Source: Rhizobium hidalgonense (GTDB lineage Bacteria; Pseudomonadota; Alphaproteobacteria; Rhizobiales; Rhizobiaceae). From it: 64,000 nt of DNA. Below the pieces are notes generated by a model. The model worked only from the letters and a program-made list of their open reading frames with translations. It did not search any database and was not told where the DNA came from. Below are positions 1-64,000 of this stretch, in pieces; within the stretch, counting starts at the first letter, position 1, and each line of letters starts with the position of its first letter. A program made the translations under genes and the position numbers. The stretch lies in contig NZ_LODW01000044.1 of NCBI RefSeq assembly GCF_002914525.1, positions 62,001-126,000 on the forward strand. The letters run 5' to 3'.

Positions 1-827
1 GCCGCTCGTCGAATATCCCCACCGCGCTCTTCCTCCGCATCGTGCTGTGGCTTCTTGCTTTCGTAACGATCACCCCGTTCCTGCTCCTGCTGCTGACCTC
101 GATAAAGAGCAAGGCTGACGTTCTGAAGGGCGCTTTCGCCCTCCCGGCCTATCCGCATTTCGAAAACTACGTCGATGCCTGGAATGCCGGGCATTTCAAC
201 ATTTACTTCTGGAATTCGATCGTTGTCGTCATCCCCGTGGTGGCCGCAAGCGTCTTCTTGGGCCTGCTGACCGGTTTTGCCTTCGCCTACCTGTCATTTC
301 CGTTCCGGCGCACGCTGTTCGCGATCCTGACGCTCGGCATGATGGTGCCGGCGGAAGCCTTCATCATCCCGCTTTATTACGAAATGCGCTATCTTGGGCT
401 GATCAATACCTATGCAGCTCTCATCGTGCCGCAGATCGCCATGTCGATACCCTTCTCAACGATCTTCCTCGCCAGTGCTATGCAGCAACTCCCGGAGGAG
501 GTTCTCGAAGCGGCAGTCCTCGATGGCGCCGGACGCTTCCATATCCTGCGCAAGATCGTTATCCCGCTGATGATACCGGCAATGTCGACGCTGGCGCTCT
601 TCCTGTTCATCTGGACCTGGAACGAGTTTCTCATTCCGTTCATTCTGGTCAATGACGATGCCTACCGGACGTTGCCGCTCGGCATGCTGTTTTTCCAGGG
701 GCGTTACACCGTCAATACGCCGGTGCTGACCGCCGGCGCGGTGATCGTAATCTTCCCGCTCATTCTGACCTATCTGGTTTTCCAACGGCGGTTTATTGCC
801 GGCTTGACGGCAGGCGCGACGAAATAG
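1..827 (+). CDS. Sugar ABC transporter permease, 5' end outside the window
   Basis: Inner-membrane permease of the MalG/UgpE type (binding-protein-dependent carbohydrate importers). The reading frame is open from the first bases of the window, so the true start lies upstream; an internal GTG at 42 is not a convincing start. About 270 residues are visible with several hydrophobic membrane segments. The cytoplasmic EAA loop is clear (EEVLEAAVLDGAG, about two thirds along); this loop docks on the ATPase. The substrate cannot be told from the permease alone, and the partner permease, binding protein and ATPase must lie to the left. It converges on the polysaccharide locus and shares a hairpin with it at the stop codons. 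Confidence 0.88.
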   Translation, partial: RSSNIPTALFLRIVLWLLAFVTITPFLLLLLTSIKSKADVLKGAFALPAYPHFENYVDAWNAGHFNIYFWNSIVVVIPVVAASVFLGLLTGFAFAYLSFPFRRTLFAILTLGMMVPAEAFIIPLYYEMRYLGLINTYAALIVPQIAMSIPFSTIFLASAMQQLPEEVLEAAVLDGAGRFHILRKIVIPLMIPAMSTLALFLFIWTWNEFLIPFILVNDDAYRTLPLGMLFFQGRYTVNTPVLTAGAVIVIFPLILTYLVFQRRFIAGLTAGATK

Positions 828-849
828 GCAGCGCCGCAGGCGCTATTTC
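821..849. terminator. Bidirectional hairpin between convergent genes
   Basis: The inverted repeat GAAATAG / CTATTTC (821-827 and 843-849) encloses a GC-rich centre containing GCGCC/GGCGC. The stop codons of both convergent genes lie inside the arms. With A/T-rich ends on both strands it could terminate transcription from either side. Confidence 0.5.
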
Positions 850-2075
850 CTCTGGCCGCGCCTATGGCGCACTTCCAGCGCCGCGCAGCCCCAGACCGTG
901 CCGAAGAGCAGATAGACATGGCGCCAGTGGTCGATATCGATGACGTTGCCGATCGTCGCATGGCCGAGGATCGAGATCCAGGCGATCATCAGGAAGGGCT
1001 GCCAGGGTCGGTCGAGCAGCAGGTATCGGAAGCCGAGCGCGAGCGTCCAGACAAGCATGCCGACATAGCTGACGAAGCCGAGCCAGCCATAGGTGGTGAG
1101 TGATTTCAGCCAGATATTGTGCTCGTCCTCGGGAAACATCGTGCCGAACACCAGCGGGCCGATGCCGAGCGGACGCTCCATCATCATGGTGAAGCCGATC
1201 CGGTGGCGCTCGAAGCGGCCGAGATGTTCGCCGTCATATTGCTGCACCAGCTGAGCGCGCGCCGAAAACAGTTCGGCGACCTTCGGGATTTGCAGCGCCA
1301 CCAGCAGCGAGGCGACCAGCATGATGATAGCCGCCAGCGACAGCACCAGGACTCGCAGGCGAAAGGCGCCACTGCGCTCCTTCAGCAGCATGATGAAAAT
1401 CAACAGCACCACGCCGAGGGCGAAGAGCCCCCAGGCAGCGCGGGAAAAGGACAGGAAGATGCCGAGCGCCAGCACGAGCAGGGCGAGAGCCTTCAACGGC
1501 GATTTCTTCAGGTCGCCCACCAGGATGCCATGGACGAGATAGAGCGATGGCGGCACGAGAAAGGGACCGAAGACGTTCGGGTCCTGGAAGGCGCCCTTGG
1601 CGCGGTCATAGAGCGTGAAGATCTCAGCGCCCGGAAAGGCGTGGAAATAGCCGAGTATGCCGAGTGCAGAAGTGGCGACGGCGGCGAAGGTCCAGGCGTT
1701 GAAGATCAGCGGCAGCCGCTTGTGGCTGTCCTCGATGATGGCGGCGTAGAAGACCGCCGTCAGCGCCAGGAAGGTCGACACGGCGATATACATCGGCCCG
1801 GTCGCCAGATCCTTCATCTGCGTCAGCGACAGCATGCCGCCGATGTTGAAGGTGAGCAGCAGCGCAAGCAGCGGTGCGACGCCGCGCGAAATCCTGAGGC
1901 CGAGGATGAACCAGAGGCCGATCAGTCCCGCCATCCAGAGTTCGTAGGGCGCCGGCTCGTCGATCACGAAACCGGAGAGGAAGACGCCGAAGGCGACGAA
2001 GGCCGAGCCGATCAGGCGCAGCGCCATCCGCTGCGGCTGGGCGACACGGGGATATGTCGCCTCGATCGCGCTCAA
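843..2075 (-). CDS. uppF: O-antigen ligase/polymerase-like membrane protein (UppF-like)
   Basis: Predicted 410-residue polytopic inner-membrane protein with about ten hydrophobic segments, of the Wzy/WaaL (O-antigen ligase, Wzy_C) type. Visible hallmarks are the segment LSFSRAAWGLF and, in the large periplasmic loop, EHNIWLKSLTTYGWLG. The family polymerises or ligates undecaprenyl-linked repeat units at the periplasmic face. It is the last gene of a leftward operon and overlaps the preceding phosphotransferase gene by 4 bases, so the two are probably translationally coupled. The upp symbol rests on gene content and order, recalled from Agrobacterium; the polymerase role is inferred. Confidence 0.75.
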   Translation of the reverse strand: MSAIEATYPRVAQPQRMALRLIGSAFVAFGVFLSGFVIDEPAPYELWMAGLIGLWFILGLRISRGVAPLLALLLTFNIGGMLSLTQMKDLATGPMYIAVSTFLALTAVFYAAIIEDSHKRLPLIFNAWTFAAVATSALGILGYFHAFPGAEIFTLYDRAKGAFQDPNVFGPFLVPPSLYLVHGILVGDLKKSPLKALALLVLALGIFLSFSRAAWGLFALGVVLLIFIMLLKERSGAFRLRVLVLSLAAIIMLVASLLVALQIPKVAELFSARAQLVQQYDGEHLGRFERHRIGFTMMMERPLGIGPLVFGTMFPEDEHNIWLKSLTTYGWLGFVSYVGMLVWTLALGFRYLLLDRPWQPFLMIAWISILGHATIGNVIDIDHWRHVYLLFGTVWGCAALEVRHRRGQRK

Positions 2076-3637
2076 TAGGCGTTTTCCGTGTTGAGCAGCC
2101 GGATCGGCGTCAGGAACAGGATCTTGAGATCGAACCAGAGCGACCAGTTCTCGATGTAATAGAGGTCGTAGGCGGTGCGGAATTTGATCTTCTCGTCATT
2201 GTCCACTTCGCCGCGCCAGCCGTTGATCTGCGCCCAGCCGGTGACGCCGGGCTTGACGCGGTGACGGGCGAAATACCCCTCGACGACATCGGAAAAGGCA
2301 CGATCGCGGGCCTGGGCGAGCACGGCATGCGGGCGCGGGCCGACCAGTGAAAGTTCGCCTCTCAGTACGTTGAAAAGCTGTGGCAATTCGTCGATCGAGC
2401 TCTTGCGGATGATACGGCCGACGCGAGTGACACGCGGATCAGCCTTGGTCACCGCGGCCTTGCCTGTGGGGTCGGCCATATTGGTGTACATCGAGCGGAA
2501 TTTGAAGACGTTGATGATTTCGTTGTTGAAGCCATGCCGCTTCTGCATGAAGAAAACTGGGCCTTCGGAGGTCGCCTTGATGGCGATCGCCGTCGCCACC
2601 ATTACCGGCCAGAGCAGCGCCAGCGCGACGAGGGTGAAGAAGATATCGAAGCCGCGCTTGGCAACCGAATCCCAGTCGCGGATCGGCATCTTGAAAATGT
2701 CGAGCATCGGCACCGAGCCGACATGCGAATAGGCGCGCGGCCGGAAGCGCAGCCGGTTGGCATGCGCGGCAAGGCGGATGTCGACCGGCAGAACCCAGAG
2801 TTTCTTCAAAAGGTCGTAGATACGCGCCTCGGCTGAAAGCGGCAGGGCGATGATCAGCATGTCGATGCGTGTCAGCCGCACGAATTCGACCAGTTCTGCC
2901 ACAGTGCCGAGCTTCGGATAACCGGCGACCATGATCGGCGAGCGCTGTTCGCCGCGATCGTCGAAGATGCCGCAGATGCGGATGTCGTTGTCATCCTGCT
3001 GTTCGAGGATGCGGATCAGCTCCTTGGCCGGCTCGCCGCCGCCGACGATGACGGCGCGGCGCTCCATGATGCCGTTGCGCGCCCAGTTGCGGATGCCGTA
3101 GGCGACGAGGAAACGCTCGGCCGCAAGGAAGAGAGCGCCGGCCGTAAACCAGGGCATATAGGCGTCGAAGACCATCGCCCATGTGCTGCCGCGAACCAGC
3201 GCGAACAGGCCGACGGTCAGGAGAAGCGCGATCGTCCACGACGCCAGGATGCGCGGAATCGGGCGCAGTTTGGCCCGAAGCGCCGGAATCGTATAGGTGT
3301 CGGCAAGCTGCAGGCCGATGACGGTCAAGGCCGAGGCGACTGCCGCCATGCCAGCCCGCACCAGCGATGAATCATAGCCGTCGCCGGGCCAAAAATAGTG
3401 GGCGATCAGGGCGATCGAAAAGAGCGCCAGGAATTCCAGCAGCCGCAATTGCCCGATAATGATCACAGGCGAATTGGTTCCGTCGCGGAACTGTTCGGCG
3501 ATCTGCCGGGCATAGGGGTTGATTTCTGTCGGGTCGGACGGTTTTTCCTGACCCGCGTCGCCGCGCGCCTCGATGTCGGAGACCTGCTTGCGCAGTGCTT
3601 CCACGTCGAATTGATCGCCTCTTTCCAGCTTGTTCAT
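2072..3637 (-). CDS. uppE: Undecaprenyl-phosphate sugar phosphotransferase (UppE-like)
   Basis: Initiating enzyme of a lipid-linked polysaccharide pathway: it transfers a hexose-1-phosphate to undecaprenyl phosphate at the inner membrane. The 521-residue polytopic form (WbaP/WcaJ type) has about five N-terminal membrane segments, a Rossmann-like central part (AVIVGGGEPAKELI) and a C-terminal bacterial sugar transferase domain. That domain shows KRGFDI, the KFRSM motif, SSIDELPQLFNVLRGELSLVGPRP and KPGVTGWAQINGWRGE. It sits third in the operon wza, glycosyltransferase, this gene, polymerase. In Agrobacterium the homologue UppE starts unipolar polysaccharide synthesis (recall). The R. leguminosarum glucomannan gene gmsA may be the counterpart, which I cannot verify here. 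Confidence 0.85.
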   Translation of the reverse strand: MNKLERGDQFDVEALRKQVSDIEARGDAGQEKPSDPTEINPYARQIAEQFRDGTNSPVIIIGQLRLLEFLALFSIALIAHYFWPGDGYDSSLVRAGMAAVASALTVIGLQLADTYTIPALRAKLRPIPRILASWTIALLLTVGLFALVRGSTWAMVFDAYMPWFTAGALFLAAERFLVAYGIRNWARNGIMERRAVIVGGGEPAKELIRILEQQDDNDIRICGIFDDRGEQRSPIMVAGYPKLGTVAELVEFVRLTRIDMLIIALPLSAEARIYDLLKKLWVLPVDIRLAAHANRLRFRPRAYSHVGSVPMLDIFKMPIRDWDSVAKRGFDIFFTLVALALLWPVMVATAIAIKATSEGPVFFMQKRHGFNNEIINVFKFRSMYTNMADPTGKAAVTKADPRVTRVGRIIRKSSIDELPQLFNVLRGELSLVGPRPHAVLAQARDRAFSDVVEGYFARHRVKPGVTGWAQINGWRGEVDNDEKIKFRTAYDLYYIENWSLWFDLKILFLTPIRLLNTENAY

Positions 3638-3692
3638 GGGGCTTTTCGCTCGTTGTCACCCAGCGAAGTACCAGAAAGCCCCTAAGAAAGAT

Positions 3693-4862
3693 TTACGGGG
3701 CGGCGGGCATCGCGCGGCCGGCAGTGGGATCAACGAGCTCGTGGTACAATTTCAGGACATCGCGCGCCATGACGGCGGAGGAAAACACCGCCTTCACCGC
3801 CTCGGGCTTCGGCATCGTCCTGGCATGCCAGTCGGGCGTGCTCAGCGTTTCCGCCATGACGCGGGCGAGATCGTCGGAATTGCCGGCCTCCACCAGGGCT
3901 GCGCTGTCGGGGCCGAGCACCTCGGGAATGCCGCCGACACGGCTGGCGATGATCGTCTTGCCGGCCCCGAGCCCCTCGAGCACGATATAGGGCATGGCTT
4001 CGGCGCGCGAGGGAACGACGAGGTTCTGCGCCATCGAGAAGGCTTCATGGACCCGCATCGCCGGCAGCATGCCGATGCGTTTGCCGAGGCCGCGTTCGAC
4101 CATCATCTCGCGATAGCGGTCGCGATCCGGTCCGTCGCCGATCATCAGCGCCGACAGCGGTCTGCCGAGCAACCGTTCGGTCTTGGCGAAGGCATCGACA
4201 AACAGATCGGGACCCTTGAGGTCCCGCAGCATGCCCACATAGATGAAATGCACGGCATCCGACCGGGTGGGGATCAGCTCGAAATCGCGCTCGGCGATGC
4301 CGTTATAGATCAGTCTCGTCTTCGTCCGCGGCTTGCCCACCTTGCGCGCATAGGTGTCGCGCTCATATTCGCAGATGAAAACCAGCGCATCGGTGAAATA
4401 TTCCTGCAGGCGCTCCATCCTGAGGACGAACTGTCCACCGAGCGAGGAACGCGAATAATGCAGGCTTCCGCCATGCGCGGTATAGAGGCGGGCTACGCGA
4501 TACCTGTTCACCCGCAGAGCTGAGCCGGCAAGTCGCGCGAGCACGCCGCCCTTGGCGCCGTGTCCGTGCAGCACATCCGGCCGCAAACTTTTGATTTTCT
4601 TGTATGTATCCCACATCGTCGCAATGTCCGACGGGCTGATAGAACGGCGGATCGGCACGCGTGTCAGACCAAGCGAGAGATAGGGACGGATATCGTCGAA
4701 CAGGCTGTCCTCATAGTCGCCGCCGGTCGAGCTGTCGCAGAGAATGCCGATATGATGGCCGGCCCTGCTATGCTCCTCGACGAGATCGCGGACATGGCGG
4801 AAAATTCCGCCGACCGGCGATCTGAAGCAATGGAGAATGCGGAGCGGCCTTTGTGTTGCCAT
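3693..4862 (-). CDS. uppD: GT4-family glycosyltransferase (UppD-like)
   Basis: Cytoplasmic GT-B-fold glycosyltransferase, 389 residues, that would add a sugar from a nucleotide donor to the lipid-linked intermediate. The N-terminal acceptor domain begins RILHCFRSPVGGIFRH with the glycine-rich loop. The C-terminal donor domain has the retaining GT4 signature E-x7-E region, EAMPYIVLEGLGAGKTI, followed by ASRVGGIPEVL. Its ATG lies 3 bases after the end of the wza gene, which indicates co-transcription. Only one dedicated glycosyltransferase is in this locus, so other sugars must be added by enzymes encoded elsewhere or the backbone is simple. Confidence 0.82.
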   Translation of the reverse strand: MATQRPLRILHCFRSPVGGIFRHVRDLVEEHSRAGHHIGILCDSSTGGDYEDSLFDDIRPYLSLGLTRVPIRRSISPSDIATMWDTYKKIKSLRPDVLHGHGAKGGVLARLAGSALRVNRYRVARLYTAHGGSLHYSRSSLGGQFVLRMERLQEYFTDALVFICEYERDTYARKVGKPRTKTRLIYNGIAERDFELIPTRSDAVHFIYVGMLRDLKGPDLFVDAFAKTERLLGRPLSALMIGDGPDRDRYREMMVERGLGKRIGMLPAMRVHEAFSMAQNLVVPSRAEAMPYIVLEGLGAGKTIIASRVGGIPEVLGPDSAALVEAGNSDDLARVMAETLSTPDWHARTMPKPEAVKAVFSSAVMARDVLKLYHELVDPTAGRAMPAAP

Positions 4863-4865
4863 CGC

Positions 4866-5441
4866 TCAGAACAGCCGTTCGCGAACGTAGATCGTGTCGC
4901 CGGCGATGATCGGCCCCGATATGTTGATGCGACCGGTCAGCACCTGTCCGTTGATCTTACGGGTGACGTCGACCATGCTCTGGTTGGCGCGGCTGGTAAA
5001 GCCGCCGGCAACCGCGATGGCATTCTGTACGGTCATGCCGGGGACATAGGCATACTGGCCGGGCTGGCCGACTTCACCCATGAGGAAGATCGAACGATAG
5101 CGATCGACATCGATGGTGACGTCGGGATCGCGAAGATAGCCCTGCTGCAGTTTCTGGGCGATCTGCCCCGAGAGTTGCTGTAGGGTTCGGCCGCGGGCAG
5201 GGACCTGGCCGATGAGCGGGAAGGCGATATAGCCGGCCTGATCCACGGTGTAGGTGTTCGTCAGGCTCTGCTGGTCGAAGACGGTAACACGCAGCCGGTC
5301 GCCGCTATCGAGCGTATAGGGCTGGATGGTCGCCTCGTTAAAGGCTTTCGGCGCCGGTTTGTACGTCGTGCAGCCGCCCAATGCTGCCGTCATGGCTGCA
5401 AGGCTCAGGGCCAGAAGGATTTTGGGCTGGACGACAGACAT
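4866..5441 (-). CDS. uppC: Wza-type polysaccharide export lipoprotein (UppC-like)
   Basis: Outer-membrane/periplasmic polysaccharide export protein, 191 residues. The N-terminus has a signal peptide with the lipobox LGGC (Cys about residue 24). A Poly_export domain follows (YTLDSGDRLRVTVFDQQSL, then YIAFPLIGQVPARGRTLQQL), then an SLBB-like stretch (VGQPGQYAYVPGMTVQNAI). It is about half the length of E. coli Wza, lacking the extra SLBB and C-terminal helix region, as is common in rhizobial ExoF/Wza proteins. It is the first gene of the leftward operon and is divergent from the Wzc-like gene, with 189 bases between the two starts. Confidence 0.85.
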   Translation of the reverse strand: MSVVQPKILLALSLAAMTAALGGCTTYKPAPKAFNEATIQPYTLDSGDRLRVTVFDQQSLTNTYTVDQAGYIAFPLIGQVPARGRTLQQLSGQIAQKLQQGYLRDPDVTIDVDRYRSIFLMGEVGQPGQYAYVPGMTVQNAIAVAGGFTSRANQSMVDVTRKINGQVLTGRINISGPIIAGDTIYVRERLF

Positions 5442-5630
5442 CCGTTCGTGCTCACGAAAATGAACTTGGTAGAGCCGTTATCGATCCGTTAGGGTTAATG
5501 CCCGGTAAAGGCTGCTTGCAATTTCCCGCGTTCCTTTACCGAAGTTGCTCATTACTCTGCAGGATTGCCATTAACCGTTGAGTTACCATGGTCGTTTACG
5601 CTTGCGGCACCTTTGTTGTGGAGTAAGAGC

Positions 5631-7805
5631 ATGTCCGGCGTAGCGCGTGATCAGGATGTGGACATCGACCTCGGCCAGCTGGTCCGCGCCGTCTGGGCGC
5701 GCCGTCTGCGGATTTTGACGATTACCCTCATAGGGGCGGGCGTCGCTTTTGCCGGCGCCAAGATCATGTCGCCGCAATATCGCAGCGAAACACGCATCCT
5801 GATTGAACCCCGCGCGCCCGCCTTCGCCAGCACCCAGCAGGTCAACGACGCCGGCGCCGGCCCGCTGATGGATGAACTGAATATCGCTAGCCAGGTGCAG
5901 CTGCTGCAATCGGCCGATCTCCTGAAGAAGGTCATCAACGACCTGAAGCTTTATAACCTGCCGGAATTCGACGATGCCGCCAACGGCTCTGCAATGAGCA
6001 GCATCCTGGTAAAGCTGCATTTGAAGAAGAACCCGCTGGAAAATCCGCCGGAAGAGCGGGTGATCGATGCCTTCGTCGAACGCCTGCAGGTCTACCAGGT
6101 GCCTGGTTCACGCGTCATCGGCATCAGTTTCACCTCGAAGGATCCGAAGCTCGCTGCCGCCATTCCGAACGCTATGGCGAATGTCTATCTGTCGACCCAG
6201 AGCGGCGCCAAGCTCGATTCCAATTCGGAAGCGACACGCTGGCTGGAGCCTGAGATTGAGGGCCTGCGCCGCAAGGTCAGCGAAGCCGAGAAGAAAGTTG
6301 CCGAATACCGCACCTCCCACGGGCTGTTGCAGACCAATGGCACGACCACCTTTCCGGCCCAGCAGCTGAACGATATCTCCGCCGAGTTGACCCGCGTGCG
6401 CGGCGACAAGGCCAATGCCGAGGCGAGGGCGCAAGCGGTGCGCAATGCGCTGTCTTCGGGCGAGGCCTCCGATACGCTGCCCGACATCATGTCCTCTCAG
6501 GCGATCCAGCGGCTGAAAGCGACGGAATCCGGCCTGCAGTCGCAGATCTCGGATCTGCAGACCAGCCTTCTCAACAATCATCCGCGGCTGAAAAGCCTGC
6601 GGGCCCAGCTCGCCGACATCCGCACCCAGATCCGTCAGGAAACGCAGAAGATTCTGACGAGCATCGAGAACGAGTCCAAGGTCGCGGATCTCCGCGCCAG
6701 CGAGCTCGAGCGCCAGTCGGACACGGTGCAGGCCAACAGCGCCCGCGCCGGTGAGGACGAGGTCGGCCTCAATGCGCTGGAGCGCGAGGCGACGGCCCAG
6801 CGCCAGCTGCTCGAAACCTATCTGGTGCGCTACCGCGAGGCCGCTTCCCGCGCCGACAGCAATTCGAGCCCGGCCGATGCGCGTATCGTTTCCAAGGCCA
6901 TCGAGCCGGTCGATCCCTATTTCCCCAAGGTGGTGCCGATCGTCATCGTCGCTGCCGTCGCGACTTTGATCTTGAGCGCCATCGTCACCATGCTGGCCGA
7001 ACTGTTCAGCGGCCGAGCGCTCCGGCCGCTCGATGGGGCTCGTGAGACGATGGAGGCGGAAACCCTTGTCGAGGAGAGGCATGCGCCGCAGGCCGCTCCG
7101 GTTGTCGCTGCCGTCAGAAAGCCCATCCAGCCGAGCATGCTCGCCATTGTCGGCGATGAAGACGAACAGGACGCGATCGAAGACAGCGAGGCCGCCGAGC
7201 AGCCGCTGCAGGACGAGAATGAATTCTCCGTCGCCTCCGTTGCGGATTATCTGACGGGCAGCCGCGCACCGCTGGCCATCGCGATATCTCCGACCGGTGA
7301 CAACGGCTCGGCGGCAACGGTTTTGCTGACCCGCATGCTCGCCGATGCCGGCCGCCGCGTCATCCTGATCGACATGACCGGTTCCGGTTATCCCACAGAA
7401 CTGATGGCCGAAGACCAGGTCGCTCCTGGTGTCACCGATCTCTTGTGCGGCGAGGCCGCCTTCGGCGACACGATCCACAGCGATCGTCTTTCCGATGCCC
7501 ATCTGATCCCGCAGGGCCAGAGCGACGTTCGCCGCGCCATGCGCGGTGTCGACCGGCTGTCGCTGCTGCTCGATGCGCTGGCGGCCGCCTATGACCTCGT
7601 GGTGGTCGAATGCGGTTCGGCCGATGTCGCCGGCGTCTCACGGCTGACGCGCAGCCGGGATGTCGAGATCATCCTCTCCCTGCCTGAGGTCGAGGAGACG
7701 ATCTTCGTCGCCCTGATGACGGAATTCCAGGCTGCGGGCTACGAACGCGTTGTGCTGATGTCGGGCGGCGACGGGGCCGAGCAGACGCTCGGTCAGGCCG
7801 CATAA
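5631..7805 (+). CDS. uppB: Wzc/ExoP-type polysaccharide co-polymerase with degenerate kinase domain (UppB-like)
   Basis: Inner-membrane polysaccharide co-polymerase that sets chain length and couples to the Wza channel. I chose the ATG at 5631 (724 residues) because GTGGAGTAAGAGC supplies a ribosome site; an in-frame CTG-like extension to 5565 has none. Order: Wzz domain with first membrane helix at about 27-45, long coiled-coil stretch about 200-400, second helix preceded by a proline-rich motif (PYFPKVVP) at about 428-458, then a cytoplasmic BY-kinase-like domain from about 540. The P-loop position reads AISPTGDNGSAATVLL, lacking the GK[ST] lysine. The Walker A' position reads VILIDMTGSG, and there is no tyrosine cluster at the C-terminus, so ATP-dependent autophosphorylation is doubtful. 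Confidence 0.82.
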   Translation: MSGVARDQDVDIDLGQLVRAVWARRLRILTITLIGAGVAFAGAKIMSPQYRSETRILIEPRAPAFASTQQVNDAGAGPLMDELNIASQVQLLQSADLLKKVINDLKLYNLPEFDDAANGSAMSSILVKLHLKKNPLENPPEERVIDAFVERLQVYQVPGSRVIGISFTSKDPKLAAAIPNAMANVYLSTQSGAKLDSNSEATRWLEPEIEGLRRKVSEAEKKVAEYRTSHGLLQTNGTTTFPAQQLNDISAELTRVRGDKANAEARAQAVRNALSSGEASDTLPDIMSSQAIQRLKATESGLQSQISDLQTSLLNNHPRLKSLRAQLADIRTQIRQETQKILTSIENESKVADLRASELERQSDTVQANSARAGEDEVGLNALEREATAQRQLLETYLVRYREAASRADSNSSPADARIVSKAIEPVDPYFPKVVPIVIVAAVATLILSAIVTMLAELFSGRALRPLDGARETMEAETLVEERHAPQAAPVVAAVRKPIQPSMLAIVGDEDEQDAIEDSEAAEQPLQDENEFSVASVADYLTGSRAPLAIAISPTGDNGSAATVLLTRMLADAGRRVILIDMTGSGYPTELMAEDQVAPGVTDLLCGEAAFGDTIHSDRLSDAHLIPQGQSDVRRAMRGVDRLSLLLDALAAAYDLVVVECGSADVAGVSRLTRSRDVEIILSLPEVEETIFVALMTEFQAAGYERVVLMSGGDGAEQTLGQAA

Positions 7806-7838
7806 AATTCAAAGATTTAAGGCGTATGCTTCAATCGC

Positions 7839-9080
7839 TCAGCCGAACCGCGCGCGGATGCCCTGGGCGAATTTGTAGAGCTTCGGGCGCGCCTTGATAT
7901 GCGCCTTGCCGCGGGTGACAATCCGGTGCGCGGCACCGGCGGCGACGCCGAACGGCGAGACCGGCAGCACCACGTCGTAATGCGCGGTCTCCACCGGCGC
8001 CCAAGACCGTTTATAGGTCTGGTCGCCGAGGCCGAAATCGAACAGCGCCACACCCTTGCCATGCAGTCCCGAGATGGTCTGCCAATAGAGGAATTCGCCG
8101 GGGCTGGTATCCGGCACGAGCTCTTCATCGATCGCGCCGAACTGGCAGATGATGTGGTCGCCCTTGCGCGAAATCCCCGAAATCGCGGCGATCCGCTCTT
8201 CGTGCCCGCCGTTGAGCCGCAGCACGTGCATCTGCAGCCCGAAATATTGCCGATCGTCATCCCGCTTGTCGATGAGGCGGTGCAGGAAGGCCTGTGTCTC
8301 CCTGTCGGCGAAGACGTCGGGCAGGCCGAGGCTGGCGAAGCGGGCGCTCTTCAGCCGGAAGAAAATATCGAGCAGGCGGTGTTGTTCTTCTGATGTCTCG
8401 GGAAGGATGTATTGGACGCCGCCGGCCGCTTCGAGGCGTTTCGACTGAACACGGAATTTCTTGCGCCGGTTCTTGGCATTGAGCTGCTTCAGCGTCTCCT
8501 CGAAGCTGGAGAGGAACGGCAGCTGGTAGGCATGGTTCTGGTTCTGCACCATCGGCAGGCCAGCAAGCGGGCTCTGCCGCCCGCGCCATTCCAGCGGAAT
8601 GTTCTGCAAGAGCAGCAGATCGGCGCGGCCCTTCAGCGCCTGCTCGAGCCGGCCGGCGAAGTCGCGAGGATCGATGCTCCCACCGGTTTCAGCAAAGCCT
8701 TCCGAGAACAGGCCGGTATTGATGTTGCTATGATCGGCGGCGATGAATTTTGCAACGGCGAGCCCACGCGACCTGACGATTTCAACCGGCAGAATGAACG
8801 CGGCCTTCCCGGCATAGGTGCCTTTGAGGATCGCCAGCGGCCGCTGAAAGGCGCTCACCCAGGCGGCGCACCAGTCATAGCTCTGATGCAGGGACTGGAG
8901 ATTGTCGCGCTCCAGCGCCCGCCAGTCGTTCTCCAACGGCTGCATTGCGTCGAAGACTTCGATATGGACTTCGGCCATGGCGAGTTTCATGCTCAGCTGA
9001 CGCAGGCGTGAAATGGCCGTTTGGGCCAGCGCCCCGTCCTTCGACGGCTGTTCATGAACATCGAGCTTTTGCGTCTGCAC
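7839..9080 (-). CDS. uppA: FemAB/CelD-like GNAT acyltransferase (UppA-like)
   Basis: Predicted 413-residue cytoplasmic protein of the GNAT fold family seen in CelD/BioF2-like proteins of polysaccharide loci. The segments LEQALKGRADLLLLQNIP, a basic middle region (NAKNRRKKFRVQSKRLEAAGG) and FDFGLGDQTYKRSWAPVE are typical. The start is GTG (complement of 9078-9080) with GGAGAAAAGCC before it; an internal ATG at MKLAMAEVHIEV is an alternative. It likely acylates sugar units or a lipid intermediate, but the acyl donor is unknown. It converges on the Wzc-like gene with 33 bases between stops. It corresponds by position to UppA of Agrobacterium (recall). Confidence 0.65.
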   Translation of the reverse strand: MQTQKLDVHEQPSKDGALAQTAISRLRQLSMKLAMAEVHIEVFDAMQPLENDWRALERDNLQSLHQSYDWCAAWVSAFQRPLAILKGTYAGKAAFILPVEIVRSRGLAVAKFIAADHSNINTGLFSEGFAETGGSIDPRDFAGRLEQALKGRADLLLLQNIPLEWRGRQSPLAGLPMVQNQNHAYQLPFLSSFEETLKQLNAKNRRKKFRVQSKRLEAAGGVQYILPETSEEQHRLLDIFFRLKSARFASLGLPDVFADRETQAFLHRLIDKRDDDRQYFGLQMHVLRLNGGHEERIAAISGISRKGDHIICQFGAIDEELVPDTSPGEFLYWQTISGLHGKGVALFDFGLGDQTYKRSWAPVETAHYDVVLPVSPFGVAAGAAHRIVTRGKAHIKARPKLYKFAQGIRARFG

Positions 9081-9199
9081 GGCTTTTCTCCGGTCAAGAA
9101 TGCTGAGCGGGAAGGTAGGAATGCAGGACGTATATTTGGTTTATTCGCAGGCGAGGGGCGAGGTTTTCCACCGATCACGGTTATTCGGCCGTTAATGGC

Positions 9200-9412
9200 C
9201 TATTGCTGCCGCGGTCCGGCCATCCATTTGATGATCACCATCGCCGGCAGGACCCAGAGCAGACCGGTGAGCAGGAAATAGAGCAGATGCCCCCACCAGG
9301 GCGCGTTGCCGAGCGTTGCCACCGCGATCGTATTCGCCACCAGCGCATAGACCAGCACGAGCACGATGATGAGGATCGTGCCGATGAATTTGCGGAGGCG
9401 GACGGGCATCAA
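9200..9412 (-). CDS. DUF2842 small membrane protein
   Basis: A 70-residue protein with two hydrophobic helices: [20 protein letters not shown] and [19 protein letters not shown]. They are separated by a short loop with APWW, and the protein ends in a charged KWMAGPRQQ tail. This is the layout of DUF2842, a small inner-membrane family of alphaproteobacteria with no known function. The start could be either of two adjacent ATG codons. It is divergent from the heme A synthase gene. Confidence 0.75.
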
Positions 9413-9524
9413 TTATCTCTCGACAGGAACGGAACGAACCGGCGCGACGGCATGCCGCAAAGGTTCGGGGCTTGTTTTGCATGAGCCGGTGGGGCAAATC
9501 AACTGCCGGATAGAAGGAGACATC

Positions 9525-10628
9525 ATGGCCGTCGCAAACCCGACCACGGAACAGGCGATTCTCAGCGAAGCGCGCAAGCAGAACCGCGACCGCCGCGCCT
9601 TGCGCTTCTGGCTTGGTTTCGTGCTTTTGGCGCTCTTCTGTCTCGTGCTGGTCGGCGGCGCCACGCGGCTGACCAATTCCGGCCTCTCGATCACCGAATG
9701 GAAGCCGATCCACGGTGTCATCCCGCCGCTGTCGGCTGCCGAATGGGAGGAGGAATTCCGCCTCTACCAGCGCATTCCGGAATTTGAGCAATTGAACAGC
9801 TCCATGACCGTCGATGAGTTCAAGAGTATTTTCTGGTGGGAATGGGCGCACCGGCTGATCGCCCGCGGCATCGGCGTAATCTTCGCCCTGCCGCTCCTTT
9901 ATTTCTGGCTGACCGGGCGGATCGAAAAGCGGCTGCGCTGGCCGCTTCTGGGCATTCTGGCGCTCGGCGGCCTGCAGGGCTTCATCGGCTGGTGGATGGT
10001 ATCGTCAGGCCTCTCCGTCCGCACCGATGTCAGCCAGTACAGGCTGGCGACGCATCTGGTCATGGCCTGCCTGATCTTTGCCGGCTGCATGTGGATCATG
10101 CGCGGGCTGTCACCGCATTCCAACGATCCGGCGCCGGCCCACAGCTCGCGCGGTTTTGCCGCCGCAATCGCCATTTTCGCGCTGTTCCAGATCTATCTCG
10201 GCGCACTGGTGGCCGGGTTGGACGCCGGTTTTTCCTACAATACCTGGCCGCTGATGGACGGCGCCGTCATCCCGTCGGACCTGCTGATCCAGCAGCCCTT
10301 CTGGATCAATGCCTTCGAGAACCCGAAGACGGTGCAGTTCATCCACCGCATCGGCGCCTATACGCTCTTCGCATTGACGTTGATCAATATGGTAATCGCG
10401 CTTCGCGCCGCAGCCTGGACCACGCATGCCCGCCGCGCCGTCGTGCTCTTTGCGCTGGTGACGCTGCAGGCGGCGATCGGCATCGTCACGCTGCTGATGC
10501 AGGTGCCGCTTCACTGGGGCCTGCTGCATCAGGCCGGCGCCCTGGTGGTTTTCGGTTTCGCCGTCGCCAACTGGCGCGGCTTTTACGGCGAATACCCGCA
10601 TGGGACGGCAATTGCCGAGCAAGATTGA
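9525..10628 (+). CDS. ctaA: Heme A synthase (COX15/CtaA)
   Basis: Converts heme O to heme A for aa3-type cytochrome oxidases, in the inner membrane. The start is ATG 9525, eight bases after AGAAGGAGA, giving 367 residues, the usual length for the alphaproteobacterial/mitochondrial type. About eight membrane helices alternate with the conserved stretches [32 protein letters not shown] (heme-ligand His), [29 protein letters not shown] and [10 protein letters not shown]. An in-frame extension back to 9366 lacks a ribosome site and overlaps the divergent DUF2842 gene, so I rejected it. Confidence 0.93.
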
Positions 10629-10652
10629 GTGCCCAGACGATGGGATTGGGCT

Positions 10653-11444
10653 CTAACGCACCACCCCATCGAGCAGCGGCATGCCGATGATCGCCGCAGC
10701 GGCGATCAGGATATAGCAGGCGATGCGGAAGGTCCGCTCCTCGGCAAGCCCGAAGAGTTTCGAGCCACCGTAGAGCCCGATCGCATAACTTGGCAGGATG
10801 ACGACGGTGAGCGCGAAGACGGCAGGCACGAACAGTCCGCCGAAATAATAGCTGATGGCGCTGAACACCGACGAGATCGAGAAATAGAGGACGACATTGG
10901 CCCTGACGCGTGTGAAGTCGCTCTTGCCGCCAAGCCAGTAGGCGACGACAGGCGGCCCGCCGAGCTGTGCTGCGCCGCTGAAAAGCCCGGCGATCAGGCC
11001 GACGCCGCTGGTGAGCGGTGCGGACGCCTCCCCATGGTAACGCCATCCCGAGACCAGCAGCGCAAGCAGGCAGATGGCGATGATGGTGATACTCCAGCGC
11101 AAGAGCAGCGGGTCGAGAAACGCCAGTATCGCCGTGCCGGCCGGCACGCCGAGCGCAGCGCCTGCCGCCATGACGAACACTTCTCGCCGGTTTGCGCCGC
11201 GCCAGGCCGGTGGGATCATTCCGAGTGACGCAATGCCGTCGATGACGAGCAGGATCGGTGAGATAAGTTTTGGGCCGACGATCGCGCCGCCAAGCGGAAC
11301 GAAGATCAGTGCGGCGCCGAAGCCCGAAAAGCCGCGGGCGAGCCCGGCGATGAAGGCAAAGGCCATCAGCGCGTAGACGCCATGGTCGGGCAGGGCGGCG
11401 GCAAACCAGGCGTGCACGCCGGCGATAAACGCATCGAGCGTCAT
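10653..11444 (-). CDS. TSUP (TauE/SafE) family permease
   Basis: A 263-residue membrane protein with about eight hydrophobic segments in two related halves. It shows GLARGFSGFGAALIFVP in the first half and AGLFSGAAQLGGPPVVAYWL in the second, the duplicated glycine-rich motifs of sulfite/sulfonate exporters of the TauE/SafE (TSUP) family. The substrate is not known; family members export sulfite, sulfoacetate and other organic anions. It starts 4 bases after the argC stop, so it is probably read with speB and argC, though no functional link is obvious. Confidence 0.85.
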   Translation of the reverse strand: MTLDAFIAGVHAWFAAALPDHGVYALMAFAFIAGLARGFSGFGAALIFVPLGGAIVGPKLISPILLVIDGIASLGMIPPAWRGANRREVFVMAAGAALGVPAGTAILAFLDPLLLRWSITIIAICLLALLVSGWRYHGEASAPLTSGVGLIAGLFSGAAQLGGPPVVAYWLGGKSDFTRVRANVVLYFSISSVFSAISYYFGGLFVPAVFALTVVILPSYAIGLYGGSKLFGLAEERTFRIACYILIAAAAIIGMPLLDGVVR

Positions 11445-11448
11445 GATG

Positions 11449-12381
11449 TCAGGAGGCGAGCATCAGGTCCATGTTCTGCACGGCGGCCCCCGAGGCGCCC
11501 TTGCCGAGATTGTCGAGCAGCGCCACCAGATTGACTTGCGAAGCGCCTGATGTGCCGAAGACGAAGAGCTTCATCGTGTCCTTGCCTTCGAGTTCGACGG
11601 CGTTGACGCGGGGCAGGGCCTTGCTTTCGGCAAGCGGCACGACGGTGACGATGTCCTGTCCGGCATAATGGGCGGCGAGGGCGGCATGGATGCTTTCCAT
11701 CGTCGTGCCCTCGGCAAGATCGCCGAGATGCAGCGGCACCTGCACGATCATGCCCTGCGCGAACTTGCCGACCGATGGCGAGAAGATCGGGGCGCGGTCG
11801 AGCAGGCCATGCACGGTCATTTCAGGCACATGTTTATGGATGAGCGGCAGGCCGTAGAGGAAATGCGGCGCGGTGATCGCATCCGGGTGACCGGGATTTT
11901 CCATCTGCGCGATCATCTGCTTGCCGCCGCCGGTATAACCGGAGACCGCGTTGACCGTCACCGGATAACCGTCCGACAGGATGCCGGCCGCGCGCAGCGG
12001 CCGGATAAGACCGATCGCGCCCGTCGGATAGCAGCCGGGGTTGGCGACGAAACGGGCGGCCTTGATCCTGTCGGCCTGCGCGCCGTCCATTTCGGCAAAG
12101 CCATAGGCCCAGCCCGGATTGACGCGGAAGGCGGTCGAGGTGTCGATGACACGGACGTTGTTGTTGCCCGAAACCATCTGAACCGCTTCCTTGGAGGCGT
12201 CGTCGGGCAGGCAGAGAATGGCGATGTCGGCGCCGTTCAGCATGTCCTCGCGCATGGCGGCGTTGCGCCGCTCGGCCTCGGGAATGGACAGAAGCTCGAC
12301 ATCGCGGCGGCCGGCCATGCGCGTGCGGATCTGCAGACCCGTCGTGCCGTGTTCGCCGTCGATGAAGATTTTCGGTGCCAT
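11449..12381 (-). CDS. argC: N-acetyl-gamma-glutamyl-phosphate reductase
   Basis: Third step of arginine synthesis: NADPH-dependent reduction of N-acetylglutamyl 5-phosphate to the semialdehyde, in the cytoplasm. The ATG at complement 12379-12381 gives 310 residues starting [15 protein letters not shown], the length of the short (type 2) ArgC found in alphaproteobacteria. The catalytic cysteine is in [13 protein letters not shown] (about C117), and a second signature is [16 protein letters not shown] longer open frame upstream runs through the speB gene and has no support. It follows speB by 58 bases; the pair links arginine synthesis with agmatine/polyamine metabolism. Confidence 0.94.
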
Positions 12382-12439
12382 GTTAACCTGCGCTTTCAAT
12401 GAGTTCAGAAGATTTCCGGATTCACTTTGAGATGATAAG

Positions 12440-13402
12440 TCAGCCTTGTGACACGGCGATGGCGTGTCGCTCGGCATGAAGGCCAAGCATATACATCGCC
12501 ACTGTTGCCCCCGCAATGGCGGTGATATCGGCATGGTCGTAGGGCGGCGATACCTCGACGATATCGGCGCCGCGGATATCGAGTTGGTGCAGGCGCTGCA
12601 GCACCGAGAGGATCTTGGCGCTCGACGGGCCGCCGGCAACCGGCGTGCCGGTACCCGGCGCAAAGGCCGGATCGAGGCAATCGATATCGAAGGTCAGATA
12701 GGCAGGCGCACCGCGGGTGTGGGAGATGATCGCCGAAGCGATATCGCCGGCACTCATCTCCTCGACCTGATGGCCGTAGAGAATATTGACTCCGCAATCC
12801 TCCGGCGCATGGGTGCGGATGCCGATCTGGATCGAGCGGTCGGGATCGATGATGCCCTCGCGGACGGCGCGGGCCACGAAGGAGCCGTGGTCGATGCGCC
12901 GGTCTTCGTCGAACCAGGTATCCTGGTGGGCATCGAATTGCACAAGGGCAAGCGGCCCATGTTTTGCCGCGTGGGCTTTCAGCAGCGGCCAGGTGATGTA
13001 GTGATCGCCGCCGAGCGTCAGCAGGAAGGCGCCGCTGTCGAGGATGGCGTTCGCCTGGCGTTCGATGGCCGCGGGCGTATCCTGGTGATTGCCGTAGTCG
13101 AGCAGGCAGTCGCCGTAGTCGATCACCGCCATCTCGGTAAAGAGATCGCGGTTGAACGGATATTGCGGATCATTGTCGAAGATCGCCGAAGCCCGGCGGA
13201 TTGCCTGCGGCCCGAAGCGTGTGCCTGGCCGGTTCGAGGTCGCGGCATCGAAGGGAATGCCCCAGACGGCAACGTCGACGCCGGCAAGCTCCTTGGTGAA
13301 GCGGCGGCGCATGAAAGACAGCGCTCCGGCAAAGGTCGGGTCGCCGGCGGCGGAGGTAAGGCTGGTCGCCGTGAAGGCGTGGTCAATCGATCTGTTCGCC
13401 AA
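12440..13402 (-). CDS. speB: Agmatinase (ureohydrolase), TTG start
   Basis: Hydrolyses agmatine to putrescine and urea using a binuclear manganese site. I place the start at a TTG (complement 13400-13402), because AAAAAAGGAGC lies a few bases upstream and the resulting 320 residues match the family; there is no ATG nearby in frame. Metal ligands are visible: GGDHYITWP (H134), FDAHQDTWF (D157, H159, D161) and [14 protein letters not shown] (D238, D240). Arginase and guanidinobutyrase are close relatives, so substrate choice is inferred from family and from the neighbouring argC. The gene is probably the first of speB-argC-TSUP. Confidence 0.88.
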
Positions 13403-13578
13403 GTCATGCTCCTTTTTTCGGGTCGCAGATCCACGGTCGCGTTCGATGCGGACGCTGCATTGCAAGGCGCCATTCGACGCCGGGCGGACGGCCGGTCTCA
13501 CGCGAAGGAAATGGCGATCCGCTCACGCGCAGAAAGGGGTAGGCGAGGCGCGGGCAGATTTCAAGCAATCGTTCGGAT

Positions 13579-13609
13579 GACGGCCGCTCGTCGTCACCGA
13601 GCGACCGTC
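13579..13609 (-). terminator. 12-bp hairpin after the phenicol exporter gene
   Basis: GACGGCCGCTCG (13579-13590) pairs with CGAGCGACCGTC (13598-13609) across a 7-base loop, with one G-U type mismatch. It lies 11 bases past the exporter stop codon and upstream of speB, so it probably ends the exporter transcript. There is no good T-run, so termination may be weak or the hairpin may stabilise the 3' end. Confidence 0.5.
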
Positions 13610-13619
13610 CTTCTGCCTA

Positions 13620-14804
13620 TCAGGCCGGTCCTCGCAGGGACCACAATCCAGAAAGCGTCGTCAGCGCCGTCACGCAGATATAGCCGACGAGCGGCCAGGC
13701 GCTGTCGCCGCCGAGCAGAAGCACGAACACGGTTCCGGCAAAGCCGACGATGATGCTCTCGACGCAGAAATACAACGCGACCGCGGTGCCTGCCGTATTG
13801 CCGAAGGCGTCGAGCGCGCCGTTGGCGGTGACTGCCGTCGCAAGGGCGATGCCTATCGCGATGACCCACATCGGCACGACGAAGCTCATCAGGGAAGGCT
13901 GCAGAAACAACTCTCCGAAGGTAAGTAGAATGGCGCCGAGAAGCAGTATCGCCATGCCTCTGGCAAGGCTGCCTGCAATGCCCCAGCGCATGATGAAGTC
14001 TCTGGCGAACCGCGCTGTCACGATCATCACGAGCGCCACCGTGGCGAAGACGAGGCTGAAGCCGATACCGGAGAAACCGGCCTTACCGATCAGGATACGG
14101 GGCGCCGTCGAGAAGAAGATGAAGAAGGCGCCCATCGAGGCGCTGAAGCCCGATGTATAGACCCAGAAGGGAAAGCTGGTGAGGATCGGGCGGACAGCGA
14201 TCTTCGCGGTGGCGTTGGGGCGGGTTTCATGCCAGCGCTTACCGGCGTTGAAAAGGGCGGCAACCGATAGCAGGCCGATGACCAGGAAGATGGCACGCCA
14301 GCCGAAATGATCGGCGATCAAGGCTCCGGCGATCGGGCCCAAAGCAGGCACGAAGGAGAGGATAGAGCCGAGAAGGCCATAGATGGTGCTGCTTTCGGGA
14401 CGCCCGGCGTAAACGTCACGCACGGTTGCGAAGGTTGCGACGAGCGCTGCCGAGGCGCCGATGGCCTGCAGCAATCGTAGCACCACGAAGAGCGATGCCG
14501 ACGAGGAGCCGGCAAGCAGCAAGGAGGAAGTGGCAAAGAGTGCCGTTCCTGCGAGCAGCACGGGTCGTCGTCCGACAAGATCGGACATCGGGCCGAAGAC
14601 GATCTGCCCGGCGCCGAACACCAGCATATAGAGGCTGAGGGTCAGCTGGATGACTTCAGGTGAGGTGCCGAGTGCCTTCGGCATAACAGGCACAACCGGC
14701 AGATAGATATCCATGGCGAGGGAGGCCAGGATGTCGAAAGGCGCCATCAACGCCAAGGCTGCCGGCACCGAATAGGTCCAGCGCTGAATTTTTGGATAAG
14801 ACAT
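13620..14804 (-). CDS. FloR/CmlA-type phenicol efflux transporter (MFS, DHA1)
   Basis: Twelve-helix major facilitator exporter, 394 residues, of the Bcr/CflA drug-proton antiporter group. It aligns by eye with FloR/CmlA at many points: LMAPFDILASLAMDIYLPVV near the N-terminus, IQLTLSLYMLVFGAGQ, GPMSDLVGRRPVLLAG (motif A), FATVRDVYAGRPES, FATVALVMIVTARFA, RWGIAGSLARGMA and AVALYFCVESIIVGFAGT. These exporters pump chloramphenicol and florfenicol out of the cell. The start is the ATG giving MSYPKIQRWTYSVPAAL, which lines up with FloR; an ATG 16 codons upstream (14852) is possible. The leader peptide and stem-loop just upstream suggest drug-induced translation. It lies with the acyltransferase gene in what looks like an accessory insert. 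Confidence 0.82.
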   Translation of the reverse strand: MSYPKIQRWTYSVPAALALMAPFDILASLAMDIYLPVVPVMPKALGTSPEVIQLTLSLYMLVFGAGQIVFGPMSDLVGRRPVLLAGTALFATSSLLLAGSSSASLFVVLRLLQAIGASAALVATFATVRDVYAGRPESSTIYGLLGSILSFVPALGPIAGALIADHFGWRAIFLVIGLLSVAALFNAGKRWHETRPNATAKIAVRPILTSFPFWVYTSGFSASMGAFFIFFSTAPRILIGKAGFSGIGFSLVFATVALVMIVTARFARDFIMRWGIAGSLARGMAILLLGAILLTFGELFLQPSLMSFVVPMWVIAIGIALATAVTANGALDAFGNTAGTAVALYFCVESIIVGFAGTVFVLLLGGDSAWPLVGYICVTALTTLSGLWSLRGPA

Positions 14805-14868
14805 GGGAAAGAACCCGCTCAAATGATTTCGTTCGGCGGCGATCTGTCTCATCAGTATCGGGATTGGC

Positions 14869-14918
14869 CAGACAGACGCCGCAACAACAGGGCAGAGTTG
14901 TTGCGGCCTATTTGTCTG
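14869..14918 (-). promoter_or_regulatory. Stem-loop of a putative translation attenuator
   Basis: A perfect 11-bp inverted repeat GCCGCAACAAC (14878-14888) / GTTGTTGCGGC (14897-14907) with an 8-base loop begins directly after the stop codon of the leader peptide. An outer 6-bp helix, CAGACA (14869-14874) with TGTCTG (14913-14918), brings in the last leader codons (Ala-Asp-Lys). A ribosome stalled near the leader end would open this structure. No T-run follows, which favours translational over transcriptional control. The 3' arm has no obvious Shine-Dalgarno sequence, so how the exporter start would be hidden is unclear. Confidence 0.65.
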
Positions 14919-14937
14919 CGGATTTGGTTGTTCCCAT
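14908..14937 (-). CDS. Nine-residue leader peptide MGTTKSADK upstream of the phenicol exporter
   Basis: Short open frame ATG-GGA-ACA-ACC-AAA-TCC-GCA-GAC-AAA-TAG on the minus strand, too short for ordinary gene finders. AGGGG lies 6 bases before the ATG; a second ATG immediately upstream (14938-14940) would add one Met. From memory, the chloramphenicol-inducible integron gene cmlA has the leader MSTSKNADK, whose first eight residues inhibit peptidyl transferase and stall the ribosome. Six of nine positions are the same (M, T, K, A, D, K), the length is equal, and the downstream gene is a CmlA/FloR homologue. Leader function is inferred. Confidence 0.75.
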   Translation of the reverse strand: MGTTKSADK

Positions 14938-15180
14938 CATGCGCCCCTGACTGCGGCTCCGTCGTTCCTGAAGCGCTTTACCCGTTGTCTAGCAATGTCG
15001 CCGGGGTTCTGCAACAGCGCGCTCCAGCCTCCTGCGCCGCTATCTCGATAAAAGCGGTGGTTTAGTAGAATTATTTCTAAAAGTCAGACTTGCAGAAAAT
15101 GACACGACTGCCTATGCAAGGCCGGGTTGCAGATTCGCTCCTGATAGCCGGCAGAGCATTATACTTTTGGGAATATTTTA

Positions 15181-17151
15181 GTGATTTACCGAAGAGAGAT
15201 TGACGGCCTGCGGGCGGCCGCGGTGATGCCCGTTATTCTGTTTCATGCGGGCTTCAGTTTCTTCAGCGGCGGCTTCATCGGTGTCGACGTTTTCTTCGTG
15301 ATCAGCGGCTTTCTGATCACCTCGATCATTCTTGAGGAGATGCGCAACGGCACCTTCTCGCTGGCGGCATTCTATGAGCGCCGCGCCCGCCGGCTCCTGC
15401 CGGCCCTGTTTCTCGTCGTCCTTTGCTGTCTGCCCTTCGCCTGGCTCTGGGTCATGCCGGAGGAGTTTCGGACATTCTCCGACAGCCTGATTGCCACCAG
15501 TCTTTCCGGCGCCAATTTCCTGTTCTGGTTCAAGAGCGGCTATTTCGCGCCGGAGGCCGGAGAGGTGCCGTTGCTCCACATCTGGAGCCTCGCCGTCGAA
15601 GAGCAATATTACATGTTCTTTCCGCTGCTCGTTCTATTCATGTGGAAGCGCAGGCCGAACTGGCTCTTTGCAGTCCTGGTTGCGATCGCGTTTGCCAGCC
15701 TTGCCTATAGCGAGTGGGCGTCGCGCGTCTTTCCCTCGGCCAATTTCTATTTCTTGCCCTCGCGGGCCTGGGAGTTCCTGGCCGGATCGATCTGCAGCTT
15801 GGCGCAGTTGAAGGGACAGAAGCGCGGCAGCAATCCGTTGTCCCTGCTCGGATTCGGCATGATCGCCTTCTCCGTCTTCTATTTCGACGAAACCTCGCCC
15901 ATTCCCTCTTCGCTCGCCCTGGTCCCGGTGGTGGGCGCGATGCTCGTGCTGCTCTTCGCACGGCAGGGAACCTTTGTGGCGGCACTGCTTTCGACACGCG
16001 CCTTCACCCTGATCGGGCGGATCAGTTACAGCGCCTATCTCTGGCATCAGCCGCTTTTTGCCTTTGCGCGTATCCGCAGCATCGATCCACCCTCGCTTGC
16101 CGTGATGGGCGCTCTCGCCTGCCTTTCGCTTGTGCTCGCCTATGGCTCCTGGCGTCTCGTCGAGCAGCCGTTCCGAAGGCGCGAGCGCCGATTGCTGCCG
16201 TCGACCCGCAGCCTGGTAGCATCGGTATCCCTGGTATTGGCAGCCTTCATCGCCTTCGGCATCTACGGCCACGATACGCGCGGCATTCCATGGCGTCTGC
16301 CAGCACCGATCAAGGAATTCATGGCGGACAATGATTGGAGCAAGACCTGCCTTCTTGAGGGCTCGTCGGGCTGGGATGCGATGCCGATTGAAGATTGCAT
16401 ATTCAACGGCAGCCACGCAGAGACATACGCAATCCTCGGAGATTCCCTGGCATCGTCGCTGACGCCGGCGCTGGCCAAGCGCTTGGACAGCATGAATATC
16501 GGCCTGCAACAGATCACTCACAGCTTCTGCGCGCCGGTTGCCGACGTCTCGATGCTCCCTCATCAGGCGCGCGACTGCGGCACCTTCAACGCCGCGGCGA
16601 TCGACTATCTCGTCAAGAGCAAGGTGAAAACGGTCTTTCTCGCGGCTTCCTGGAAGATCTTTTTCGAGCAGCCGCGCTATATCTTCAACGGCGAGGAAGT
16701 CGCGATATCGGACGGAGGGCAGAGGTTAAGGGATGCTTTCGACAAAACCGTCGGCGCGCTGACATCAGCCGGCATCCGCGTCGTCATTATCTATCCTCAT
16801 CCCCGCGGCGACACGGAAATCGCCGCCAAGGTCGCGAAACTGATGCATAAGGGTACGCCGGCGCCGACGATCACGATCGCTCAGGATGATTTTCTCCAGC
16901 AATCGTCGCCTTCCTACGCCTATCTCGACGATCCCAAGGACAGACATGTCCTGCGCGTTGATCCGGCGAAGATTTTCTGTGGGATAGAGACGGGCCGATG
17001 CGATCTGGCGCGGGAAGGCAAGACCTTCATTTCCGACAAGGTGCATTTCACCCCGGCGGGTGCGGAAGCCGTCGTTGACGAAATCCTGGTCGCTCTCAGG
17101 CAGGACGACATGACGGACGGTAACGGCATGGCAGCGCTCTCCTCCAACTGA
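15181..17151 (+). CDS. OafA/YrhL-type acyltransferase with C-terminal SGNH domain
   Basis: A 656-residue membrane acyltransferase (Acyltransferase 3 family) that O-acylates cell-surface glycans. It begins at a GTG, MIYRREIDGLRAAAVMPVIL, with the family signature YRREIDGLRA and FHAGF; the active-site region continues GGFIGVDVFFVISGFLIT. About ten membrane helices cover residues 1-370. The periplasmic C-terminal domain shows SGNH-hydrolase features: AILGDSLASSL (nucleophile Ser, about residue 420) and SDKVHFTPAG with the DxxH dyad. The likely target is lipopolysaccharide O-antigen or an exopolysaccharide; this cannot be told from sequence. It is divergent from the phenicol exporter and belongs to the same accessory segment. 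Confidence 0.85.
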   Translation: MIYRREIDGLRAAAVMPVILFHAGFSFFSGGFIGVDVFFVISGFLITSIILEEMRNGTFSLAAFYERRARRLLPALFLVVLCCLPFAWLWVMPEEFRTFSDSLIATSLSGANFLFWFKSGYFAPEAGEVPLLHIWSLAVEEQYYMFFPLLVLFMWKRRPNWLFAVLVAIAFASLAYSEWASRVFPSANFYFLPSRAWEFLAGSICSLAQLKGQKRGSNPLSLLGFGMIAFSVFYFDETSPIPSSLALVPVVGAMLVLLFARQGTFVAALLSTRAFTLIGRISYSAYLWHQPLFAFARIRSIDPPSLAVMGALACLSLVLAYGSWRLVEQPFRRRERRLLPSTRSLVASVSLVLAAFIAFGIYGHDTRGIPWRLPAPIKEFMADNDWSKTCLLEGSSGWDAMPIEDCIFNGSHAETYAILGDSLASSLTPALAKRLDSMNIGLQQITHSFCAPVADVSMLPHQARDCGTFNAAAIDYLVKSKVKTVFLAASWKIFFEQPRYIFNGEEVAISDGGQRLRDAFDKTVGALTSAGIRVVIIYPHPRGDTEIAAKVAKLMHKGTPAPTITIAQDDFLQQSSPSYAYLDDPKDRHVLRVDPAKIFCGIETGRCDLAREGKTFISDKVHFTPAGAEAVVDEILVALRQDDMTDGNGMAALSSN

Positions 17152-17224
17152 CGTACGTCGCCCCGAAGGACGAGAGCGGCCAAGTTTCCCCGGAAGCGCA
17201 GAACCACTCGTCTCTTGTGTCCCC

Positions 17225-17271
17225 GCAAAAGCGCTTCGCGCTTGCCTGGCAAAAGCGTTTCGCTTTGCCTG
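17225..17271. repeat. Two tandem 23-24 bp hairpin repeats
   Basis: GCAAAAGCGCTTCGCGCTTG begins one unit (17225-17248) and GCAAAAGCGTTTCGCTTTGC begins the next (17249-17271); both end in CTG. Each can fold into a 6-bp stem with a 3-base loop (AAGCGC/GCGCTT and AAAGCG/CGCTTT). They lie between the ends of the convergent acyltransferase and rpsI genes. The rest of the 311-base gap holds only the rpsI terminator. Confidence 0.6.
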
Positions 17272-17412
17272 AGAAAACCCACTTCGCCCTTTTCCTGCAA
17301 TTGCTCTAAACGTGTCGCAATCTTTCAAGCGCGCTGCTTCTGCTTTTGTTTGGCAAGCCGTTACCGCAGCGCTGCCGTGGTTCTGCCCTTTATCAAAAGC
17401 CGATTGCCCAAC

Positions 17413-17438
17413 AAAAAAGGCCGGGTTGCCCCGGCCTT
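17413..17438 (-). terminator. Intrinsic terminator of rplM-rpsI
   Basis: On the minus strand the stem GGCCGGG/CCCGGCC (17419-17425 and 17430-17436) with a 4-base loop is followed by six T residues (A-run 17413-17418 on the plus strand). It lies 25 bases beyond the rpsI stop and is a textbook intrinsic terminator. Confidence 0.88.
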
Positions 17439-17462
17439 CGTAATCTCGTCTGTCCGAAGCGA

Positions 17463-17930
17463 TTAACGCTTCGAGAACTGGAACGAGCGGCGGGCCTTCG
17501 CCTTGCCGTACTTCTTGCGTTCGACGACGCGGCTGTCGCGGGTCAGGAAGCCGCCCTTCTTCAGCACCGAGCGCAGGCCCGGTTCGAAGTAGGTGAGCGC
17601 CTTGGACAGACCGTGGCGAACGGCACCGGCCTGGCCGGACAGGCCGCCGCCGGCGACGGTTGCGATGATGTCGAACTGGCCGTCACGGGCAGCCGCAACG
17701 ATCGGCTGACGCAGGATCATCTGCAGCACCGGACGAGCGAAATATTCCGCGAATTCCTTGCCGTTGACGATGATCTTGCCGGAGCCCGGCTTGACCCAGA
17801 CGCGGGCGACGGCGTTTTTGCGCTTGCCGGTCGCGTAGGAGCGGCCGAGCGAATCGACCTTGCGGACGTGGGCCGGAGCAGCAGCTTCAGAAACCGTGCC
17901 GAGATCCTTCAGGGAGGAGAGGTCAGCCAT
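17463..17930 (-). CDS. rpsI: 30S ribosomal protein S9 (uS9)
   Basis: Small-subunit protein whose C-terminal tail reaches the P-site tRNA. The 155-residue product has an alphaproteobacterial N-terminal extension ([13 protein letters not shown]...), then [40 protein letters not shown], and the basic tail [19 protein letters not shown] ending Lys-Arg as required for tRNA contact. It follows rplM with a gap of 2 bases and is followed by a strong terminator. Confidence 0.97.
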
Positions 17931-17932
17931 GA

Positions 17933-18397
17933 TCAGGCGCTCCTTACATTCTTTTTGTTGAGCACGGCAACGTCGAGGGCGACCGGCTGCTGGGCTTCAT
18001 GGGGATGGTTGGAGCCGGCGTAGACGCGCAGGTTCTTCATCTGGCGACGGCCGAGCGGGCCGCGCGGAACCATGCGTTCGACGGCCTTTTCGAGGACGCG
18101 CTCCGGGAAGCGGCCTTCGATGATCTGGCGCGCGGTGCGTTCCTTGATGCCGCCGGCAAAACCGGTGTGCCAGTAGTAAACCTTGTCGGAATACTTCTTG
18201 CCGGTGAAAACCACCTTGTCGGCATTGATGACGATGACGTTGTCGCCGTCGTCAACGTGGGGTGTGAAGGTTGCCTTGTGCTTGCCGCGCAGGCGCATAG
18301 CGATGATGGAAGCGAGACGGCCAACGACCAGCCCTTCGGCGTCGATGATCACCCACTTCTTCTCCACCTCTGCAGGCTTCTGGGAGAAGGTTGCCAT
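17933..18397 (-). CDS. rplM: 50S ribosomal protein L13 (uL13)
   Basis: Early-assembly large-subunit protein. The ATG at complement 18395-18397 gives 154 residues, [19 protein letters not shown], then the family signatures [30 protein letters not shown] and [20 protein letters not shown]. An open frame extending upstream to 18478 runs through the leader hairpin and is not used. The gene is first of the rplM-rpsI operon; a promoter and a terminator-like hairpin lie upstream. Confidence 0.97.
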
Positions 18398-18481
18398 AGT
18401 GAATACTCTCTTTTGAGACCCTTGGCCCGAAGGCTTGAAGGGCGTTTCTTGTTGCTTGGATTGGCAGGCTTGCCGCATGCC

Positions 18482-18508
18482 AAAAAGAAAGCAGCCCGGA
18501 CAGGCTGC
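18482..18508 (-). promoter_or_regulatory. Terminator-like hairpin in the rplM leader
   Basis: On the minus strand GCAGCC (complement 18503-18508) pairs with GGCTGC (complement 18491-18496) across 6 bases and is followed by TTTCTTTTT. It sits between the promoter and the rplM start, about 85 bases before the ATG. It could be a transcription attenuator serving autoregulation by a ribosomal protein; that role is inference. Confidence 0.45.
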
Positions 18509-18520
18509 GTTCTGGCGCGG

Positions 18521-18549
18521 TGTATAGAGGGAATGTGCCAGCGGGTCAA
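18521..18549 (-). promoter_or_regulatory. Sigma-70-type promoter of rplM-rpsI
   Basis: Read on the minus strand, TTGACC (complement 18544-18549) and TATACA (complement 18521-18526) are separated by exactly 17 bases. This is a strong housekeeping promoter about 125 bases before the rplM start, as expected for ribosomal protein genes. Confidence 0.75.
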
Positions 18550-18711
18550 TATCGACATTCCCGATGCCTTGAAAAAAGAGTAAGCAAAACCAATGAGTTA
18601 TATGTAGGGTATTATATTACCACACATTAGTCGGCTGAAGAGCTGTTACGCTTGACGCTTTTCGCACCTCCTGCCGGGTCTGAAAGAGAGTGCCATGGTC
18701 GGAAGCGGCCG

Positions 18712-19590
18712 CTAAACTTTGAACTCGCGCAGGCATTTTATCATTTCGCGAAGGCCGCGTGTCAGATGTTTGTCGCGGCGCAGAACCATGCCGAGCCGGC
18801 GCGTGAGCTTCGGCTGCAGCGATGATGTCGTCACGAGGCCGGCGCGGTCGCGCTTCAGCGCCAGTCCGGGCAGGATCGACCAGCCGAGCCCGACGGCGAC
18901 CAACTCCTTGATCGCCTCGATGCTGCCGAACTCCATTGCCGGCCGGATCCGCATGTCCGGTGGCGCCAGCCACGCGTCGATTGCCCGCCGCGTGTTGCCA
19001 CCTTCATAAAGCAGCAGTGTCCTGTCCCGCATGAAGGCGGCGTCCGGTCCGCCGTCGGGTATGAGGCTGCCCGCGGGAGCGACGGCCAGCAATTCCTCCT
19101 CGTAGAACGGTTCGATCTCGAAGTTGCGTCCCGGGGCCGGCAGGGCAACGACGGCGATGTCGAGGCTGTTGGCCTCCAGATCGCGTAAGACGTCGTCGGC
19201 ATCGCCGATGCGCACGGTAATTTCGAGGCCGGGCATGGATGTTCTGGCGGCGGCGATGGCCCGAGGAAGCAGATGGATCGATGCCGTGCCGCCGCTGCCG
19301 ATGCGCACGCGGCCGCTGGCGCCATCTCTATAGGGCATCATCGCCTCTTCGGCGGCGGCCGATTCCTGCAGCAGCCGCCTTGCATGCGTAAGCAGGTCGA
19401 GGCCTGCCGCGGTCGGCTGCGCCCGCCGCCCGACGCGCTCGATCAGCCGGACGCCGAGACGCTGTTCGAGTCCCTTGACCTGCAAGCTGACGGCCGGTTG
19501 CGTCAGCCCCTCCTTGTCGGCGGCGGCCGTAAAGCTTCCGAGATCGGCGACGTTGACGAAGGTTGCGAGCTGATCGAGGTTCAATGCCAT
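18712..19590 (-). CDS. LysR-family transcription regulator
   Basis: A 292-residue LysR regulator. The ATG at complement 19588-19590 is supported by AAGGA upstream and by the standard start MALNLDQLATFVNVADLGSF. The N-terminal winged helix-turn-helix includes TAAADKEGLTQPAVSLQVKGLEQRLGVRLIER; the C-terminal two-lobe ligand domain begins about residue 90 (GRVRIGSGGTASIHLLP). The effector is unknown. It is divergent from a DUF1127 gene across 95 bases containing a dyad, so it may control that gene, itself, or the enoyl-CoA hydratase further on. A frame extending upstream (to 19755) is rejected because it runs into the divergent gene. Confidence 0.88.
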   Translation of the reverse strand: MALNLDQLATFVNVADLGSFTAAADKEGLTQPAVSLQVKGLEQRLGVRLIERVGRRAQPTAAGLDLLTHARRLLQESAAAEEAMMPYRDGASGRVRIGSGGTASIHLLPRAIAAARTSMPGLEITVRIGDADDVLRDLEANSLDIAVVALPAPGRNFEIEPFYEEELLAVAPAGSLIPDGGPDAAFMRDRTLLLYEGGNTRRAIDAWLAPPDMRIRPAMEFGSIEAIKELVAVGLGWSILPGLALKRDRAGLVTTSSLQPKLTRRLGMVLRRDKHLTRGLREMIKCLREFKV

Positions 19591-19602
19591 ACCAAAGGAT
19601 TC

Positions 19603-19628
19603 CTTATGCTTGCTATAATATCCATAAG
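19603..19628. promoter_or_regulatory. Possible LysR operator with embedded -10-like sequence
   Basis: The inverted repeat CTTATG (19603-19608) / CATAAG (19623-19628) frames TATAATAT in the short space between the divergent LysR and DUF1127 genes. Position and dyad symmetry fit a LysR-type operator overlapping a promoter. The half-sites are short, so this is tentative. Confidence 0.4.
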
Positions 19629-19685
19629 CTTCCTTAGCGGCGTTCTCCAGCGCATCTTTCATTCCGTCGAAGAAAGGAAGACGAG

Positions 19686-19913
19686 ATGACTTTGGTGAGC
19701 GAGAGACTCGAAACGCCGCGCGATACAGATCGATCGAAAATGCGCCGGACGGCACGCTGGGGCCGGTGGCTGCTGGCGGCTGTCGGGCATCGCCTGGAAA
19801 AACGCCGCAGTCGCCGCACTTTGTGCGAACTCACCGACGACGAGCTTCGCGATGTCGGCCTGACCCGTGCGCAGGCGAGGGCAGAGACAGCGAAGTCCTG
19901 GTTTTGGTCGTGA
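19686..19913 (+). CDS. DUF1127 small basic protein
   Basis: A 75-residue protein with a basic amphipathic middle (RWGRWLLAAVGHRLEKRRSRRT) and the conserved C-terminal DUF1127 motif LCELTDDELRDVGLTRAQARAE. DUF1127 proteins are small and abundant in alphaproteobacteria; some bind RNA and affect small-RNA turnover or phosphate and carbon metabolism (recall, related but not identical proteins). The start ATG follows GGAAGACGAG. It is divergent from the LysR gene and 97 bases upstream of the enoyl-CoA hydratase. Confidence 0.82.
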   Translation: MTLVSERLETPRDTDRSKMRRTARWGRWLLAAVGHRLEKRRSRRTLCELTDDELRDVGLTRAQARAETAKSWFWS

Positions 19914-20010
19914 CGGCTCCGACCTGTGCGGAAAGCGCGGATCCCGCTCGAAATTGCCGCCGCCTTGTGGCAATACCTCCGTCTGGAAATCGAGCGCAGG
20001 GAGCAGCATC

Positions 20011-20835
20011 ATGGCCGAAATCGTATCCTTCCCGGACGCAGGCAAGGCGGAAGCGCTGCTGGTCCGCTCTTTGCGGGACGGGGTGTTGCGGCTCCTGCTC
20101 AACAACCCGCCGGCCAATGCACTCTCTATCGCGCTTCTCGAAGCGCTGACGTCCGAGCTCGACAAGGCCGGATCGGACGCCGATGTCCGCGTCGTCGTCA
20201 TCGCCTCGACCGGCAATGTCTTTTCCGCCGGCCATGATCTCAAGGAACTCACCGCCCATCGCGCAGATGAAGATCAGGGCGCCGCTTTCTTCGAGAGGGC
20301 CTTCCGGCTCTGCGCCGATCTGATGCTGAAGATTGCGCATCTGCCGAAGCCGGTCATCGCCGAGGTCGATGGGCTGGCGACGGCGGCCGGCTGCCAGCTC
20401 GTTGCCTCCTGCGATCTGGCGATCTGCACGGACACGTCGACATTCTGCACGCCGGGCGTCAACATCGGCCTGTTCTGCTCGACGCCGATGGTGGCCGTTA
20501 CCCGGGCCGCGCATCGCAAGCAGGCGATGGAGATGCTTTTGACCGGCGAGACGATCGACGCCTCCACCGCCAAGGATTTCGGACTCGTCAATCGTATCGT
20601 GCCGAAGCAGTATCTGGCTCAGGTGGTTTCCAAATATGCCGGAGTGATCGCCAGCAAATCGCCGCTGATCCTGAAGATCGGCAAGGAAGCCTTCTACCGC
20701 CAGCTCGAACTGCCGGTGGAGGCGGCCTATGATTATGCCGCCAAGGTGATGGTCGACAACATGCTGACGCAGGATGCGGAGCAGGGGATCGGCGCCTTCC
20801 TCGGCAAGCGCAAGCCGGAATGGAAAGGTGAGTGA
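20011..20835 (+). CDS. Enoyl-CoA hydratase/isomerase family protein
   Basis: Crotonase-fold enzyme, 274 residues, starting at ATG 20011 after CAGGGAGC. It hydrates or isomerises acyl-CoA thioesters in fatty-acid or amino-acid breakdown. Oxyanion-hole segments are visible: FSAGHDLKELTAHR and AEVDGLATAAGCQLVASCDLAI. The active-site position after TFCTPGVNIGLFCSTPM lacks the usual second glutamate of true enoyl-CoA hydratase, as in ECHDC3-like proteins, so the exact reaction is uncertain. Its stop abuts the stop of the convergent transporter gene with no spacer. Confidence 0.82.
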   Translation: MAEIVSFPDAGKAEALLVRSLRDGVLRLLLNNPPANALSIALLEALTSELDKAGSDADVRVVVIASTGNVFSAGHDLKELTAHRADEDQGAAFFERAFRLCADLMLKIAHLPKPVIAEVDGLATAAGCQLVASCDLAICTDTSTFCTPGVNIGLFCSTPMVAVTRAAHRKQAMEMLLTGETIDASTAKDFGLVNRIVPKQYLAQVVSKYAGVIASKSPLILKIGKEAFYRQLELPVEAAYDYAAKVMVDNMLTQDAEQGIGAFLGKRKPEWKGE

Positions 20836-21672
20836 CTAGGCCAGTTTCAGAACAAGGCCACCGATTGCGATGACGACGCCGGCGACGTAACGCCAGACGC
20901 TGGCCTTTTCCTTGAAGACGGTGATCGAGATCACCAGCGCAAACAGGATCGCGGTTTCGCGCAGGGCCGCGACGGTCGCGACCGGGGCTTTTGTCATCGC
21001 CCAAAGCGCCAGCCCGTAGGAAGCGATCGAGCCGGCGCCGCCGATGAGGCCGCGCCACCAGTTGCGGCGGACGTGATGCGCCACAGCGAAAGCGCCGCGC
21101 TGGGAGGCTGCCCAGGAAAACAGCAGCACCGGCGGCAGCAGCGACATCCACAATGTGTAGGAAATCGCATTGCCGGAAAGGCGTGCGCCGACGCCGTCGA
21201 CATAGGTATAGCTGGCGATGACGCAGGCATTGGCAAGCGAGAGCAGCACGGCGCGGCTGCTGCCGCGCCGCGCCTCCAGTGCCAATGTCAGGACGCCGGC
21301 ACAGATCGTCATCGTGCCGGCGAGAGCGCCGGCGGAAAGATCTTCCTTCAGAATGAAGCCGCTTGTCGCGGCGATCAGCAGCGGCGCGCAGCCGCGCATC
21401 AGCGGATAGACGAGGCCGATATCGCCGGCCCGGTAGGCAGCGGCGACCAGTTGGAAATAGGCGAACTGCAGAATGGCCGAGACGCCGATGAACGGCCAGG
21501 ACGCGCTGTGCGGCAACGGCAGAAATGCCAGGAACGGCAGCGCTGAAACCGCGCCGCCGGCCGAGATTAGCGCCGCATCGAGGGATTTGTCGCTGCCGGC
21601 CTTGACGATGGCGTTCCATGTCGCATGCAGCAATGCGCCGAAGAGAACGAGCAGGATGACGTCGAGTGGCAA
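20836..21672 (-). CDS. EamA/DMT family transporter
   Basis: About 278 residues with ten hydrophobic helices in two EamA repeats, an inner-membrane metabolite exporter or importer with unknown substrate. Signatures are LLHATWNAIVKAGSDKSLD at the N-terminus and AALRETAILFALVISITVFKE near the C-terminus. The start is uncertain: I take a TTG at complement 21670-21672 (MPLDVILLVLFGALLHA); another TTG at 21727-21729 would add 19 residues, and there is no ATG or strong ribosome site at either. It converges on the enoyl-CoA hydratase gene. Confidence 0.75.
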   Translation of the reverse strand: MPLDVILLVLFGALLHATWNAIVKAGSDKSLDAALISAGGAVSALPFLAFLPLPHSASWPFIGVSAILQFAYFQLVAAAYRAGDIGLVYPLMRGCAPLLIAATSGFILKEDLSAGALAGTMTICAGVLTLALEARRGSSRAVLLSLANACVIASYTYVDGVGARLSGNAISYTLWMSLLPPVLLFSWAASQRGAFAVAHHVRRNWWRGLIGGAGSIASYGLALWAMTKAPVATVAALRETAILFALVISITVFKEKASVWRYVAGVVIAIGGLVLKLA

Positions 21673-21729
21673 GGGAGTAATCCGCAAACAGGTGGGGAGG
21701 AGAAATCGCTTCGCCCCTGGACGGGGCAA

Positions 21730-22148
21730 ACTCTCGAAAAGACAACTGGCATTTGCACGAAAATGAACGGGAGGCGGTCCCGAATGCGTTCATATGTGGA
21801 ATACCATCCTTTCAATATCAGGACAATGTTGGGTCACCGCAGCAATTTTTACGTGCGCGCGATATGCGTTCAATCCGCGCGACACTTTCAACTATGAGAT
21901 GTTTCTAATTTACGTGAGAACGAGAAGGGGTTTTATCGTGAACGAAACAAGAAAATGCCTGCGGGAATTCAGAAGTGGATTATTCTATGATGCTGAAATA
22001 TAGATATTATTCTATAACTTTGACATAGAGGAAAACCAAAGCCACTGGTTGTGTTATCTCTAATAAATCGCAGCGCGCGATTGAGTTCGAGCCTCCCGCA
22101 ACTGCGAATGACGTCGCAGCTCGTCATCCCGTGCGATGTTGAAAAATA
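21730..22148. other. Intergenic region, more A/T-rich than its surroundings
   Basis: No convincing gene. The stretch from about 21880 to 22080 is noticeably richer in A and T than the flanks. A perfect short dyad, CTGCGA/TCGCAG around 22100-22117, could end the transcript of the small exported protein to its right. Short open frames here have no family resemblance or ribosome sites. Confidence 0.4.
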
Positions 22149-22472
22149 TCAGAGCTGATAGTGCGGAACGAACAGCATCCCGTCAAGGTTGTCTATGTTC
22201 TGGCAATTCAGAACGGGGCAGCGCGGATCGTCTTTCGAGGGGATATGGGTCCACTCCGCATAATCGGTCGCATCGCAATAATGGCTGTTGCGGACATAGC
22301 GATCGTAAAGCGGCAAGCCACGGGGCGACTGATAACGGAAGATCACGGCACCCTGATTGTGAATGGCGGCGCGCACGCTGGCGCAGTTCATGCTCAGCGG
22401 ATTATAGCGCGAGATCGCCAGCGCCGGCGAGGCGGCGAGCACGAAGATGAGGGCAAGAGCGATTTTTTTCAT
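22149..22472 (-). CDS. Small exported protein of unknown function
   Basis: A 107-residue product starting MKKIALALIFVLAASPALAIS, a clear Sec signal peptide with cleavage after ALA. The ATG is preceded by GAGGATGATTCG. The mature part has several Cys (NCASVRAAIHNQGAVIF, SHYCDATDY, DPRCPVLNCQNID), which suggests disulfides in the periplasm. It resembles uncharacterised rhizobial periplasmic proteins; I do not assign a function. It is divergent from the CoA-binding protein gene. Confidence 0.75.
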   Translation of the reverse strand: MKKIALALIFVLAASPALAISRYNPLSMNCASVRAAIHNQGAVIFRYQSPRGLPLYDRYVRNSHYCDATDYAEWTHIPSKDDPRCPVLNCQNIDNLDGMLFVPHYQL

Positions 22473-22589
22473 CGAATCATCCTCAGAGAGTGTCCAATCA
22501 TATATACGGAAAAGCCACGCCGCCGGTTTCACGGAAAAGCAAAAAACTGCGCGCCGTACCGGAGGGCTTTCGGGAATGGAGGAGCAACC

Positions 22590-23018
22590 ATGAACCACGA
22601 CGCCTATACGGACGATTATCTCGCCGGAATCCTGCATTCCGTAAAGACCATCGCGCTGACCGGCGCGTCGCCAAATCCGGCGCGGCCGAGCAACGGCGTC
22701 ATGGGTTATCTGCTGTCGCGCGGCTACGAGGTCATTCCCGTCAATCCGGGGCAGGCGGGCAAACAGATCCAGGGCCGCACCGTCTATGCCCGGCTCGCCG
22801 ACGTTCCCGTGCCGATCGACATGGTCGACGTCTTCCGCGCCGCCGAATATTTGGATGGGGTGGTCGAGGACGCGCTGGCGCTGAGGCAGCTGCCGCAGGT
22901 CATCTGGGCCCAGCTTGGCGTCCGGGACGATGCCGCTGCCGCAAAGGCGGAGGCCGCCGGCATCAAGGTGGTGATGAACCGCTGCCCGGCGATCGAGTAC
23001 CCCCGTCTCATTGCCTGA
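22590..23018 (+). CDS. CoA-binding domain protein (YccU-like)
   Basis: A 142-residue single-domain Rossmann protein of the CoA_binding_2 family. ATG 22590 follows ATGGAGGAGC. Features: VKTIALTGASPNPARPSNGVMGYLLSRGYEVIPVNPG (nucleotide-binding N-terminal half), PIDMVDVFRAAEYL and VIWAQLGVRDDAA, ending with VVMNRCPAIEYPRL. The family is related to succinyl-CoA synthetase alpha subunits, and its cellular role is unclear. It lies 117 bases upstream of metY on the same strand and may be read together with it. Confidence 0.85.
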   Translation: MNHDAYTDDYLAGILHSVKTIALTGASPNPARPSNGVMGYLLSRGYEVIPVNPGQAGKQIQGRTVYARLADVPVPIDMVDVFRAAEYLDGVVEDALALRQLPQVIWAQLGVRDDAAAAKAEAAGIKVVMNRCPAIEYPRLIA

Positions 23019-23135
23019 GTTGCGGTTCGCTGAGACGGATTTTCCACGGAACGCCCATGGGTTGAAACGGATCGCAATTAACTTTCATCGGCGACAGGCT
23101 ATGATCCTGCCCGACAGCAATAACTGGAGGACGAC

Positions 23136-24419
23136 ATGGCCAAGAACGATCCGGGATTCAACACGTTGGCGATCCATGCCGGCGCCCAGCCCGACCCGGC
23201 AACCGGCGCGCGGGTCACGCCGATCTATCAGACGACCGCTTTCGTCTTCGATGATTCCGATCATGCCGCCGCCCTCTTCGGCCTGCAGGCCTTCGGCAAC
23301 ATCTACAGCCGCATCATGAACCCGACCCAGGCCGTGCTTGAGGAGCGCGTCGCAGCGCTCGAAGGCGGCACCGCGGCGCTTGCCGTCGCCTCTGGCCATG
23401 CGGCGCAGATGATCGTCTTCCACACCATCATGCGCCCCGGCGAGAATTTCATCGCTGCCCGCAGACTCTACGGCGGCTCGATCAACCAGTTCGGCCATGC
23501 CTTCGAGAATTTCGGCTGGCAGGTGCGCTGGGCCGATTCTGCCGATCCGGCAAGCTTCGAAAGCCAAATCGACGACAAGACGCGCGGCATCTTCATCGAG
23601 AGCCTCGCCAATCCCGGCGGCACTTTCGTCGATATCGCCGCCATCGCCGATGTCGCCCATCGCAACGGCCTGCCGCTGATCGTCGACAATACCATGGCAA
23701 CCCCCTATCTCATCCGTCCGATCGAGCATGGCGCCGATATCGTCGTGCATTCGCTGACAAAGTTTCTCGGCGGCCACGGCAATTCCATGGGCGGCCTCAT
23801 CGTCGATGGTGGCACCTTCGACTGGTCGAGATCCGGCAATTATCCGATGCTGTCGAGCCCGCGGCCGGAATATAACGGCATGGTCCTGCATGCGACCTTC
23901 GGCAATTTCGCCTTTGCGATCGCGGCCCGCGTGCTCGGCCTGCGCGATCTCGGCCCGGCGATCTCGCCCTTCAACGCCTTCCTCATCCTGACCGGCATCG
24001 AGACCCTGCCGCTGCGGATGCAGCGCCACAGCGACAATGCGATCGCCGTGGCAAAATGGCTGAAGGCGCACAGCAAGATCGCCTGGGTGAATTATGCCGG
24101 CCTTGACGACGATCCGAACCACACCCTGCAGCAGCGCTACTCACCCAAGGGCGCAGGCTCCGTCTTCACCTTCGGCGTCAACGGCGGCTACGTGGCGGGC
24201 AAGACGCTGGTTGAGGGGCTGGAGCTCTTCTCCCATCTTGCCAATATCGGCGACACCCGCTCGCTCGTCATTCATCCGGCCTCGACGACACACCGGCAGC
24301 TGACCGACGACCAGAAGACCGCCGCCGGCGCCGGCCCCGACGTGGTCCGCCTTTCCGTCGGCATCGAGGACGTCAAGGACATCATCGCCGATCTCGAACA
24401 AGCGCTCTCGAAGATCTGA
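23136..24419 (+). CDS. metY: O-acetylhomoserine sulfhydrylase (aminocarboxypropyltransferase)
   Basis: PLP enzyme that makes homocysteine from O-acetylhomoserine and sulfide, in direct sulfhydrylation for methionine. The 427 residues match the long MetY type. The ATG follows TGGAGGACGAC. Signatures: [61 protein letters not shown] and the PLP-lysine motif [16 protein letters not shown] (K209). I looked for a SAM-type riboswitch in the 117-base leader and saw none. A related MetZ-type enzyme using O-succinylhomoserine is shorter, which favours MetY. Confidence 0.9.
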
Positions 24420-24522
24420 ATGGTCGATTCACGAGTGTGAGATGGGCTCGGTGGATATCGTGGCGTCGTCAACTTTCTCTATTTTTCCGTCAATTTAATC
24501 ATGACGGCCAAGGGTATCGCCA

Positions 24523-25257
24523 ATGGGGTGGGAAGCGCTCGGGCATTGGGGTGAAGACGCGGTTCGCATCGAACCACTTACCGGCGGAGTTGCGAACGAC
24601 GTTTGGAGCGTTCGCATCCACGGGCGGGTCGCGGTCGGTCGTCTCGGCTCCAGGGCGAATGCTGATCTCGCATGGGAAGCCGAGCTACTCCAACATCTCG
24701 ACCGAGAAGGTATGACCGTTCCAGTGCCGATCCCGACGACTGACGGCCGGCTGTTCGTGGACGGTCTGGTGGTGATGAAATACATGGAAGGTGGACTGCC
24801 CGAAACGGGGGCCGACTGGCGTCGCGTGGCCGACACGCTCCGCGAGCTGCATCGGTTGACGCAGGGATGGCCGCAGCGGCCAGGCTGGCGATCATCGACC
24901 GATCTGCTGCATGCCGAAACCGGAACGAGGATCAACCTTACCGCGATGCCGCCTGAGGGCGTTATTCGATGTCGAGCAGCGTGGGCGCGGTTGATCGGGC
25001 GTCAGACATGCGTTGTTCACGGCAATCCAAACAACCCCGGCAATATCCGCATGACCGCGGATCGGGTCGCGTTGATCGACTGGGATGAGGCACACGTCGA
25101 CGTCCCCGACCTTGACCTAGTACTGCCTGACAACGCTGCCGGTCTCGACGACAGCGCGTTTGATATCGCCGCGCAAGCGTCGGCGGCATGGGAAGCGGCC
25201 GTCTGCTGGCAGGACGAGTACTCAGTCAGGCGGCTTGCCGAAGTTCGAGCGATCTGA
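24523..25257 (+). CDS. Aminoglycoside phosphotransferase-like kinase with altered catalytic Asp
   Basis: A 244-residue APH-fold protein. The N-terminal lobe has IEPLTGGVANDVWSVRI and the nucleotide-site region RVAVGRLGS; the C-terminal lobe has the Brenner-type motif CVVHGNPNNPGNIRMT and the metal site ALIDWDEAHVDVPDLDL. The usual HGD is HGN here (codon AAT, N168), so the catalytic base Asp is replaced. The metal-binding Asp in IDWDEA remains. Family members phosphorylate small alcohols, antibiotics or sugars; the substrate is unknown and activity may be lost or changed. ATG 24523 follows AAGGGTATC. Confidence 0.72.
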   Translation: MGWEALGHWGEDAVRIEPLTGGVANDVWSVRIHGRVAVGRLGSRANADLAWEAELLQHLDREGMTVPVPIPTTDGRLFVDGLVVMKYMEGGLPETGADWRRVADTLRELHRLTQGWPQRPGWRSSTDLLHAETGTRINLTAMPPEGVIRCRAAWARLIGRQTCVVHGNPNNPGNIRMTADRVALIDWDEAHVDVPDLDLVLPDNAAGLDDSAFDIAAQASAAWEAAVCWQDEYSVRRLAEVRAI

Positions 25258-25468
25258 GCAGTTTCGGCAGATCAACGGGCCGTATCCATACGGGAACCTC
25301 CGGCTACCGCATTGGCGCCATTTGCCGTCGGGGAGGCGTCTGAGACACGGGTTCTGGTATCGGGCATCAAATTGAATAAGGAAGGCAGATGCAAGGGCTC
25401 CAAAAATTTAACGAAATCAAACGCGCATGCCCAAAACGTCTATTGCGAACGTCAATTCAGAGAGGTCT

Positions 25469-25822
25469 ATGACGACCATGACAAATTTCATCACCTTCCG
25501 CATCGATGGCATCGAACCGGAGGTCGGCGCCCCGGAGCCTGTCCGGATCATCTCCGGCGATCCGCAATTCCGCACCTGGAATCTGGAGGAGGCCGAAGGC
25601 GGGCTCTATTCCGGCATCTGGGAGGCGACGCCGGGCAAGTGGCGGATCGTTTACGAGGAATGGGAATATTTCAGTCTGCTATCCGGCTATTCGATCGTCA
25701 CCGAGGACGGCGGCAAGCCGGTTCATCTGAAGGCGGGCGACCGGATGATCTTGAGACCCGGCTTCAAGGGAACGTGGGAAGTGGTTGAAACGACTCGCAA
25801 GGACTATGTGATCAAAGTTTAA
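25469..25822 (+). CDS. Cupin-domain protein (Cupin_3/DUF861-like)
   Basis: A 117-residue single-domain beta-barrel protein. The start ATG 25469 has AGAGAGG just upstream, giving MTTMTNFITFRIDG. The cupin core shows GGLYSGIWEATPGKWRIVYEEWEYFSLLSGYS and LKAGDRMILRPGFKGTWEVVE, the pattern of the (S)-ureidoglycine aminohydrolase/EutQ-like cupins without the usual metal histidines. The function is unknown. It is followed immediately by a hairpin. Confidence 0.8.
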   Translation: MTTMTNFITFRIDGIEPEVGAPEPVRIISGDPQFRTWNLEEAEGGLYSGIWEATPGKWRIVYEEWEYFSLLSGYSIVTEDGGKPVHLKAGDRMILRPGFKGTWEVVETTRKDYVIKV

Positions 25823-25823
25823 G

Positions 25824-25845
25824 CAGCGCCGGCAAACCGGCGCTG
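25824..25845 (+). terminator. Perfect 9-bp hairpin after the cupin gene
   Basis: CAGCGCCGG (25824-25832) and CCGGCGCTG (25837-25845) with a CAAA loop start two bases after the cupin stop codon. The stem is strong but lacks a T-run, so it may be a weak or Rho-assisted terminator. Confidence 0.5.
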
Positions 25846-25997
25846 ACGATGGCGGACCTGTCCCGATTTGCGGCGATGACGGCCTGTCTTTCGACGAATG
25901 GCTGCGCCTCTTTCCCAGATGGATGGCTTTTAACCAATCCCGTTAATCGGACTTACATCGTCAAAATGCTATATCTCTTCTGCAGCGCATTGCGGAC

Positions 25998-28187
25998 ATG
26001 ATGTCTCCTGCCGTCACCAATGGACATGGCCTTGCAACTAATCTTTTCGGAATTGGCATGTCGTCGAATCTTGTCGGTAGGCACCTTCGGACCCAAACGT
26101 CTTCCATCATTGCGACAACCGTTTGCTTCCTTGTCGTCGCCCTCGTATTGACCGGCCTGATGGCGCATGTCGTCGTGACGATGACCCGGTCGGCGAACGA
26201 AATTGATGATGCCCGAGCCAGTCGCGCCGCCCGCGCGGCGATCGCAGCCTTTGTGGCTCGTTTGAGCGCGACGACGACTGATAATGCCGTGTGGGACGAT
26301 GCCTATAGTGCGGCGTCAACTCCTGCCGCTGCGGATTGGGCCTATGAGAATTGGGGAAAAACCAGCGCGGAGTACGCGCTCTATGACGGCGCGATCGTGA
26401 TCGGGCCCGACCGGTCTTCGATTGTCTCCGCCTATGCCAAGGGCAAGCCATTCCAGCCAAGCGCCTTTTTCGGTGAAGGCTTTTATCGGCAGATCGGTGC
26501 AGCCGCCGATCCGGCGCAGGAGCCGGTGGTCAATTTCATCAAGACCGAAAGCGGTATCGCCCTCATCGCATCGCAGGCAATCCAGCCTTTCGGCGAAAAG
26601 GCTGAGCTGCCGAAGCTCAGCACGCTGAGCTTCTACAAGGAATTTACCCAGGAAGTTCTCGACACGCTCTCGAACGAACATGAACTTGAAGGTCTGCGCC
26701 TCGAGGCGACCCCGAAGCCGGAATTTCTGAACACGCCGATCACGGACATGAAGGGGGCCGTCATCGGCTACCTCGTCTGGCCGAGCAAAGCGCCTGGAAG
26801 TACTGTGTTTCAGCAGGTAACGCCCTATGTCGCGGCTGCCGTCGCCATCCTTTCGCTGTTTTTGGTCGGCGTTCTCCTGGTTGGGGCGACCGAGGCGCGG
26901 CGCCTGCGCCAATTGGCGCAAGCAGCGCTTTTCGAAGCTGGTCACGACAGCCTGAGCGGCTTGTTGAACAGAAGTGGGCTTCTGAGCCTGCTGGGAGATA
27001 TGGAGAACTCAGAGTCATCACCAACCCGCCTCTATCTGATCGATCTCGATGGCTTCAAGGCCGTCAACGACGCCTGGGGCCACGCAGTGGGCGACGATTT
27101 GATCCGAATGGTCTCGAAGGCGCTGATGGCATGCCACCCCGAAGTCGTCGCCGCGGCCCGGCTGGGGGGCGATGAATTTGCGCTGGTGCATGTCGGATCT
27201 GCCACATGCGAAGATATGGAGAAGACCGTTCTGGCGCTGTTTGCCAAGCCCTACAAAATCGACGGACGGACAATCGAAGTTGGAGCAAGCATCGGCGCTG
27301 CGGCGCGTGACGGCGATGTCGAGCCGCTGGAGCTTCTACGCAGAGCGGATATGGCGCTTTATCGTGCAAAGGCAAACGGCAGAGGCCAGGCGGTCGAGTA
27401 CGACCCCGAGCTCGACCAGGAGCGTCAACGGGTCGCCGAACTGGAAAGCCTGTTGAAGAACGCCATCAGCAGTGGCGCAATCGAAGCGGTTTTCCAACCT
27501 CTCGTCTCTGCCTCGACCGGCACCGTTACCGGTCTTGAAGCCTTGGCGCGCTGGCGAACAGCAACGGGAAATGTCAGCCCGGAGATCTTCATTCCCCTCG
27601 CCGAAAGGTGCGGCCTCATCGATGCGCTCGGCGTCCATATGCTGAGAACATCGATCGAGCATGCCAAGAACTGGCCAGATCTGGCATTGTCGGTCAATGT
27701 TTCGCCGGTCCAGCTCTGCAATCCCGGATTTGCCGCCGAGGTTATCTCGGTCCTGCAGGAACTCGATTTCGATCCAAAGCGTCTGACGTTGGAGATCACC
27801 GAAGGCGTTCTGATGACCAATCCGGAGCAGGCGCGGCGGTCGATCGACCAACTGAAGCGCGTCGGCATCAAGTTCGCGCTCGATGACTTCGGCTGCGGCT
27901 ATGCAAGCATCGGGGCATTGCGGCAGTTTGGTTTTGACCGCATGAAGATCGACCGTTCACTGGTGTCGGCACTCGACGAAGGCGCAAGTGGCGCCGACGT
28001 TCTTCGGGCAACCATCTCGCTGGCGACCGCCCTCCAGATTCCCGTGACCGCTGAAGGCATCGAGAATTCCCGCCAGGCGGCGATCCTGCGAGACGCCGGC
28101 TGCGATCAGCTTCAAGGCTATCTCATCGGGAGACCGATGTCGGCACGCGATATATCCGGCAAGCTGCGGGAAGACGCGGCCGCATGA
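25998..28187 (+). CDS. CHASE4-GGDEF-EAL cyclic-di-GMP enzyme
   Basis: A 729-residue inner-membrane sensor enzyme. Helix 1 at about 35-60, a periplasmic CHASE4 domain (TTDNAVWDDAYSA with the family W-DD), helix 2 at about 272-295, GGDEF domain with intact ARLGGDEFALVHVG (about residue 389), then an EAL domain. The EAL residues look complete: GLEALARWR, SVNVSPVQL, LEITEGVLM, LDDFGCGYAS, MKIDRSLV, TAEGIE and QGYLIGRPM. No RxxD inhibitory site precedes GGDEF. It could make or break cyclic-di-GMP; the net direction cannot be read from sequence. The start may instead be the ATG at 26058 (MSSNLVGRHLR). Confidence 0.88.
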   Translation: MMSPAVTNGHGLATNLFGIGMSSNLVGRHLRTQTSSIIATTVCFLVVALVLTGLMAHVVVTMTRSANEIDDARASRAARAAIAAFVARLSATTTDNAVWDDAYSAASTPAAADWAYENWGKTSAEYALYDGAIVIGPDRSSIVSAYAKGKPFQPSAFFGEGFYRQIGAAADPAQEPVVNFIKTESGIALIASQAIQPFGEKAELPKLSTLSFYKEFTQEVLDTLSNEHELEGLRLEATPKPEFLNTPITDMKGAVIGYLVWPSKAPGSTVFQQVTPYVAAAVAILSLFLVGVLLVGATEARRLRQLAQAALFEAGHDSLSGLLNRSGLLSLLGDMENSESSPTRLYLIDLDGFKAVNDAWGHAVGDDLIRMVSKALMACHPEVVAAARLGGDEFALVHVGSATCEDMEKTVLALFAKPYKIDGRTIEVGASIGAAARDGDVEPLELLRRADMALYRAKANGRGQAVEYDPELDQERQRVAELESLLKNAISSGAIEAVFQPLVSASTGTVTGLEALARWRTATGNVSPEIFIPLAERCGLIDALGVHMLRTSIEHAKNWPDLALSVNVSPVQLCNPGFAAEVISVLQELDFDPKRLTLEITEGVLMTNPEQARRSIDQLKRVGIKFALDDFGCGYASIGALRQFGFDRMKIDRSLVSALDEGASGADVLRATISLATALQIPVTAEGIENSRQAAILRDAGCDQLQGYLIGRPMSARDISGKLREDAAA

Positions 28188-28237
28188 TGCGATCGTAGGA
28201 TCGCGGCATATGTGGCGCATGGCTGCTGTTTCGGCAG

Positions 28238-28610
28238 CTGCGTCAGGCCGCCCTCTGGGATGAGGTCAAGGACAAGTAAAAGGAGCGGCCTCGGGCTCTC
28301 CGGCGGCCAGCAGCGGCGTCTCTGTATCGCCCGCGGCGTGGCGCTGCGGCCGGAGGTCCTGCTTCTCGACGAGCCGACATCGGCGCTCGATCCGATCTCG
28401 ACCGCCAAGGTGGAAGAGCTCATCGCGCAGCTGAAATGCGACTTCACCATCGCGATCGTCACCCACAACATGCAGCAGGCAAGCCGCATCTCCGACAACA
28501 CCGCCTTCATATATCTCGGCGAACTGGTGGAATACGGCCCGACCGCGGAGATTTTCCAGTCGCCGAAGGTCAAACGCACGGAAGATTACATCACCGGCCG
28601 CTACGGCTGA
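28238..28610 (+). pseudogene. Relic of pstB (phosphate ABC transporter ATPase), C-terminal part only
   Basis: The C-terminal half of PstB is readable: [54 protein letters not shown] and [10 protein letters not shown]. The Walker A half is absent. Just upstream, another frame reads [13 protein letters not shown] followed by a TAA (28277), and the expected junction to LSGG needs a 2-base frameshift around 28283. So there is an N-terminal truncation, a stop and a frameshift. It directly follows the GGDEF-EAL gene, with no other pst gene nearby. An intact copy is expected elsewhere in the genome. Confidence 0.85.
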
Positions 28611-28625
28611 TCTGTCAGGGGTGGA

Positions 28626-29870
28626 TCACCACTGCAGATCCAGCCGGTCCAGCCCGTGGAAATGATAGACATCCTTGACCACGGGCGTCCTTGCCAGCCT
28701 CAGGCCGGCGAGCCTTTCGAACAGGATCGGCAGCACGACGTTGAGTTCCAGCCGTGCCAACGGTGCGCCGATGCAAAAATGGATGCCGGCGCCGAAGGAG
28801 AGGTTCGCCGCCTCGTTGCGGTCGGGCCGGAAGGCGAGGGGATCGGTGAATTTCGCCGGATCGAGATTGGCGGCGGCGAGAATGAGGCTGACCTTGTCGC
28901 CGCGCCGGAAGGTGACGCCATCGATTTCGGCGGGCTCGAGCGCCCAACGCTGGAAGATATGCACAGGCGCGCAGATGCGCAGGGTTTCCTCAACGGTGCG
29001 CGCCGTGGTCGCCTCGTCGCGGAAGAGTTCGGCCGGATTTGAGCCGCTGTCGAGGATGGTGCGCACCGAATTGCCGATCTGGTGCACCGTCGCCTCATGT
29101 CCGGCATTGAGCAGTACGATCGTCGTCGAGATCAGCTCTTCCTCAGTGAGATACTGACCCTTGTGCTCGGTATGGATCATGTGGGTGAGCAGGTCATCGC
29201 GCGGCGCGGCGCGGCGTTCCGCGATGACAGTCCTGACATAGTCGGAATATTCCTTCGCCGCCCGTTCGGCCTCGTCCTCCTGCTCGCGCGTGCGGCCGAA
29301 CATATACATGCGGACATAGGCGTGTGACCAGGCAAGCAGCTGCGGCCCCATCTCCTCGGGAATGCCGATCATCCGGGCGATCATCGTCACCGGGATAATG
29401 TCGGCAAAGGCCGAGAGCAGCTCGACCTCACCCTTGTCCGCGAAGCCGTCGATCAGCCGGTTGGCAAGCTCGGCAAGCTCCGGCTTCATCTTCTCGACAT
29501 GGCGGGAGACGAAGGCGCGGTTGACGAGCGTGCGCAACCGCGTGTGCTCCGGCGGTTCGAGTTCGAGCAGGGAATACCGTTCCGAGAGATCGAAACTGGC
29601 AAGATGCGGCATCGGTTCGGCAAGGCCGAGTTCCTCGCGGCTGGCAATATGCAGGATCTGCCGGCCGAAACGGCGGTCGCGCAGCAGCCCGTTCACATGG
29701 TCGTAGCCGGTGAAGAAATACTGCTTCTGCTCGCTCCAGTAGAAGGTCGGGCAATGGGCATGCAATACGGCATAGACGGCATTCGGGTTGCCGTAGAAGC
29801 CCGGATTGCGGGCGTCCAGCGAGACGTGGCGGCGGGCAGGGTCGATCGAGAGAAAGGGCGGTATCATCAT
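28626..29870 (-). CDS. Cytochrome P450
   Basis: Soluble bacterial class I P450, 414 residues. The heme-binding loop LSFGAGIHFCIGAPLARLE has the thiolate Cys at about 366, the ExxR motif is EETLR, and the I-helix reads LLNAGHEATVHQIG, with E-A-T where most family members have an acid-Thr pair. It needs ferredoxin and a reductase, not encoded next to it. The substrate is unknown; the neighbours give no pathway clue. It converges on the pstB relic with 15 bases between. Confidence 0.92.
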   Translation of the reverse strand: MMIPPFLSIDPARRHVSLDARNPGFYGNPNAVYAVLHAHCPTFYWSEQKQYFFTGYDHVNGLLRDRRFGRQILHIASREELGLAEPMPHLASFDLSERYSLLELEPPEHTRLRTLVNRAFVSRHVEKMKPELAELANRLIDGFADKGEVELLSAFADIIPVTMIARMIGIPEEMGPQLLAWSHAYVRMYMFGRTREQEDEAERAAKEYSDYVRTVIAERRAAPRDDLLTHMIHTEHKGQYLTEEELISTTIVLLNAGHEATVHQIGNSVRTILDSGSNPAELFRDEATTARTVEETLRICAPVHIFQRWALEPAEIDGVTFRRGDKVSLILAAANLDPAKFTDPLAFRPDRNEAANLSFGAGIHFCIGAPLARLELNVVLPILFERLAGLRLARTPVVKDVYHFHGLDRLDLQW

Positions 29871-30020
29871 GCCCCGAGGCTTAGCGGATTTGCCGGGCCT
29901 CGAAAAGGTAGGGGCAGGGGGTGTTCTCGAACGCGCGTCGAGGTCGCGCGGTCGGATGCTCCATCACTTGAGGATTTGCTCACAACCCCGAGAATCGATT
30001 CCAGTTTCCGGGGTTATGTG

Positions 30021-31274
30021 CTAGCCGGCGCGCGACAGCGTTCCCATGCGCCGCAAGGCCTCGACCTGGTCGTCGACCGTCGGCACGAGTTCGCCGGCGG
30101 TGGTGCTGGGCGTCGCCGGTGCCGGGGCTGCTGCTTCCGCTTCGCCGAAGGTGACCGTGCAGTTACGGCCGGCGCCCTTCGCCGCATAGAGCGCCCGGTC
30201 GGCAGCCGAGATCAATTTGTCGATATTGGCTTCGATCGAGGAGGCGAGCGCAATGCCGATGCTGACGGTCGCCGGAACGATCGCTTCACCGGTGCTTACC
30301 GGAAGACGGCAGAATTCGGTGCGGATCGCTTCAGCGATTGCCTCGGCTTCCGTCTGGTCCGTGACTGCAGCGAAGGCTGCGAATTCTTCGCCGCCCATAC
30401 GGCCGAAGATGTTGTTCGGAATGTATTGGCGGGCCATGTGGGCGAAGGCGGTGAGCACCGCGTCGCCGGACTGGTGGCCGAAACGGTCGTTGACGCGCTT
30501 GAAATGGTCGAGATCGAAGAGCATCACCGCGACCTGGCGCTGCTCGTCATGGGCTTTTTCCTGAATGGCGCCGAAATAGCCGAGCAGGCCGCGGCGGTTG
30601 AGCACGCCCGTCAGCGAATCGGTCAGCGTGAGGGCGCGCAGGTGCCGTTCGGAGCGTTCCATGATCAGCCGGCAGGTGAAGGCGAAGGCGATGGTCAGCA
30701 GGAAGGCGCTTGCCATGGCGGAGGCGCCGCCGAGATTGGTCGCCTCGATATCGCTCGGCACGGTCAGCGCCATCGTCAGCGCCGAGCCGAAGCACAGGCA
30801 GCCCTGGATGACGAACACGCTCATCAGTTTGACCCGAGTGCGTTCGCGGCGCATGTCGCCGGCGGCAACCGCGAGCGCCAGCGCCGTCGCACCTGTCGCC
30901 GAAGCGAGATTGTAGAGCACCACCCGGTTTGAATAATCGCTGTTGACCCAGGGCAGGAAGACCCCGGCGAGCCAGATCGCCGGCGGCAGCAGCGCCCACC
31001 ATTCGATCTTCTTGCGATCAAGCGCCAGAAAACCCGCCACCCAGGCGCTCTGGCCGAGCAGGGCAATGGCATTGCCGATTTCTATGGACAGAACGCTGGG
31101 AACTTGGCCGCGCATCGCGATCATGGCAAAGCCGATGCCGGTCAAAAGGAAGCCGAGGCCCCAATAGAGATAGGCTTCATTTCGGACGTTATGGCGCCAG
31201 GCGACGAATAGCACCAAAGCGAGCGTCATGGCCTCCGAGCACCAGATGGCGAGACCTGTAGCAATATTGAACAC
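30021..31274 (-). CDS. Membrane diguanylate cyclase (GGDEF protein)
   Basis: A 417-residue protein with six or seven hydrophobic N-terminal helices (residues about 1-210) and a GGDEF domain: LTDSLTGVLNRRGLLGYF, MLFDLDHFKRVNDRFGH and GRMGGEEFAAFAA, the active GGEEF variant. No RxxD feedback site precedes it. A proline/alanine-rich C-terminal tail follows. The start is a GTG (complement 31272-31274) with AAGGGG 9 bases before. It is predicted to synthesise cyclic-di-GMP in response to an unknown membrane signal. In rhizobia and Agrobacterium cyclic-di-GMP activates surface polysaccharides such as the one encoded at 843-9080. Confidence 0.9.
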   Translation of the reverse strand: MFNIATGLAIWCSEAMTLALVLFVAWRHNVRNEAYLYWGLGFLLTGIGFAMIAMRGQVPSVLSIEIGNAIALLGQSAWVAGFLALDRKKIEWWALLPPAIWLAGVFLPWVNSDYSNRVVLYNLASATGATALALAVAAGDMRRERTRVKLMSVFVIQGCLCFGSALTMALTVPSDIEATNLGGASAMASAFLLTIAFAFTCRLIMERSERHLRALTLTDSLTGVLNRRGLLGYFGAIQEKAHDEQRQVAVMLFDLDHFKRVNDRFGHQSGDAVLTAFAHMARQYIPNNIFGRMGGEEFAAFAAVTDQTEAEAIAEAIRTEFCRLPVSTGEAIVPATVSIGIALASSIEANIDKLISAADRALYAAKGAGRNCTVTFGEAEAAAPAPATPSTTAGELVPTVDDQVEALRRMGTLSRAG

Positions 31275-31669
31275 GGCAGCAACCCCTTGCCCGTCGGCCT
31301 TTCAATCGGCCCCTATTTGTTGGCTGCCATCCTTGCCGAGGAAGCTCGCCACTTCCTTAATGCTGCTGCGCTGCGGCATGCTTTTGGGCGGATATCTCCC
31401 GGTAGGCTTTCTGTCGGGTAAATGTGTGTGAGCACTCTCGAATGGAGTAAGCTTTCCTTCATCCTGTGATGCAGAAATCCCGGGGAAGGCGGCGCCATGG
31501 GCTCGCCGTTAACAGGCGCTTGTTGGAAAGAGGCTACAGCAAAGCCCGCCTTCTTAACGTTATCCTCATGCGTATCTTGAAGAGGAGGGCCGGGACACTC
31601 TATGTAGGGATAAGACATTTTTTCTTTGATTCCCGGCGCCGGCCGGCGAGACGTTGACAAAGGACGCAC
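31275..31669. other. Intergenic region upstream of clpP
   Basis: 395 bases between the divergent GGDEF gene and clpP. I see no gene; short open frames are basic and featureless. The right part carries a candidate heat-shock promoter (31576-31605) and the clpP ribosome site AAAGGACG. Confidence 0.5.
31576..31605 (+). promoter_or_regulatory. Candidate RpoH (heat-shock) promoter of clpP
   Basis: CTTGAA (31576-31581) and CTATGT (31600-31605) are separated by 18 bases, close to the alphaproteobacterial sigma-32 pattern CTTGAA ... CNTATNT (recall). It lies 65 bases before clpP, a typical heat-shock gene. Confidence 0.42.
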
Positions 31670-32299
31670 ATGAGAAACCCAGTCGATACCGCAATGGCCC
31701 TCGTGCCGATGGTCGTGGAACAGACCAACCGCGGTGAACGCTCCTACGACATCTATTCCCGCCTGTTGAAGGAACGCATCATCTTCCTCACCGGTGCCGT
31801 CGAAGACCATATGGCGACGCTCGTCTGCGCCCAGCTCCTCTTCCTCGAGGCCGAAAACCCGAAGAAGGAAATCGCCCTTTACATCAATTCGCCGGGCGGC
31901 GTCGTTACCGCCGGCATGGCGATCTACGACACGATGCAGTTCATCAAGCCGGCGGTTTCGACGCTCTGCATCGGCCAGGCCGCATCCATGGGCTCGCTGC
32001 TGCTGGCCGCCGGCCACAAGGATATGCGCTTCGCGACACCGAATTCCCGCATCATGGTGCATCAGCCCTCGGGCGGCTTCCAGGGCCAGGCTTCGGACAT
32101 CGAGCGCCACGCCCGCGACATCCTCAAGATGAAGCGCCGCCTGAACGAAGTCTATGTCAAGCACACCGGCCGCACCTACGAAGAAGTTGAAAAGACGCTC
32201 GATCGTGACCATTTTATGGATGCGGACGAAGCCCAGGGCTGGGGCGTGATCGACAAGGTTCTGACTTCGCGCCTCGAAATGGAAGGCGAACAGGCCTAG
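31670..32299 (+). CDS. clpP: ATP-dependent Clp protease proteolytic subunit
   Basis: Serine protease ring subunit that degrades substrates unfolded by ClpX or ClpA, in the cytoplasm. 209 residues starting [20 protein letters not shown]. Catalytic triad visible: Ser in GQAASMGS (S106), His in MVHQPSGG (H131), Asp in TLDRDHFM (D180). The N-terminal propeptide and hydrophobic-pocket regions are of usual length. ATG 31670 follows AAAGGACG. It is followed by clpX after 301 bases, the standard pair. Rhizobia commonly carry several clpP copies; this is the clpX-linked one. Confidence 0.96.
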
Positions 32300-32600
32300 T
32301 AATTAATTGGGATGGTGTTTTCCTCGCCACAGTTCTATCTCATTTGTGATCGAACAAGGCTTTCAACTGGCGACGAAGACGCTAATAGTAACCATTAATG
32401 CTATGTTGAATTTTTATGGCATAGCATTCGGCATTCGAAGGGGAATTCGTTGCCGCCGGAACCCGGACATGATTGGTTGGGCCCGGTTCGTACCCCCTGA
32501 AGCCTTCTCGGCAAAGGCTCCGGAAACGGAGTGCCGCCAGGAGCTGATAGAGTGGACCGCGATTTCGCCTTGAAATGCGGCGTGCTGGAAGGAAAGTGAT
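32300..32600. other. Intergenic region between clpP and clpX
   Basis: 301 bases, A/T-rich in the first half. No gene is supported. It presumably holds the clpX promoter, since the spacing is too long for simple read-through, but I see no promoter match strong enough to mark. The clpX ribosome site is GGAAAGTGAT. Confidence 0.4.
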
Positions 32601-33878
32601 ATGAGCAAGGTCAGCGGCAGCAACGGCGGCGACTCCAAGAACACACTCTATTGTTCGTTCTGCGGAAAGAGCCAGCACGAAGTCCGGAAACTGATTGCCG
32701 GGCCGACCGTCTTCATCTGCGATGAATGCGTCGAATTGTGCATGGACATCATCCGCGAGGAGAACAAGTCCTCGATGGTCAAGTCCCGCGACGGCGTTCC
32801 AACGCCCCAGGACATCATCAAGGTCCTCGACGAATACGTCATCGGCCAGCGGCAGGCAAAGAAGATCCTGTCAGTCGCGGTTCACAACCATTACAAGCGC
32901 CTCGCGCACGCCTCCAAGAACGGCGAAGTCGAGCTGGCGAAGTCGAACATCATGCTCGTCGGCCCGACAGGCTGCGGCAAGACCTATCTTGCCCAGACGC
33001 TCGCCCGCATCATCGACGTTCCCTTCACTATGGCCGATGCGACGACGCTGACCGAGGCCGGTTATGTCGGCGAAGATGTCGAAAACATCATCCTGAAGCT
33101 TCTGCAGTCGGCTGACTACAATGTCGAGCGCGCCCAGCGCGGCATCGTCTACATCGACGAAGTCGACAAGATTTCGCGCAAGTCGGACAATCCGTCGATC
33201 ACCCGCGACGTCTCGGGCGAGGGCGTGCAGCAGGCGCTGCTGAAGATCATGGAAGGCACGGTCGCTTCCGTTCCGCCGCAGGGCGGCCGCAAGCACCCGC
33301 AGCAGGAATTCCTGCAGGTCGACACGACCAACATCCTGTTCATCTGCGGCGGCGCCTTCGCCGGCCTCGACAAGATCATCTCCGCCCGCGGCGAGAAGAC
33401 CTCGATTGGCTTCGGCGCGACCGTCAAGGCCCAGGACGACCGCCGCGTCGGCGAAGTCCTGCGCGAACTGGAGCCGGAAGACCTGGTCAAGTTCGGCCTC
33501 ATCCCCGAGTTCATCGGTCGTCTGCCGGTTCTGGCGACGCTTGAGGACCTCGACGAGGATGCGCTGATCCAGATCCTGTCCGAACCGAAGAACGCACTGA
33601 TCAAGCAGTATCAGCGCCTGTTCGAGATGGAAGACGTCGAATTGACCTTCCATGAGGATGCCCTGCGCGAAATCGCCCGCAAGGCGATCGTCCGCAAGAC
33701 CGGCGCCCGCGGCCTTCGCTCGATCATGGAGAAGATCCTGCTCGACACGATGTTCGAACTGCCGACGCTGGAAGGCGTACGCGAAGTCGTCATCTCCGAG
33801 GAAGTGGTGCGCGGTTCAGCCCGCCCGCTTTACATCTATGCCGATCGTCAGGAAGAAAAGGCCAACGCTTCGGCGTAA
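32601..33878 (+). CDS. clpX: ATP-dependent Clp protease ATP-binding subunit ClpX
   Basis: AAA+ unfoldase that feeds ClpP. 425 residues. The N-terminal zinc domain has four cysteines (C18, C21 in CSFCGK; C40, C43 in CDECVE). The AAA+ module shows Walker A GPTGCGKT (about 121), Walker [11 protein letters not shown], the pore-loop region [16 protein letters not shown], and sensor-2 [10 protein letters not shown]. The ClpP-binding IGF-type loop is present as [10 protein letters not shown]. It ends with a terminator before lon. In alphaproteobacteria ClpXP controls the cell cycle through CtrA turnover (recall). Confidence 0.97.
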
Positions 33879-33904
33879 CCTTTGCGCTTTCGCACGATTA
33901 TTTT

Positions 33905-33937
33905 GGGGGCTTGCCATCGGCAGGCCCCTTTCTATTT
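33905..33937 (+). terminator. Terminator of clpX
   Basis: GGGGCTTGCC (33906-33915) pairs with GGCAGGCCCC (33919-33928), one wobble pair, 3-base loop, followed by TTTCTATTT. It begins 27 bases after the clpX stop. Confidence 0.8.
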
Positions 33938-34299
33938 GAAAAACCATCTGAGGCACTGTTAGTATTTTGCCGGTGGGGACCGGAATTGACTTTGCCGATG
34001 TTTCGCAGGCTCCGATGTTGCGTGAGGAAGAGTGCTTGGCAATGATGCCGAGATTCCGTAAACCTGTTGTCGGCGCTTGTATTTTAGCCGGTCGGAAGTG
34101 GTAAGCGCCGGTCCAGCCACGCGCTTCATAGTGTTGGCGTTCCGTTGTAACGAAGCTGTCACATCCGGGGAACGCGGGCGTTAGCGTGGCTTGAAAAGCG
34201 TAGTCAGAACCTCCACTTGTAGCAACAAGTGAGAGTGCCGGCCGGTCCCAAGCGGCCGTGCAGAGAGCCCGGCAACGGGACGATGGAAAGGACTTAAAA
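33938..34299. other. Intergenic region upstream of lon
   Basis: 362 bases after the clpX terminator. No gene is supported on either strand. The right end contains the candidate heat-shock promoter and dyad at 34190-34231 and the lon ribosome site GGAAAGGAC. Confidence 0.45.
34190..34231 (+). promoter_or_regulatory. Candidate RpoH promoter element and 7-bp dyad before lon
   Basis: CTTGAAA (34190-34196) resembles a sigma-32 -35 box; CCTCCACTT (34210-34218) lies 13 bases on and is only a partial -10 match. Overlapping it, CACTTGT (34214-34220) and ACAAGTG (34225-34231) form a perfect dyad with a 4-base loop, near the expected 5' end of the lon transcript. Confidence 0.35.
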
Positions 34300-36717
34300 A
34301 TGACGAAGAAAACGTCTGTAGCGAGCAGTACTGCCCACCCTGTTCTGCCTTTGCGCGACATCGTGGTTTTCCCGCATATGATCGTGCCGCTGTTCGTCGG
34401 ACGGGAAAAGTCGATCCGTGCGCTCGAAGAGGTCATGGGTTCCGACAAGCAGATCATGCTGGTCACGCAGATCAACGCCAGTGACGACGATCCGGATCCG
34501 TCCGCGATCCACAAGGTCGGCACCGTGGCGAACGTATTGCAGCTCTTGAAGCTGCCCGACGGCACCGTCAAGGTTCTGGTCGAAGGCCGTGCCCGCGCCG
34601 AGATCGACACCTATACCAGCCGCGAGGATTTCTATGAGGCGCTCGGCCACGTGCTTGAAGAGCCGCATGACGATCCAGTCGAACTGGAAGCCTTGTCGCG
34701 TTCGGTCGTCTCCGAATTCGAAAGCTACGTGAAGCTCAACAAGAAGATTTCGCCGGAAGTGGTCGGCGCCGCCAGCCAGATCGACGACTATTCCAAGCTC
34801 GCCGATACGGTCGCGTCGCATCTGTCGATCAAGATCACCGAGAAGCAGGAGATGCTGGAAACCACCAGTGTCAAGGCCCGCCTCGAAAAGGCCCTCGGCT
34901 TCATGGAAGGCGAGATTTCGGTCCTGCAGGTCGAAAAGCGCATCCGCTCGCGCGTCAAGCGCCAGATGGAGAAGACCCAGCGCGAATACTATCTGAACGA
35001 ACAGATGAAGGCGATCCAGAAGGAGCTCGGCGACGGCGAAGAAGGCCGCGACGAGATGAGCGAACTGGAAGAGCGCATCTCCAAGACCAAGCTGTCCAAG
35101 GAAGCTCGTGAAAAGGCCGATGCGGAGCTGAAGAAGCTGCGCCAGATGAGCCCGATGTCGGCTGAAGCCACCGTCGTGCGCAATTATCTGGACTGGCTGC
35201 TCGGCATCCCCTGGGGCAAGAAGTCGAAGATCAAGGCCGATCTCAACAATGCCGAGAAGATCCTCGAGGCCGATCACTTCGGTCTCGACAAGGTCAAGGA
35301 GCGCATCGTCGAATATCTGGCCGTGCAGGCCCGCGCCACCAAGATCAAGGGGCCGATTCTCTGCCTCGTCGGCCCTCCGGGCGTCGGCAAGACCTCGCTC
35401 GCTCAGTCGATCGCCAAGGCGACCGGCCGTGAGTATGTCCGCATGGCGCTGGGCGGCGTTCGCGACGAAGCCGAAATCCGCGGTCATCGCCGCACCTATA
35501 TCGGCTCGATGCCCGGCAAGGTCATCCAGTCGATGAAGAAGGCCAAGAAATCCAACCCGCTGTTCCTGCTCGACGAGATCGACAAGCTCGGCCAGGATTA
35601 TCGCGGCGATCCGTCTTCGGCCCTGCTCGAGGTGCTCGATCCGGCACAGAACTCGACCTTCATGGACCATTACCTGGAAGTCGAATACGACCTGTCGGAC
35701 GTGATGTTCATCACGACGGCGAATACGCTGAACATCCCGGCGCCGCTGATGGACCGCATGGAGATCATCCGTATCGCCGGCTACACCGAGGATGAAAAGC
35801 GCGAAATCGCCAAGCGGCACCTGCTGCCGAAGGCCATCAAGGAACATGCGTTGCAGCCGGAAGAATTTTCGGTGAGCGACGACGCCCTGATGGCGATCAG
35901 CCAGCAGTACACCCGTGAAGCCGGTGTGCGCAGCTTCGAACGCGAACTGATGAAGCTCGCCCGCAAGGCGGTCACCGAGATCATCAAGGGCAAGACGAAG
36001 TCCGTGCATGTAACGGCCGCCAACATCTCCGACTATCTGGGCGTCCCGCGCTTCCGCCATGGCGAAGCCGAGGGCGAAGATCAGGTCGGCGTTGTCACCG
36101 GTCTTGCCTGGACGGAAGTCGGCGGTGAACTGCTGACCATCGAAGGCGTGATGATGCCGGGCAAGGGCCGCATGACGGTCACCGGCAATCTTAAGGAAGT
36201 CATGAAGGAATCGATCTCGGCGGCGGCCTCCTATGTCCGCTCGCGCGCTGTCGATTTCGGCATCGAGCCGCCGCGCTTCGACAAGAGCGACATCCACGTG
36301 CACGTGCCGGAAGGCGCAACGCCGAAGGATGGCCCCTCGGCCGGCGTCGCCATGGCGACTGCGATCGTCTCGATCATGACCGGTATCCCGGTGAACAGGC
36401 ATGTGGCCATGACCGGTGAAATCACCCTTCGCGGCCGTGTGCTGCCGATCGGCGGTCTCAAGGAAAAGCTGCTCGCAGCGCTTCGCGGCGGCATCAAGAA
36501 GGTCCTGATTCCGGAAGAAAACGCCAAGGACCTGGCGGAGATTCCGGATAACGTGAAGAACAGCATGGAGATCATCCCGGTGTCCCGCATGGGCGAGGTG
36601 ATCAAGCATGCGCTGATCCGGCGGCCGGAGCCGATTGAATGGGATGGCACGGTGGAAACGCCTGTGATCGCAACGGTCGAAGGCCTCGACGAGACGGGCG
36701 CAACCATAGCGCATTGA
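34300..36717 (+). CDS. lon: ATP-dependent protease Lon
   Basis: Homo-oligomeric AAA+ serine protease of the cytoplasm. ATG 34300, after GGAAAGGAC, gives 805 residues, the usual length. N-terminal LON domain: HPVLPLRDIVVFPHMIVPLF. Coiled-coil: EKTQREYYLNEQMKAIQKEL. AAA+ module: Walker A GPPGVGKTSL (about 358), Walker B LFLLDEIDKL. Protease domain: Ser in PKDGPSAGVAMA (about 679) and Lys in PIGGLKEKLLAA. In rhizobia Lon affects exopolysaccharide levels and symbiosis (recall from S. meliloti). It is flanked by its own promoter region and terminator. Confidence 0.97.
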   Translation: MTKKTSVASSTAHPVLPLRDIVVFPHMIVPLFVGREKSIRALEEVMGSDKQIMLVTQINASDDDPDPSAIHKVGTVANVLQLLKLPDGTVKVLVEGRARAEIDTYTSREDFYEALGHVLEEPHDDPVELEALSRSVVSEFESYVKLNKKISPEVVGAASQIDDYSKLADTVASHLSIKITEKQEMLETTSVKARLEKALGFMEGEISVLQVEKRIRSRVKRQMEKTQREYYLNEQMKAIQKELGDGEEGRDEMSELEERISKTKLSKEAREKADAELKKLRQMSPMSAEATVVRNYLDWLLGIPWGKKSKIKADLNNAEKILEADHFGLDKVKERIVEYLAVQARATKIKGPILCLVGPPGVGKTSLAQSIAKATGREYVRMALGGVRDEAEIRGHRRTYIGSMPGKVIQSMKKAKKSNPLFLLDEIDKLGQDYRGDPSSALLEVLDPAQNSTFMDHYLEVEYDLSDVMFITTANTLNIPAPLMDRMEIIRIAGYTEDEKREIAKRHLLPKAIKEHALQPEEFSVSDDALMAISQQYTREAGVRSFERELMKLARKAVTEIIKGKTKSVHVTAANISDYLGVPRFRHGEAEGEDQVGVVTGLAWTEVGGELLTIEGVMMPGKGRMTVTGNLKEVMKESISAAASYVRSRAVDFGIEPPRFDKSDIHVHVPEGATPKDGPSAGVAMATAIVSIMTGIPVNRHVAMTGEITLRGRVLPIGGLKEKLLAALRGGIKKVLIPEENAKDLAEIPDNVKNSMEIIPVSRMGEVIKHALIRRPEPIEWDGTVETPVIATVEGLDETGATIAH

Positions 36718-36760
36718 GCCGCCTGGGCCACATTTATGCCCCATTGGCTGAAAAGACGGA

Positions 36761-36790
36761 AAAAGGCTGGCGAAAACGCCAGCCTTTTTT
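36761..36790 (+). terminator. Intrinsic terminator of lon
   Basis: A perfect 10-bp stem AAGGCTGGCG / CGCCAGCCTT (36763-36772 and 36777-36786) with an AAAA loop runs into a T-tract. It lies about 45 bases after the lon stop. Confidence 0.92.
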
Positions 36791-36923
36791 GTGAAAACGT
36801 CATGTAGACGCTTGCTTTTCCTTGATTTGCAGGGCTTTTGGGTTCCCGGCGGGCCTGATGAAACCTATTCTGCGCCTAGCTTACATTTGAGTCGTTTCGT
36901 ACCATTTAGAAAGGGGTGGAAAC

Positions 36924-37199
36924 ATGAACAAGAATGAACTCGTGTCCGCAGTCGCCGAAAAGGCAGGACTGACGAAGTCTGACGCGGCTTCCGCTGTTGA
37001 CGCGGTTTTTGACGTTGTCCAGGGTGAACTCAAGAACAAGGGCGACATCCGCCTTGCAGGGTTCGGCAGCTTCACCGTTTCTCATCGTGCCGCATCGAAG
37101 GGCCGCAACCCGTCGACGGGCGCTGAAGTCGACATTCCGGCTCGCAACGTGCCGAAGTTCACGCCCGGCAAGGGCCTGAAGGACGCCGTCAACGGCTGA
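36924..37199 (+). CDS. hupB: DNA-binding protein HU
   Basis: Nucleoid protein of 91 residues that bends DNA as a dimer. It starts MNKNELVSAVAEKAGLTKSD, then GDIRLAGFGSFTVSHRAASK and the DNA-arm region GRNPSTGAEVDIPARNVPKF, ending TPGKGLKDAVNG. The arm has the HU motif RNPxTG with the intercalating proline. AAAGGGGTGG precedes the ATG. The lon-hupB order is widely conserved in proteobacteria. It has its own terminator. Confidence 0.96.
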   Translation: MNKNELVSAVAEKAGLTKSDAASAVDAVFDVVQGELKNKGDIRLAGFGSFTVSHRAASKGRNPSTGAEVDIPARNVPKFTPGKGLKDAVNG

Positions 37200-37250
37200 T
37201 CTGAGATTATCCGCCAGCCGTAAACGAGACCGGCTGTGCAGGATTTGGGA

Positions 37251-37278
37251 GGGGTTCGGCTTTGCCGGACCCCTTTTG
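37251..37278 (+). terminator. Intrinsic terminator of hupB
   Basis: GGGGTTCGGC (37251-37260) pairs with GCCGGACCCC (37264-37273), one wobble pair, TTT loop, followed by TTTTG. It lies about 50 bases after the hupB stop and before the FMN riboswitch. Confidence 0.88.
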
Positions 37279-37321
37279 CTTTAGGGCCCTTGCCGCCATG
37301 CGGGCTTTGATCTACGACATT

Positions 37322-37468
37322 TCTGTTCTCAGGGCGGGGTGAAACTCCCCACCGGCGGTAAGGGTCTCGGCCCGAGCCCGCGAGCGCCTTCCCAAGCTCA
37401 GGCTAGGAGGGGTCAGCAGATCCGGTGTGATTCCGGAGCCGACGGTATAGTCCGGATGGAAGAGAATG
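37322..37468 (+). promoter_or_regulatory. FMN riboswitch (RFN element)
   Basis: The conserved blocks of the FMN aptamer are present in order: AGGGCGGGGTGAAACTCCCC, ACCGGCGGTAAGG, CCCGAGCCCGCGAGCG, GGTCAGCAGATCCGGTGTGA, TTCCGGAGCCGACGGTATAG and TCCGGATGGAAGAGAA. It lies about 80 bases upstream of ribN. The segment between aptamer and start can form further hairpins without a T-run, which suggests control of translation rather than termination. FMN binding is expected to lower expression of the riboflavin importer. Confidence 0.95.
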
Positions 37469-37550
37469 AGCATGGCCGCGTGCGGGCAGGGGACTGCCGG
37501 CATGGTGTGCCGCCTCATGCGTCCTGATTTATGTTGGTCCCTAGTTGCGG

Positions 37551-38459
37551 ATGAAGAGCATGAATCAGAAATCCCTTGCAGCCTCGCAGTCCCGCGCCTT
37601 TGCCGGCGCCGCTTTCATGGTGCTTGGAGGTGTGGCCTTCTCGCTCCTTAACGTCGTCACCCAGTGGCTGACCATGAAGCTCGCCTTTCCCCCGGCCTCT
37701 GCGGCCTTCTGGCAATACGGCTTCGCCTTCCTTTTCTCCTTGCCCTTCCTGCGCAAGGTCGGCCTTTCCGCCATGCGTACCGATTACCCATGGCGGCATG
37801 TCGTGCGCGTGGTCTTCGCCGCGCTCGGCGTCGAGGCCTGGGTGTCCGGCCTCGCTACAGTCCCGATCTGGCAGGCGATCGCCCTCGTCATGACCTCGCC
37901 CTTCTTCATCATTCTTGGCGCCCGGCTCTTCCTCGGCGAACGCGTCGGTCCCGCCCGCTGGATGGCGACCGGCGTCGGCTTTGCCGGAGCAATGATCATC
38001 CTGCAGCCCTGGTCGGACAGCTTCTCCTGGTCGGCGCTGTTGCCTGTTCTCTCGGCGCTGCTCTGGGGCGCGTCGTCGCTGATCACCAAGAACCTCACCG
38101 GCATCGAGAAGCCGGAGACGATCACTGTCTGGCTGCTGGTGCTGCTGACGCCGATCAATGGCGGGCTGGCGCTTGCGGCGGGTTTTGCCGTGCCGACGGA
38201 CGCAACGCTTGCGCTATTCCTGCTGGCGGGCCTGCTGACGGTCGTGGCGCAATATCTGCTGACCCTTGCCTATGCCAGTGCCGACGCCGCCTATGTGCAG
38301 CCGTTCGACGACCTGAAGCTGCCGCTGAACGTACTCGCCGGCTGGCTGTTCTTCGGTTACGCGCCGGCCGGCTATTTGTGGCTGGGCGCCGCGCTCATTC
38401 TCTCCGCGTCGCTCTTCATCATGAGGAACGAGATGCGTCGGGAAAGGCAAGCTGCTTGA
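37551..38459 (+). CDS. ribN: Riboflavin importer RibN (EamA/DMT family)
   Basis: Ten-helix inner-membrane transporter of the EamA family, about 302 residues, starting MKSMNQKSLAASQSRAFAGA (the ATG at 37560 is an alternative). Two EamA repeats are visible; the second ends near ADAAYVQPFDDLKLPLNVLAG. RibN of R. leguminosarum, a riboflavin importer under FMN riboswitch control, is known (recall), and this gene sits directly downstream of an FMN riboswitch, which makes the assignment firm. It is followed after 14 bases by the remains of a phytase-like gene. Confidence 0.88.
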   Translation: MKSMNQKSLAASQSRAFAGAAFMVLGGVAFSLLNVVTQWLTMKLAFPPASAAFWQYGFAFLFSLPFLRKVGLSAMRTDYPWRHVVRVVFAALGVEAWVSGLATVPIWQAIALVMTSPFFIILGARLFLGERVGPARWMATGVGFAGAMIILQPWSDSFSWSALLPVLSALLWGASSLITKNLTGIEKPETITVWLLVLLTPINGGLALAAGFAVPTDATLALFLLAGLLTVVAQYLLTLAYASADAAYVQPFDDLKLPLNVLAGWLFFGYAPAGYLWLGAALILSASLFIMRNEMRRERQAA

Positions 38460-38473
38460 CGCGAACCCTCTGA

Positions 38474-39541
38474 AATCTCGAACTCGTGCAGCTTCTGCCG
38501 TCGGGCATTTCGCCGGAGGGCGCGATCGCACTTCCCCAGCGCAATCTGCTCGCCACCGCCAATGAACTCGACCTCGGCAAGGACGGCGGCACACGCTCGC
38601 ATGTCATGATCTATGAGCGTGCGGAAGGCGAAAAGGCCTATCCGCAGATCGTCTCCGCCGACAAGGACGGCAATCCGATCGGCTTCGCAGCCCTCTCGGG
38701 CCTTGCCGCCGTTCCGGGCAAGCCGGGCATGCTCTACGCCGTCAGCGACAGCGTTCTCGGCTCGCAGCCGACGATCTACACGATCGACGCCAGCAAGAAG
38801 CCGGCCGTCATCACCGACGCCCTCGTCGTCAAGCGTGACGGCGCCCCGGCCCAGAAGCTCGACATCGAAGGCATCGCGGCTGCCGCCGACGGCTCCTTCT
38901 GGCTCGCCTCGGAAGGTTACAGCGAGCGTCTCGTCCCGCACGCCCTCTACAACGTCAACGCCAAGGGCGACATCAAGGCCGAGATCGCCCTGCCTAGGGA
39001 ATTCGCCGCCAACGAAATCCGCTACGGTTTCGAAGGCGTGACGATTATCGGCACCGGCGACGACGCCACGCTCTGGATGGCTGTCCAGCGCGAGTGGAAT
39101 GACGACGAGAAGGGTTTCGTCAAGCTCGTCTCCTACAATCCGAAGAAGAAGGAATGGGGTGCGGTCCGCTATCCGCTCGACAAGACGGAAAGCGGCTGGG
39201 TCGGCCTGTCTGAAATCTCCGCCCACGGCGACAGTGTCTACATTATCGAGCGCGACAACCTCGTCGGCGATGCTGCCAAGCTGAAGAAGCTCTACAAGGT
39301 TGCGATCTCGGAACTGAAGCCTGCCAAGCTCGGTGGCGAATTGCCGGTCGTCAAGAAAACCGAAGCCCACGACTTCCTCGGTGAACTCAAGTCCGCGACC
39401 AACGGCTACGTGCTCGACAAACTCGAAGGCTTCGCCTTCGACGCATCCGGCAAACCCTACGCCGTCACCGACAACGACGGCGTCAGCGATTCTTCCGGCG
39501 AGACTTTGTTTTTCCCGGTTGAGTTGAGCGCGACAAACTAA
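38474..39541 (+). pseudogene. 5'-truncated phytase-like esterase gene (C-terminal half)
   Basis: The frame reads about 355 residues, beginning (after a TGA at 38471) LELVQLLPSGISPEGAIALP, then ERAEGEKAYPQIVSADKDG, LDIEGIAAAADGSFWLASEG and LEGFAFDASGKPYAVTDNDG, the 'esterase-like activity of phytase' domain (PF13449 type). Related rhizobial proteins, from memory, are about 700 residues with a signal peptide and an extra N-terminal propeller. Here both are missing, there is no ribosome site before the only candidate start (GTG 38486), and the frame abuts ribN. I read it as a decayed gene, though the remaining half is otherwise intact. Confidence 0.65.
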
Positions 39542-39551
39542 AAGCGGCCCA

Positions 39552-39760
39552 TCACCCTAACCCTCTCCCCGTAAAAAAACGGGGCGAGGGGACGTGCCCT
39601 GCGAGAGGTTGGAGGGAACGGAGAGGTTGCAGCACGGTCCCTTCGCCCCGCGAGCGGGGTCCGAAGGACGGGTCGAGACCCGTGGCTCGACCCCGGTCGG
39701 TGGCGGCAGGCGGATGAGGGGCGGCTCTCGTCTCGCCGCAGCCCTTACGAAGAGCCTCCA
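39552..39760. repeat. Dispersed intergenic repeat of rhizobial type
   Basis: The segment starts ACCCTAACCCTCTCCCCGT and folds back on ACGGGGCGAGGG across an A-rich loop. It continues with further complementary pieces (CCCCGCGAGCGGGG; GGGTCGAGACCC; GGCGGATGAGGGGCGGCTCT). This wording is common between genes in Rhizobiaceae and resembles RIME-like mosaic elements (recall). It fills the gap between the truncated phytase-like gene and the aldo/keto reductase gene. Confidence 0.6.
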
Positions 39761-39763
39761 GCC

Positions 39764-40750
39764 CTACCAGCGCTGATGCACATGCGGCGCGATCAGCCGC
39801 TCGTAGATTTCGCGTGTTGCCGCCATGACATCGGCAGAAAGCGGCGCCAGATCGGCGGCGTCAGCGTTGGCTCTTGCCTGTTCGCCATTGCGGGCGCCGG
39901 GGATGACGACGGTGACGGCTTCGGCCATCAGGATCCAGCGCAGCGCAAAGGCTGCCATCGTGGCGCCGGCAGGCACCAGCTTGCGCACCTCTTCCACCGC
40001 CTGCAGGCCGACCTCGAAGGGCACGCCGGCAAAGGTCTCGCCGACATCGAAGGCTTCGCCGTTGCGGTTGAAATGGCGATGGTCGTCGCTGGCAAAGTTC
40101 GTCTCCCGGGTGATCTTGCCGGAGAGAAGGCCGCTTGCCAGCGGCACGCGGGCGATGATCGCCACGTTCCTGCGGCGCGCTTCCTGAAAAAACAGGTGAT
40201 CGGGGCGCTGGCGGAAGATGTTGTAGATGATCTGGATGCTGACGACGCCGGGATATTCGATCGCCTTCAGCCCGTCCTCGACTTTTTCGACGCTGACGCC
40301 GTAACCCTTGATCTTGCCGGCTTTCTGCAGGGCGTCGAGACTTTCGAAGACCTCGGGCTGGTAAAGCACCTCGCGCGGCGGGCAGTGAAGCTGCACGAGG
40401 TCGAGGCTGTCGACGGCAAGATTCTCAAGGCTGCGGTCGATGAAGCCTTCGAGGTTCGCCTTGCTGTAGCCTTCGGCGACATGCGGGTTGAGCCGGCGGC
40501 CCGCCTTGGTGGCGACCATCGGGCGCTGACCGCCGCGCGTCTTCAGCACGTCGGCGATGATTTTTTCCGAGCGGCCGTCGCCATAAACGTCAGCCGTATC
40601 GATGAAGGTCATGCCGGCATCGAGCGCGGCCTTCAGCGCCGCGCCGCCGTCCGCTTCGCTGATATCACCCCATGAGCCGCCGATCTGCCAGGCGCCGAAG
40701 CCGACATTGGTGACGGTGAAGGGCATGCGGCCAAAAGCATGGTGTTTCAT
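39764..40750 (-). CDS. Aldo/keto reductase
   Basis: NAD(P)H-dependent oxidoreductase with a TIM barrel, 328 residues, starting at the ATG at complement 40748-40750 after GGGAGAATTTCTC. Catalytic residues are in place: FIDTADVYGDGRSE (Asp and Tyr), MVATKAGRR (Lys) and LVQLHCPPRE (His). The C-terminal cofactor region reads VTVVIPGARNGEQARANADA. It belongs to the YajO/Tas-like, potassium-channel-beta-like subgroup acting on small aldehydes; the true substrate is unknown. A frame extending upstream to 40840 runs into a palindromic repeat and is rejected. Confidence 0.9.
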   Translation of the reverse strand: MKHHAFGRMPFTVTNVGFGAWQIGGSWGDISEADGGAALKAALDAGMTFIDTADVYGDGRSEKIIADVLKTRGGQRPMVATKAGRRLNPHVAEGYSKANLEGFIDRSLENLAVDSLDLVQLHCPPREVLYQPEVFESLDALQKAGKIKGYGVSVEKVEDGLKAIEYPGVVSIQIIYNIFRQRPDHLFFQEARRRNVAIIARVPLASGLLSGKITRETNFASDDHRHFNRNGEAFDVGETFAGVPFEVGLQAVEEVRKLVPAGATMAAFALRWILMAEAVTVVIPGARNGEQARANADAADLAPLSADVMAATREIYERLIAPHVHQRW

Positions 40751-40824
40751 GAGAAATTCTCCCAATGCATGTTGCCCGGAAGTGTGCAGCGGTTCCGGGA
40801 TAACGACATGCGTAAAACAAAGAA

Positions 40825-40868
40825 CTAAAGCGCGTCGCATGAACCAAGTTCAATGCGACGCGCTTTAG
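40825..40868. repeat. 16-bp perfect palindrome (dispersed rhizobial repeat)
   Basis: CTAAAGCGCGTCGCAT (40825-40840) and ATGCGACGCGCTTTAG (40853-40868) are exact inverted copies. The loop contains GAAC/GTTC, which extends the stem with one bulge. The AAAGCGCGTCGCAT wording is a frequent intergenic palindrome in Rhizobium genomes (recall). Both strands end in T-containing flanks, so it could also terminate transcription. Confidence 0.75.
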
Positions 40869-40998
40869 GTGATGAAAGATAATGGCCTACCAGCCGGGCG
40901 ACCATGCGGCAATTGCCGATCCGCCCTTGATTGGTCGCCTCGATGAAATATCGTCAGCTGACAAGGCTTCAACTGCAATGGAATGAAAAGGAAAGATC

Positions 40999-41400
40999 AT
41001 GGAGATCAAACCAGCCGGCTCCCGTCCCTCGATGAAGCCACCGGCCGACTATTTCACCGGCGCCGTTCGCCAGGATCCGCTGATGGAGCCGCCGGCGCCG
41101 GCCCGGGTGAAGGCGACCTCCGTTACCTTCGAGCCCGGCGCCCGCACCGCCTGGCATACGCACCCGCTCGGCCAGACGCTGATCGTCACCTCGGGCAAGG
41201 GCCTCGCCCAGAGCTGGGGCGAGGAAATCCGCGAGATCCGCGCCGGCGACACCGTCTGGTTCTCGCCGGGCGAAAAACATTGGCACGGCGCTGCCCCCGA
41301 CACGGCTATGGTGCATATCGCCATCCATGAGGCGTTGGACGGCAGACACGTCGACTGGATGGAGCAGGTCAGCGACACGCAATATTCCGGTATGAGCTAA
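40999..41400 (+). CDS. Cupin-domain protein (hydroxynitrile lyase-like)
   Basis: A 133-residue beta-barrel protein. The cupin motifs are [27 protein letters not shown] (two His and the later Gln/Glu metal ligands) and [19 protein letters not shown]. This is the small manganese-cupin family that includes TM1287 and bacterial (R)-mandelonitrile lyases; many members have no known reaction. The start is ATG 40999, after GGAAAGATC. Its stop abuts the stop of the convergent methyltransferase gene. Confidence 0.85.
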
Positions 41401-42006
41401 TCAGAGCCGCTTCAGGCAATAGGAAAAATGCGCGTGTGATTCGACCGTCAGGAACTCGAATTGCCAGCCGTAATCCTTGCAGAATTTGGTGACCGCCTCG
41501 ACGACGCCATAGACGATCGGCTTGACCGTATTGCCGGTACAGAAATCATGCCCGGCAATGCGCCCGGTCCGCTTCACCTTCTTTTCGCAGAGCAGCAGCT
41601 CCTGCCAGGTGAGCTCGAAGGAATGATCGGTGTCGATATAGGCCCAGTCGAGGAAATCGTCCTCAAACTCGGCAAGCTTGTCGAGCGACGTGCCTTGCAT
41701 CAGATGCAGCCGGCCGGCTTCGATCTCGGCCGCGAATTTCGTATGGACCGTATCAAGCCCGGAGCTGTAGCGATCCATCGACCAGGGATCGATGAGGTAG
41801 AGCTGCGCCGGGCGGTTCTTTTCGAGGATCTCCGCCGTATATTCGCCGAAGGCCGCGCCGACCTCGACCCCGATGCCGCCGTTCGGGATGCGGTAGAGCA
41901 GCTCGCCGCGATCCGGCAGCAGGCGGGCGTTTTCCATATGATGGGCGCTGAGCGGAGTGCGCGGCATGCTCGCCCGGAGCGCCTGCCTGTCTTCACGTGT
42001 CTTCAT
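41401..42006 (-). CDS. SAM-dependent methyltransferase-like protein
   Basis: A 201-residue class I methyltransferase fold. The SAM-binding loop is GGIGVEVGAAFGEYTAEIL (motif I, E-V-G-A-x-x-G) followed by YLIDPWSM; a second acidic motif is LDWAYIDTDHSFE. The layout resembles the Methyltransf_24 family encoded in sugar and surface-glycan contexts; the substrate is unknown. The gene ends against the cupin gene without a spacer. Confidence 0.78.
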   Translation of the reverse strand: MKTREDRQALRASMPRTPLSAHHMENARLLPDRGELLYRIPNGGIGVEVGAAFGEYTAEILEKNRPAQLYLIDPWSMDRYSSGLDTVHTKFAAEIEAGRLHLMQGTSLDKLAEFEDDFLDWAYIDTDHSFELTWQELLLCEKKVKRTGRIAGHDFCTGNTVKPIVYGVVEAVTKFCKDYGWQFEFLTVESHAHFSYCLKRL

Positions 42007-42169
42007 CTCGGATCTCAGGATTGCGGGCGGCTGATGGCCCTGATGCGGTATGACGGGAACGTAGGAGCAGCCGAGGCCGATGACAACCGCATGACAGGAA
42101 TTTGCTTCTTTCGAACAAATCGCTAAGTTTCACCTGTGGACTGACGAGAGCCCCGGGAGGAGCGATTTC

Positions 42170-42523
42170 ATGAGACGCATGTGGCCTGAAGAATTCAACG
42201 CCATCATCAGCGGAGCCGAGGAGGTGACGTTGGAAGCACCCGCCGAGGCCGGCGAAGCGCCGCTGCATCGCAAGGCGCTGAAGGCGCGCATCAGCATGGG
42301 AGATTACGAGCGGATCTGGCCGCTCGCCGAGATGCGCTTCCGGCTTGGCGAAAAAGATGGCAAGGCCATCACCCTGATCACCACCAACCCGCATTATCAC
42401 GCCTGGCACCCGAAGGACGGCGGCAGCGTTGAATCCGTGTCGGACAGCGGCCGCCCCTACAAGACAGATTATCTCGTCGTGCACTTCCTGCTCGACGACG
42501 TCAAGGAAACATCCCCCGCCTGA
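42170..42523 (+). CDS. Hypothetical protein, 117 residues
   Basis: I do not recognise this protein. It starts MRRMWPEEFNAIISGAEEVT after GGGAGGAGC, has no signal peptide or membrane helix, and includes YERIWPLAEMRFRLGEKDGK and ITLITTNPHYHAWHPKDGG. A good ribosome site and codon use like the neighbours support it as a real gene. It is probably cytoplasmic. It lies between divergent and same-strand genes of unrelated roles. Confidence 0.6.
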   Translation: MRRMWPEEFNAIISGAEEVTLEAPAEAGEAPLHRKALKARISMGDYERIWPLAEMRFRLGEKDGKAITLITTNPHYHAWHPKDGGSVESVSDSGRPYKTDYLVVHFLLDDVKETSPA

Positions 42524-42653
42524 TGGGCGAAGGCCGGCGCCGCCGCAAGGCGGTCCCGGCCTCTTCTAACGCCGAATTGATTCTGACGCGGATGACAACG
42601 GCGGCGATATCGCTAAGTTTGGCGACAATGTTCCTATGAAATTGGAGGTTCCC

Positions 42654-43202
42654 GTGACGGGCAATGTGCTGGATATCCCGGTCAAGACTGTGGATGGTCG
42701 TGACACCACGCTCAACGACTATAAGGGCAGGGTGCTGCTGGTCGTCAATGTCGCCTCGAAATGCGGGCTCACGCCGCAGTATGAAGGCCTGGAAAAACTC
42801 TATGGCGAAAAGCGCGAGCGCGGCTTCGTCATCGCCGCTTTCCCCGCCAACGACTTCAAGGGCCAGGAACCCGGCACCGACGCCGAGATCCTCGATTTCT
42901 GCACCAGCACCTACGACGTCACCTTCCCGATCTTCTCGAAGATCTCGGTCAAGGGCGAAGCCCAGCACCCGCTCTATCACCAATTGACCAAATCGGGTGT
43001 GGCGACAACAGGCGACGGCCCGATGCGCGAACGCCTGAAATCCCACGGCATATCCGGCGGCAACGAGGACGACATCCTCTGGAATTTCGAAAAATTCCTG
43101 ATCGGCCGCGACGGCAAGGTCGCCGCTCGATTCGCGCCTGACGTGACGGCGGATGATTCGCGGCTGGTTTCGGCGGTGGATAAAGAACTGGCGAAGGGAT
43201 GA
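42654..43202 (+). CDS. Glutathione peroxidase family protein (Cys type)
   Basis: Thiol peroxidase that reduces hydroperoxides, using thioredoxin or glutathione. I choose the GTG at 42654 because TTGGAGG lies 5 bases before it; an ATG at 42636 would place that ribosome site inside the gene. 182 residues. The peroxidatic Cys is C37 in NVASKCGLTPQYEGLE; the partner Gln/Trp residues lie in FPANDFKGQEPG and ILWNFEKFLIGRDG. A Cys replaces selenocysteine, as usual in bacteria. Downstream lies a cluster of 14-bp repeats. Confidence 0.9.
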   Translation: MTGNVLDIPVKTVDGRDTTLNDYKGRVLLVVNVASKCGLTPQYEGLEKLYGEKRERGFVIAAFPANDFKGQEPGTDAEILDFCTSTYDVTFPIFSKISVKGEAQHPLYHQLTKSGVATTGDGPMRERLKSHGISGGNEDDILWNFEKFLIGRDGKVAARFAPDVTADDSRLVSAVDKELAKG

Positions 43203-43247
43203 ATGGCGGGCGATGAGCCCCGGCTGTTACCAATTCCAGAACGCCAC

Positions 43248-43363
43248 TTCGGAATCCCGAAATTCCCCGCTTCGGGATTCCGAAATTCGCCGAGCTTCGC
43301 GCCGTGTCGACAGAAAAAATCATGCAATGATTTCAATCCCGCAACCAATTTCGGGATTCCGAA
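43248..43363. repeat. Three copies of a 14-bp element TTCGGGATTCCGAA
   Basis: TTCGGAATCCCGAA (43248-43261) is the inverted form of TTCGGGATTCCGAA, which occurs at 43271-43284 and 43350-43363. Each copy is itself nearly palindromic. The first two are 23 bases apart, about two helical turns. They lie just downstream of the glutathione peroxidase gene in a 305-base gap with no other gene. Operator array or decayed repeat element are both possible. Confidence 0.7.
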
Positions 43364-43507
43364 GGGCTATATAGAGTCTGGTGGGGAGTTCCCAGCTATA
43401 GGCATCTGGCCTCGATCGAAGACTCGGTCGCGATCACAGAGCCATGGAATGCCCGCGGCTACCAAGCGCGTCCGGGCTGCTTGATTCGCAAAAGCTGAGC
43501 AGCGCCT

Positions 43508-43720
43508 TCAGATCCCAAGCACGGTCACAAGCGGGGGCGTAAAGTCCTTGAAGCCCAGTCGCGGCCAGTCGCACCGGATGTCAAACCGCGTCTTTGGCAC
43601 GTGGCGCTGGCATTTCGGATTCGTCTTGAAGGCGTATCCGGGCAGGCTGACATAGATGGCACTTGGCGTGCAAAGGGCAATCGCGATGCACAGCGTCAAT
43701 ACGGAGCTGAAAATCCTCAT
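43508..43720 (-). CDS. Small exported protein, 70 residues, unknown
   Basis: Starts MRIFSSVLTLCIAIALCTPS with a signal-peptide-like hydrophobic stretch; the ATG at complement 43718-43720 follows GGAGATGTGCC. The remainder (GYAFKTNPKCQRHVPKTRFD, CDWPRLGFKDFTPP) has two Cys that could form a disulfide. No family is recognised. A longer upstream frame to 43975 has no support. Gene status rests on the ribosome site and signal peptide only. Confidence 0.5.
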   Translation of the reverse strand: MRIFSSVLTLCIAIALCTPSAIYVSLPGYAFKTNPKCQRHVPKTRFDIRCDWPRLGFKDFTPPLVTVLGI

Positions 43721-43985
43721 GGCACATCTCCAGGCCTCGTAGGCCTTCAAGCGCGGAGACTTTCCGGGCGGCGAATACTCCCACTTTTGCCGGCCCCCAT
43801 CCATTCGCCCAATAGGAGGTGGCGGGTGACCGGAGTAGTCCGTTTTGGTGGAGCTGTCTTTCAGACAGTGTGCCGCATCAGAAACGCTGGGCGCTCTCCC
43901 GCGGATCCAATTGGAATTCCACATACGGTGACGAAGCAACTGAGGCGTCTGCCTGAAGTCGCTATTATTTGACACATAAGGGAAA

Positions 43986-44061
43986 TGGTGGGCGATGAGA
44001 GACTCGAACTCCCGACATCCTCGGTGTAAACGAGGCGCTCTACCAACTGAGCTAATCGCCC
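43986..44061 (-). tRNA. tRNA-Val (anticodon TAC)
   Basis: On the minus strand the gene begins GGGCGATTAGCTCAGTTGGT and pairs with ATCGCCC at its 3' end. The anticodon arm is CCTCG-TTTACAC-CGAGG (anticodon TAC), the T-arm contains GTTCGAGTC, and CCA is encoded (complement 43986-43988). Confidence 0.95.
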
Positions 44062-44379
44062 ATCGCTAGCGAAACCGGATCGGCCTGCCGCGTTGGTGGC
44101 CGTGATCTATGCGGATCGCGGCAAAACCGCAAGAGTGTTTGTGAAGATTTTTTGATTTTTTTGGCGGCGATCCTGTTGCTTGCGGCGCCGGTCGGGCGCG
44201 GCAGGGCTGTGGATAAAGGGGAGGGGCAGGGCGGAAGGCCGATCAGTTTCGACAATGCGACCGTCTCCGATGAAGCGCCGCTGCCGCCTTCGGAAACGGA
44301 ATTGCCGGCTTTTCATTCTTCCCGCGCGGGCCTTGCCGAAACAATTCAACGACTGTCATGGTTTTGTCTCCAAACCTGC
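44062..44379. other. Intergenic region between tRNA-Val and tRNA-Asp
   Basis: About 318 bases. A frame at 44152-44409 (plus) has a hydrophobic start but only a TTG and no ribosome site; an opposite frame is basic and featureless. I see no supported gene. It probably holds the tRNA-Val promoter near its left end. Confidence 0.45.
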
Positions 44380-44408
44380 TTGACACTAAAAGGCGAACCC
44401 CGTAGTTA
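44380..44408 (+). promoter_or_regulatory. Sigma-70-type promoter of tRNA-Asp
   Basis: TTGACA (44380-44385, perfect -35) and TAGTTA (44403-44408) are separated by exactly 17 bases, 69 bases before the first tRNA-Asp gene. It probably drives both tRNA copies. Confidence 0.72.
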
Positions 44409-44476
44409 GCCGCTCATCGAAACGGGCAGCCGTTTTGGTGAGGGTGCGAAGGCATCCGGACTGCTTGAAATGAATT

Positions 44477-44553
44477 GCGGGTGTAGCTCAGTTGGTTAGA
44501 GTGCCGGCCTGTCACGCCGGAGGTCGCGGGTTCGAGCCCCGTCACTCGCGCCA
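44477..44553 (+). tRNA. tRNA-Asp (anticodon GTC), copy 1
   Basis: Begins GCGGGTGTAGCTCAGTTGGT; acceptor pairs with CACTCGC at 44543-44549; the anticodon loop CTGTCAC gives GTC; T-arm GGTTCGAGCC; CCA encoded (44551-44553). Confidence 0.96.
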
Positions 44554-44637
44554 TTTCAAGTCTTGTAGAACGCAAATGCGATTTGTCGTTCGTCCGGGTT
44601 TCTTCATCCTCGCGGCCGCAAATGGCCGGTCCTATGC

Positions 44638-44714
44638 GCGGGTGTAGCTCAGTCGGTTAGAGTGCCGGCCTGTCACGCCGGAGGTCGCGGGTTCGAGCCC
44701 CGTCACTCGCGCCA
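44638..44714 (+). tRNA. tRNA-Asp (anticodon GTC), copy 2
   Basis: Same as copy 1 except AGTCGG for AGTTGG in the D loop. It starts 161 bases after copy 1 and encodes its CCA (44712-44714). The 84-base spacer shows no gene. Confidence 0.96.
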
Positions 44715-44961
44715 TTTTCTTCCGAGAGCCATGCAGTTTTCAGTGGTCAGGCATGCAGCTTGAAGCGGCTTGGGCGGATTTGTCGCGACATCGTTGCATC
44801 TGCTTGATAATGTCCGCGCGCGACGCGTCGAATTGCCTCGGTAAATCTCTTGCGCCGGGGCTTCGGCTGCGCTAACCACGGCTTGTTGCAACGCACGTTC
44901 GCTTGCCGGGCATTTGCCCAAATGCGCCGCCTGGCGCCTCCGGCAAGCAGGGATGAACATG

Positions 44962-45327
44962 ATGACTGAACTGCTCAGTTCCTATATTCCGATCGCTATC
45001 TTCATCGCTATCGCGCTCGTTATCGGCCTGGCGCTGCTCATTGCGCCGTTTGCCGTCGCCTTCAAAGCGCCCGATTCGGAGAAGCTTTCGGCTTACGAAT
45101 GCGGCTTCAACGCTTTCGATGACGCCCGCATGAAGTTCGACATCCGCTTCTACCTCGTGTCGATTCTCTTCATCATCTTCGACCTCGAAGTCGCCTTCCT
45201 CTTCCCCTGGGCCGTTTCCTTCGGCGCCATCGGCTGGTTCGGCTTCTGGTCCATGATGGTCTTCCTCTTCGTGCTGACCATCGGCTTTATCTATGAATGG
45301 AAAAAGGGAGCCCTGGAATGGGAGTGA
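44962..45327 (+). CDS. nuoA: NADH-quinone oxidoreductase subunit A
   Basis: Membrane subunit of complex I near the quinone site. The ATG at 44962 ([20 protein letters not shown]) gives 121 residues; two other ATGs lie just upstream (44953, 44959). Three helices and the conserved loop with [20 protein letters not shown], then [21 protein letters not shown]. It is the first gene of the nuo operon (44962-61233), and its last codons overlap nuoB by 10 bases. Confidence 0.95.
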
Positions 45328-45902
45328 CCCCTGTGAGCAATCAGCCGCTCGTCGCCCAGCAGCCGAAGGGGATCATCGATCCCTCCACAGGCAAGCCGAT
45401 CGGCAGCAATGACGCGTTTTTCGGCGAGATCAACAACGAGCTCGCCGACAAGGGTTTCCTCGTCACCTCGACCGACGAGCTGATCAATTGGGCCCGTACC
45501 GGCTCGCTGATGTGGATGACCTTCGGTCTTGCCTGCTGCGCCGTCGAAATGATGCAGCTGTCGATGCCGCGTTACGACGTCGAGCGCTTCGGTTTTGCGC
45601 CGCGCGCCTCGCCGCGCCAGTCCGACGTGATGATCGTCGCCGGCACGCTGACCAACAAGATGGCGCCGGCGCTGCGCAAGGTCTACGACCAGATGCCCGA
45701 GCCGCGCTACGTGATCTCGATGGGCTCCTGCGCCAATGGCGGCGGTTATTATCACTATTCCTATTCGGTGGTGCGCGGCTGCGACCGCATCGTACCGATC
45801 GATATCTATGTGCCGGGCTGTCCCCCCACGGCAGAGGCGCTGCTCTATGGCGTGCTTCTGCTGCAGAAGAAGATCCGGCGCACCGGCACGATCGAACGCT
45901 AA
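45318..45902 (+). CDS. nuoB: NADH-quinone oxidoreductase subunit B
   Basis: Peripheral-arm subunit carrying the last [4Fe-4S] cluster (N2). The ATG at 45318, inside the end of nuoA and after AAAAGGGAG, gives 194 residues. Cluster cysteines are in [32 protein letters not shown] and [11 protein letters not shown]. An in-frame extension to 45297 is not needed. Confidence 0.96.
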
Positions 45903-45920
45903 GGGTTAAGGACTAGGCAT

Positions 45921-46523
45921 ATGAGTGAAGCCCTGACTGAGCTTGCGTCCTACCTTGGCGAAGCACGCGGCAATTTGATTGCCGCTTCGCAGATGAAGTA
46001 TGGCGAGCTGACGCTGACGGCGACGGGTGAAAACCTGATCGCGCTGCTGACCTTCCTGCGCGACGACGCCAAATGCGGTTTCGTCAACCTGATCGATATT
46101 TGCGGCGTCGACTGGCCGCAGCGTGAACTGCGTTTCGACGTCGTCTATCACCTGCTGTCGCCGAAGCAGAACCTGCGCATCCGCGTCAAGGTCGCAACCG
46201 ACGAGGATACGCCGGTTCCCTCGGCCTGTGCAGTCCATCCCGGCGCCGACTGGTTCGAGCGCGAGACCTGGGACATGTACGGCGTGCTCTTCACCGGCCA
46301 TCCGGATCTGCGCCGCATCCTGACCGACTATGGCTTCGAAGGCCACCCGCTGCGCAAGGACTTCCCCACGACGGGTTTCGTCGAGGTCCGCTACGACGAC
46401 GCGGCAAAACGCGTCGTTTACGAGCCAGTGGAACTGAAGCAGGAATTCCGCAACTTCGACTTCATGTCGCCATGGGAGGGAACTGAATATGTTCTGCCTG
46501 GCGACGAAAAGGCGAAGCAGTAG
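45921..46523 (+). CDS. nuoC: NADH-quinone oxidoreductase subunit C
   Basis: Hydrophilic 200-residue connecting subunit (30-kDa subunit). Signature: [20 protein letters not shown], then [20 protein letters not shown] and [18 protein letters not shown]. It is separate from nuoD here, as in other alphaproteobacteria and mitochondria, rather than fused as in E. coli. AAGGACTAGGC precedes the ATG. Confidence 0.96.
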
Positions 46524-46588
46524 GATCGAAAAACTACACTATTGCCTATTGCCCATTGGCTAATGCCTGCAATAGCGGAGCACGCAGC

Positions 46589-47779
46589 ATGACCGAACAT
46601 AACGTCCGCAACTTCAACATCAATTTCGGACCGCAGCATCCGGCGGCGCATGGCGTTCTTCGTCTTGTCCTGGAGCTTGACGGCGAAATTGTGGAGCGGG
46701 TTGATCCGCATATCGGCCTGCTGCATCGCGGCACCGAGAAGCTGATCGAGACCAAGACCTATCTGCAGGCTCTGCCCTATTTCGATCGTCTCGATTACGT
46801 CGCGCCGATGAACCAGGAGCATGCCTATGCGATGGCCGTGGAAAAGCTGCTCGGCCTCGAGATCCCCATCCGCGGTCAGCTGATCCGCGTCCTCTATTCG
46901 GAAATCGGCCGTATCCTTTCGCATCTCCTGAACGTCACGACGCAGGCGATGGACGTCGGTGCGCTGACGCCGCCGCTCTGGGGCTTCGAAGAGCGTGAAA
47001 AGCTGATGGTGTTCTATGAACGCGCCAGCGGCTCGCGCATGCATGCGGCTTATGTCCGTCCGGGCGGCGTCCATCAGGACCTGCCGGAACAGCTCGTCCA
47101 GGATATCGGCGACTGGTGCGATCCGTTCCTGAAGGCGCTCGACGACATCGACAATCTGTTGACCGGCAACCGCATCTTCAAGCAGCGCAACGTCGATATC
47201 GGCGTCGTCTCGCTGGAGGATTGCTGGGCCTGGGGCTTCTCCGGCGTAATGGTGCGCGGTTCGGGCGCTGCCTGGGATCTGCGTCGCGCCCAGCCTTATG
47301 AATGTTATTCCGATCTCGAATTCGACATTCCGATCGGTAAGAACGGCGACAATTACGACCGCTACCTGATCCGCATGATCGAGATGCGCGAATCGGTCCG
47401 CATCATGAAGCAATGCGTCAACCGCCTGCTGTCGGATGCCAAGACTGGTCCTTTCTCGTCGATCGACGGCAAGGTCGTACCGCCGAAGCGCGGCGAGATG
47501 AAGCGCTCGATGGAAGCGCTGATTCACCACTTCAAACTCTATACCGAAGGCTACCACGTGCCGGCCGGCGAAGTTTACGCCGCCGTCGAGGCGCCGAAGG
47601 GCGAGTTCGGCGTCTATCTCGTCTCCGACGGCACCAACAAGCCCTATCGCTGCAAGATCCGTGCGCCTGGTTATGCCCATCTGCAGGCGATGGACTTCAT
47701 GTGCCGCGGCCACCAGCTTGCCGACGTCGCGGCCGTGCTCGGCTCGCTCGACATCGTCTTCGGCGAGGTGGACCGCTGA
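46589..47779 (+). CDS. nuoD: NADH-quinone oxidoreductase subunit D
   Basis: The 49-kDa subunit, which forms the quinone pocket with NuoB. The ATG at 46589 after GCGGAGC gives 396 residues starting [20 protein letters not shown]. Conserved [29 protein letters not shown] and, at the end, [20 protein letters not shown] with the conserved C-terminal Arg. Its TGA overlaps the start of the next small gene by one base. Confidence 0.96.
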
Positions 47780-48051
47780 TGCAGCGTCTGCCGCTTGCCG
47801 TCGCACTCCTTCTCGCGGCATCCGGGGTTTCGGCCCAGGAGACCGATAAGCTCGGCACCCCGCTGGGTCGTAAGGAAGTGACGCCGCCGGCGGCGCAAAC
47901 GTCTATGGGCGAGCTTTTGTCCAAGGGCTATCAGATCAAGGCTGCCATTCCGAATGGCAGCAAATTCGTCGTATTTATGCAGAAAGACCAGTCGGCCTAT
48001 GCCTGCGAAATGCAGTCTTTGACCGCTTCGCGGTGTGGAACCCTAAACTGA
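47779..48051 (+). CDS. Small exported protein inside the nuo operon, unknown
   Basis: A 90-residue product whose ATG overlaps the nuoD stop (TGATG). It starts [20 protein letters not shown], a Sec signal peptide cleaved after VSA; the mature part is ETDKLGTPLGRKEVTPPAAQ, then MGELLSKGYQIKAAIPNGSK, FVVFMQKDQSAYACEMQSLT and ends SRCGTLN, with two Cys. It is tightly coupled between nuoD and nuoE. It is predicted to be periplasmic, so it is not an obvious complex I core part; an accessory or assembly role is a guess. Confidence 0.8.
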   Translation: MQRLPLAVALLLAASGVSAQETDKLGTPLGRKEVTPPAAQTSMGELLSKGYQIKAAIPNGSKFVVFMQKDQSAYACEMQSLTASRCGTLN

Positions 48052-48067
48052 CAAGGCGTGAGGAAGA

Positions 48068-49234
48068 ATGTCCGTTCGTCGATTAGCCGAAGATCAATTT
48101 CAGCCTGCCGCATTCGCTTTCAGCGATGAAAATGCGGTCTGGGCGGACAAGACGATCCAGAAATACCCCGCCGGCCGCCAGCAATCGGCGGTCATTCCGC
48201 TGTTGATGCGTGCGCAAGAGCAGGACGGCTGGGTCACGCGCGCGGCGATCGAAAAGATCGCCGACATGCTCGAGATGGCCTATATCCGGGTGCTCGAGGT
48301 CGCGACCTTCTATACGCAGTTCCAGCTGCATCCTGTCGGCACGCGGGCCCATGTCCAGGTCTGCGGCACGACGCCCTGCATGCTGCGCGGCTCGGAAGCG
48401 CTGATGTCGGTCTGCAAGAGCAAGATCCACGCCCATGCCTTCGAGCGCAATGCCGAAGGCACGCTGTCCTGGGAAGAGGTCGAATGTCTTGGCGCCTGCG
48501 TCAACGCCCCGATGGTGATAATCGGCAAGGACACCTATGAGGACCTGACGCCGGCGCGCCTCGAAGAGATCATCGATGCGTTCGCCGCCGGCAATGGCGC
48601 CGGCATCAAGCCCGGCACCCAGATCGACCGGATTTTCTCCGCACCCGAAGGCGGCCCGACCTCGCTGACGACGGAAGAGCCGAAGGCAAGAACGCGCGCC
48701 AAGAAGGCCGATGCCGAAACCATTTCGGCTCCCGTTGACGCCGCTCCGGTTCCGCCGTCGGAGGCTGCCCGCCCGAAGAGCACCGATGCCGAAACCAATG
48801 CCGCCCTGAAGACGCCGGCAACAGCGCCGAAGGCGGCTGCCAGGAATGCCAAGGCTGCCGAGCAGCAGCCGGTTTCCGGCACTGCGCCTGCCGAACCGGC
48901 CCCGGCACCCGCCGTCAAGGCCGAAGCCGCTGCGGCGGCAAAGCCTGCTTTGACCGACAAGAACCGTCCGGCCGGCATCGACAAGCCCGCCGCACCGGAT
49001 GATCTGAAGATGATCTCGGGCGTCGGCCCGAAGATCGAGGCGACGCTAAACGAGATCGGCATCTTCACCTTCTCGCAGGTCGCGGGCTGGAAGAAGGCCG
49101 AGCGCGAATGGGTCGACAGCTACCTGAACTTCCGCGGCCGCATCGAGCGCGACGACTGGGTCAAGCAGGCCAAGGCGCTCGCCAAGGGCGGGGAAGCGGA
49201 ATATATCAAGGTCTTCGGCAAGAAGCCGCGGTAA
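48068..49234 (+). CDS. nuoE: NADH-quinone oxidoreductase subunit E with long C-terminal extension
   Basis: The 24-kDa subunit with a [2Fe-2S] cluster (N1a), here 388 residues against about 170-240 for the usual core. The core (1-180) has VCGTTPCMLRG and VECLGACVNAPMV, the four cluster cysteines. A linker rich in Ala/Pro/Lys runs from about 200 to 305. The C-terminus (about 311-388) is a helix-hairpin-helix-like domain: DDLKMISGVGPKIEATLNEI, then GRIERDDWVKQAKALA. The same domain ends the extra protein after nuoF. Rhizobial NuoE proteins are often extended (recall); the role of the domain is unknown. Confidence 0.93.
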   Translation: MSVRRLAEDQFQPAAFAFSDENAVWADKTIQKYPAGRQQSAVIPLLMRAQEQDGWVTRAAIEKIADMLEMAYIRVLEVATFYTQFQLHPVGTRAHVQVCGTTPCMLRGSEALMSVCKSKIHAHAFERNAEGTLSWEEVECLGACVNAPMVIIGKDTYEDLTPARLEEIIDAFAAGNGAGIKPGTQIDRIFSAPEGGPTSLTTEEPKARTRAKKADAETISAPVDAAPVPPSEAARPKSTDAETNAALKTPATAPKAAARNAKAAEQQPVSGTAPAEPAPAPAVKAEAAAAAKPALTDKNRPAGIDKPAAPDDLKMISGVGPKIEATLNEIGIFTFSQVAGWKKAEREWVDSYLNFRGRIERDDWVKQAKALAKGGEAEYIKVFGKKPR

Positions 49235-49244
49235 GAGGTGAAGC

Positions 49245-50549
49245 ATGTTACAAGATAAAGACCGCATCTTTACCAACATCTACGGCCTCAAGGACAAGTC
49301 CCTGAAGGGCGCGATGAGCCGCGGCCATTGGGATGGCACCAAGCAGATCCTCGAAAAGGGCCGCGACTGGATCATCAACGAGATGAAGGCATCGGGCCTG
49401 CGCGGCCGCGGCGGCGCCGGTTTCCCAACCGGCCTCAAATGGTCCTTCATGCCGAAGGAAAGCGACGGCCGCCCGCATTACCTCGTCGTCAATGCCGACG
49501 AATCGGAGCCCGGTACCTGCAAGGACCGCGACATCATGCGCCACGATCCGCATACGCTGATCGAAGGCTGCGTCATCGCGAGCTTCGCCATGGGCGCCAA
49601 TGCCGCCTATATCTATGTGCGCGGCGAATATATCCGCGAGCGCGAAGCGCTGCAGGCGGCGATCGACGAATGTTATGATTATGGCCTGCTCGGCAAGAAC
49701 AACAAGCTTGGCTGGGACATGGACATCTACGTCCATCATGGCGCCGGCGCTTACATTTGCGGCGAGGAAACCGCGCTGCTCGAAAGCCTCGAAGGCAAGA
49801 AGGGCCAGCCGCGCCTGAAGCCGCCTTTCCCGGCCAATATGGGCCTTTACGGCTGCCCGACGACCGTCAACAACGTCGAATCGATCGCTGTCGCGCCGAC
49901 GATCCTGCGCCGCGGCGCCGGCTGGTTCTCGGCCATCGGCCGTCCGAACAATGTCGGCACCAAGCTGTTCATGCTCTCCGGCCACGTCAACAAGCCGTGC
50001 ACGGTCGAAGAGGAAATGGGCATCACCTTCCGCGAACTGGTCGACCGCCATGCCGGCGGCATTCGCGGCGGCTGGGACAACCTGCTCGCCGTCATCCCGG
50101 GCGGCGCATCCTGCCCGATCGTTCCGGCCAAGGACATCATCGACTGCCCGATGGATTTCGACGGCCTGCGCGGCGTCGGTTCCTCCTTCGGCACGGCCGC
50201 GGCGATCGTCATGGACAAGTCCACCGACGTCATCAAGGCGATCGCCCGCATCTCCGCCTTCTTCAAGCATGAGAGCTGCGGCCAGTGCACGCCGTGCCGC
50301 GAAGGCACCGGCTGGATGTGGCGGGTGATGGAGCGCATGGCCAAGGGCAATGCCCAGAAGCGCGAAATCGACATGCTGTTCCAGGTGACCAAACAAATCG
50401 AAGGCCACACCATCTGCGCGCTCGGCGACGCCGCCGCATGGCCGGTGCAGGGTCTGATCCGTAACTTCCGCCCCGAAATCGAAAAGCGCATCGACCAGTA
50501 TACGGCGAGCGCGCTCGATCATGGCGCGGTTCTGGAGGCGGCTGAATAA
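49245..50549 (+). CDS. nuoF: NADH-quinone oxidoreductase subunit F
   Basis: The 51-kDa NADH-oxidising subunit with FMN and cluster N3, 434 residues. The glycine-rich NADH/FMN site is [20 protein letters not shown], with [20 protein letters not shown]. The cluster motif is [15 protein letters not shown] with a fourth Cys in [13 protein letters not shown]. The ATG 49245 follows AAGAGGTGAAGC. It is followed after two bases by an extra gene. Confidence 0.97.
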
Positions 50550-50551
50550 TC

Positions 50552-51268
50552 ATGGCGGACAAGGCATCCGATAGCAGGAAAAAAGAAGACGCAGCGGATT
50601 TCGCGGCCGGCTTCGGCCGTCTTGCCGCCGAGATGCTGGAGAATGCACGGGCGATGCCGGTGCATCCGCTGATGGCGCATCCGGCCGCAGCCTTTGCTGC
50701 GGCAACGGCGATCGGCTTCGGTTTCTCGACCCAAATGGCGGGCGCCTTCTTCGGCGCCTTCCAGAGTGCGCTGGAGACGACCGGCAAGGTCGCTGCCGCC
50801 CTCGATGACACGCCGCCGGACGCGTTGACGCCCGACGTCGAGATCCGGCCGGAGAATATTCGCCCTGCCGTCAAGGTTGTCGCCAAGCCGGTTGAGAATA
50901 AGCCGGCGGTCGAGACCGCGCCGGTGGGCGGGGGAAAGCCGGTTGCCGAGAAGAAGGCAGGGCCGAAACTGACTGTTGTAACACCGGTCAGCCAACCCGC
51001 TGCCAGCCAGCCGAAGCCCGCCGTGAAGGCCAGGCCGGTTACCCTGGCGAAAAAGGCTGACGATCTCAAGCTGATCGCCGGCATCGGCCCGAAGCTGGAG
51101 CAGGTGCTGAACGACAAAGGCATTCGCAGCTTCGCCGAGATTGCCGCCTGGGGCGATGAGGACATCGCCCGGCTCGACGCAGAACTTGGCTTCAACGGCC
51201 GCATCGGGCGTGACGACTGGGCCGGCCAGGCGAAAATTCTGGCAGCGCGGGGCCGCAGACGGAAATGA
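50552..51268 (+). CDS. Extra nuo-operon protein with NuoE-like C-terminal domain
   Basis: A 238-residue protein encoded 2 bases after nuoF. The N-terminal part (about 15-80: FAAGFGRLAAEMLENARAMP, AAAFAAATAIGFGFSTQMAG) is alanine-rich and amphipathic, somewhat phasin-like. A Lys/Pro/Val linker follows. The C-terminus (about 170-238) matches the end of NuoE: DDLKLIAGIGPKLEQVLNDK and GRIGRDDWAGQAKILAARG. From memory, some genomes annotate the homologue as a complex I '41 kDa' or '21 kDa' subunit. An accessory subunit or assembly factor is plausible; this is not shown. Confidence 0.75.
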   Translation: MADKASDSRKKEDAADFAAGFGRLAAEMLENARAMPVHPLMAHPAAAFAAATAIGFGFSTQMAGAFFGAFQSALETTGKVAAALDDTPPDALTPDVEIRPENIRPAVKVVAKPVENKPAVETAPVGGGKPVAEKKAGPKLTVVTPVSQPAASQPKPAVKARPVTLAKKADDLKLIAGIGPKLEQVLNDKGIRSFAEIAAWGDEDIARLDAELGFNGRIGRDDWAGQAKILAARGRRRK

Positions 51269-51492
51269 ACTGCCCGGCCGTATCAATCGGCCGGAAAGAG
51301 GGGCAGATCGGCGGACGGGCGGGGGCCTCAAGCTGCAGATGCCGGTGCGGGTTCCTGACCTGGAACGCGCGACAGAGAATTTGGGCGACATCAGCTGTCA
51401 GCCGGACGAAAGATCCGGCTTGGCAATGAGACTGTTGCAAAAAGTGGTTTGTTTGCCGTCATCAGGCAAACGGGAAACAGGACTGAGCGACG

Positions 51493-53574
51493 ATGGCAAA
51501 ACTGAAGATTGACGGCAACGAGATCGAAGTTCCGGATCATTACACGCTGTTGCAGGCGTGCGAAGACGCCGGCGCCGAGGTTCCGCGCTTCTGCTTCCAT
51601 GAGCGCCTCTCGGTTGCCGGCAACTGCCGCATGTGCCTTGTCGAAGTGAAGGGCGGCCCGCCGAAGCCGCAGGCTTCGTGCGCCATGAGCGTGCGCGACA
51701 TCCGCGGCGGCCCGAACGGCGAACTGCCCGAGGTCTTCACCAACACCCCGATGGTCAAGAAGGCCCGCGAAGGTGTGATGGAATTCCTGCTGATCAACCA
51801 TCCGCTCGATTGCCCGATCTGCGACCAGGGCGGCGAATGCGACCTGCAGGACCAGGCGATGGCCTTCGGCATCGACACTTCGCGTTACCAGGAAGACAAG
51901 CGCGCCGTCGAAGACAAGTATATCGGCCCGCTGGTCAAGACGGTGATGAACCGCTGCATCCATTGCACGCGCTGCGTCCGCTTCACCACCGAGGTTGCCG
52001 GCATTTCCGAACTCGGCCTGATCGGCCGTGGCGAGGATGCTGAGATCACCACCTATCTCGAACAGGCGATGACCTCCGAACTGCAGGGCAATGTCGTCGA
52101 CCTTTGCCCGGTCGGCGCGCTCACCTCCAAGCCTTTCGCCTTCACCGCGCGCCCCTGGGAATTGAACAAGACCGAATCGATCGACGTCATGGATGCCGTC
52201 GGTTCGGCGATCCGCGTCGATACCCGCGGTCGCGAAGTCATGCGCGTCCTGCCGCGTGTCAACGAGGCGATCAACGAAGAGTGGATTTCCGACAAGAGCC
52301 GTTTCATCTGGGACGGCCTGAAGACCCAGCGCCTCGACCGGCCCTACGTTCGCCGCGACGGCCGCCTGCAGCCGGCGACCTGGGCCGACGCCTTCGGCGC
52401 CATCAAGGCCGCCGTCGGCGCCACCTCCGGTGACAAGATCGGTGCGATCGCCGGCGACCTCGCTTCCGTCGAGGAAATGTATGCGCTCTCGGAACTGGTG
52501 AAGTCGCTGGGCTCGGCCAATCTCGACTGTCGACAGGATGGGGCGGCACTCGATCCGTCGCTCGGCCGTGCAAGCTATGTCTTCAACCCGACCATCTCGG
52601 GCATCGACCAGGCCGACGCGCTGCTGATCATCGGCGCCAATCCGCGCTTCGAGGCGGCGATCCTCAATGCCCGCATCCGCAAGCGCTGGCGCCGCGGCAA
52701 GTTCCCGATCGGCGTGATCGGCGAGCCGGGCGAACTGCGCTACAGCTATGACTATCTCGGCGGCGGTCCCGACACGCTGAAGGATCTGGTCGACGGCACC
52801 CACGCCTTTGCGGAGGTGCTGAAGAACGCTGCCAAGCCGATGATCATCATCGGCCAGGGCGCGCTGTCGCGCACCGACGGCGCCGGCGTTCTCGCCAGTG
52901 CCGCCAAGCTTGCCGGTTCTGTCGGTGCTGTTGTCGAAGGCTGGAACGGCTTTGCCGTCCTCCATACCGCCGCATCGCGCGTCGGCGGCCTCGACCTCGG
53001 CTTCGTGCCGGGCGCCAAGGGCGTTAACGCCGCCGAAATGCTGACGGCGATGGATGTGCTCTTCCTGCTCGGCGCCGACGAACTCGACTTCACCGCCAAG
53101 AAGGCCAAGCTGACGGTCTATATCGGCTCGCACGGCGATAACGGTGCCCATCACGCCGACGTCATTCTGCCGGCGGCCGCCTATACCGAAAAGTCCGGCA
53201 CTTGGGTCAACACCGAAGGCCGCGTCCAGATGGGCAACCGCGCCGGCTTTGCGCCGGGTGACGCCCGCGAGGACTGGGCGATCATCCGTGCCCTTTCCGA
53301 TGTGCTCGGCAAGAAGCTTCCCTTCGATTCGCTGAGCGAATTGCGCGTCCGGCTCTATGCCGCTTTCCCGCATTTCGCCGCCATCGACGAGATCGCCGAA
53401 ACCGATAGCGCCCAAATTGCCGCAGTAGCGAAAAAAGCCGGCAAGATGAACAAGTCAGGGTTTGCGTCGCCGGTGAAAGACTTCTATTTGACGAACCCGA
53501 TAGCGCGTGCCTCGGCAGTGATGGCGGAGTGCTCGGCATTGGCCCGCAACAACTTCAAAGTCGCGGCAGAGTAA
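51493..53574 (+). CDS. nuoG: NADH-quinone oxidoreductase subunit G
   Basis: The 75-kDa iron-sulfur subunit, 693 residues, the short alphaproteobacterial/mitochondrial length. N-terminal [2Fe-2S] domain: PRFCFHERLSVAGNCRMCLV and the Cys in PQASC. His-Cys3 cluster: CPICDQGGECDLQD. [4Fe-4S] cluster: NRCIHCTRCVRF with Cys in VVDLCPVGAL. The molybdopterin-oxidoreductase-like C-terminal part lacks cofactor motifs, as normal. A 224-base gap separates it from the preceding gene; I see no gene in it. Confidence 0.97.
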   Translation: MAKLKIDGNEIEVPDHYTLLQACEDAGAEVPRFCFHERLSVAGNCRMCLVEVKGGPPKPQASCAMSVRDIRGGPNGELPEVFTNTPMVKKAREGVMEFLLINHPLDCPICDQGGECDLQDQAMAFGIDTSRYQEDKRAVEDKYIGPLVKTVMNRCIHCTRCVRFTTEVAGISELGLIGRGEDAEITTYLEQAMTSELQGNVVDLCPVGALTSKPFAFTARPWELNKTESIDVMDAVGSAIRVDTRGREVMRVLPRVNEAINEEWISDKSRFIWDGLKTQRLDRPYVRRDGRLQPATWADAFGAIKAAVGATSGDKIGAIAGDLASVEEMYALSELVKSLGSANLDCRQDGAALDPSLGRASYVFNPTISGIDQADALLIIGANPRFEAAILNARIRKRWRRGKFPIGVIGEPGELRYSYDYLGGGPDTLKDLVDGTHAFAEVLKNAAKPMIIIGQGALSRTDGAGVLASAAKLAGSVGAVVEGWNGFAVLHTAASRVGGLDLGFVPGAKGVNAAEMLTAMDVLFLLGADELDFTAKKAKLTVYIGSHGDNGAHHADVILPAAAYTEKSGTWVNTEGRVQMGNRAGFAPGDAREDWAIIRALSDVLGKKLPFDSLSELRVRLYAAFPHFAAIDEIAETDSAQIAAVAKKAGKMNKSGFASPVKDFYLTNPIARASAVMAECSALARNNFKVAAE

Positions 53575-53586
53575 GGGCAGGGGACT

Positions 53587-54630
53587 ATGGATTCTTTCTT
53601 TTCGACCTATGTCTTGCCGGCGATCATCATGATCGGTCAGTCGCTGCTGCTTCTGGTCTGCCTGCTTGTCTTCATTGCCTATGTGCTGCTCGCCGACCGT
53701 AAGATCTGGGCGGCCGTGCAGCTGCGCCGCGGCCCGAACGTCGTTGGCCCCTTCGGCCTGTTCCAGTCTTTCGCCGACCTTCTGAAGTTCGTCTTCAAGG
53801 AGCCGATCATTCCGGCCGGCGCCAACAAGGCGGTGTTCCTGCTGGCCCCGCTGGTGACGGTGCTTCTGGCGCTGTCTACCTGGGCGGTGGTGCCGCTCGC
53901 CGACGGATGGGTGATCGCCAACATCAATGTCGGCATCCTCTATATCTTCGCGATTTCCTCGCTCGAGGTTTACGGCATCATCATGGGCGGCTGGGCTTCG
54001 AACTCGAAGTATCCGTTCCTCGGCGCGCTGCGTTCGGCGGCACAGATGGTGTCCTATGAAGTCTCGATCGGCTTCGTCATCGTCACCGTGCTTCTCTGCG
54101 TCGGCTCGCTGAACCTGACCGATATCGTCAATGCGCAGCATACCGGCCTCGGCACCATGCTCGGCCTGCCGGCCTCGTTCCTCGACTGGCACTGGCTGTC
54201 GCTCTTCCCGATGTTCATCATCTTCTTCATTTCGGCGCTCGCCGAAACGAACCGTCCGCCCTTCGACCTTCCGGAAGCCGAATCGGAACTCGTTGCCGGC
54301 TTCATGGTCGAATACGGCTCCTCGCCATACATGATGTTCATGCTCGGCGAATATGCGGCCGTCTGCCTGATGTGCGCGCTGACGACGATCCTCTTCCTCG
54401 GGGGCTGGCTGCCGCCGGTCGATATCTGGATCCTCAACTGGGTTCCCGGCATCATCTGGTTCACGCTGAAGGCCTGCCTGGTCTTCTTCATGTTCGCGAT
54501 GGTCAAGGCCTTCGTTCCGCGCTACCGCTACGACCAACTCATGCGCCTCGGCTGGAAGGTGTTCCTGCCGCTGTCGCTCGCCATGGTCATCATCGTTGCA
54601 TTCGTGCTGAAACTGATGGGTTGGGCATGA
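53587..54630 (+). CDS. nuoH: NADH-quinone oxidoreductase subunit H
   Basis: Eight-helix membrane subunit (ND1) forming the quinone channel, 347 residues. Conserved [20 protein letters not shown], then [19 protein letters not shown], the acidic loop [20 protein letters not shown] and [15 protein letters not shown]. The ATG 53587 follows AGGGGACT. Confidence 0.97.
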
Positions 54631-54670
54631 CCATGTCAGCTCTCGTTTCCGGCAAAATTGGAGGTTGAAG

Positions 54671-55162
54671 ATGGGAAGCTTGTCCAGCTCCATCAACTCG
54701 CTGTTCCTCAAGGAATTCTTCGGCGCGTTCTTTCTGTCGATGCGCTATTTCTTCCGCCAGAAGGCGACGATCAACTATCCCTTTGAAAAGGGCCCGGTTT
54801 CCCCGCGTTTCCGCGGCGAGCACGCGCTGCGCCGTTATCCGAACGGCGAGGAACGCTGCATTGCCTGCAAACTCTGCGAGGCAATCTGTCCTGCCCAGGC
54901 GATCACCATTGAGGCCGGCCCCCGCCGCAACGACGGTACGCGCCGCACGGTGCGCTACGACATCGATATGGTGAAGTGCATCTATTGCGGCTTCTGCCAG
55001 GAGGCCTGCCCGGTCGACGCGATCGTCGAAGGCCCGAATTTCGAGTTCGCGACGGAAACCCGCGAAGAGCTCTATTTCGACAAGGCGCGCCTTCTCGACA
55101 ACGGTGACCGCTGGGAACGCGAAATCGCCCGCAACATCGCGATCGACTCGCCGTACCGCTGA
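54671..55162 (+). CDS. nuoI: NADH-quinone oxidoreductase subunit I
   Basis: The 23-kDa subunit with two [4Fe-4S] clusters (N6a/b), 163 residues. ATG 54671 after TTGGAGGTTG. Ferredoxin motifs: [16 protein letters not shown] and [16 protein letters not shown]. The N-terminal amphipathic helix ([20 protein letters not shown]) anchors it to the membrane arm. After it comes a 141-base gap before nuoJ with no clear gene. Confidence 0.97.
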
Positions 55163-55303
55163 TTGGGTTTTGAAATGCCGCGATGGAGCTCTGCTGCTCC
55201 GGTCGCGGTCAATATGCACAGGAGCTTTGCCGGTCAGCCGCGCCAAGCTCTATCGGGCAGAAAAACTCCCGGCTGCCCGGGGGAAGATGAAAAAGGCACC
55301 AAC

Positions 55304-55918
55304 ATGGGTCTGCAGGCTCTATTTTTCTATCTTTTCGCGTTTGTCGCGGTGGCGTCGGCGTTCATGGTCATCTGGGCGAAGAACCCGGTTCACTCGGTTC
55401 TGTTCCTGATCCTGGTGTTCTTCAACGCGGCCGGCCTCTTCCTGCTGCTCGGTGCCGAATTCCTGGCGATGATCCTGCTCGTCGTCTATGTCGGAGCCGT
55501 CGCCGTTCTCTTCCTCTTCGTGGTGATGATGCTCGATATCGACTTCACGGAGCTCAGGGCAGGGGTTCTCGAATACGCGCCGATCGGCGGGCTGATCGGG
55601 ATCATTCTCGCCGCCGAGCTGATTGTCGTCATCGGCGGCAGCGTCATCTCGCCTGAGATCGCCAAATCCGTCGCCATGCCGATCCCGGCGCTCAGCGAGC
55701 GCACCAATACCGCCGCTCTCGGCGACGTGCTCTACACCAACTACGTCTATTTCTTCGAGATCGCCGGCCTGGTGCTGCTGGTCGCCATGATCGGCGCGAT
55801 CGTGCTGACGCTGCGGCACCGCACCAATATCAAGCGGCAGAATATCCCGAGGCAAGTTGCCCGCACGCCCGCCACCGCCGTCGAGGTGGTGTCGGTCAAG
55901 CCCGGGCAGGGCGTCTAA
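55304..55918 (+). CDS. nuoJ: NADH-quinone oxidoreductase subunit J
   Basis: Membrane subunit (ND6), five helices, 204 residues from ATG 55304 ([20 protein letters not shown]). The conserved helix-3 region reads [20 protein letters not shown], containing the pi-bulge Tyr. The frame is open back to 55163 but nothing there resembles NuoJ. A charged C-terminal tail ([19 protein letters not shown]) is longer than in E. coli. Confidence 0.95.
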
Positions 55919-55941
55919 AGGCAGGTCAAGGAACAAAGAAC

Positions 55942-56250
55942 ATGGTCATCGGACTTTCCCACTACCTGACGGTCAGCGCCATCCTCTTCACGCTCGGTGT
56001 CTTCGGCATCTTCCTGAACCGGAAGAACGTCATCGTCATCCTGATGTCGATCGAACTGATCCTGCTTGCCGTCAACATCAATATGGTCGCCTTCTCCTCC
56101 TTCCTGAACGACATCGTCGGCCAGGTCTTCGCGCTGTTCATCCTGACGGTCGCGGCTGCCGAAGCGGCGATCGGTCTTGCAATTCTCGTTGTCTTCTACC
56201 GCAACCGCGGCTCGATCGCGGTCGAAGACGTCAATATGATGAAGGGCTGA
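55942..56250 (+). CDS. nuoK: NADH-quinone oxidoreductase subunit K
   Basis: Three-helix membrane subunit (ND4L), 102 residues. Two membrane glutamates of the E-channel are visible: [18 protein letters not shown] and [20 protein letters not shown]. The ATG follows AGGTCAAGGAACAAAGAAC. It ends 7 bases before nuoL. Confidence 0.96.
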
Positions 56251-56257
56251 GTGGCTC

Positions 56258-58258
56258 ATGTTCCTCTATAAGGCTATCGTCTTTCTTCCCTTGATCGGTG
56301 CGATCGTCGCCGGCCTGTTCGGCCGCGCCATCGGCGCCAAGGCTTCGGAATATGTCACCAGCGGCCTGATGATCATCGCCGCCATCCTGTCCTGGATCGT
56401 CTTTTTCAACGTCGGCATGGGACATCTCGAAGGCGGCCCGATCAAGGTCGAGGTGCTGCGCTGGATCCAGTCGGGCGGCATCGACGTCTCCTGGTCGCTG
56501 CGTGTGGATACGCTGACCTCCGTCATGCTGATCGTCGTCAACACGGTCTCGACGCTGGTGCACATCTATTCGATCGGTTACATGCACACCGATCCGCATC
56601 GTCCGCGCTTCTTCGCCTATCTCTCGCTCTTCACCTTCGCCATGCTGATGCTGGTGACGGCCGATAACCTGGCCCAGATGTTCTTCGGCTGGGAAGGCGT
56701 CGGTCTCGCCTCCTATCTCTTGATCGGCTTCTGGTTCAAGAAGCCGTCGGCAACCGCTGCGGCGATGAAGGCCTTCATCGTCAACCGCGTCGGCGACTTC
56801 GGCTTCGTGCTCGGCATTGCCGGCGTCTTCGTGCTGTTCGGCTCGATCAATCTCGACACGATCTTTGCCAATGCCTCGAACTTCGCCCCGCATGAAGGCG
56901 GCGGCGAGGCAAGCGAAGTGATCCTCAATCTCTTCGGCATGCAACTCGACAAGGCGCATGCGCTGACCGGCATCTGCCTGCTGCTGTTCATGGGCGCCAT
57001 GGGCAAGTCGGCGCAGTTCCTGCTGCACACCTGGCTGCCGGACGCGATGGAAGGCCCGACCCCGGTCTCGGCCCTCATCCATGCCGCCACCATGGTCACC
57101 GCCGGCGTCTTCCTCGTCGCCCGCATGTCGCCTCTCTTCGAACTGTCGCCGGATGCACTCGTCGTCGTCACCGTGATCGGCGCGATCACCGCCTTCTTCG
57201 CGGCGACCGTCGGCCTGGTGCAGAACGACATCAAGCGCGTCATCGCCTATTCCACCTGTTCGCAGCTCGGCTACATGTTCGTGGCACTCGGGGTAGGGGC
57301 CTATGGCGCGGCGATCTTCCATCTCTTCACGCACGCCTTCTTCAAGGCGCTGCTCTTCCTCTGCGCCGGCTCGGTCATCCATTCCGTCGATGGCGAGCAG
57401 GACATGCGCTACATGGGTGGGCTTTGGCCGCATATTAAAGTGACCGGCATCCTGATGATCATCGGCACGCTGGCAATTACCGGCGTCGGCATTCCCTTCA
57501 CGCCGATCGGCTTTGCCGGCTTCTTCTCCAAGGATGTGATCATCGAGGCGACCTATGCTTCGCATTCGCCGGTCGCGGGCTTTGCCTTCTCGTTGCTGGT
57601 CATCGCGGCTCTGTTCACCAGCTTCTATTCCTGGCGCCTGATCTTCATGACCTTCTTCGGCAAGCCGCGCGCGTCGCACGAGGTCATGCATCACGTCCAC
57701 GAATCGCCGCAGGTGATGTTGGTGCCGCTCTATCTTCTCGCGATCGGTGCCGTGTTTGCCGGCGTGATCTTCGAAGGCCGGTTCTACGGCGAGGAATATG
57801 CCGAGTTCTGGAAAGGTGCGCTGTTTACCGGCGCCGAGAACGAGTTGGTGGAACAGTTCCATCATGTGCCGGCGCTGGTTGGCCTCAGCCCCTTCATCGC
57901 CATGCTGCTCGGCTTCGTCCTCGCCTGGTACATGTATATCCGTTCGCCGCAGACGCCGCGCGTCCTCGCCAAGCAGCACCGCGTGCTCTACCATTTCCTG
58001 CTGAACAAGTGGTATTTCGACGAACTTTACGACTTCCTGTTCGTCCGCACGGCCAAGGCGCTCGGCCGTTTTCTGTGGAAGAAGGGTGACGTCGGTGTCA
58101 TCGACACCTACGGCCCGAACGGCGTCGCCGCTCGCGTCGTCGCCGTTACCGACCGCGTCGTCCGCCTGCAGACCGGTTACCTCTATCACTATGCCTTCGC
58201 CATGCTGATCGGCATTGCGGCGCTTGTTACCTGGATGATGCTCGGGAGTTCCTTCTGA
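56258..58258 (+). CDS. nuoL: NADH-quinone oxidoreductase subunit L
   Basis: Antiporter-like proton-pumping subunit (ND5), 666 residues with about 16 helices including the long lateral helix at the C-terminus. Conserved [18 protein letters not shown] (Glu), [20 protein letters not shown], and the pump lysine and histidine regions ([19 protein letters not shown]). Its TGA shares one base with the nuoM ATG (TGATG). Confidence 0.97.
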
Positions 58259-59769
58259 TGACCGATTGGCCTATTCTTTCAACGGTCACCTTCCTGCCGC
58301 TCGTCGGCGTGGTGCTCCTGCTCTTGATGAACGGCGAGAGCGCTAGCGGCCGCAAGAACGTGCTGTGGATCTCGCTGATCACCACCGTGTTCACCTTCGT
58401 CGTCTCGCTCTTGATCTGGACCGGTTTCGACAATGCCAATCCGGGCTTCCAGATGGTCGAGAAGCATGACTGGCTCGGCACTGGTATCGGCTACCACCTT
58501 GGCGTCGACGGCATCTCCATGCTGTTCGTCATCCTGACGACCTTCCTCATGCCCTTCTGCGTGTTGGCGAGCTGGCTCTCGATCGAGAAGCGCCTGAAGG
58601 AATACATGATCGCCTTCCTCATCCTGGAAACGATGATGATCGGCGTCTTCGTCGCGCTCGATATCGTGCTCTTCTACGTCTTCTTCGAGGCGGGCCTCAT
58701 TCCGATGTTCCTGATCATCGGCGTCTGGGGCGGCAAGGACCGCGTTTATGCGAGCTACAAGTTCTTCCTCTACACGCTGCTCGGCTCGGTGCTGATGCTG
58801 CTCGCCATCATGGCGATGTACTGGCAGGCCGGCACGACCGACATCACCGCATTGCTTGCCTACAAGTTCCCGCCGGCGCTGCAGACCTGGTTATGGCTTG
58901 CCTTCTTCGCCTCGTTTGCCGTGAAGATGCCGATGTGGCCGGTCCATACCTGGCTTCCGGATGCGCACGTTCAGGCGCCGACGGCAGGCTCGGTGATCCT
59001 GGCCGGCGTGCTCCTGAAGCTCGGCGGCTACGGCCTCATCCGCTTCTCGCTCGGCATGTTCCCTGTGGCGTCGGATTATTTCGCGCCGCTCGTCTTCGCG
59101 ATGTCTGTCATCGCCATCATCTACACCTCGCTGGTGGCGATGATGCAGGACGACATCAAGAAGCTGATCGCCTATTCCTCGGTGGCGCACATGGGCTACG
59201 TGACCATGGGCATCTTCGCCGCCAACATGCAGGGCGTCCAGGGTTCGATCTTCCAGATGCTGTCGCACGGCATTGTCTCCGGCGCGCTCTTCCTCTGCGT
59301 CGGCGTCGTCTACGATCGCACCCACACCCGCGAGATCAACGCCTATGGCGGCCTCGTCAACAACATGCCGAAATATGCAGTCGCAATGATGGTCTTCACC
59401 ATGGCCAATGTCGGGCTTCCCGGCACCTCGGGCTTCATCGGCGAATTCCTGACGCTGATGGGCGTCTTCCGGGTCAATACCTGGGTCGCGCTCTTTGCCG
59501 CCACCGGCGTCATCCTCTCGGCCGCCTATGCGCTCTGGCTCTATCGCCGGGTGATCTTCGGCGCGCTTGAGAAGGAAAAGCTGAAGGCGCTGCTCGATCT
59601 GTCCAGACGCGAACAACTGATCCTCTATCCGCTGGTCGCACTGACCATCTTCTTCGGCGTTTACCCGGCCCCGGTCTTCGATGCGACGGCCGCCTCGGTG
59701 GATCTGCTGGTCAACAACTACACGGCCGCCGTGCACGCAGCGCAGAATGTTGCGCTGTCTATGAATTGA
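58258..59769 (+). CDS. nuoM: NADH-quinone oxidoreductase subunit M
   Basis: Antiporter-like subunit (ND4), 503 residues. Conserved [20 protein letters not shown] (key Glu), [20 protein letters not shown] and [19 protein letters not shown] (key Lys region). It is coupled to nuoL by a one-base overlap and followed by nuoN after 18 bases. Confidence 0.97.
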
Positions 59770-59787
59770 TGACGGGACTTATCGGAC

Positions 59788-61233
59788 ATGACCGCTGAAA
59801 CAATTCTCCTCAGTCTGCATCTTTCCGCGCCGGAGCTCATCCTTGCGGTCGGCGCCCTGGTCCTGTTGATGGTCGGCGTCTTCTCGGGCGAGCGGTCGGG
59901 CCTTGTCGTCACCGGCCTCGCCATCGTCCTGCTGTTGGCCGCCGGCCTGTGGCTGCTCTTCGTGCCGGCAGAAGGCCTCGCCTATGGCGGCGTCTACATG
60001 GCCGACGGTTTCTCGCGCTTCATGAAGCTGGTGGCGCTCATCGGTTCGCTGGTCGCCCTGGTCATGACGATGGGGCATGCGCGCGAAAATCAGCTCGACA
60101 AGTTCGAGTTCCCGGTTCTGCTGGTGCTGGCGACGCTCGGGATCCTGCTGATGATCTCGGCCAACGACCTGATCTCGCTCTATCTGGCGCTGGAACTGCA
60201 GTCGCTGGCGCTCTATGTCGTCGCCGCGATCAACCGCGACAGCCTGAAGTCGACGGAAGCTGGCCTGAAATATTTCGTCCTCGGCGCGCTGTCCTCCGGC
60301 ATGCTGCTCTACGGCATGTCGCTGGTCTATGGTTTCACCGGCCACACGCATTTCTCCGAGATCGCCCAGGCGCTTTCGGTCGAGGGCGCGCGTTCGCTCG
60401 GCCTGATCTTCGGCCTGGTCTTCATTCTCGCCGGCATTGCCTTCAAGATCTCGGCCGTTCCCTTCCACATGTGGACGCCGGACGTTTATGAAGGCGCGCC
60501 GACGCCGGTCACCGCCTTCCTGGCCGCTGCCCCCAAGGTTGCCGCCATGGCGATGATGACGCGCATCGTCATCACCGCCTTCCAGCCGGTTCTGGCCGAC
60601 TGGCAGCAGGTCGTCGTCTTCATCTCGATCGCCTCGATGCTGCTCGGCTCGTTTGCCGCGATCGGCCAGAAGAACATTAAGCGGCTGATGGCTTATTCGT
60701 CGATCGGTCACATGGGCTATGCGCTGGTCGGCCTTGCCGCCGGCAACCAGACCGGTGTTTCCGGCGTCATGCTGTATATGGTCATCTATATGGTCATGAC
60801 CCTCGGCACCTTCGCAATCATCATGTCGATGCGGCGCAAGGACGGCACCGTCGTCGAAAACGTCGACGATCTGGCCGGCCTTTCCACGACCAACCCGTTC
60901 ATGGCCGTGGTGCTGACGGCGCTGATGTTCTCGCTCGCCGGCATTCCGCCGCTCGCCGGCTTCTTCGCCAAGTACTTCGTCTTCGTCGCCGCCATCGAAG
61001 CCAAGCTCTATGCGCTTGCCATTATCGGCGTTCTCGCCTCGGTCGTCGGCGCCTATTATTATCTGCGCGTCATCAAGCTGATGTGGTTCGATGAGGCGAC
61101 CGGCGAATTCGCCCGGGTTTCCGGCGCGCTGCGTCTGGTCTTCGGTCTCTCCGGTCTCTTCGTCACTGCCTATGTGCTCATCGGCGGCCCGATCGGCGGT
61201 GCGGCAGAGCTTGCCGCCGCGACGCTCTTCTGA
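59788..61233 (+). CDS. nuoN: NADH-quinone oxidoreductase subunit N
   Basis: Antiporter-like subunit (ND2), 481 residues, 14 helices. Conserved [20 protein letters not shown] (Glu), [20 protein letters not shown] and [20 protein letters not shown]. It is the last complex I gene. Its stop overlaps the birA start (TGATG), so birA is probably co-translated with it. Confidence 0.97.
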
Positions 61234-61994
61234 TGGGTTCCGACGGACGCCGGATATCGCTCGGCGATTTCAGGCACGAGGCTCTGTCGGAAACATCGTC
61301 CACCAACAGCGAATGCCTTGCCCGGGCTCGGGCGGGCGATGGCGGCAATCTCTGGGTGACCGCCGAGCGGCAGTCCGGCGGCCGCGGCCGTCGCGGCAGG
61401 CTCTGGGTTTCCGAACGCGGCAATCTCTACGCCTCGCTTCTATTGGTCGATCCGTCGCCGATGGAGCGCCTCAGTTCTCTGCCGCTTGCCGTCGCCGTTG
61501 CCGTGCACCAGGCGATCCGCCGGGTGCTGCCGCTGGGCGCCGAGCCGCTCGAGGTCAAATGGCCGAACGATATCCTCATCGGCCGAAAGAAGACCTGCGG
61601 CATCCTCGTCGAAGGCGAGGGGCTGCCGGACGGCCGCTACGCGCTGATCATCGGTATCGGCATCAATGTCTCGGTCATGCCGGATAATCCGCTCTACCCT
61701 GCCACCTGCCTGCGTCAGCAGGGAAGTGCGGCCTCGCCGGAGGAACTCTTCGCCCATCTCTTCGCCGCCATGGCGGATGTGCTCGAAATCTGGGATCAGG
61801 GCCGCGGCATCGGTGAGATCACGGCGCTCTGGCGCGCGGTCGCCTGCGGCATCGGCGAAAAGATCACGGTGAATTTGCCGGACCGATCGATTTCCGGACA
61901 ATTCGCCGGAATAGATGATAATGGCTTGTTGATGCTCGATACCGGCACTGGCAGGATAATGCCCATTGCTGCCGGTGATGTGTTTTTTGAATAG
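61233..61994 (+). CDS. birA: Biotin-[acetyl-CoA-carboxylase] ligase (BirA without DNA-binding domain)
   Basis: Attaches biotin to the carboxyl-carrier protein through biotinyl-AMP. 253 residues, with only the catalytic and C-terminal domains; the N-terminal helix-turn-helix of E. coli BirA is absent, so it cannot act as the repressor. Motifs: EALSETSSTNSECLARARAG, RQSGGRGRRGRLWVSERGN, KWPNDILIGRKKTCGILVE. The start overlaps the nuoN stop by one base. It is followed by rnj after 17 bases. Confidence 0.93.
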   Translation: MGSDGRRISLGDFRHEALSETSSTNSECLARARAGDGGNLWVTAERQSGGRGRRGRLWVSERGNLYASLLLVDPSPMERLSSLPLAVAVAVHQAIRRVLPLGAEPLEVKWPNDILIGRKKTCGILVEGEGLPDGRYALIIGIGINVSVMPDNPLYPATCLRQQGSAASPEELFAHLFAAMADVLEIWDQGRGIGEITALWRAVACGIGEKITVNLPDRSISGQFAGIDDNGLLMLDTGTGRIMPIAAGDVFFE

Positions 61995-62011
61995 CGGAAA
62001 AAACGAAAATT

Positions 62012-63682
62012 ATGGCGAAACAGGACGAGTTGGTATTCCTGCCTCTGGGCGGCGTTGGCGAGATCGGCATGAATCTCGCTCTCTATGGCTACGGCCCGTC
62101 AGAGCATCGCCAATGGATCATGGTCGATTGCGGCGTCACCTTTCCCGGCCCCGACCTGCCGGGCGTCGATCTCGTGCTGCCCGATATCCGCTTCCTCGCC
62201 AGTGAACGCAAGAACCTCAAGGCGATCATCATCACCCATGCGCATGAAGACCATTATGGCGCGCTCGCGGATCTCTGGCCGGGTCTCAACGTGCCGGTCT
62301 ATGCCTCGGGCTTTACATCAGGTCTGCTCGAAGCCAAGCGCAATTTCGAGAAGGCCAGAATCGGTGAGGTGCCGGTGACGCCGTTCAAGGCAGGCGACAC
62401 GATCAATGTCGGCCCATTCAGCATCGAAGGTGTGGCCGTCAACCATTCGATCCCCGAGCCGATGTCGCTGATGATCCGCACGCCGCTCGGCAATGTCATC
62501 CACACCGGCGACTGGAAGATCGACCACGAGCCTTCGCTCGGACCCCTGACCGATGAGACGCGTTTCCGTCAACTCGGCGACGAGGGCGTTCTGGCGCTGA
62601 TGTGCGATTCCACCAACGCGCTGCGCGACGGTGTCTCGCCCTCCGAAAAGGATGTATCGGAAAGCCTGCGCAAGATCATCGAGGATGCCGAGGGCCGGGT
62701 GGCGATCACCACCTTTTCGTCGAATGTCGGGCGCATCCGCACCGTTGCCGAAGCTGCCGAGGCGGCCGGCCGCGAAGTGCTGCTGCTCGGCAGCTCGCTG
62801 AAGCGGGTCGTCGACGTTGCCCAGGATATCGGCCTGATGGAGGGCGTAAAACCCTTCATCTCCGAGGAGGAATACGGCTACATCCCGCGCGACAAGGTCG
62901 TCGTCATCCTGACCGGCAGCCAGGGCGAGGCGCGGGCAGCCCTTGCCAAGCTCTCCCGCGACGAGATGCGCAATGTTGCCTTTGCCGCAGGCGATATCGT
63001 CGTCTTTTCCTCCCGCGCCATTCCCGGCAACGAAAAGGCGATCCAGGATATCAAGAACGGCCTCGTCGAGCAGGGCGTGCACATCATCACTGATACCGAG
63101 GCGCTGGTTCACGTTTCCGGCCATCCCCGCCGCAACGAATTGCAGCGGATGTACGAGTGGACGCGGCCGAAGATCGTCGTGCCGGTGCATGGCGAGGCGA
63201 CGCATCTGACGGCGCATAAGGAACTCGCCGAGCAATCGGGCATCGCAATCGTGCCGCGCGTGCGCAACGGCGACATCCTGCGGCTCGCGCCCGGTGCCGC
63301 CGAGGTGATCGGCGAGGCGCCGCACGGCCGCATCTACAAGGACGGTTCGCTGATCGGCGATTTCGACGAGATGGGCATCGGCGAGCGCAAGAAGCTCTCC
63401 TATGTCGGCCATGTCGCGGTCAGCGTCGTGCTCGATGCCCGCTACGACATCGTTGGAGATCCCGATCTCGTCTCGATCGGCCTGCCCGTTTATGACGACG
63501 AGGGCGAGGAGATGGAAGATACGCTCTTCGATGCGGCGATCAGCGCCATCGAAAGCATTCCCCGCGCCCGTCGCAAGGATATCGACATGGTACAGGAGGC
63601 CGTGCGCCGCGCCATCCGCGCCGCCGCGAACCATGCCTGGGGCAAGAAGCCGGTCGTAACCGCCTTCGTCACCAAGGTCTGA
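62012..63682 (+). CDS. rnj: Ribonuclease J
   Basis: Metallo-beta-lactamase/beta-CASP ribonuclease with endo- and 5'-exonuclease activity, central to RNA maturation in alphaproteobacteria that also have RNase E. 556 residues. Metal motif ITHAHEDHYGALADLWPG (about 76-81), later ligands in NVIHTGDWKID and LMCDSTNALRDG, and the beta-CASP segments VLLLGSSLKRVVD, ILTGSQGEARAAL and VHVSGHPRRNELQRM. The order nuoN-birA-rnj-mce is conserved in Rhizobiales (recall). Confidence 0.95.
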   Translation: MAKQDELVFLPLGGVGEIGMNLALYGYGPSEHRQWIMVDCGVTFPGPDLPGVDLVLPDIRFLASERKNLKAIIITHAHEDHYGALADLWPGLNVPVYASGFTSGLLEAKRNFEKARIGEVPVTPFKAGDTINVGPFSIEGVAVNHSIPEPMSLMIRTPLGNVIHTGDWKIDHEPSLGPLTDETRFRQLGDEGVLALMCDSTNALRDGVSPSEKDVSESLRKIIEDAEGRVAITTFSSNVGRIRTVAEAAEAAGREVLLLGSSLKRVVDVAQDIGLMEGVKPFISEEEYGYIPRDKVVVILTGSQGEARAALAKLSRDEMRNVAFAAGDIVVFSSRAIPGNEKAIQDIKNGLVEQGVHIITDTEALVHVSGHPRRNELQRMYEWTRPKIVVPVHGEATHLTAHKELAEQSGIAIVPRVRNGDILRLAPGAAEVIGEAPHGRIYKDGSLIGDFDEMGIGERKKLSYVGHVAVSVVLDARYDIVGDPDLVSIGLPVYDDEGEEMEDTLFDAAISAIESIPRARRKDIDMVQEAVRRAIRAAANHAWGKKPVVTAFVTKV

Positions 63683-63684
63683 TC

Positions 63685-64000
63685 ATGCTCGGCCGGGTGA
63701 ACCACATCGCCATCGCCGTTCCCGATCTGGCGGCGGCGACGGCCGCCTATCGCGACACGTTGGGTGCTGCGGTATCAGAGCCGCAGGCTCTGCCGGAACA
63801 CGGCGTCACCGTCGTCTTCGTCGAATTGCCGAACACCAAGGTCGAATTGCTGCAGCCGCTTGGGGAAACCTCGCCGATCGCAGCCTTCCTCGAAAAGAAC
63901 CCCTCCGGCGGCATGCACCACATCTGTTATGAGGTGGACGATATTCTGCTTGCCCGTGACCGGTTGGTCGCGGCCGGGGCGAGGGTGCTCGGCGATAGCA
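63685..64000 (+). CDS. mce: Methylmalonyl-CoA epimerase, 3' end outside the window
   Basis: VOC-fold metalloenzyme interconverting (S)- and (R)-methylmalonyl-CoA in propionate metabolism. The first 105 residues are visible, starting MLGRVNHIAIAVPDLAAATA with the first metal His in NHIAIAV, then VVFVELPNTKVELLQPLGE (Glu ligand) and GGMHHICYEVDDI (second His). It starts two bases after the rnj stop. The third VOC ligand region is beyond the edge. Confidence 0.9.
   Translation, partial: MLGRVNHIAIAVPDLAAATAAYRDTLGAAVSEPQALPEHGVTVVFVELPNTKVELLQPLGETSPIAAFLEKNPSGGMHHICYEVDDILLARDRLVAAGARVLGDS

Follow-up and report, generated by a model that had tools for sequence, protein, structure and literature searches.

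In the leader attenuators of ermC and cat, a ribosome stalled by a drug on the leader changes the RNA from a fold with segments 1:2 and 3:4 paired to one with segments 2:3 paired. The same logic is proposed here for a locus whose leader and resistance gene are unrelated to theirs. Both attenuators are named in PMC8876359, which also credits Stokes and Hall (1991) with cmlA attenuation, described as operating through alternative stem-loops in class 1 integron cassettes. In the presence of chloramphenicol, translation of the cmlA leader halts when Asp8 occupies the P site and Lys9 the A site (PMC11190716). Stalling by this drug is best with Ala at position -1 and less pronounced with Ser or Thr (PMC8987054). 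Related to this, a putative attenuator composed of a nine-residue leader and a perfect 11-bp repeat has been reported for floR, whose RNA rises with chloramphenicol; an 8-fold rise with florfenicol is cited in the same paper (PMC5890775). According to that paper, there is no overlap between the floR stem and the ribosome site of floR; its account of the attenuator names no third segment. The attenuator class is already known, as cmlA attenuation and the putative floR attenuator are in print. Neither is a cmlA/floR gene in rhizobia new, since a database match to cmlA/floR has been reported in Ensifer sp. M14, in an account that does not include a leader (PMC6115938).

The window (the whole stretch of 64,000 nucleotides that was analysed) carries on its minus strand, at 13620-14804, a gene for an exporter of 394 residues that belongs to the CmlA/FloR family of MFS phenicol exporters, as it scores 612.9 bits with the NCBIfam model NF033134, whose curated cut-off is 450. 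The protein has an identity of 62.1% with plasmid FloR and of 49.0% with CmlA1. FloR residues D23 and R109, which have been tied to phenicol recognition (PMC5890775), are kept in it, and a counterpart of FloR E283 was not matched, position 283 (own numbering) being Arg in both proteins. An agmatinase gene lies downstream, and flanks of 1.5 kb also contain an agmatinase at 15 of the 20 loci of the window's genus, at locus L065 and at four loci from named Rhizobium strains; an acyltransferase on the other side of the exporter is present in only 3 of those 25 loci. The agmatinase is thus a stable neighbour, which indicates that in the window's own branch the exporter is a chromosomal gene and not a cassette. 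In L015 there is a one-base length difference from the relatives early in the exporter frame, where an upstream in-frame ATG may serve instead.

The leader is read from the sequence as the frame MGTTKSADK plus stop (ATG GGA ACA ACC AAA TCC GCA GAC AAA TAG; 14937-14908, minus strand), which ends at a perfect 11-bp stem ahead of the FloR/CmlA-like exporter, as had been seen in the original prediction. Between its stop and the exporter ATG 103 nt were counted, instead of the 104 bases first given. An extra ATG immediately 5' of the start (14940) provides a ten-codon alternative, and the same ATG-ATG pair is present in six listed loci (L001, L002, L004, L006, L011 and L082). The likely ribosome-binding site of the leader is AGGGG (14944-14948, minus strand); most leaders of the family are preceded by purine-rich motifs, and in 12 of 78 loci none of the motifs sought was present. 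By analogy with cmlA, GAC (Asp8; 14914-14916, minus strand) is the predicted P-site codon and AAA (Lys9) would occupy the A site, with GCA (Ala7; 14917-14919, minus strand) encoding the predicted -1 residue at the stall. The match of six of the nine residues to MSTSKNADK, given in the original prediction as the cmlA leader, was borne out, and that peptide is found in locus L100; plasmid cmlA1 is preceded by MSISKNADK.

On the minus strand, the RNA downstream of the leader start can be divided into four segments. The 11-bp stem is formed by GCCGCAACAAC and GTTGTTGCGGC (14907-14897 with 14888-14878). Segment 1 (14897-14919) comprises GCAGACAAATAG and the stem arm GCCGCAACAAC, and it pairs with segment 2 (71 aligned rows). 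An outer helix had been claimed to take in the Ala, Asp and Lys codons; CAGAC/GTCTG was found to cover parts of the Ala and Asp codons. Segment 2 (GTTGTTGCGGCGTCTGTC; 14871-14888) pairs either with segment 1 or, through 12 pairs, with segment 3 (GACAGATCGCCGC; 14836-14848). The third segment was not noticed in the first reading, which saw the 1:2 stem; it is complementary to segment 2 (GCGGCGTCTGTC), and its CCGCC part also complements the ribosome site GAGCGG. One arm of helix 3:4, CCGCCGAACG (14830-14839), overlaps segment 3 and pairs with 14825-14815, that is, with segment 4 (CATTTGAGCGG; 14815-14825), in which GAGCGG (14820-14815) is the likely ribosome site of the exporter. Of the ten pairs of this helix, one is non-standard in the window, and a GAGCGG-like site is present in most of the aligned rows. 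A different sequestering interaction, a 7-base pairing of ATGGGAA with TTCCCAT, had been suggested at first; of 78 distinct loci, seven have it, namely the window itself, five near relatives and L011, and as it is not conserved it was discarded; the third segment at 14848-14836 fits that role.

Compared with the described systems, the window shares with cmlA a nine-codon leader ending in ADK, a stem of the type GCCGCA(G/A)CAAC, an exporter of the same family and alternative stem-loops ahead of the exporter start, as described for cmlA in PMC8876359. It differs from cmlA in its chromosomal position beside the agmatinase gene, in the exporter itself (the 49.0% identity given above), in the motif before the exporter start (GAGCGG in the window, AAGGAG in cmlA) and in the outer helix of segment 1, which is clearer in the window. 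The short leader and the 11-bp stem are common to the window and to floR (plasmid leader MGNSKSADK; exporter identity 62.1%), whereas floR is mobile and, although one of its segments could pair with segment 2, no 3:4 helix is predicted for it at the aligned place.

With a probability of about 0.87, the locus is a phenicol-sensing translational attenuator acting through the ribosome. Without drug, the leader would be translated and the ribosome released; segments 1:2 and 3:4 would then pair, and helix 3:4 would mask the exporter's ribosome site. With a little chloramphenicol, the ribosome making MGTTKSAD would stall at the point where Asp8 occupies the P site and Ala7 position -1, and would cover segment 1, whereupon segment 2 would pair with segment 3, segment 4 would be left free and the exporter would be translated. 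The 1:2, 2:3 and 3:4 pairings, the leader and the A/S/T rule at -1 are conserved in the loci described below; stalling by the drug at the window leader and the resulting rise in exporter translation are what the behaviour of cmlA leads one to expect. A strong hairpin after the leader could also belong to transcription attenuation, with the stem as terminator or anti-terminator and the stalled ribosome letting transcription through. This is very improbable, because no intrinsic terminator or terminator-like site was detected on the exporter strand in 14780-15180, the sole one lying on the opposite strand, and because the conserved parts run up to the exporter's ribosome site.

The switching expected of a translational attenuator was followed in silico in 71 RNAs, in which the stall at Asp8 was modelled by removing segment 1 from the folds, a step that by itself abolishes 1:2 in the stalled state. 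Without a ribosome, the mean pairing probabilities were 0.96 for 1:2, 0.05 for 2:3 and 0.75 for 3:4; with the ribosome held at Asp8 they were 0.03, 0.59 and 0.29, and with the ribosome held earlier 0.97, 0.05 and 0.80, respectively. The probability of 2:3 went up by more than 0.3 in 48 of the 71 RNAs, and that of 3:4 went down by more than 0.3 in 41 and up by more than 0.3 in two. Folding with and without a ribosome at codon 8 had been proposed in the original prediction, and in the window it gave the change expected of an attenuator: 2:3 rose from 0.00 to 0.97 and 3:4 fell from 0.91 to 0.01 on the Asp8 stall. The minimum-energy fold of the window RNA from 14900 on is 2:3. The alternation that characterises an attenuator (1:2 with 3:4 against 2:3, helix 3:4 lying over the ribosome site) is present at the level of sequence and predicted folds. 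Accessibility of the ribosome site rose weakly, from a mean of 0.27 to 0.31 in 78 loci, with a rise of more than 0.2 in ten of them, and the aligned 3:4 helix was not predicted even without drug in plasmid floR (L034), cmlA1 (L031) and L106.

Conservation of the helices was measured in an alignment of 71 loci; a further seven distinct loci, which have long insertions or different stems, were not included in it. The cells paired were 99.2% in the inner part of 1:2, 80.0% in its outer part and 88.9% in 3:4. Helices 1:2 and 3:4 together had 91.2% of cells paired (31-50% when slid) and helix 2:3 had 91.3% (32-56% when slid), percentages that are biased towards a structure derived from these very sequences. 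The covariation scores were 0.139 for 1:2 with 3:4 (0.048-0.069 slid) and 0.154 for 2:3 (0.029-0.098 slid). Double changes were not above the slid controls either for 1:2 with 3:4 (11 pairs and 24 cells, slid 6-12 and 14-33) or for 2:3 (6 pairs and 12 cells, slid 4-6 and 7-18). The case for the RNA therefore rests on the percentage paired, the covariation score and a few changes of whole segments. A shuffle control, which ignores relatedness and is inflated by related sequences, reached the observed change measures in 9 to 44 of 500 trials for 1:2 with 3:4 and in 2 to 6 of 500 for 2:3.

Whole-segment changes, in which a changed segment 2 is matched by a changed segment 3, were found in cmlA1, L069, L103 and L105; in the last two, segment 2 has GCGGTGATC and segment 3 has GATCACCGC or GATCGCCGC. 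In L077, L079 and L080, arms resembling GCCGTAAATTT/AAATTTACGGC substitute for the stem, and SATR is kept in the leader. The own 2:3 duplexes were stronger than composition shuffles in 69 of 78 loci (z under -1.64). When segments were swapped between loci, own pairs reached a mean of -20.8 and foreign ones -19.8 kcal/mol, a slight gain in a test that says little for most loci and is informative only for the few with diverged segments; for these, foreign partners as good as the own one were 0/76 for cmlA1, 1/77 for L069 and 2/76 for both L103 and L105.

Among 61 genomes, 20 carry an exporter at least 64% identical to that of the window, and all 20 belong to the window's genus, which is represented by 37 genomes. 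Genomes with an exporter over the NF033134 cut-off numbered 47 out of 297 in the family sample, 9 out of 249 in that of the order, 13 out of 398 in that of the phylum and one out of 385 in that of the class, the window's own; these four samples overlap. The loci compared here number 86, namely 20 from the window's genus, 45 more from its family, five from the order, eight from the phylum, four from plasmids and four from named Rhizobium strains; three further loci were left out as duplicates, and NF033134 scoring covered part of the 86 loci treated as family members. A loose detector of short open reading frames at a stem found the leader in 86 of the 86, with 62 distinct peptides, and a stricter leader pattern missed seven of them (L076, L077, L079, L080 and L103-L105). 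For 34 Bcr/CflA loci that score below the cut-off, which represent 32 distinct genes and include one with no more than 292 bases of upstream sequence, the loose detector gave no positives; among 258 pieces of the window four were positive, one of which is this leader. Taken together, these counts place the leader match above chance. The floR leader MGNSKSADK is common to nine of the 86 loci, several of which are near-copies of mobile floR and not independent.

Frame, stem and position of the predicted stall codon recur throughout the family, the conservation that the original prediction had proposed to look for, and its reading was not refuted; a native antibiotic-sensing translation attenuator in rhizobia is supported by these same features. 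Several loci depart from the common pattern. In L013, L014 and L077-L080 the stop is lost or moved and the peptide runs into the stem or loop, with the SADR/SATR part kept; perhaps the predicted stall does not require a stop at that place. L103-L105, from outside the window's class, keep the leader nucleotides CCGCAGACAG but translate them in a different frame, as MNNGNGPQTVR or MSNGNGPQTVR, Thr being still third from the end. L053 and L067 have about 60-75 nt extra between the leader stem and the exporter start.

A covariance model of the attenuator was searched in the window's own genome, 199 genomes of the family and 249 of the phylum. No strong match (E under 1e-8) was found before other genes; such matches occurred only in genomes with a family exporter, and the sole one away from a listed exporter (L155) stands before the apparent first codons of an exporter. 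This element (L155/L174; G551:C9:11790-11934) is a second strong attenuator copy, with E 2.6e-22 and the leader MQTADR, and it is probably a decayed one in which only the first exporter codons seem present. As for weak matches (E above 1e-5), the three inspected (L152-L154) resemble chance stems and were set aside. Rfam 15 gave no matches in 14600-15150 at E up to 1, a result that neither favours nor disfavours a structured 5' RNA answering some other signal (a metabolite, a protein, Rho or an RNase), with the small frame incidental. Such an RNA would suit a structure whose conservation exceeds that of the peptide's first half; it is nevertheless hardly to be expected, since in 80 of the 86 loci the frame stops at the stem and in the other six it runs into it, codons of both the AGN and the CGN type are used for the last-codon Arg, the -1 residue stays within A/S/T, and plasmid floR with the same leader has been reported to be phenicol-inducible.

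The peptide signal is most evident at the -1 position. Like the other leaders, MGTTKSADK has Ala, Ser or Thr at this place, third from its end, and like most of them it finishes at the stem. At this place, or at the aligned one in read-on leaders, the 62 distinct peptides have Ala in 43, Ser in 15 and Thr in four. On a tree of 60 rows, the -1 residue has undergone at least ten changes, always within A/S/T (40 Ala, 15 Ser and 4 Thr of 59), and the residue before it at least 14 changes over seven residues (S, N, T, K, Q, L and I). All 71 aligned rows have C as the second base of the -1 codon, with a G partner in 61; this base is still C in the ten rows whose RNA partner is not G, which indicates that RNA pairing alone does not explain it. 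According to a rough estimate of our own, if pairing fixed that C, random change would lead to Ser, Thr or Pro, and the chance of ten changes without any Pro would be about 0.02. Where the last codon specifies Arg, it is AGN in 22 and CGN in 16 of the 71 rows, as expected if the peptide matters. The attenuator could be the same and its natural signal a different one, either another peptidyl-transferase inhibitor or a natural substrate of the exporter instead of chloramphenicol. Linezolid has the A/S/T preference at -1 too (PMC8987054), but the exporter falls in the phenicol-exporter family and keeps FloR D23 and R109, and a signal of this other kind is considered unlikely, though not negligibly so.

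The same kind of leader and stem precedes plasmid cmlA1 (L031), floR (L034, L032) and floR2 (L033). In the careful 60-row tree, floR and floR2 group with L069 (support 87/94) and then with L057 and L061 (97/97), and this group joins L016, L017 and L020 of the window's genus (100/96), deep inside the window's family. A quick tree of 81 rows, which includes one misread row (L015, 52 residues), agrees on this nesting. The contig of L069 has only 8,152 bases, too short to place that locus on a chromosome. Because the loci from named Rhizobium strains fall among the rows of the window's family, the family in which floR nests appears to be Rhizobiaceae. On the other hand, cmlA1 pairs with L106, from a genome that does not belong to the window's class, and the pair lies beside the distant outgroup in a part of the tree where long branches come together; the place of cmlA1 is therefore unsure. 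Since floR and cmlA as one clade were not rejected (AU test, p 0.078), separate mobilisation of the two genes is not claimed. The closeness to the mobile control regions put forward in the original prediction thus stands for floR, and for cmlA it depends on an unsure placement. In L100 (G1013:C1, upstream of 1942405), a floR2-type gene and stem are joined to a cmlA1-type upstream region with the leader MSTSKNADK, and the junction lies, by eye, within a stretch common to the floR2 and cmlA1 types; from its sequence, it looks like a natural swap of attenuator parts. A total of 2,286 plasmid records match the window exporter at 60-80% identity.

These results suggest that at least floR brought its switch from chromosomes of such rhizobial relatives. 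In a broader view, we judge it reasonably likely that the attenuator is an old chromosomal sensor of the CmlA/FloR family, found in every member examined, that floR left a Rhizobiaceae chromosome with this sensor attached, and that at least 62 natural leaders record selection for the A/S/T-at-minus-1 rule of chloramphenicol, independently of laboratory ribosome profiling. The open-access literature, to which the search was confined, subscription papers being outside its scope, yielded no work devoted to such a leader in rhizobia or to floR having originated there. As far as searched, the chromosomal rhizobial members with their leaders, the family-wide A/S/T record and the nesting of floR are new, as is the third segment, both for the chromosomal members and for floR.

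The third segment is a possible answer to the puzzle posed in PMC5890775, namely control by a stem that does not touch the ribosome site. The many natural leaders constitute a ready test set for the way in which chloramphenicol reads the nascent chain. With this locus, a chromosomal source for floR comes into view, and the gene may well have travelled together with its drug-sensing control; the source of a clinical resistance switch becomes testable, and rhizobia become a harmless laboratory system for work on this switch.
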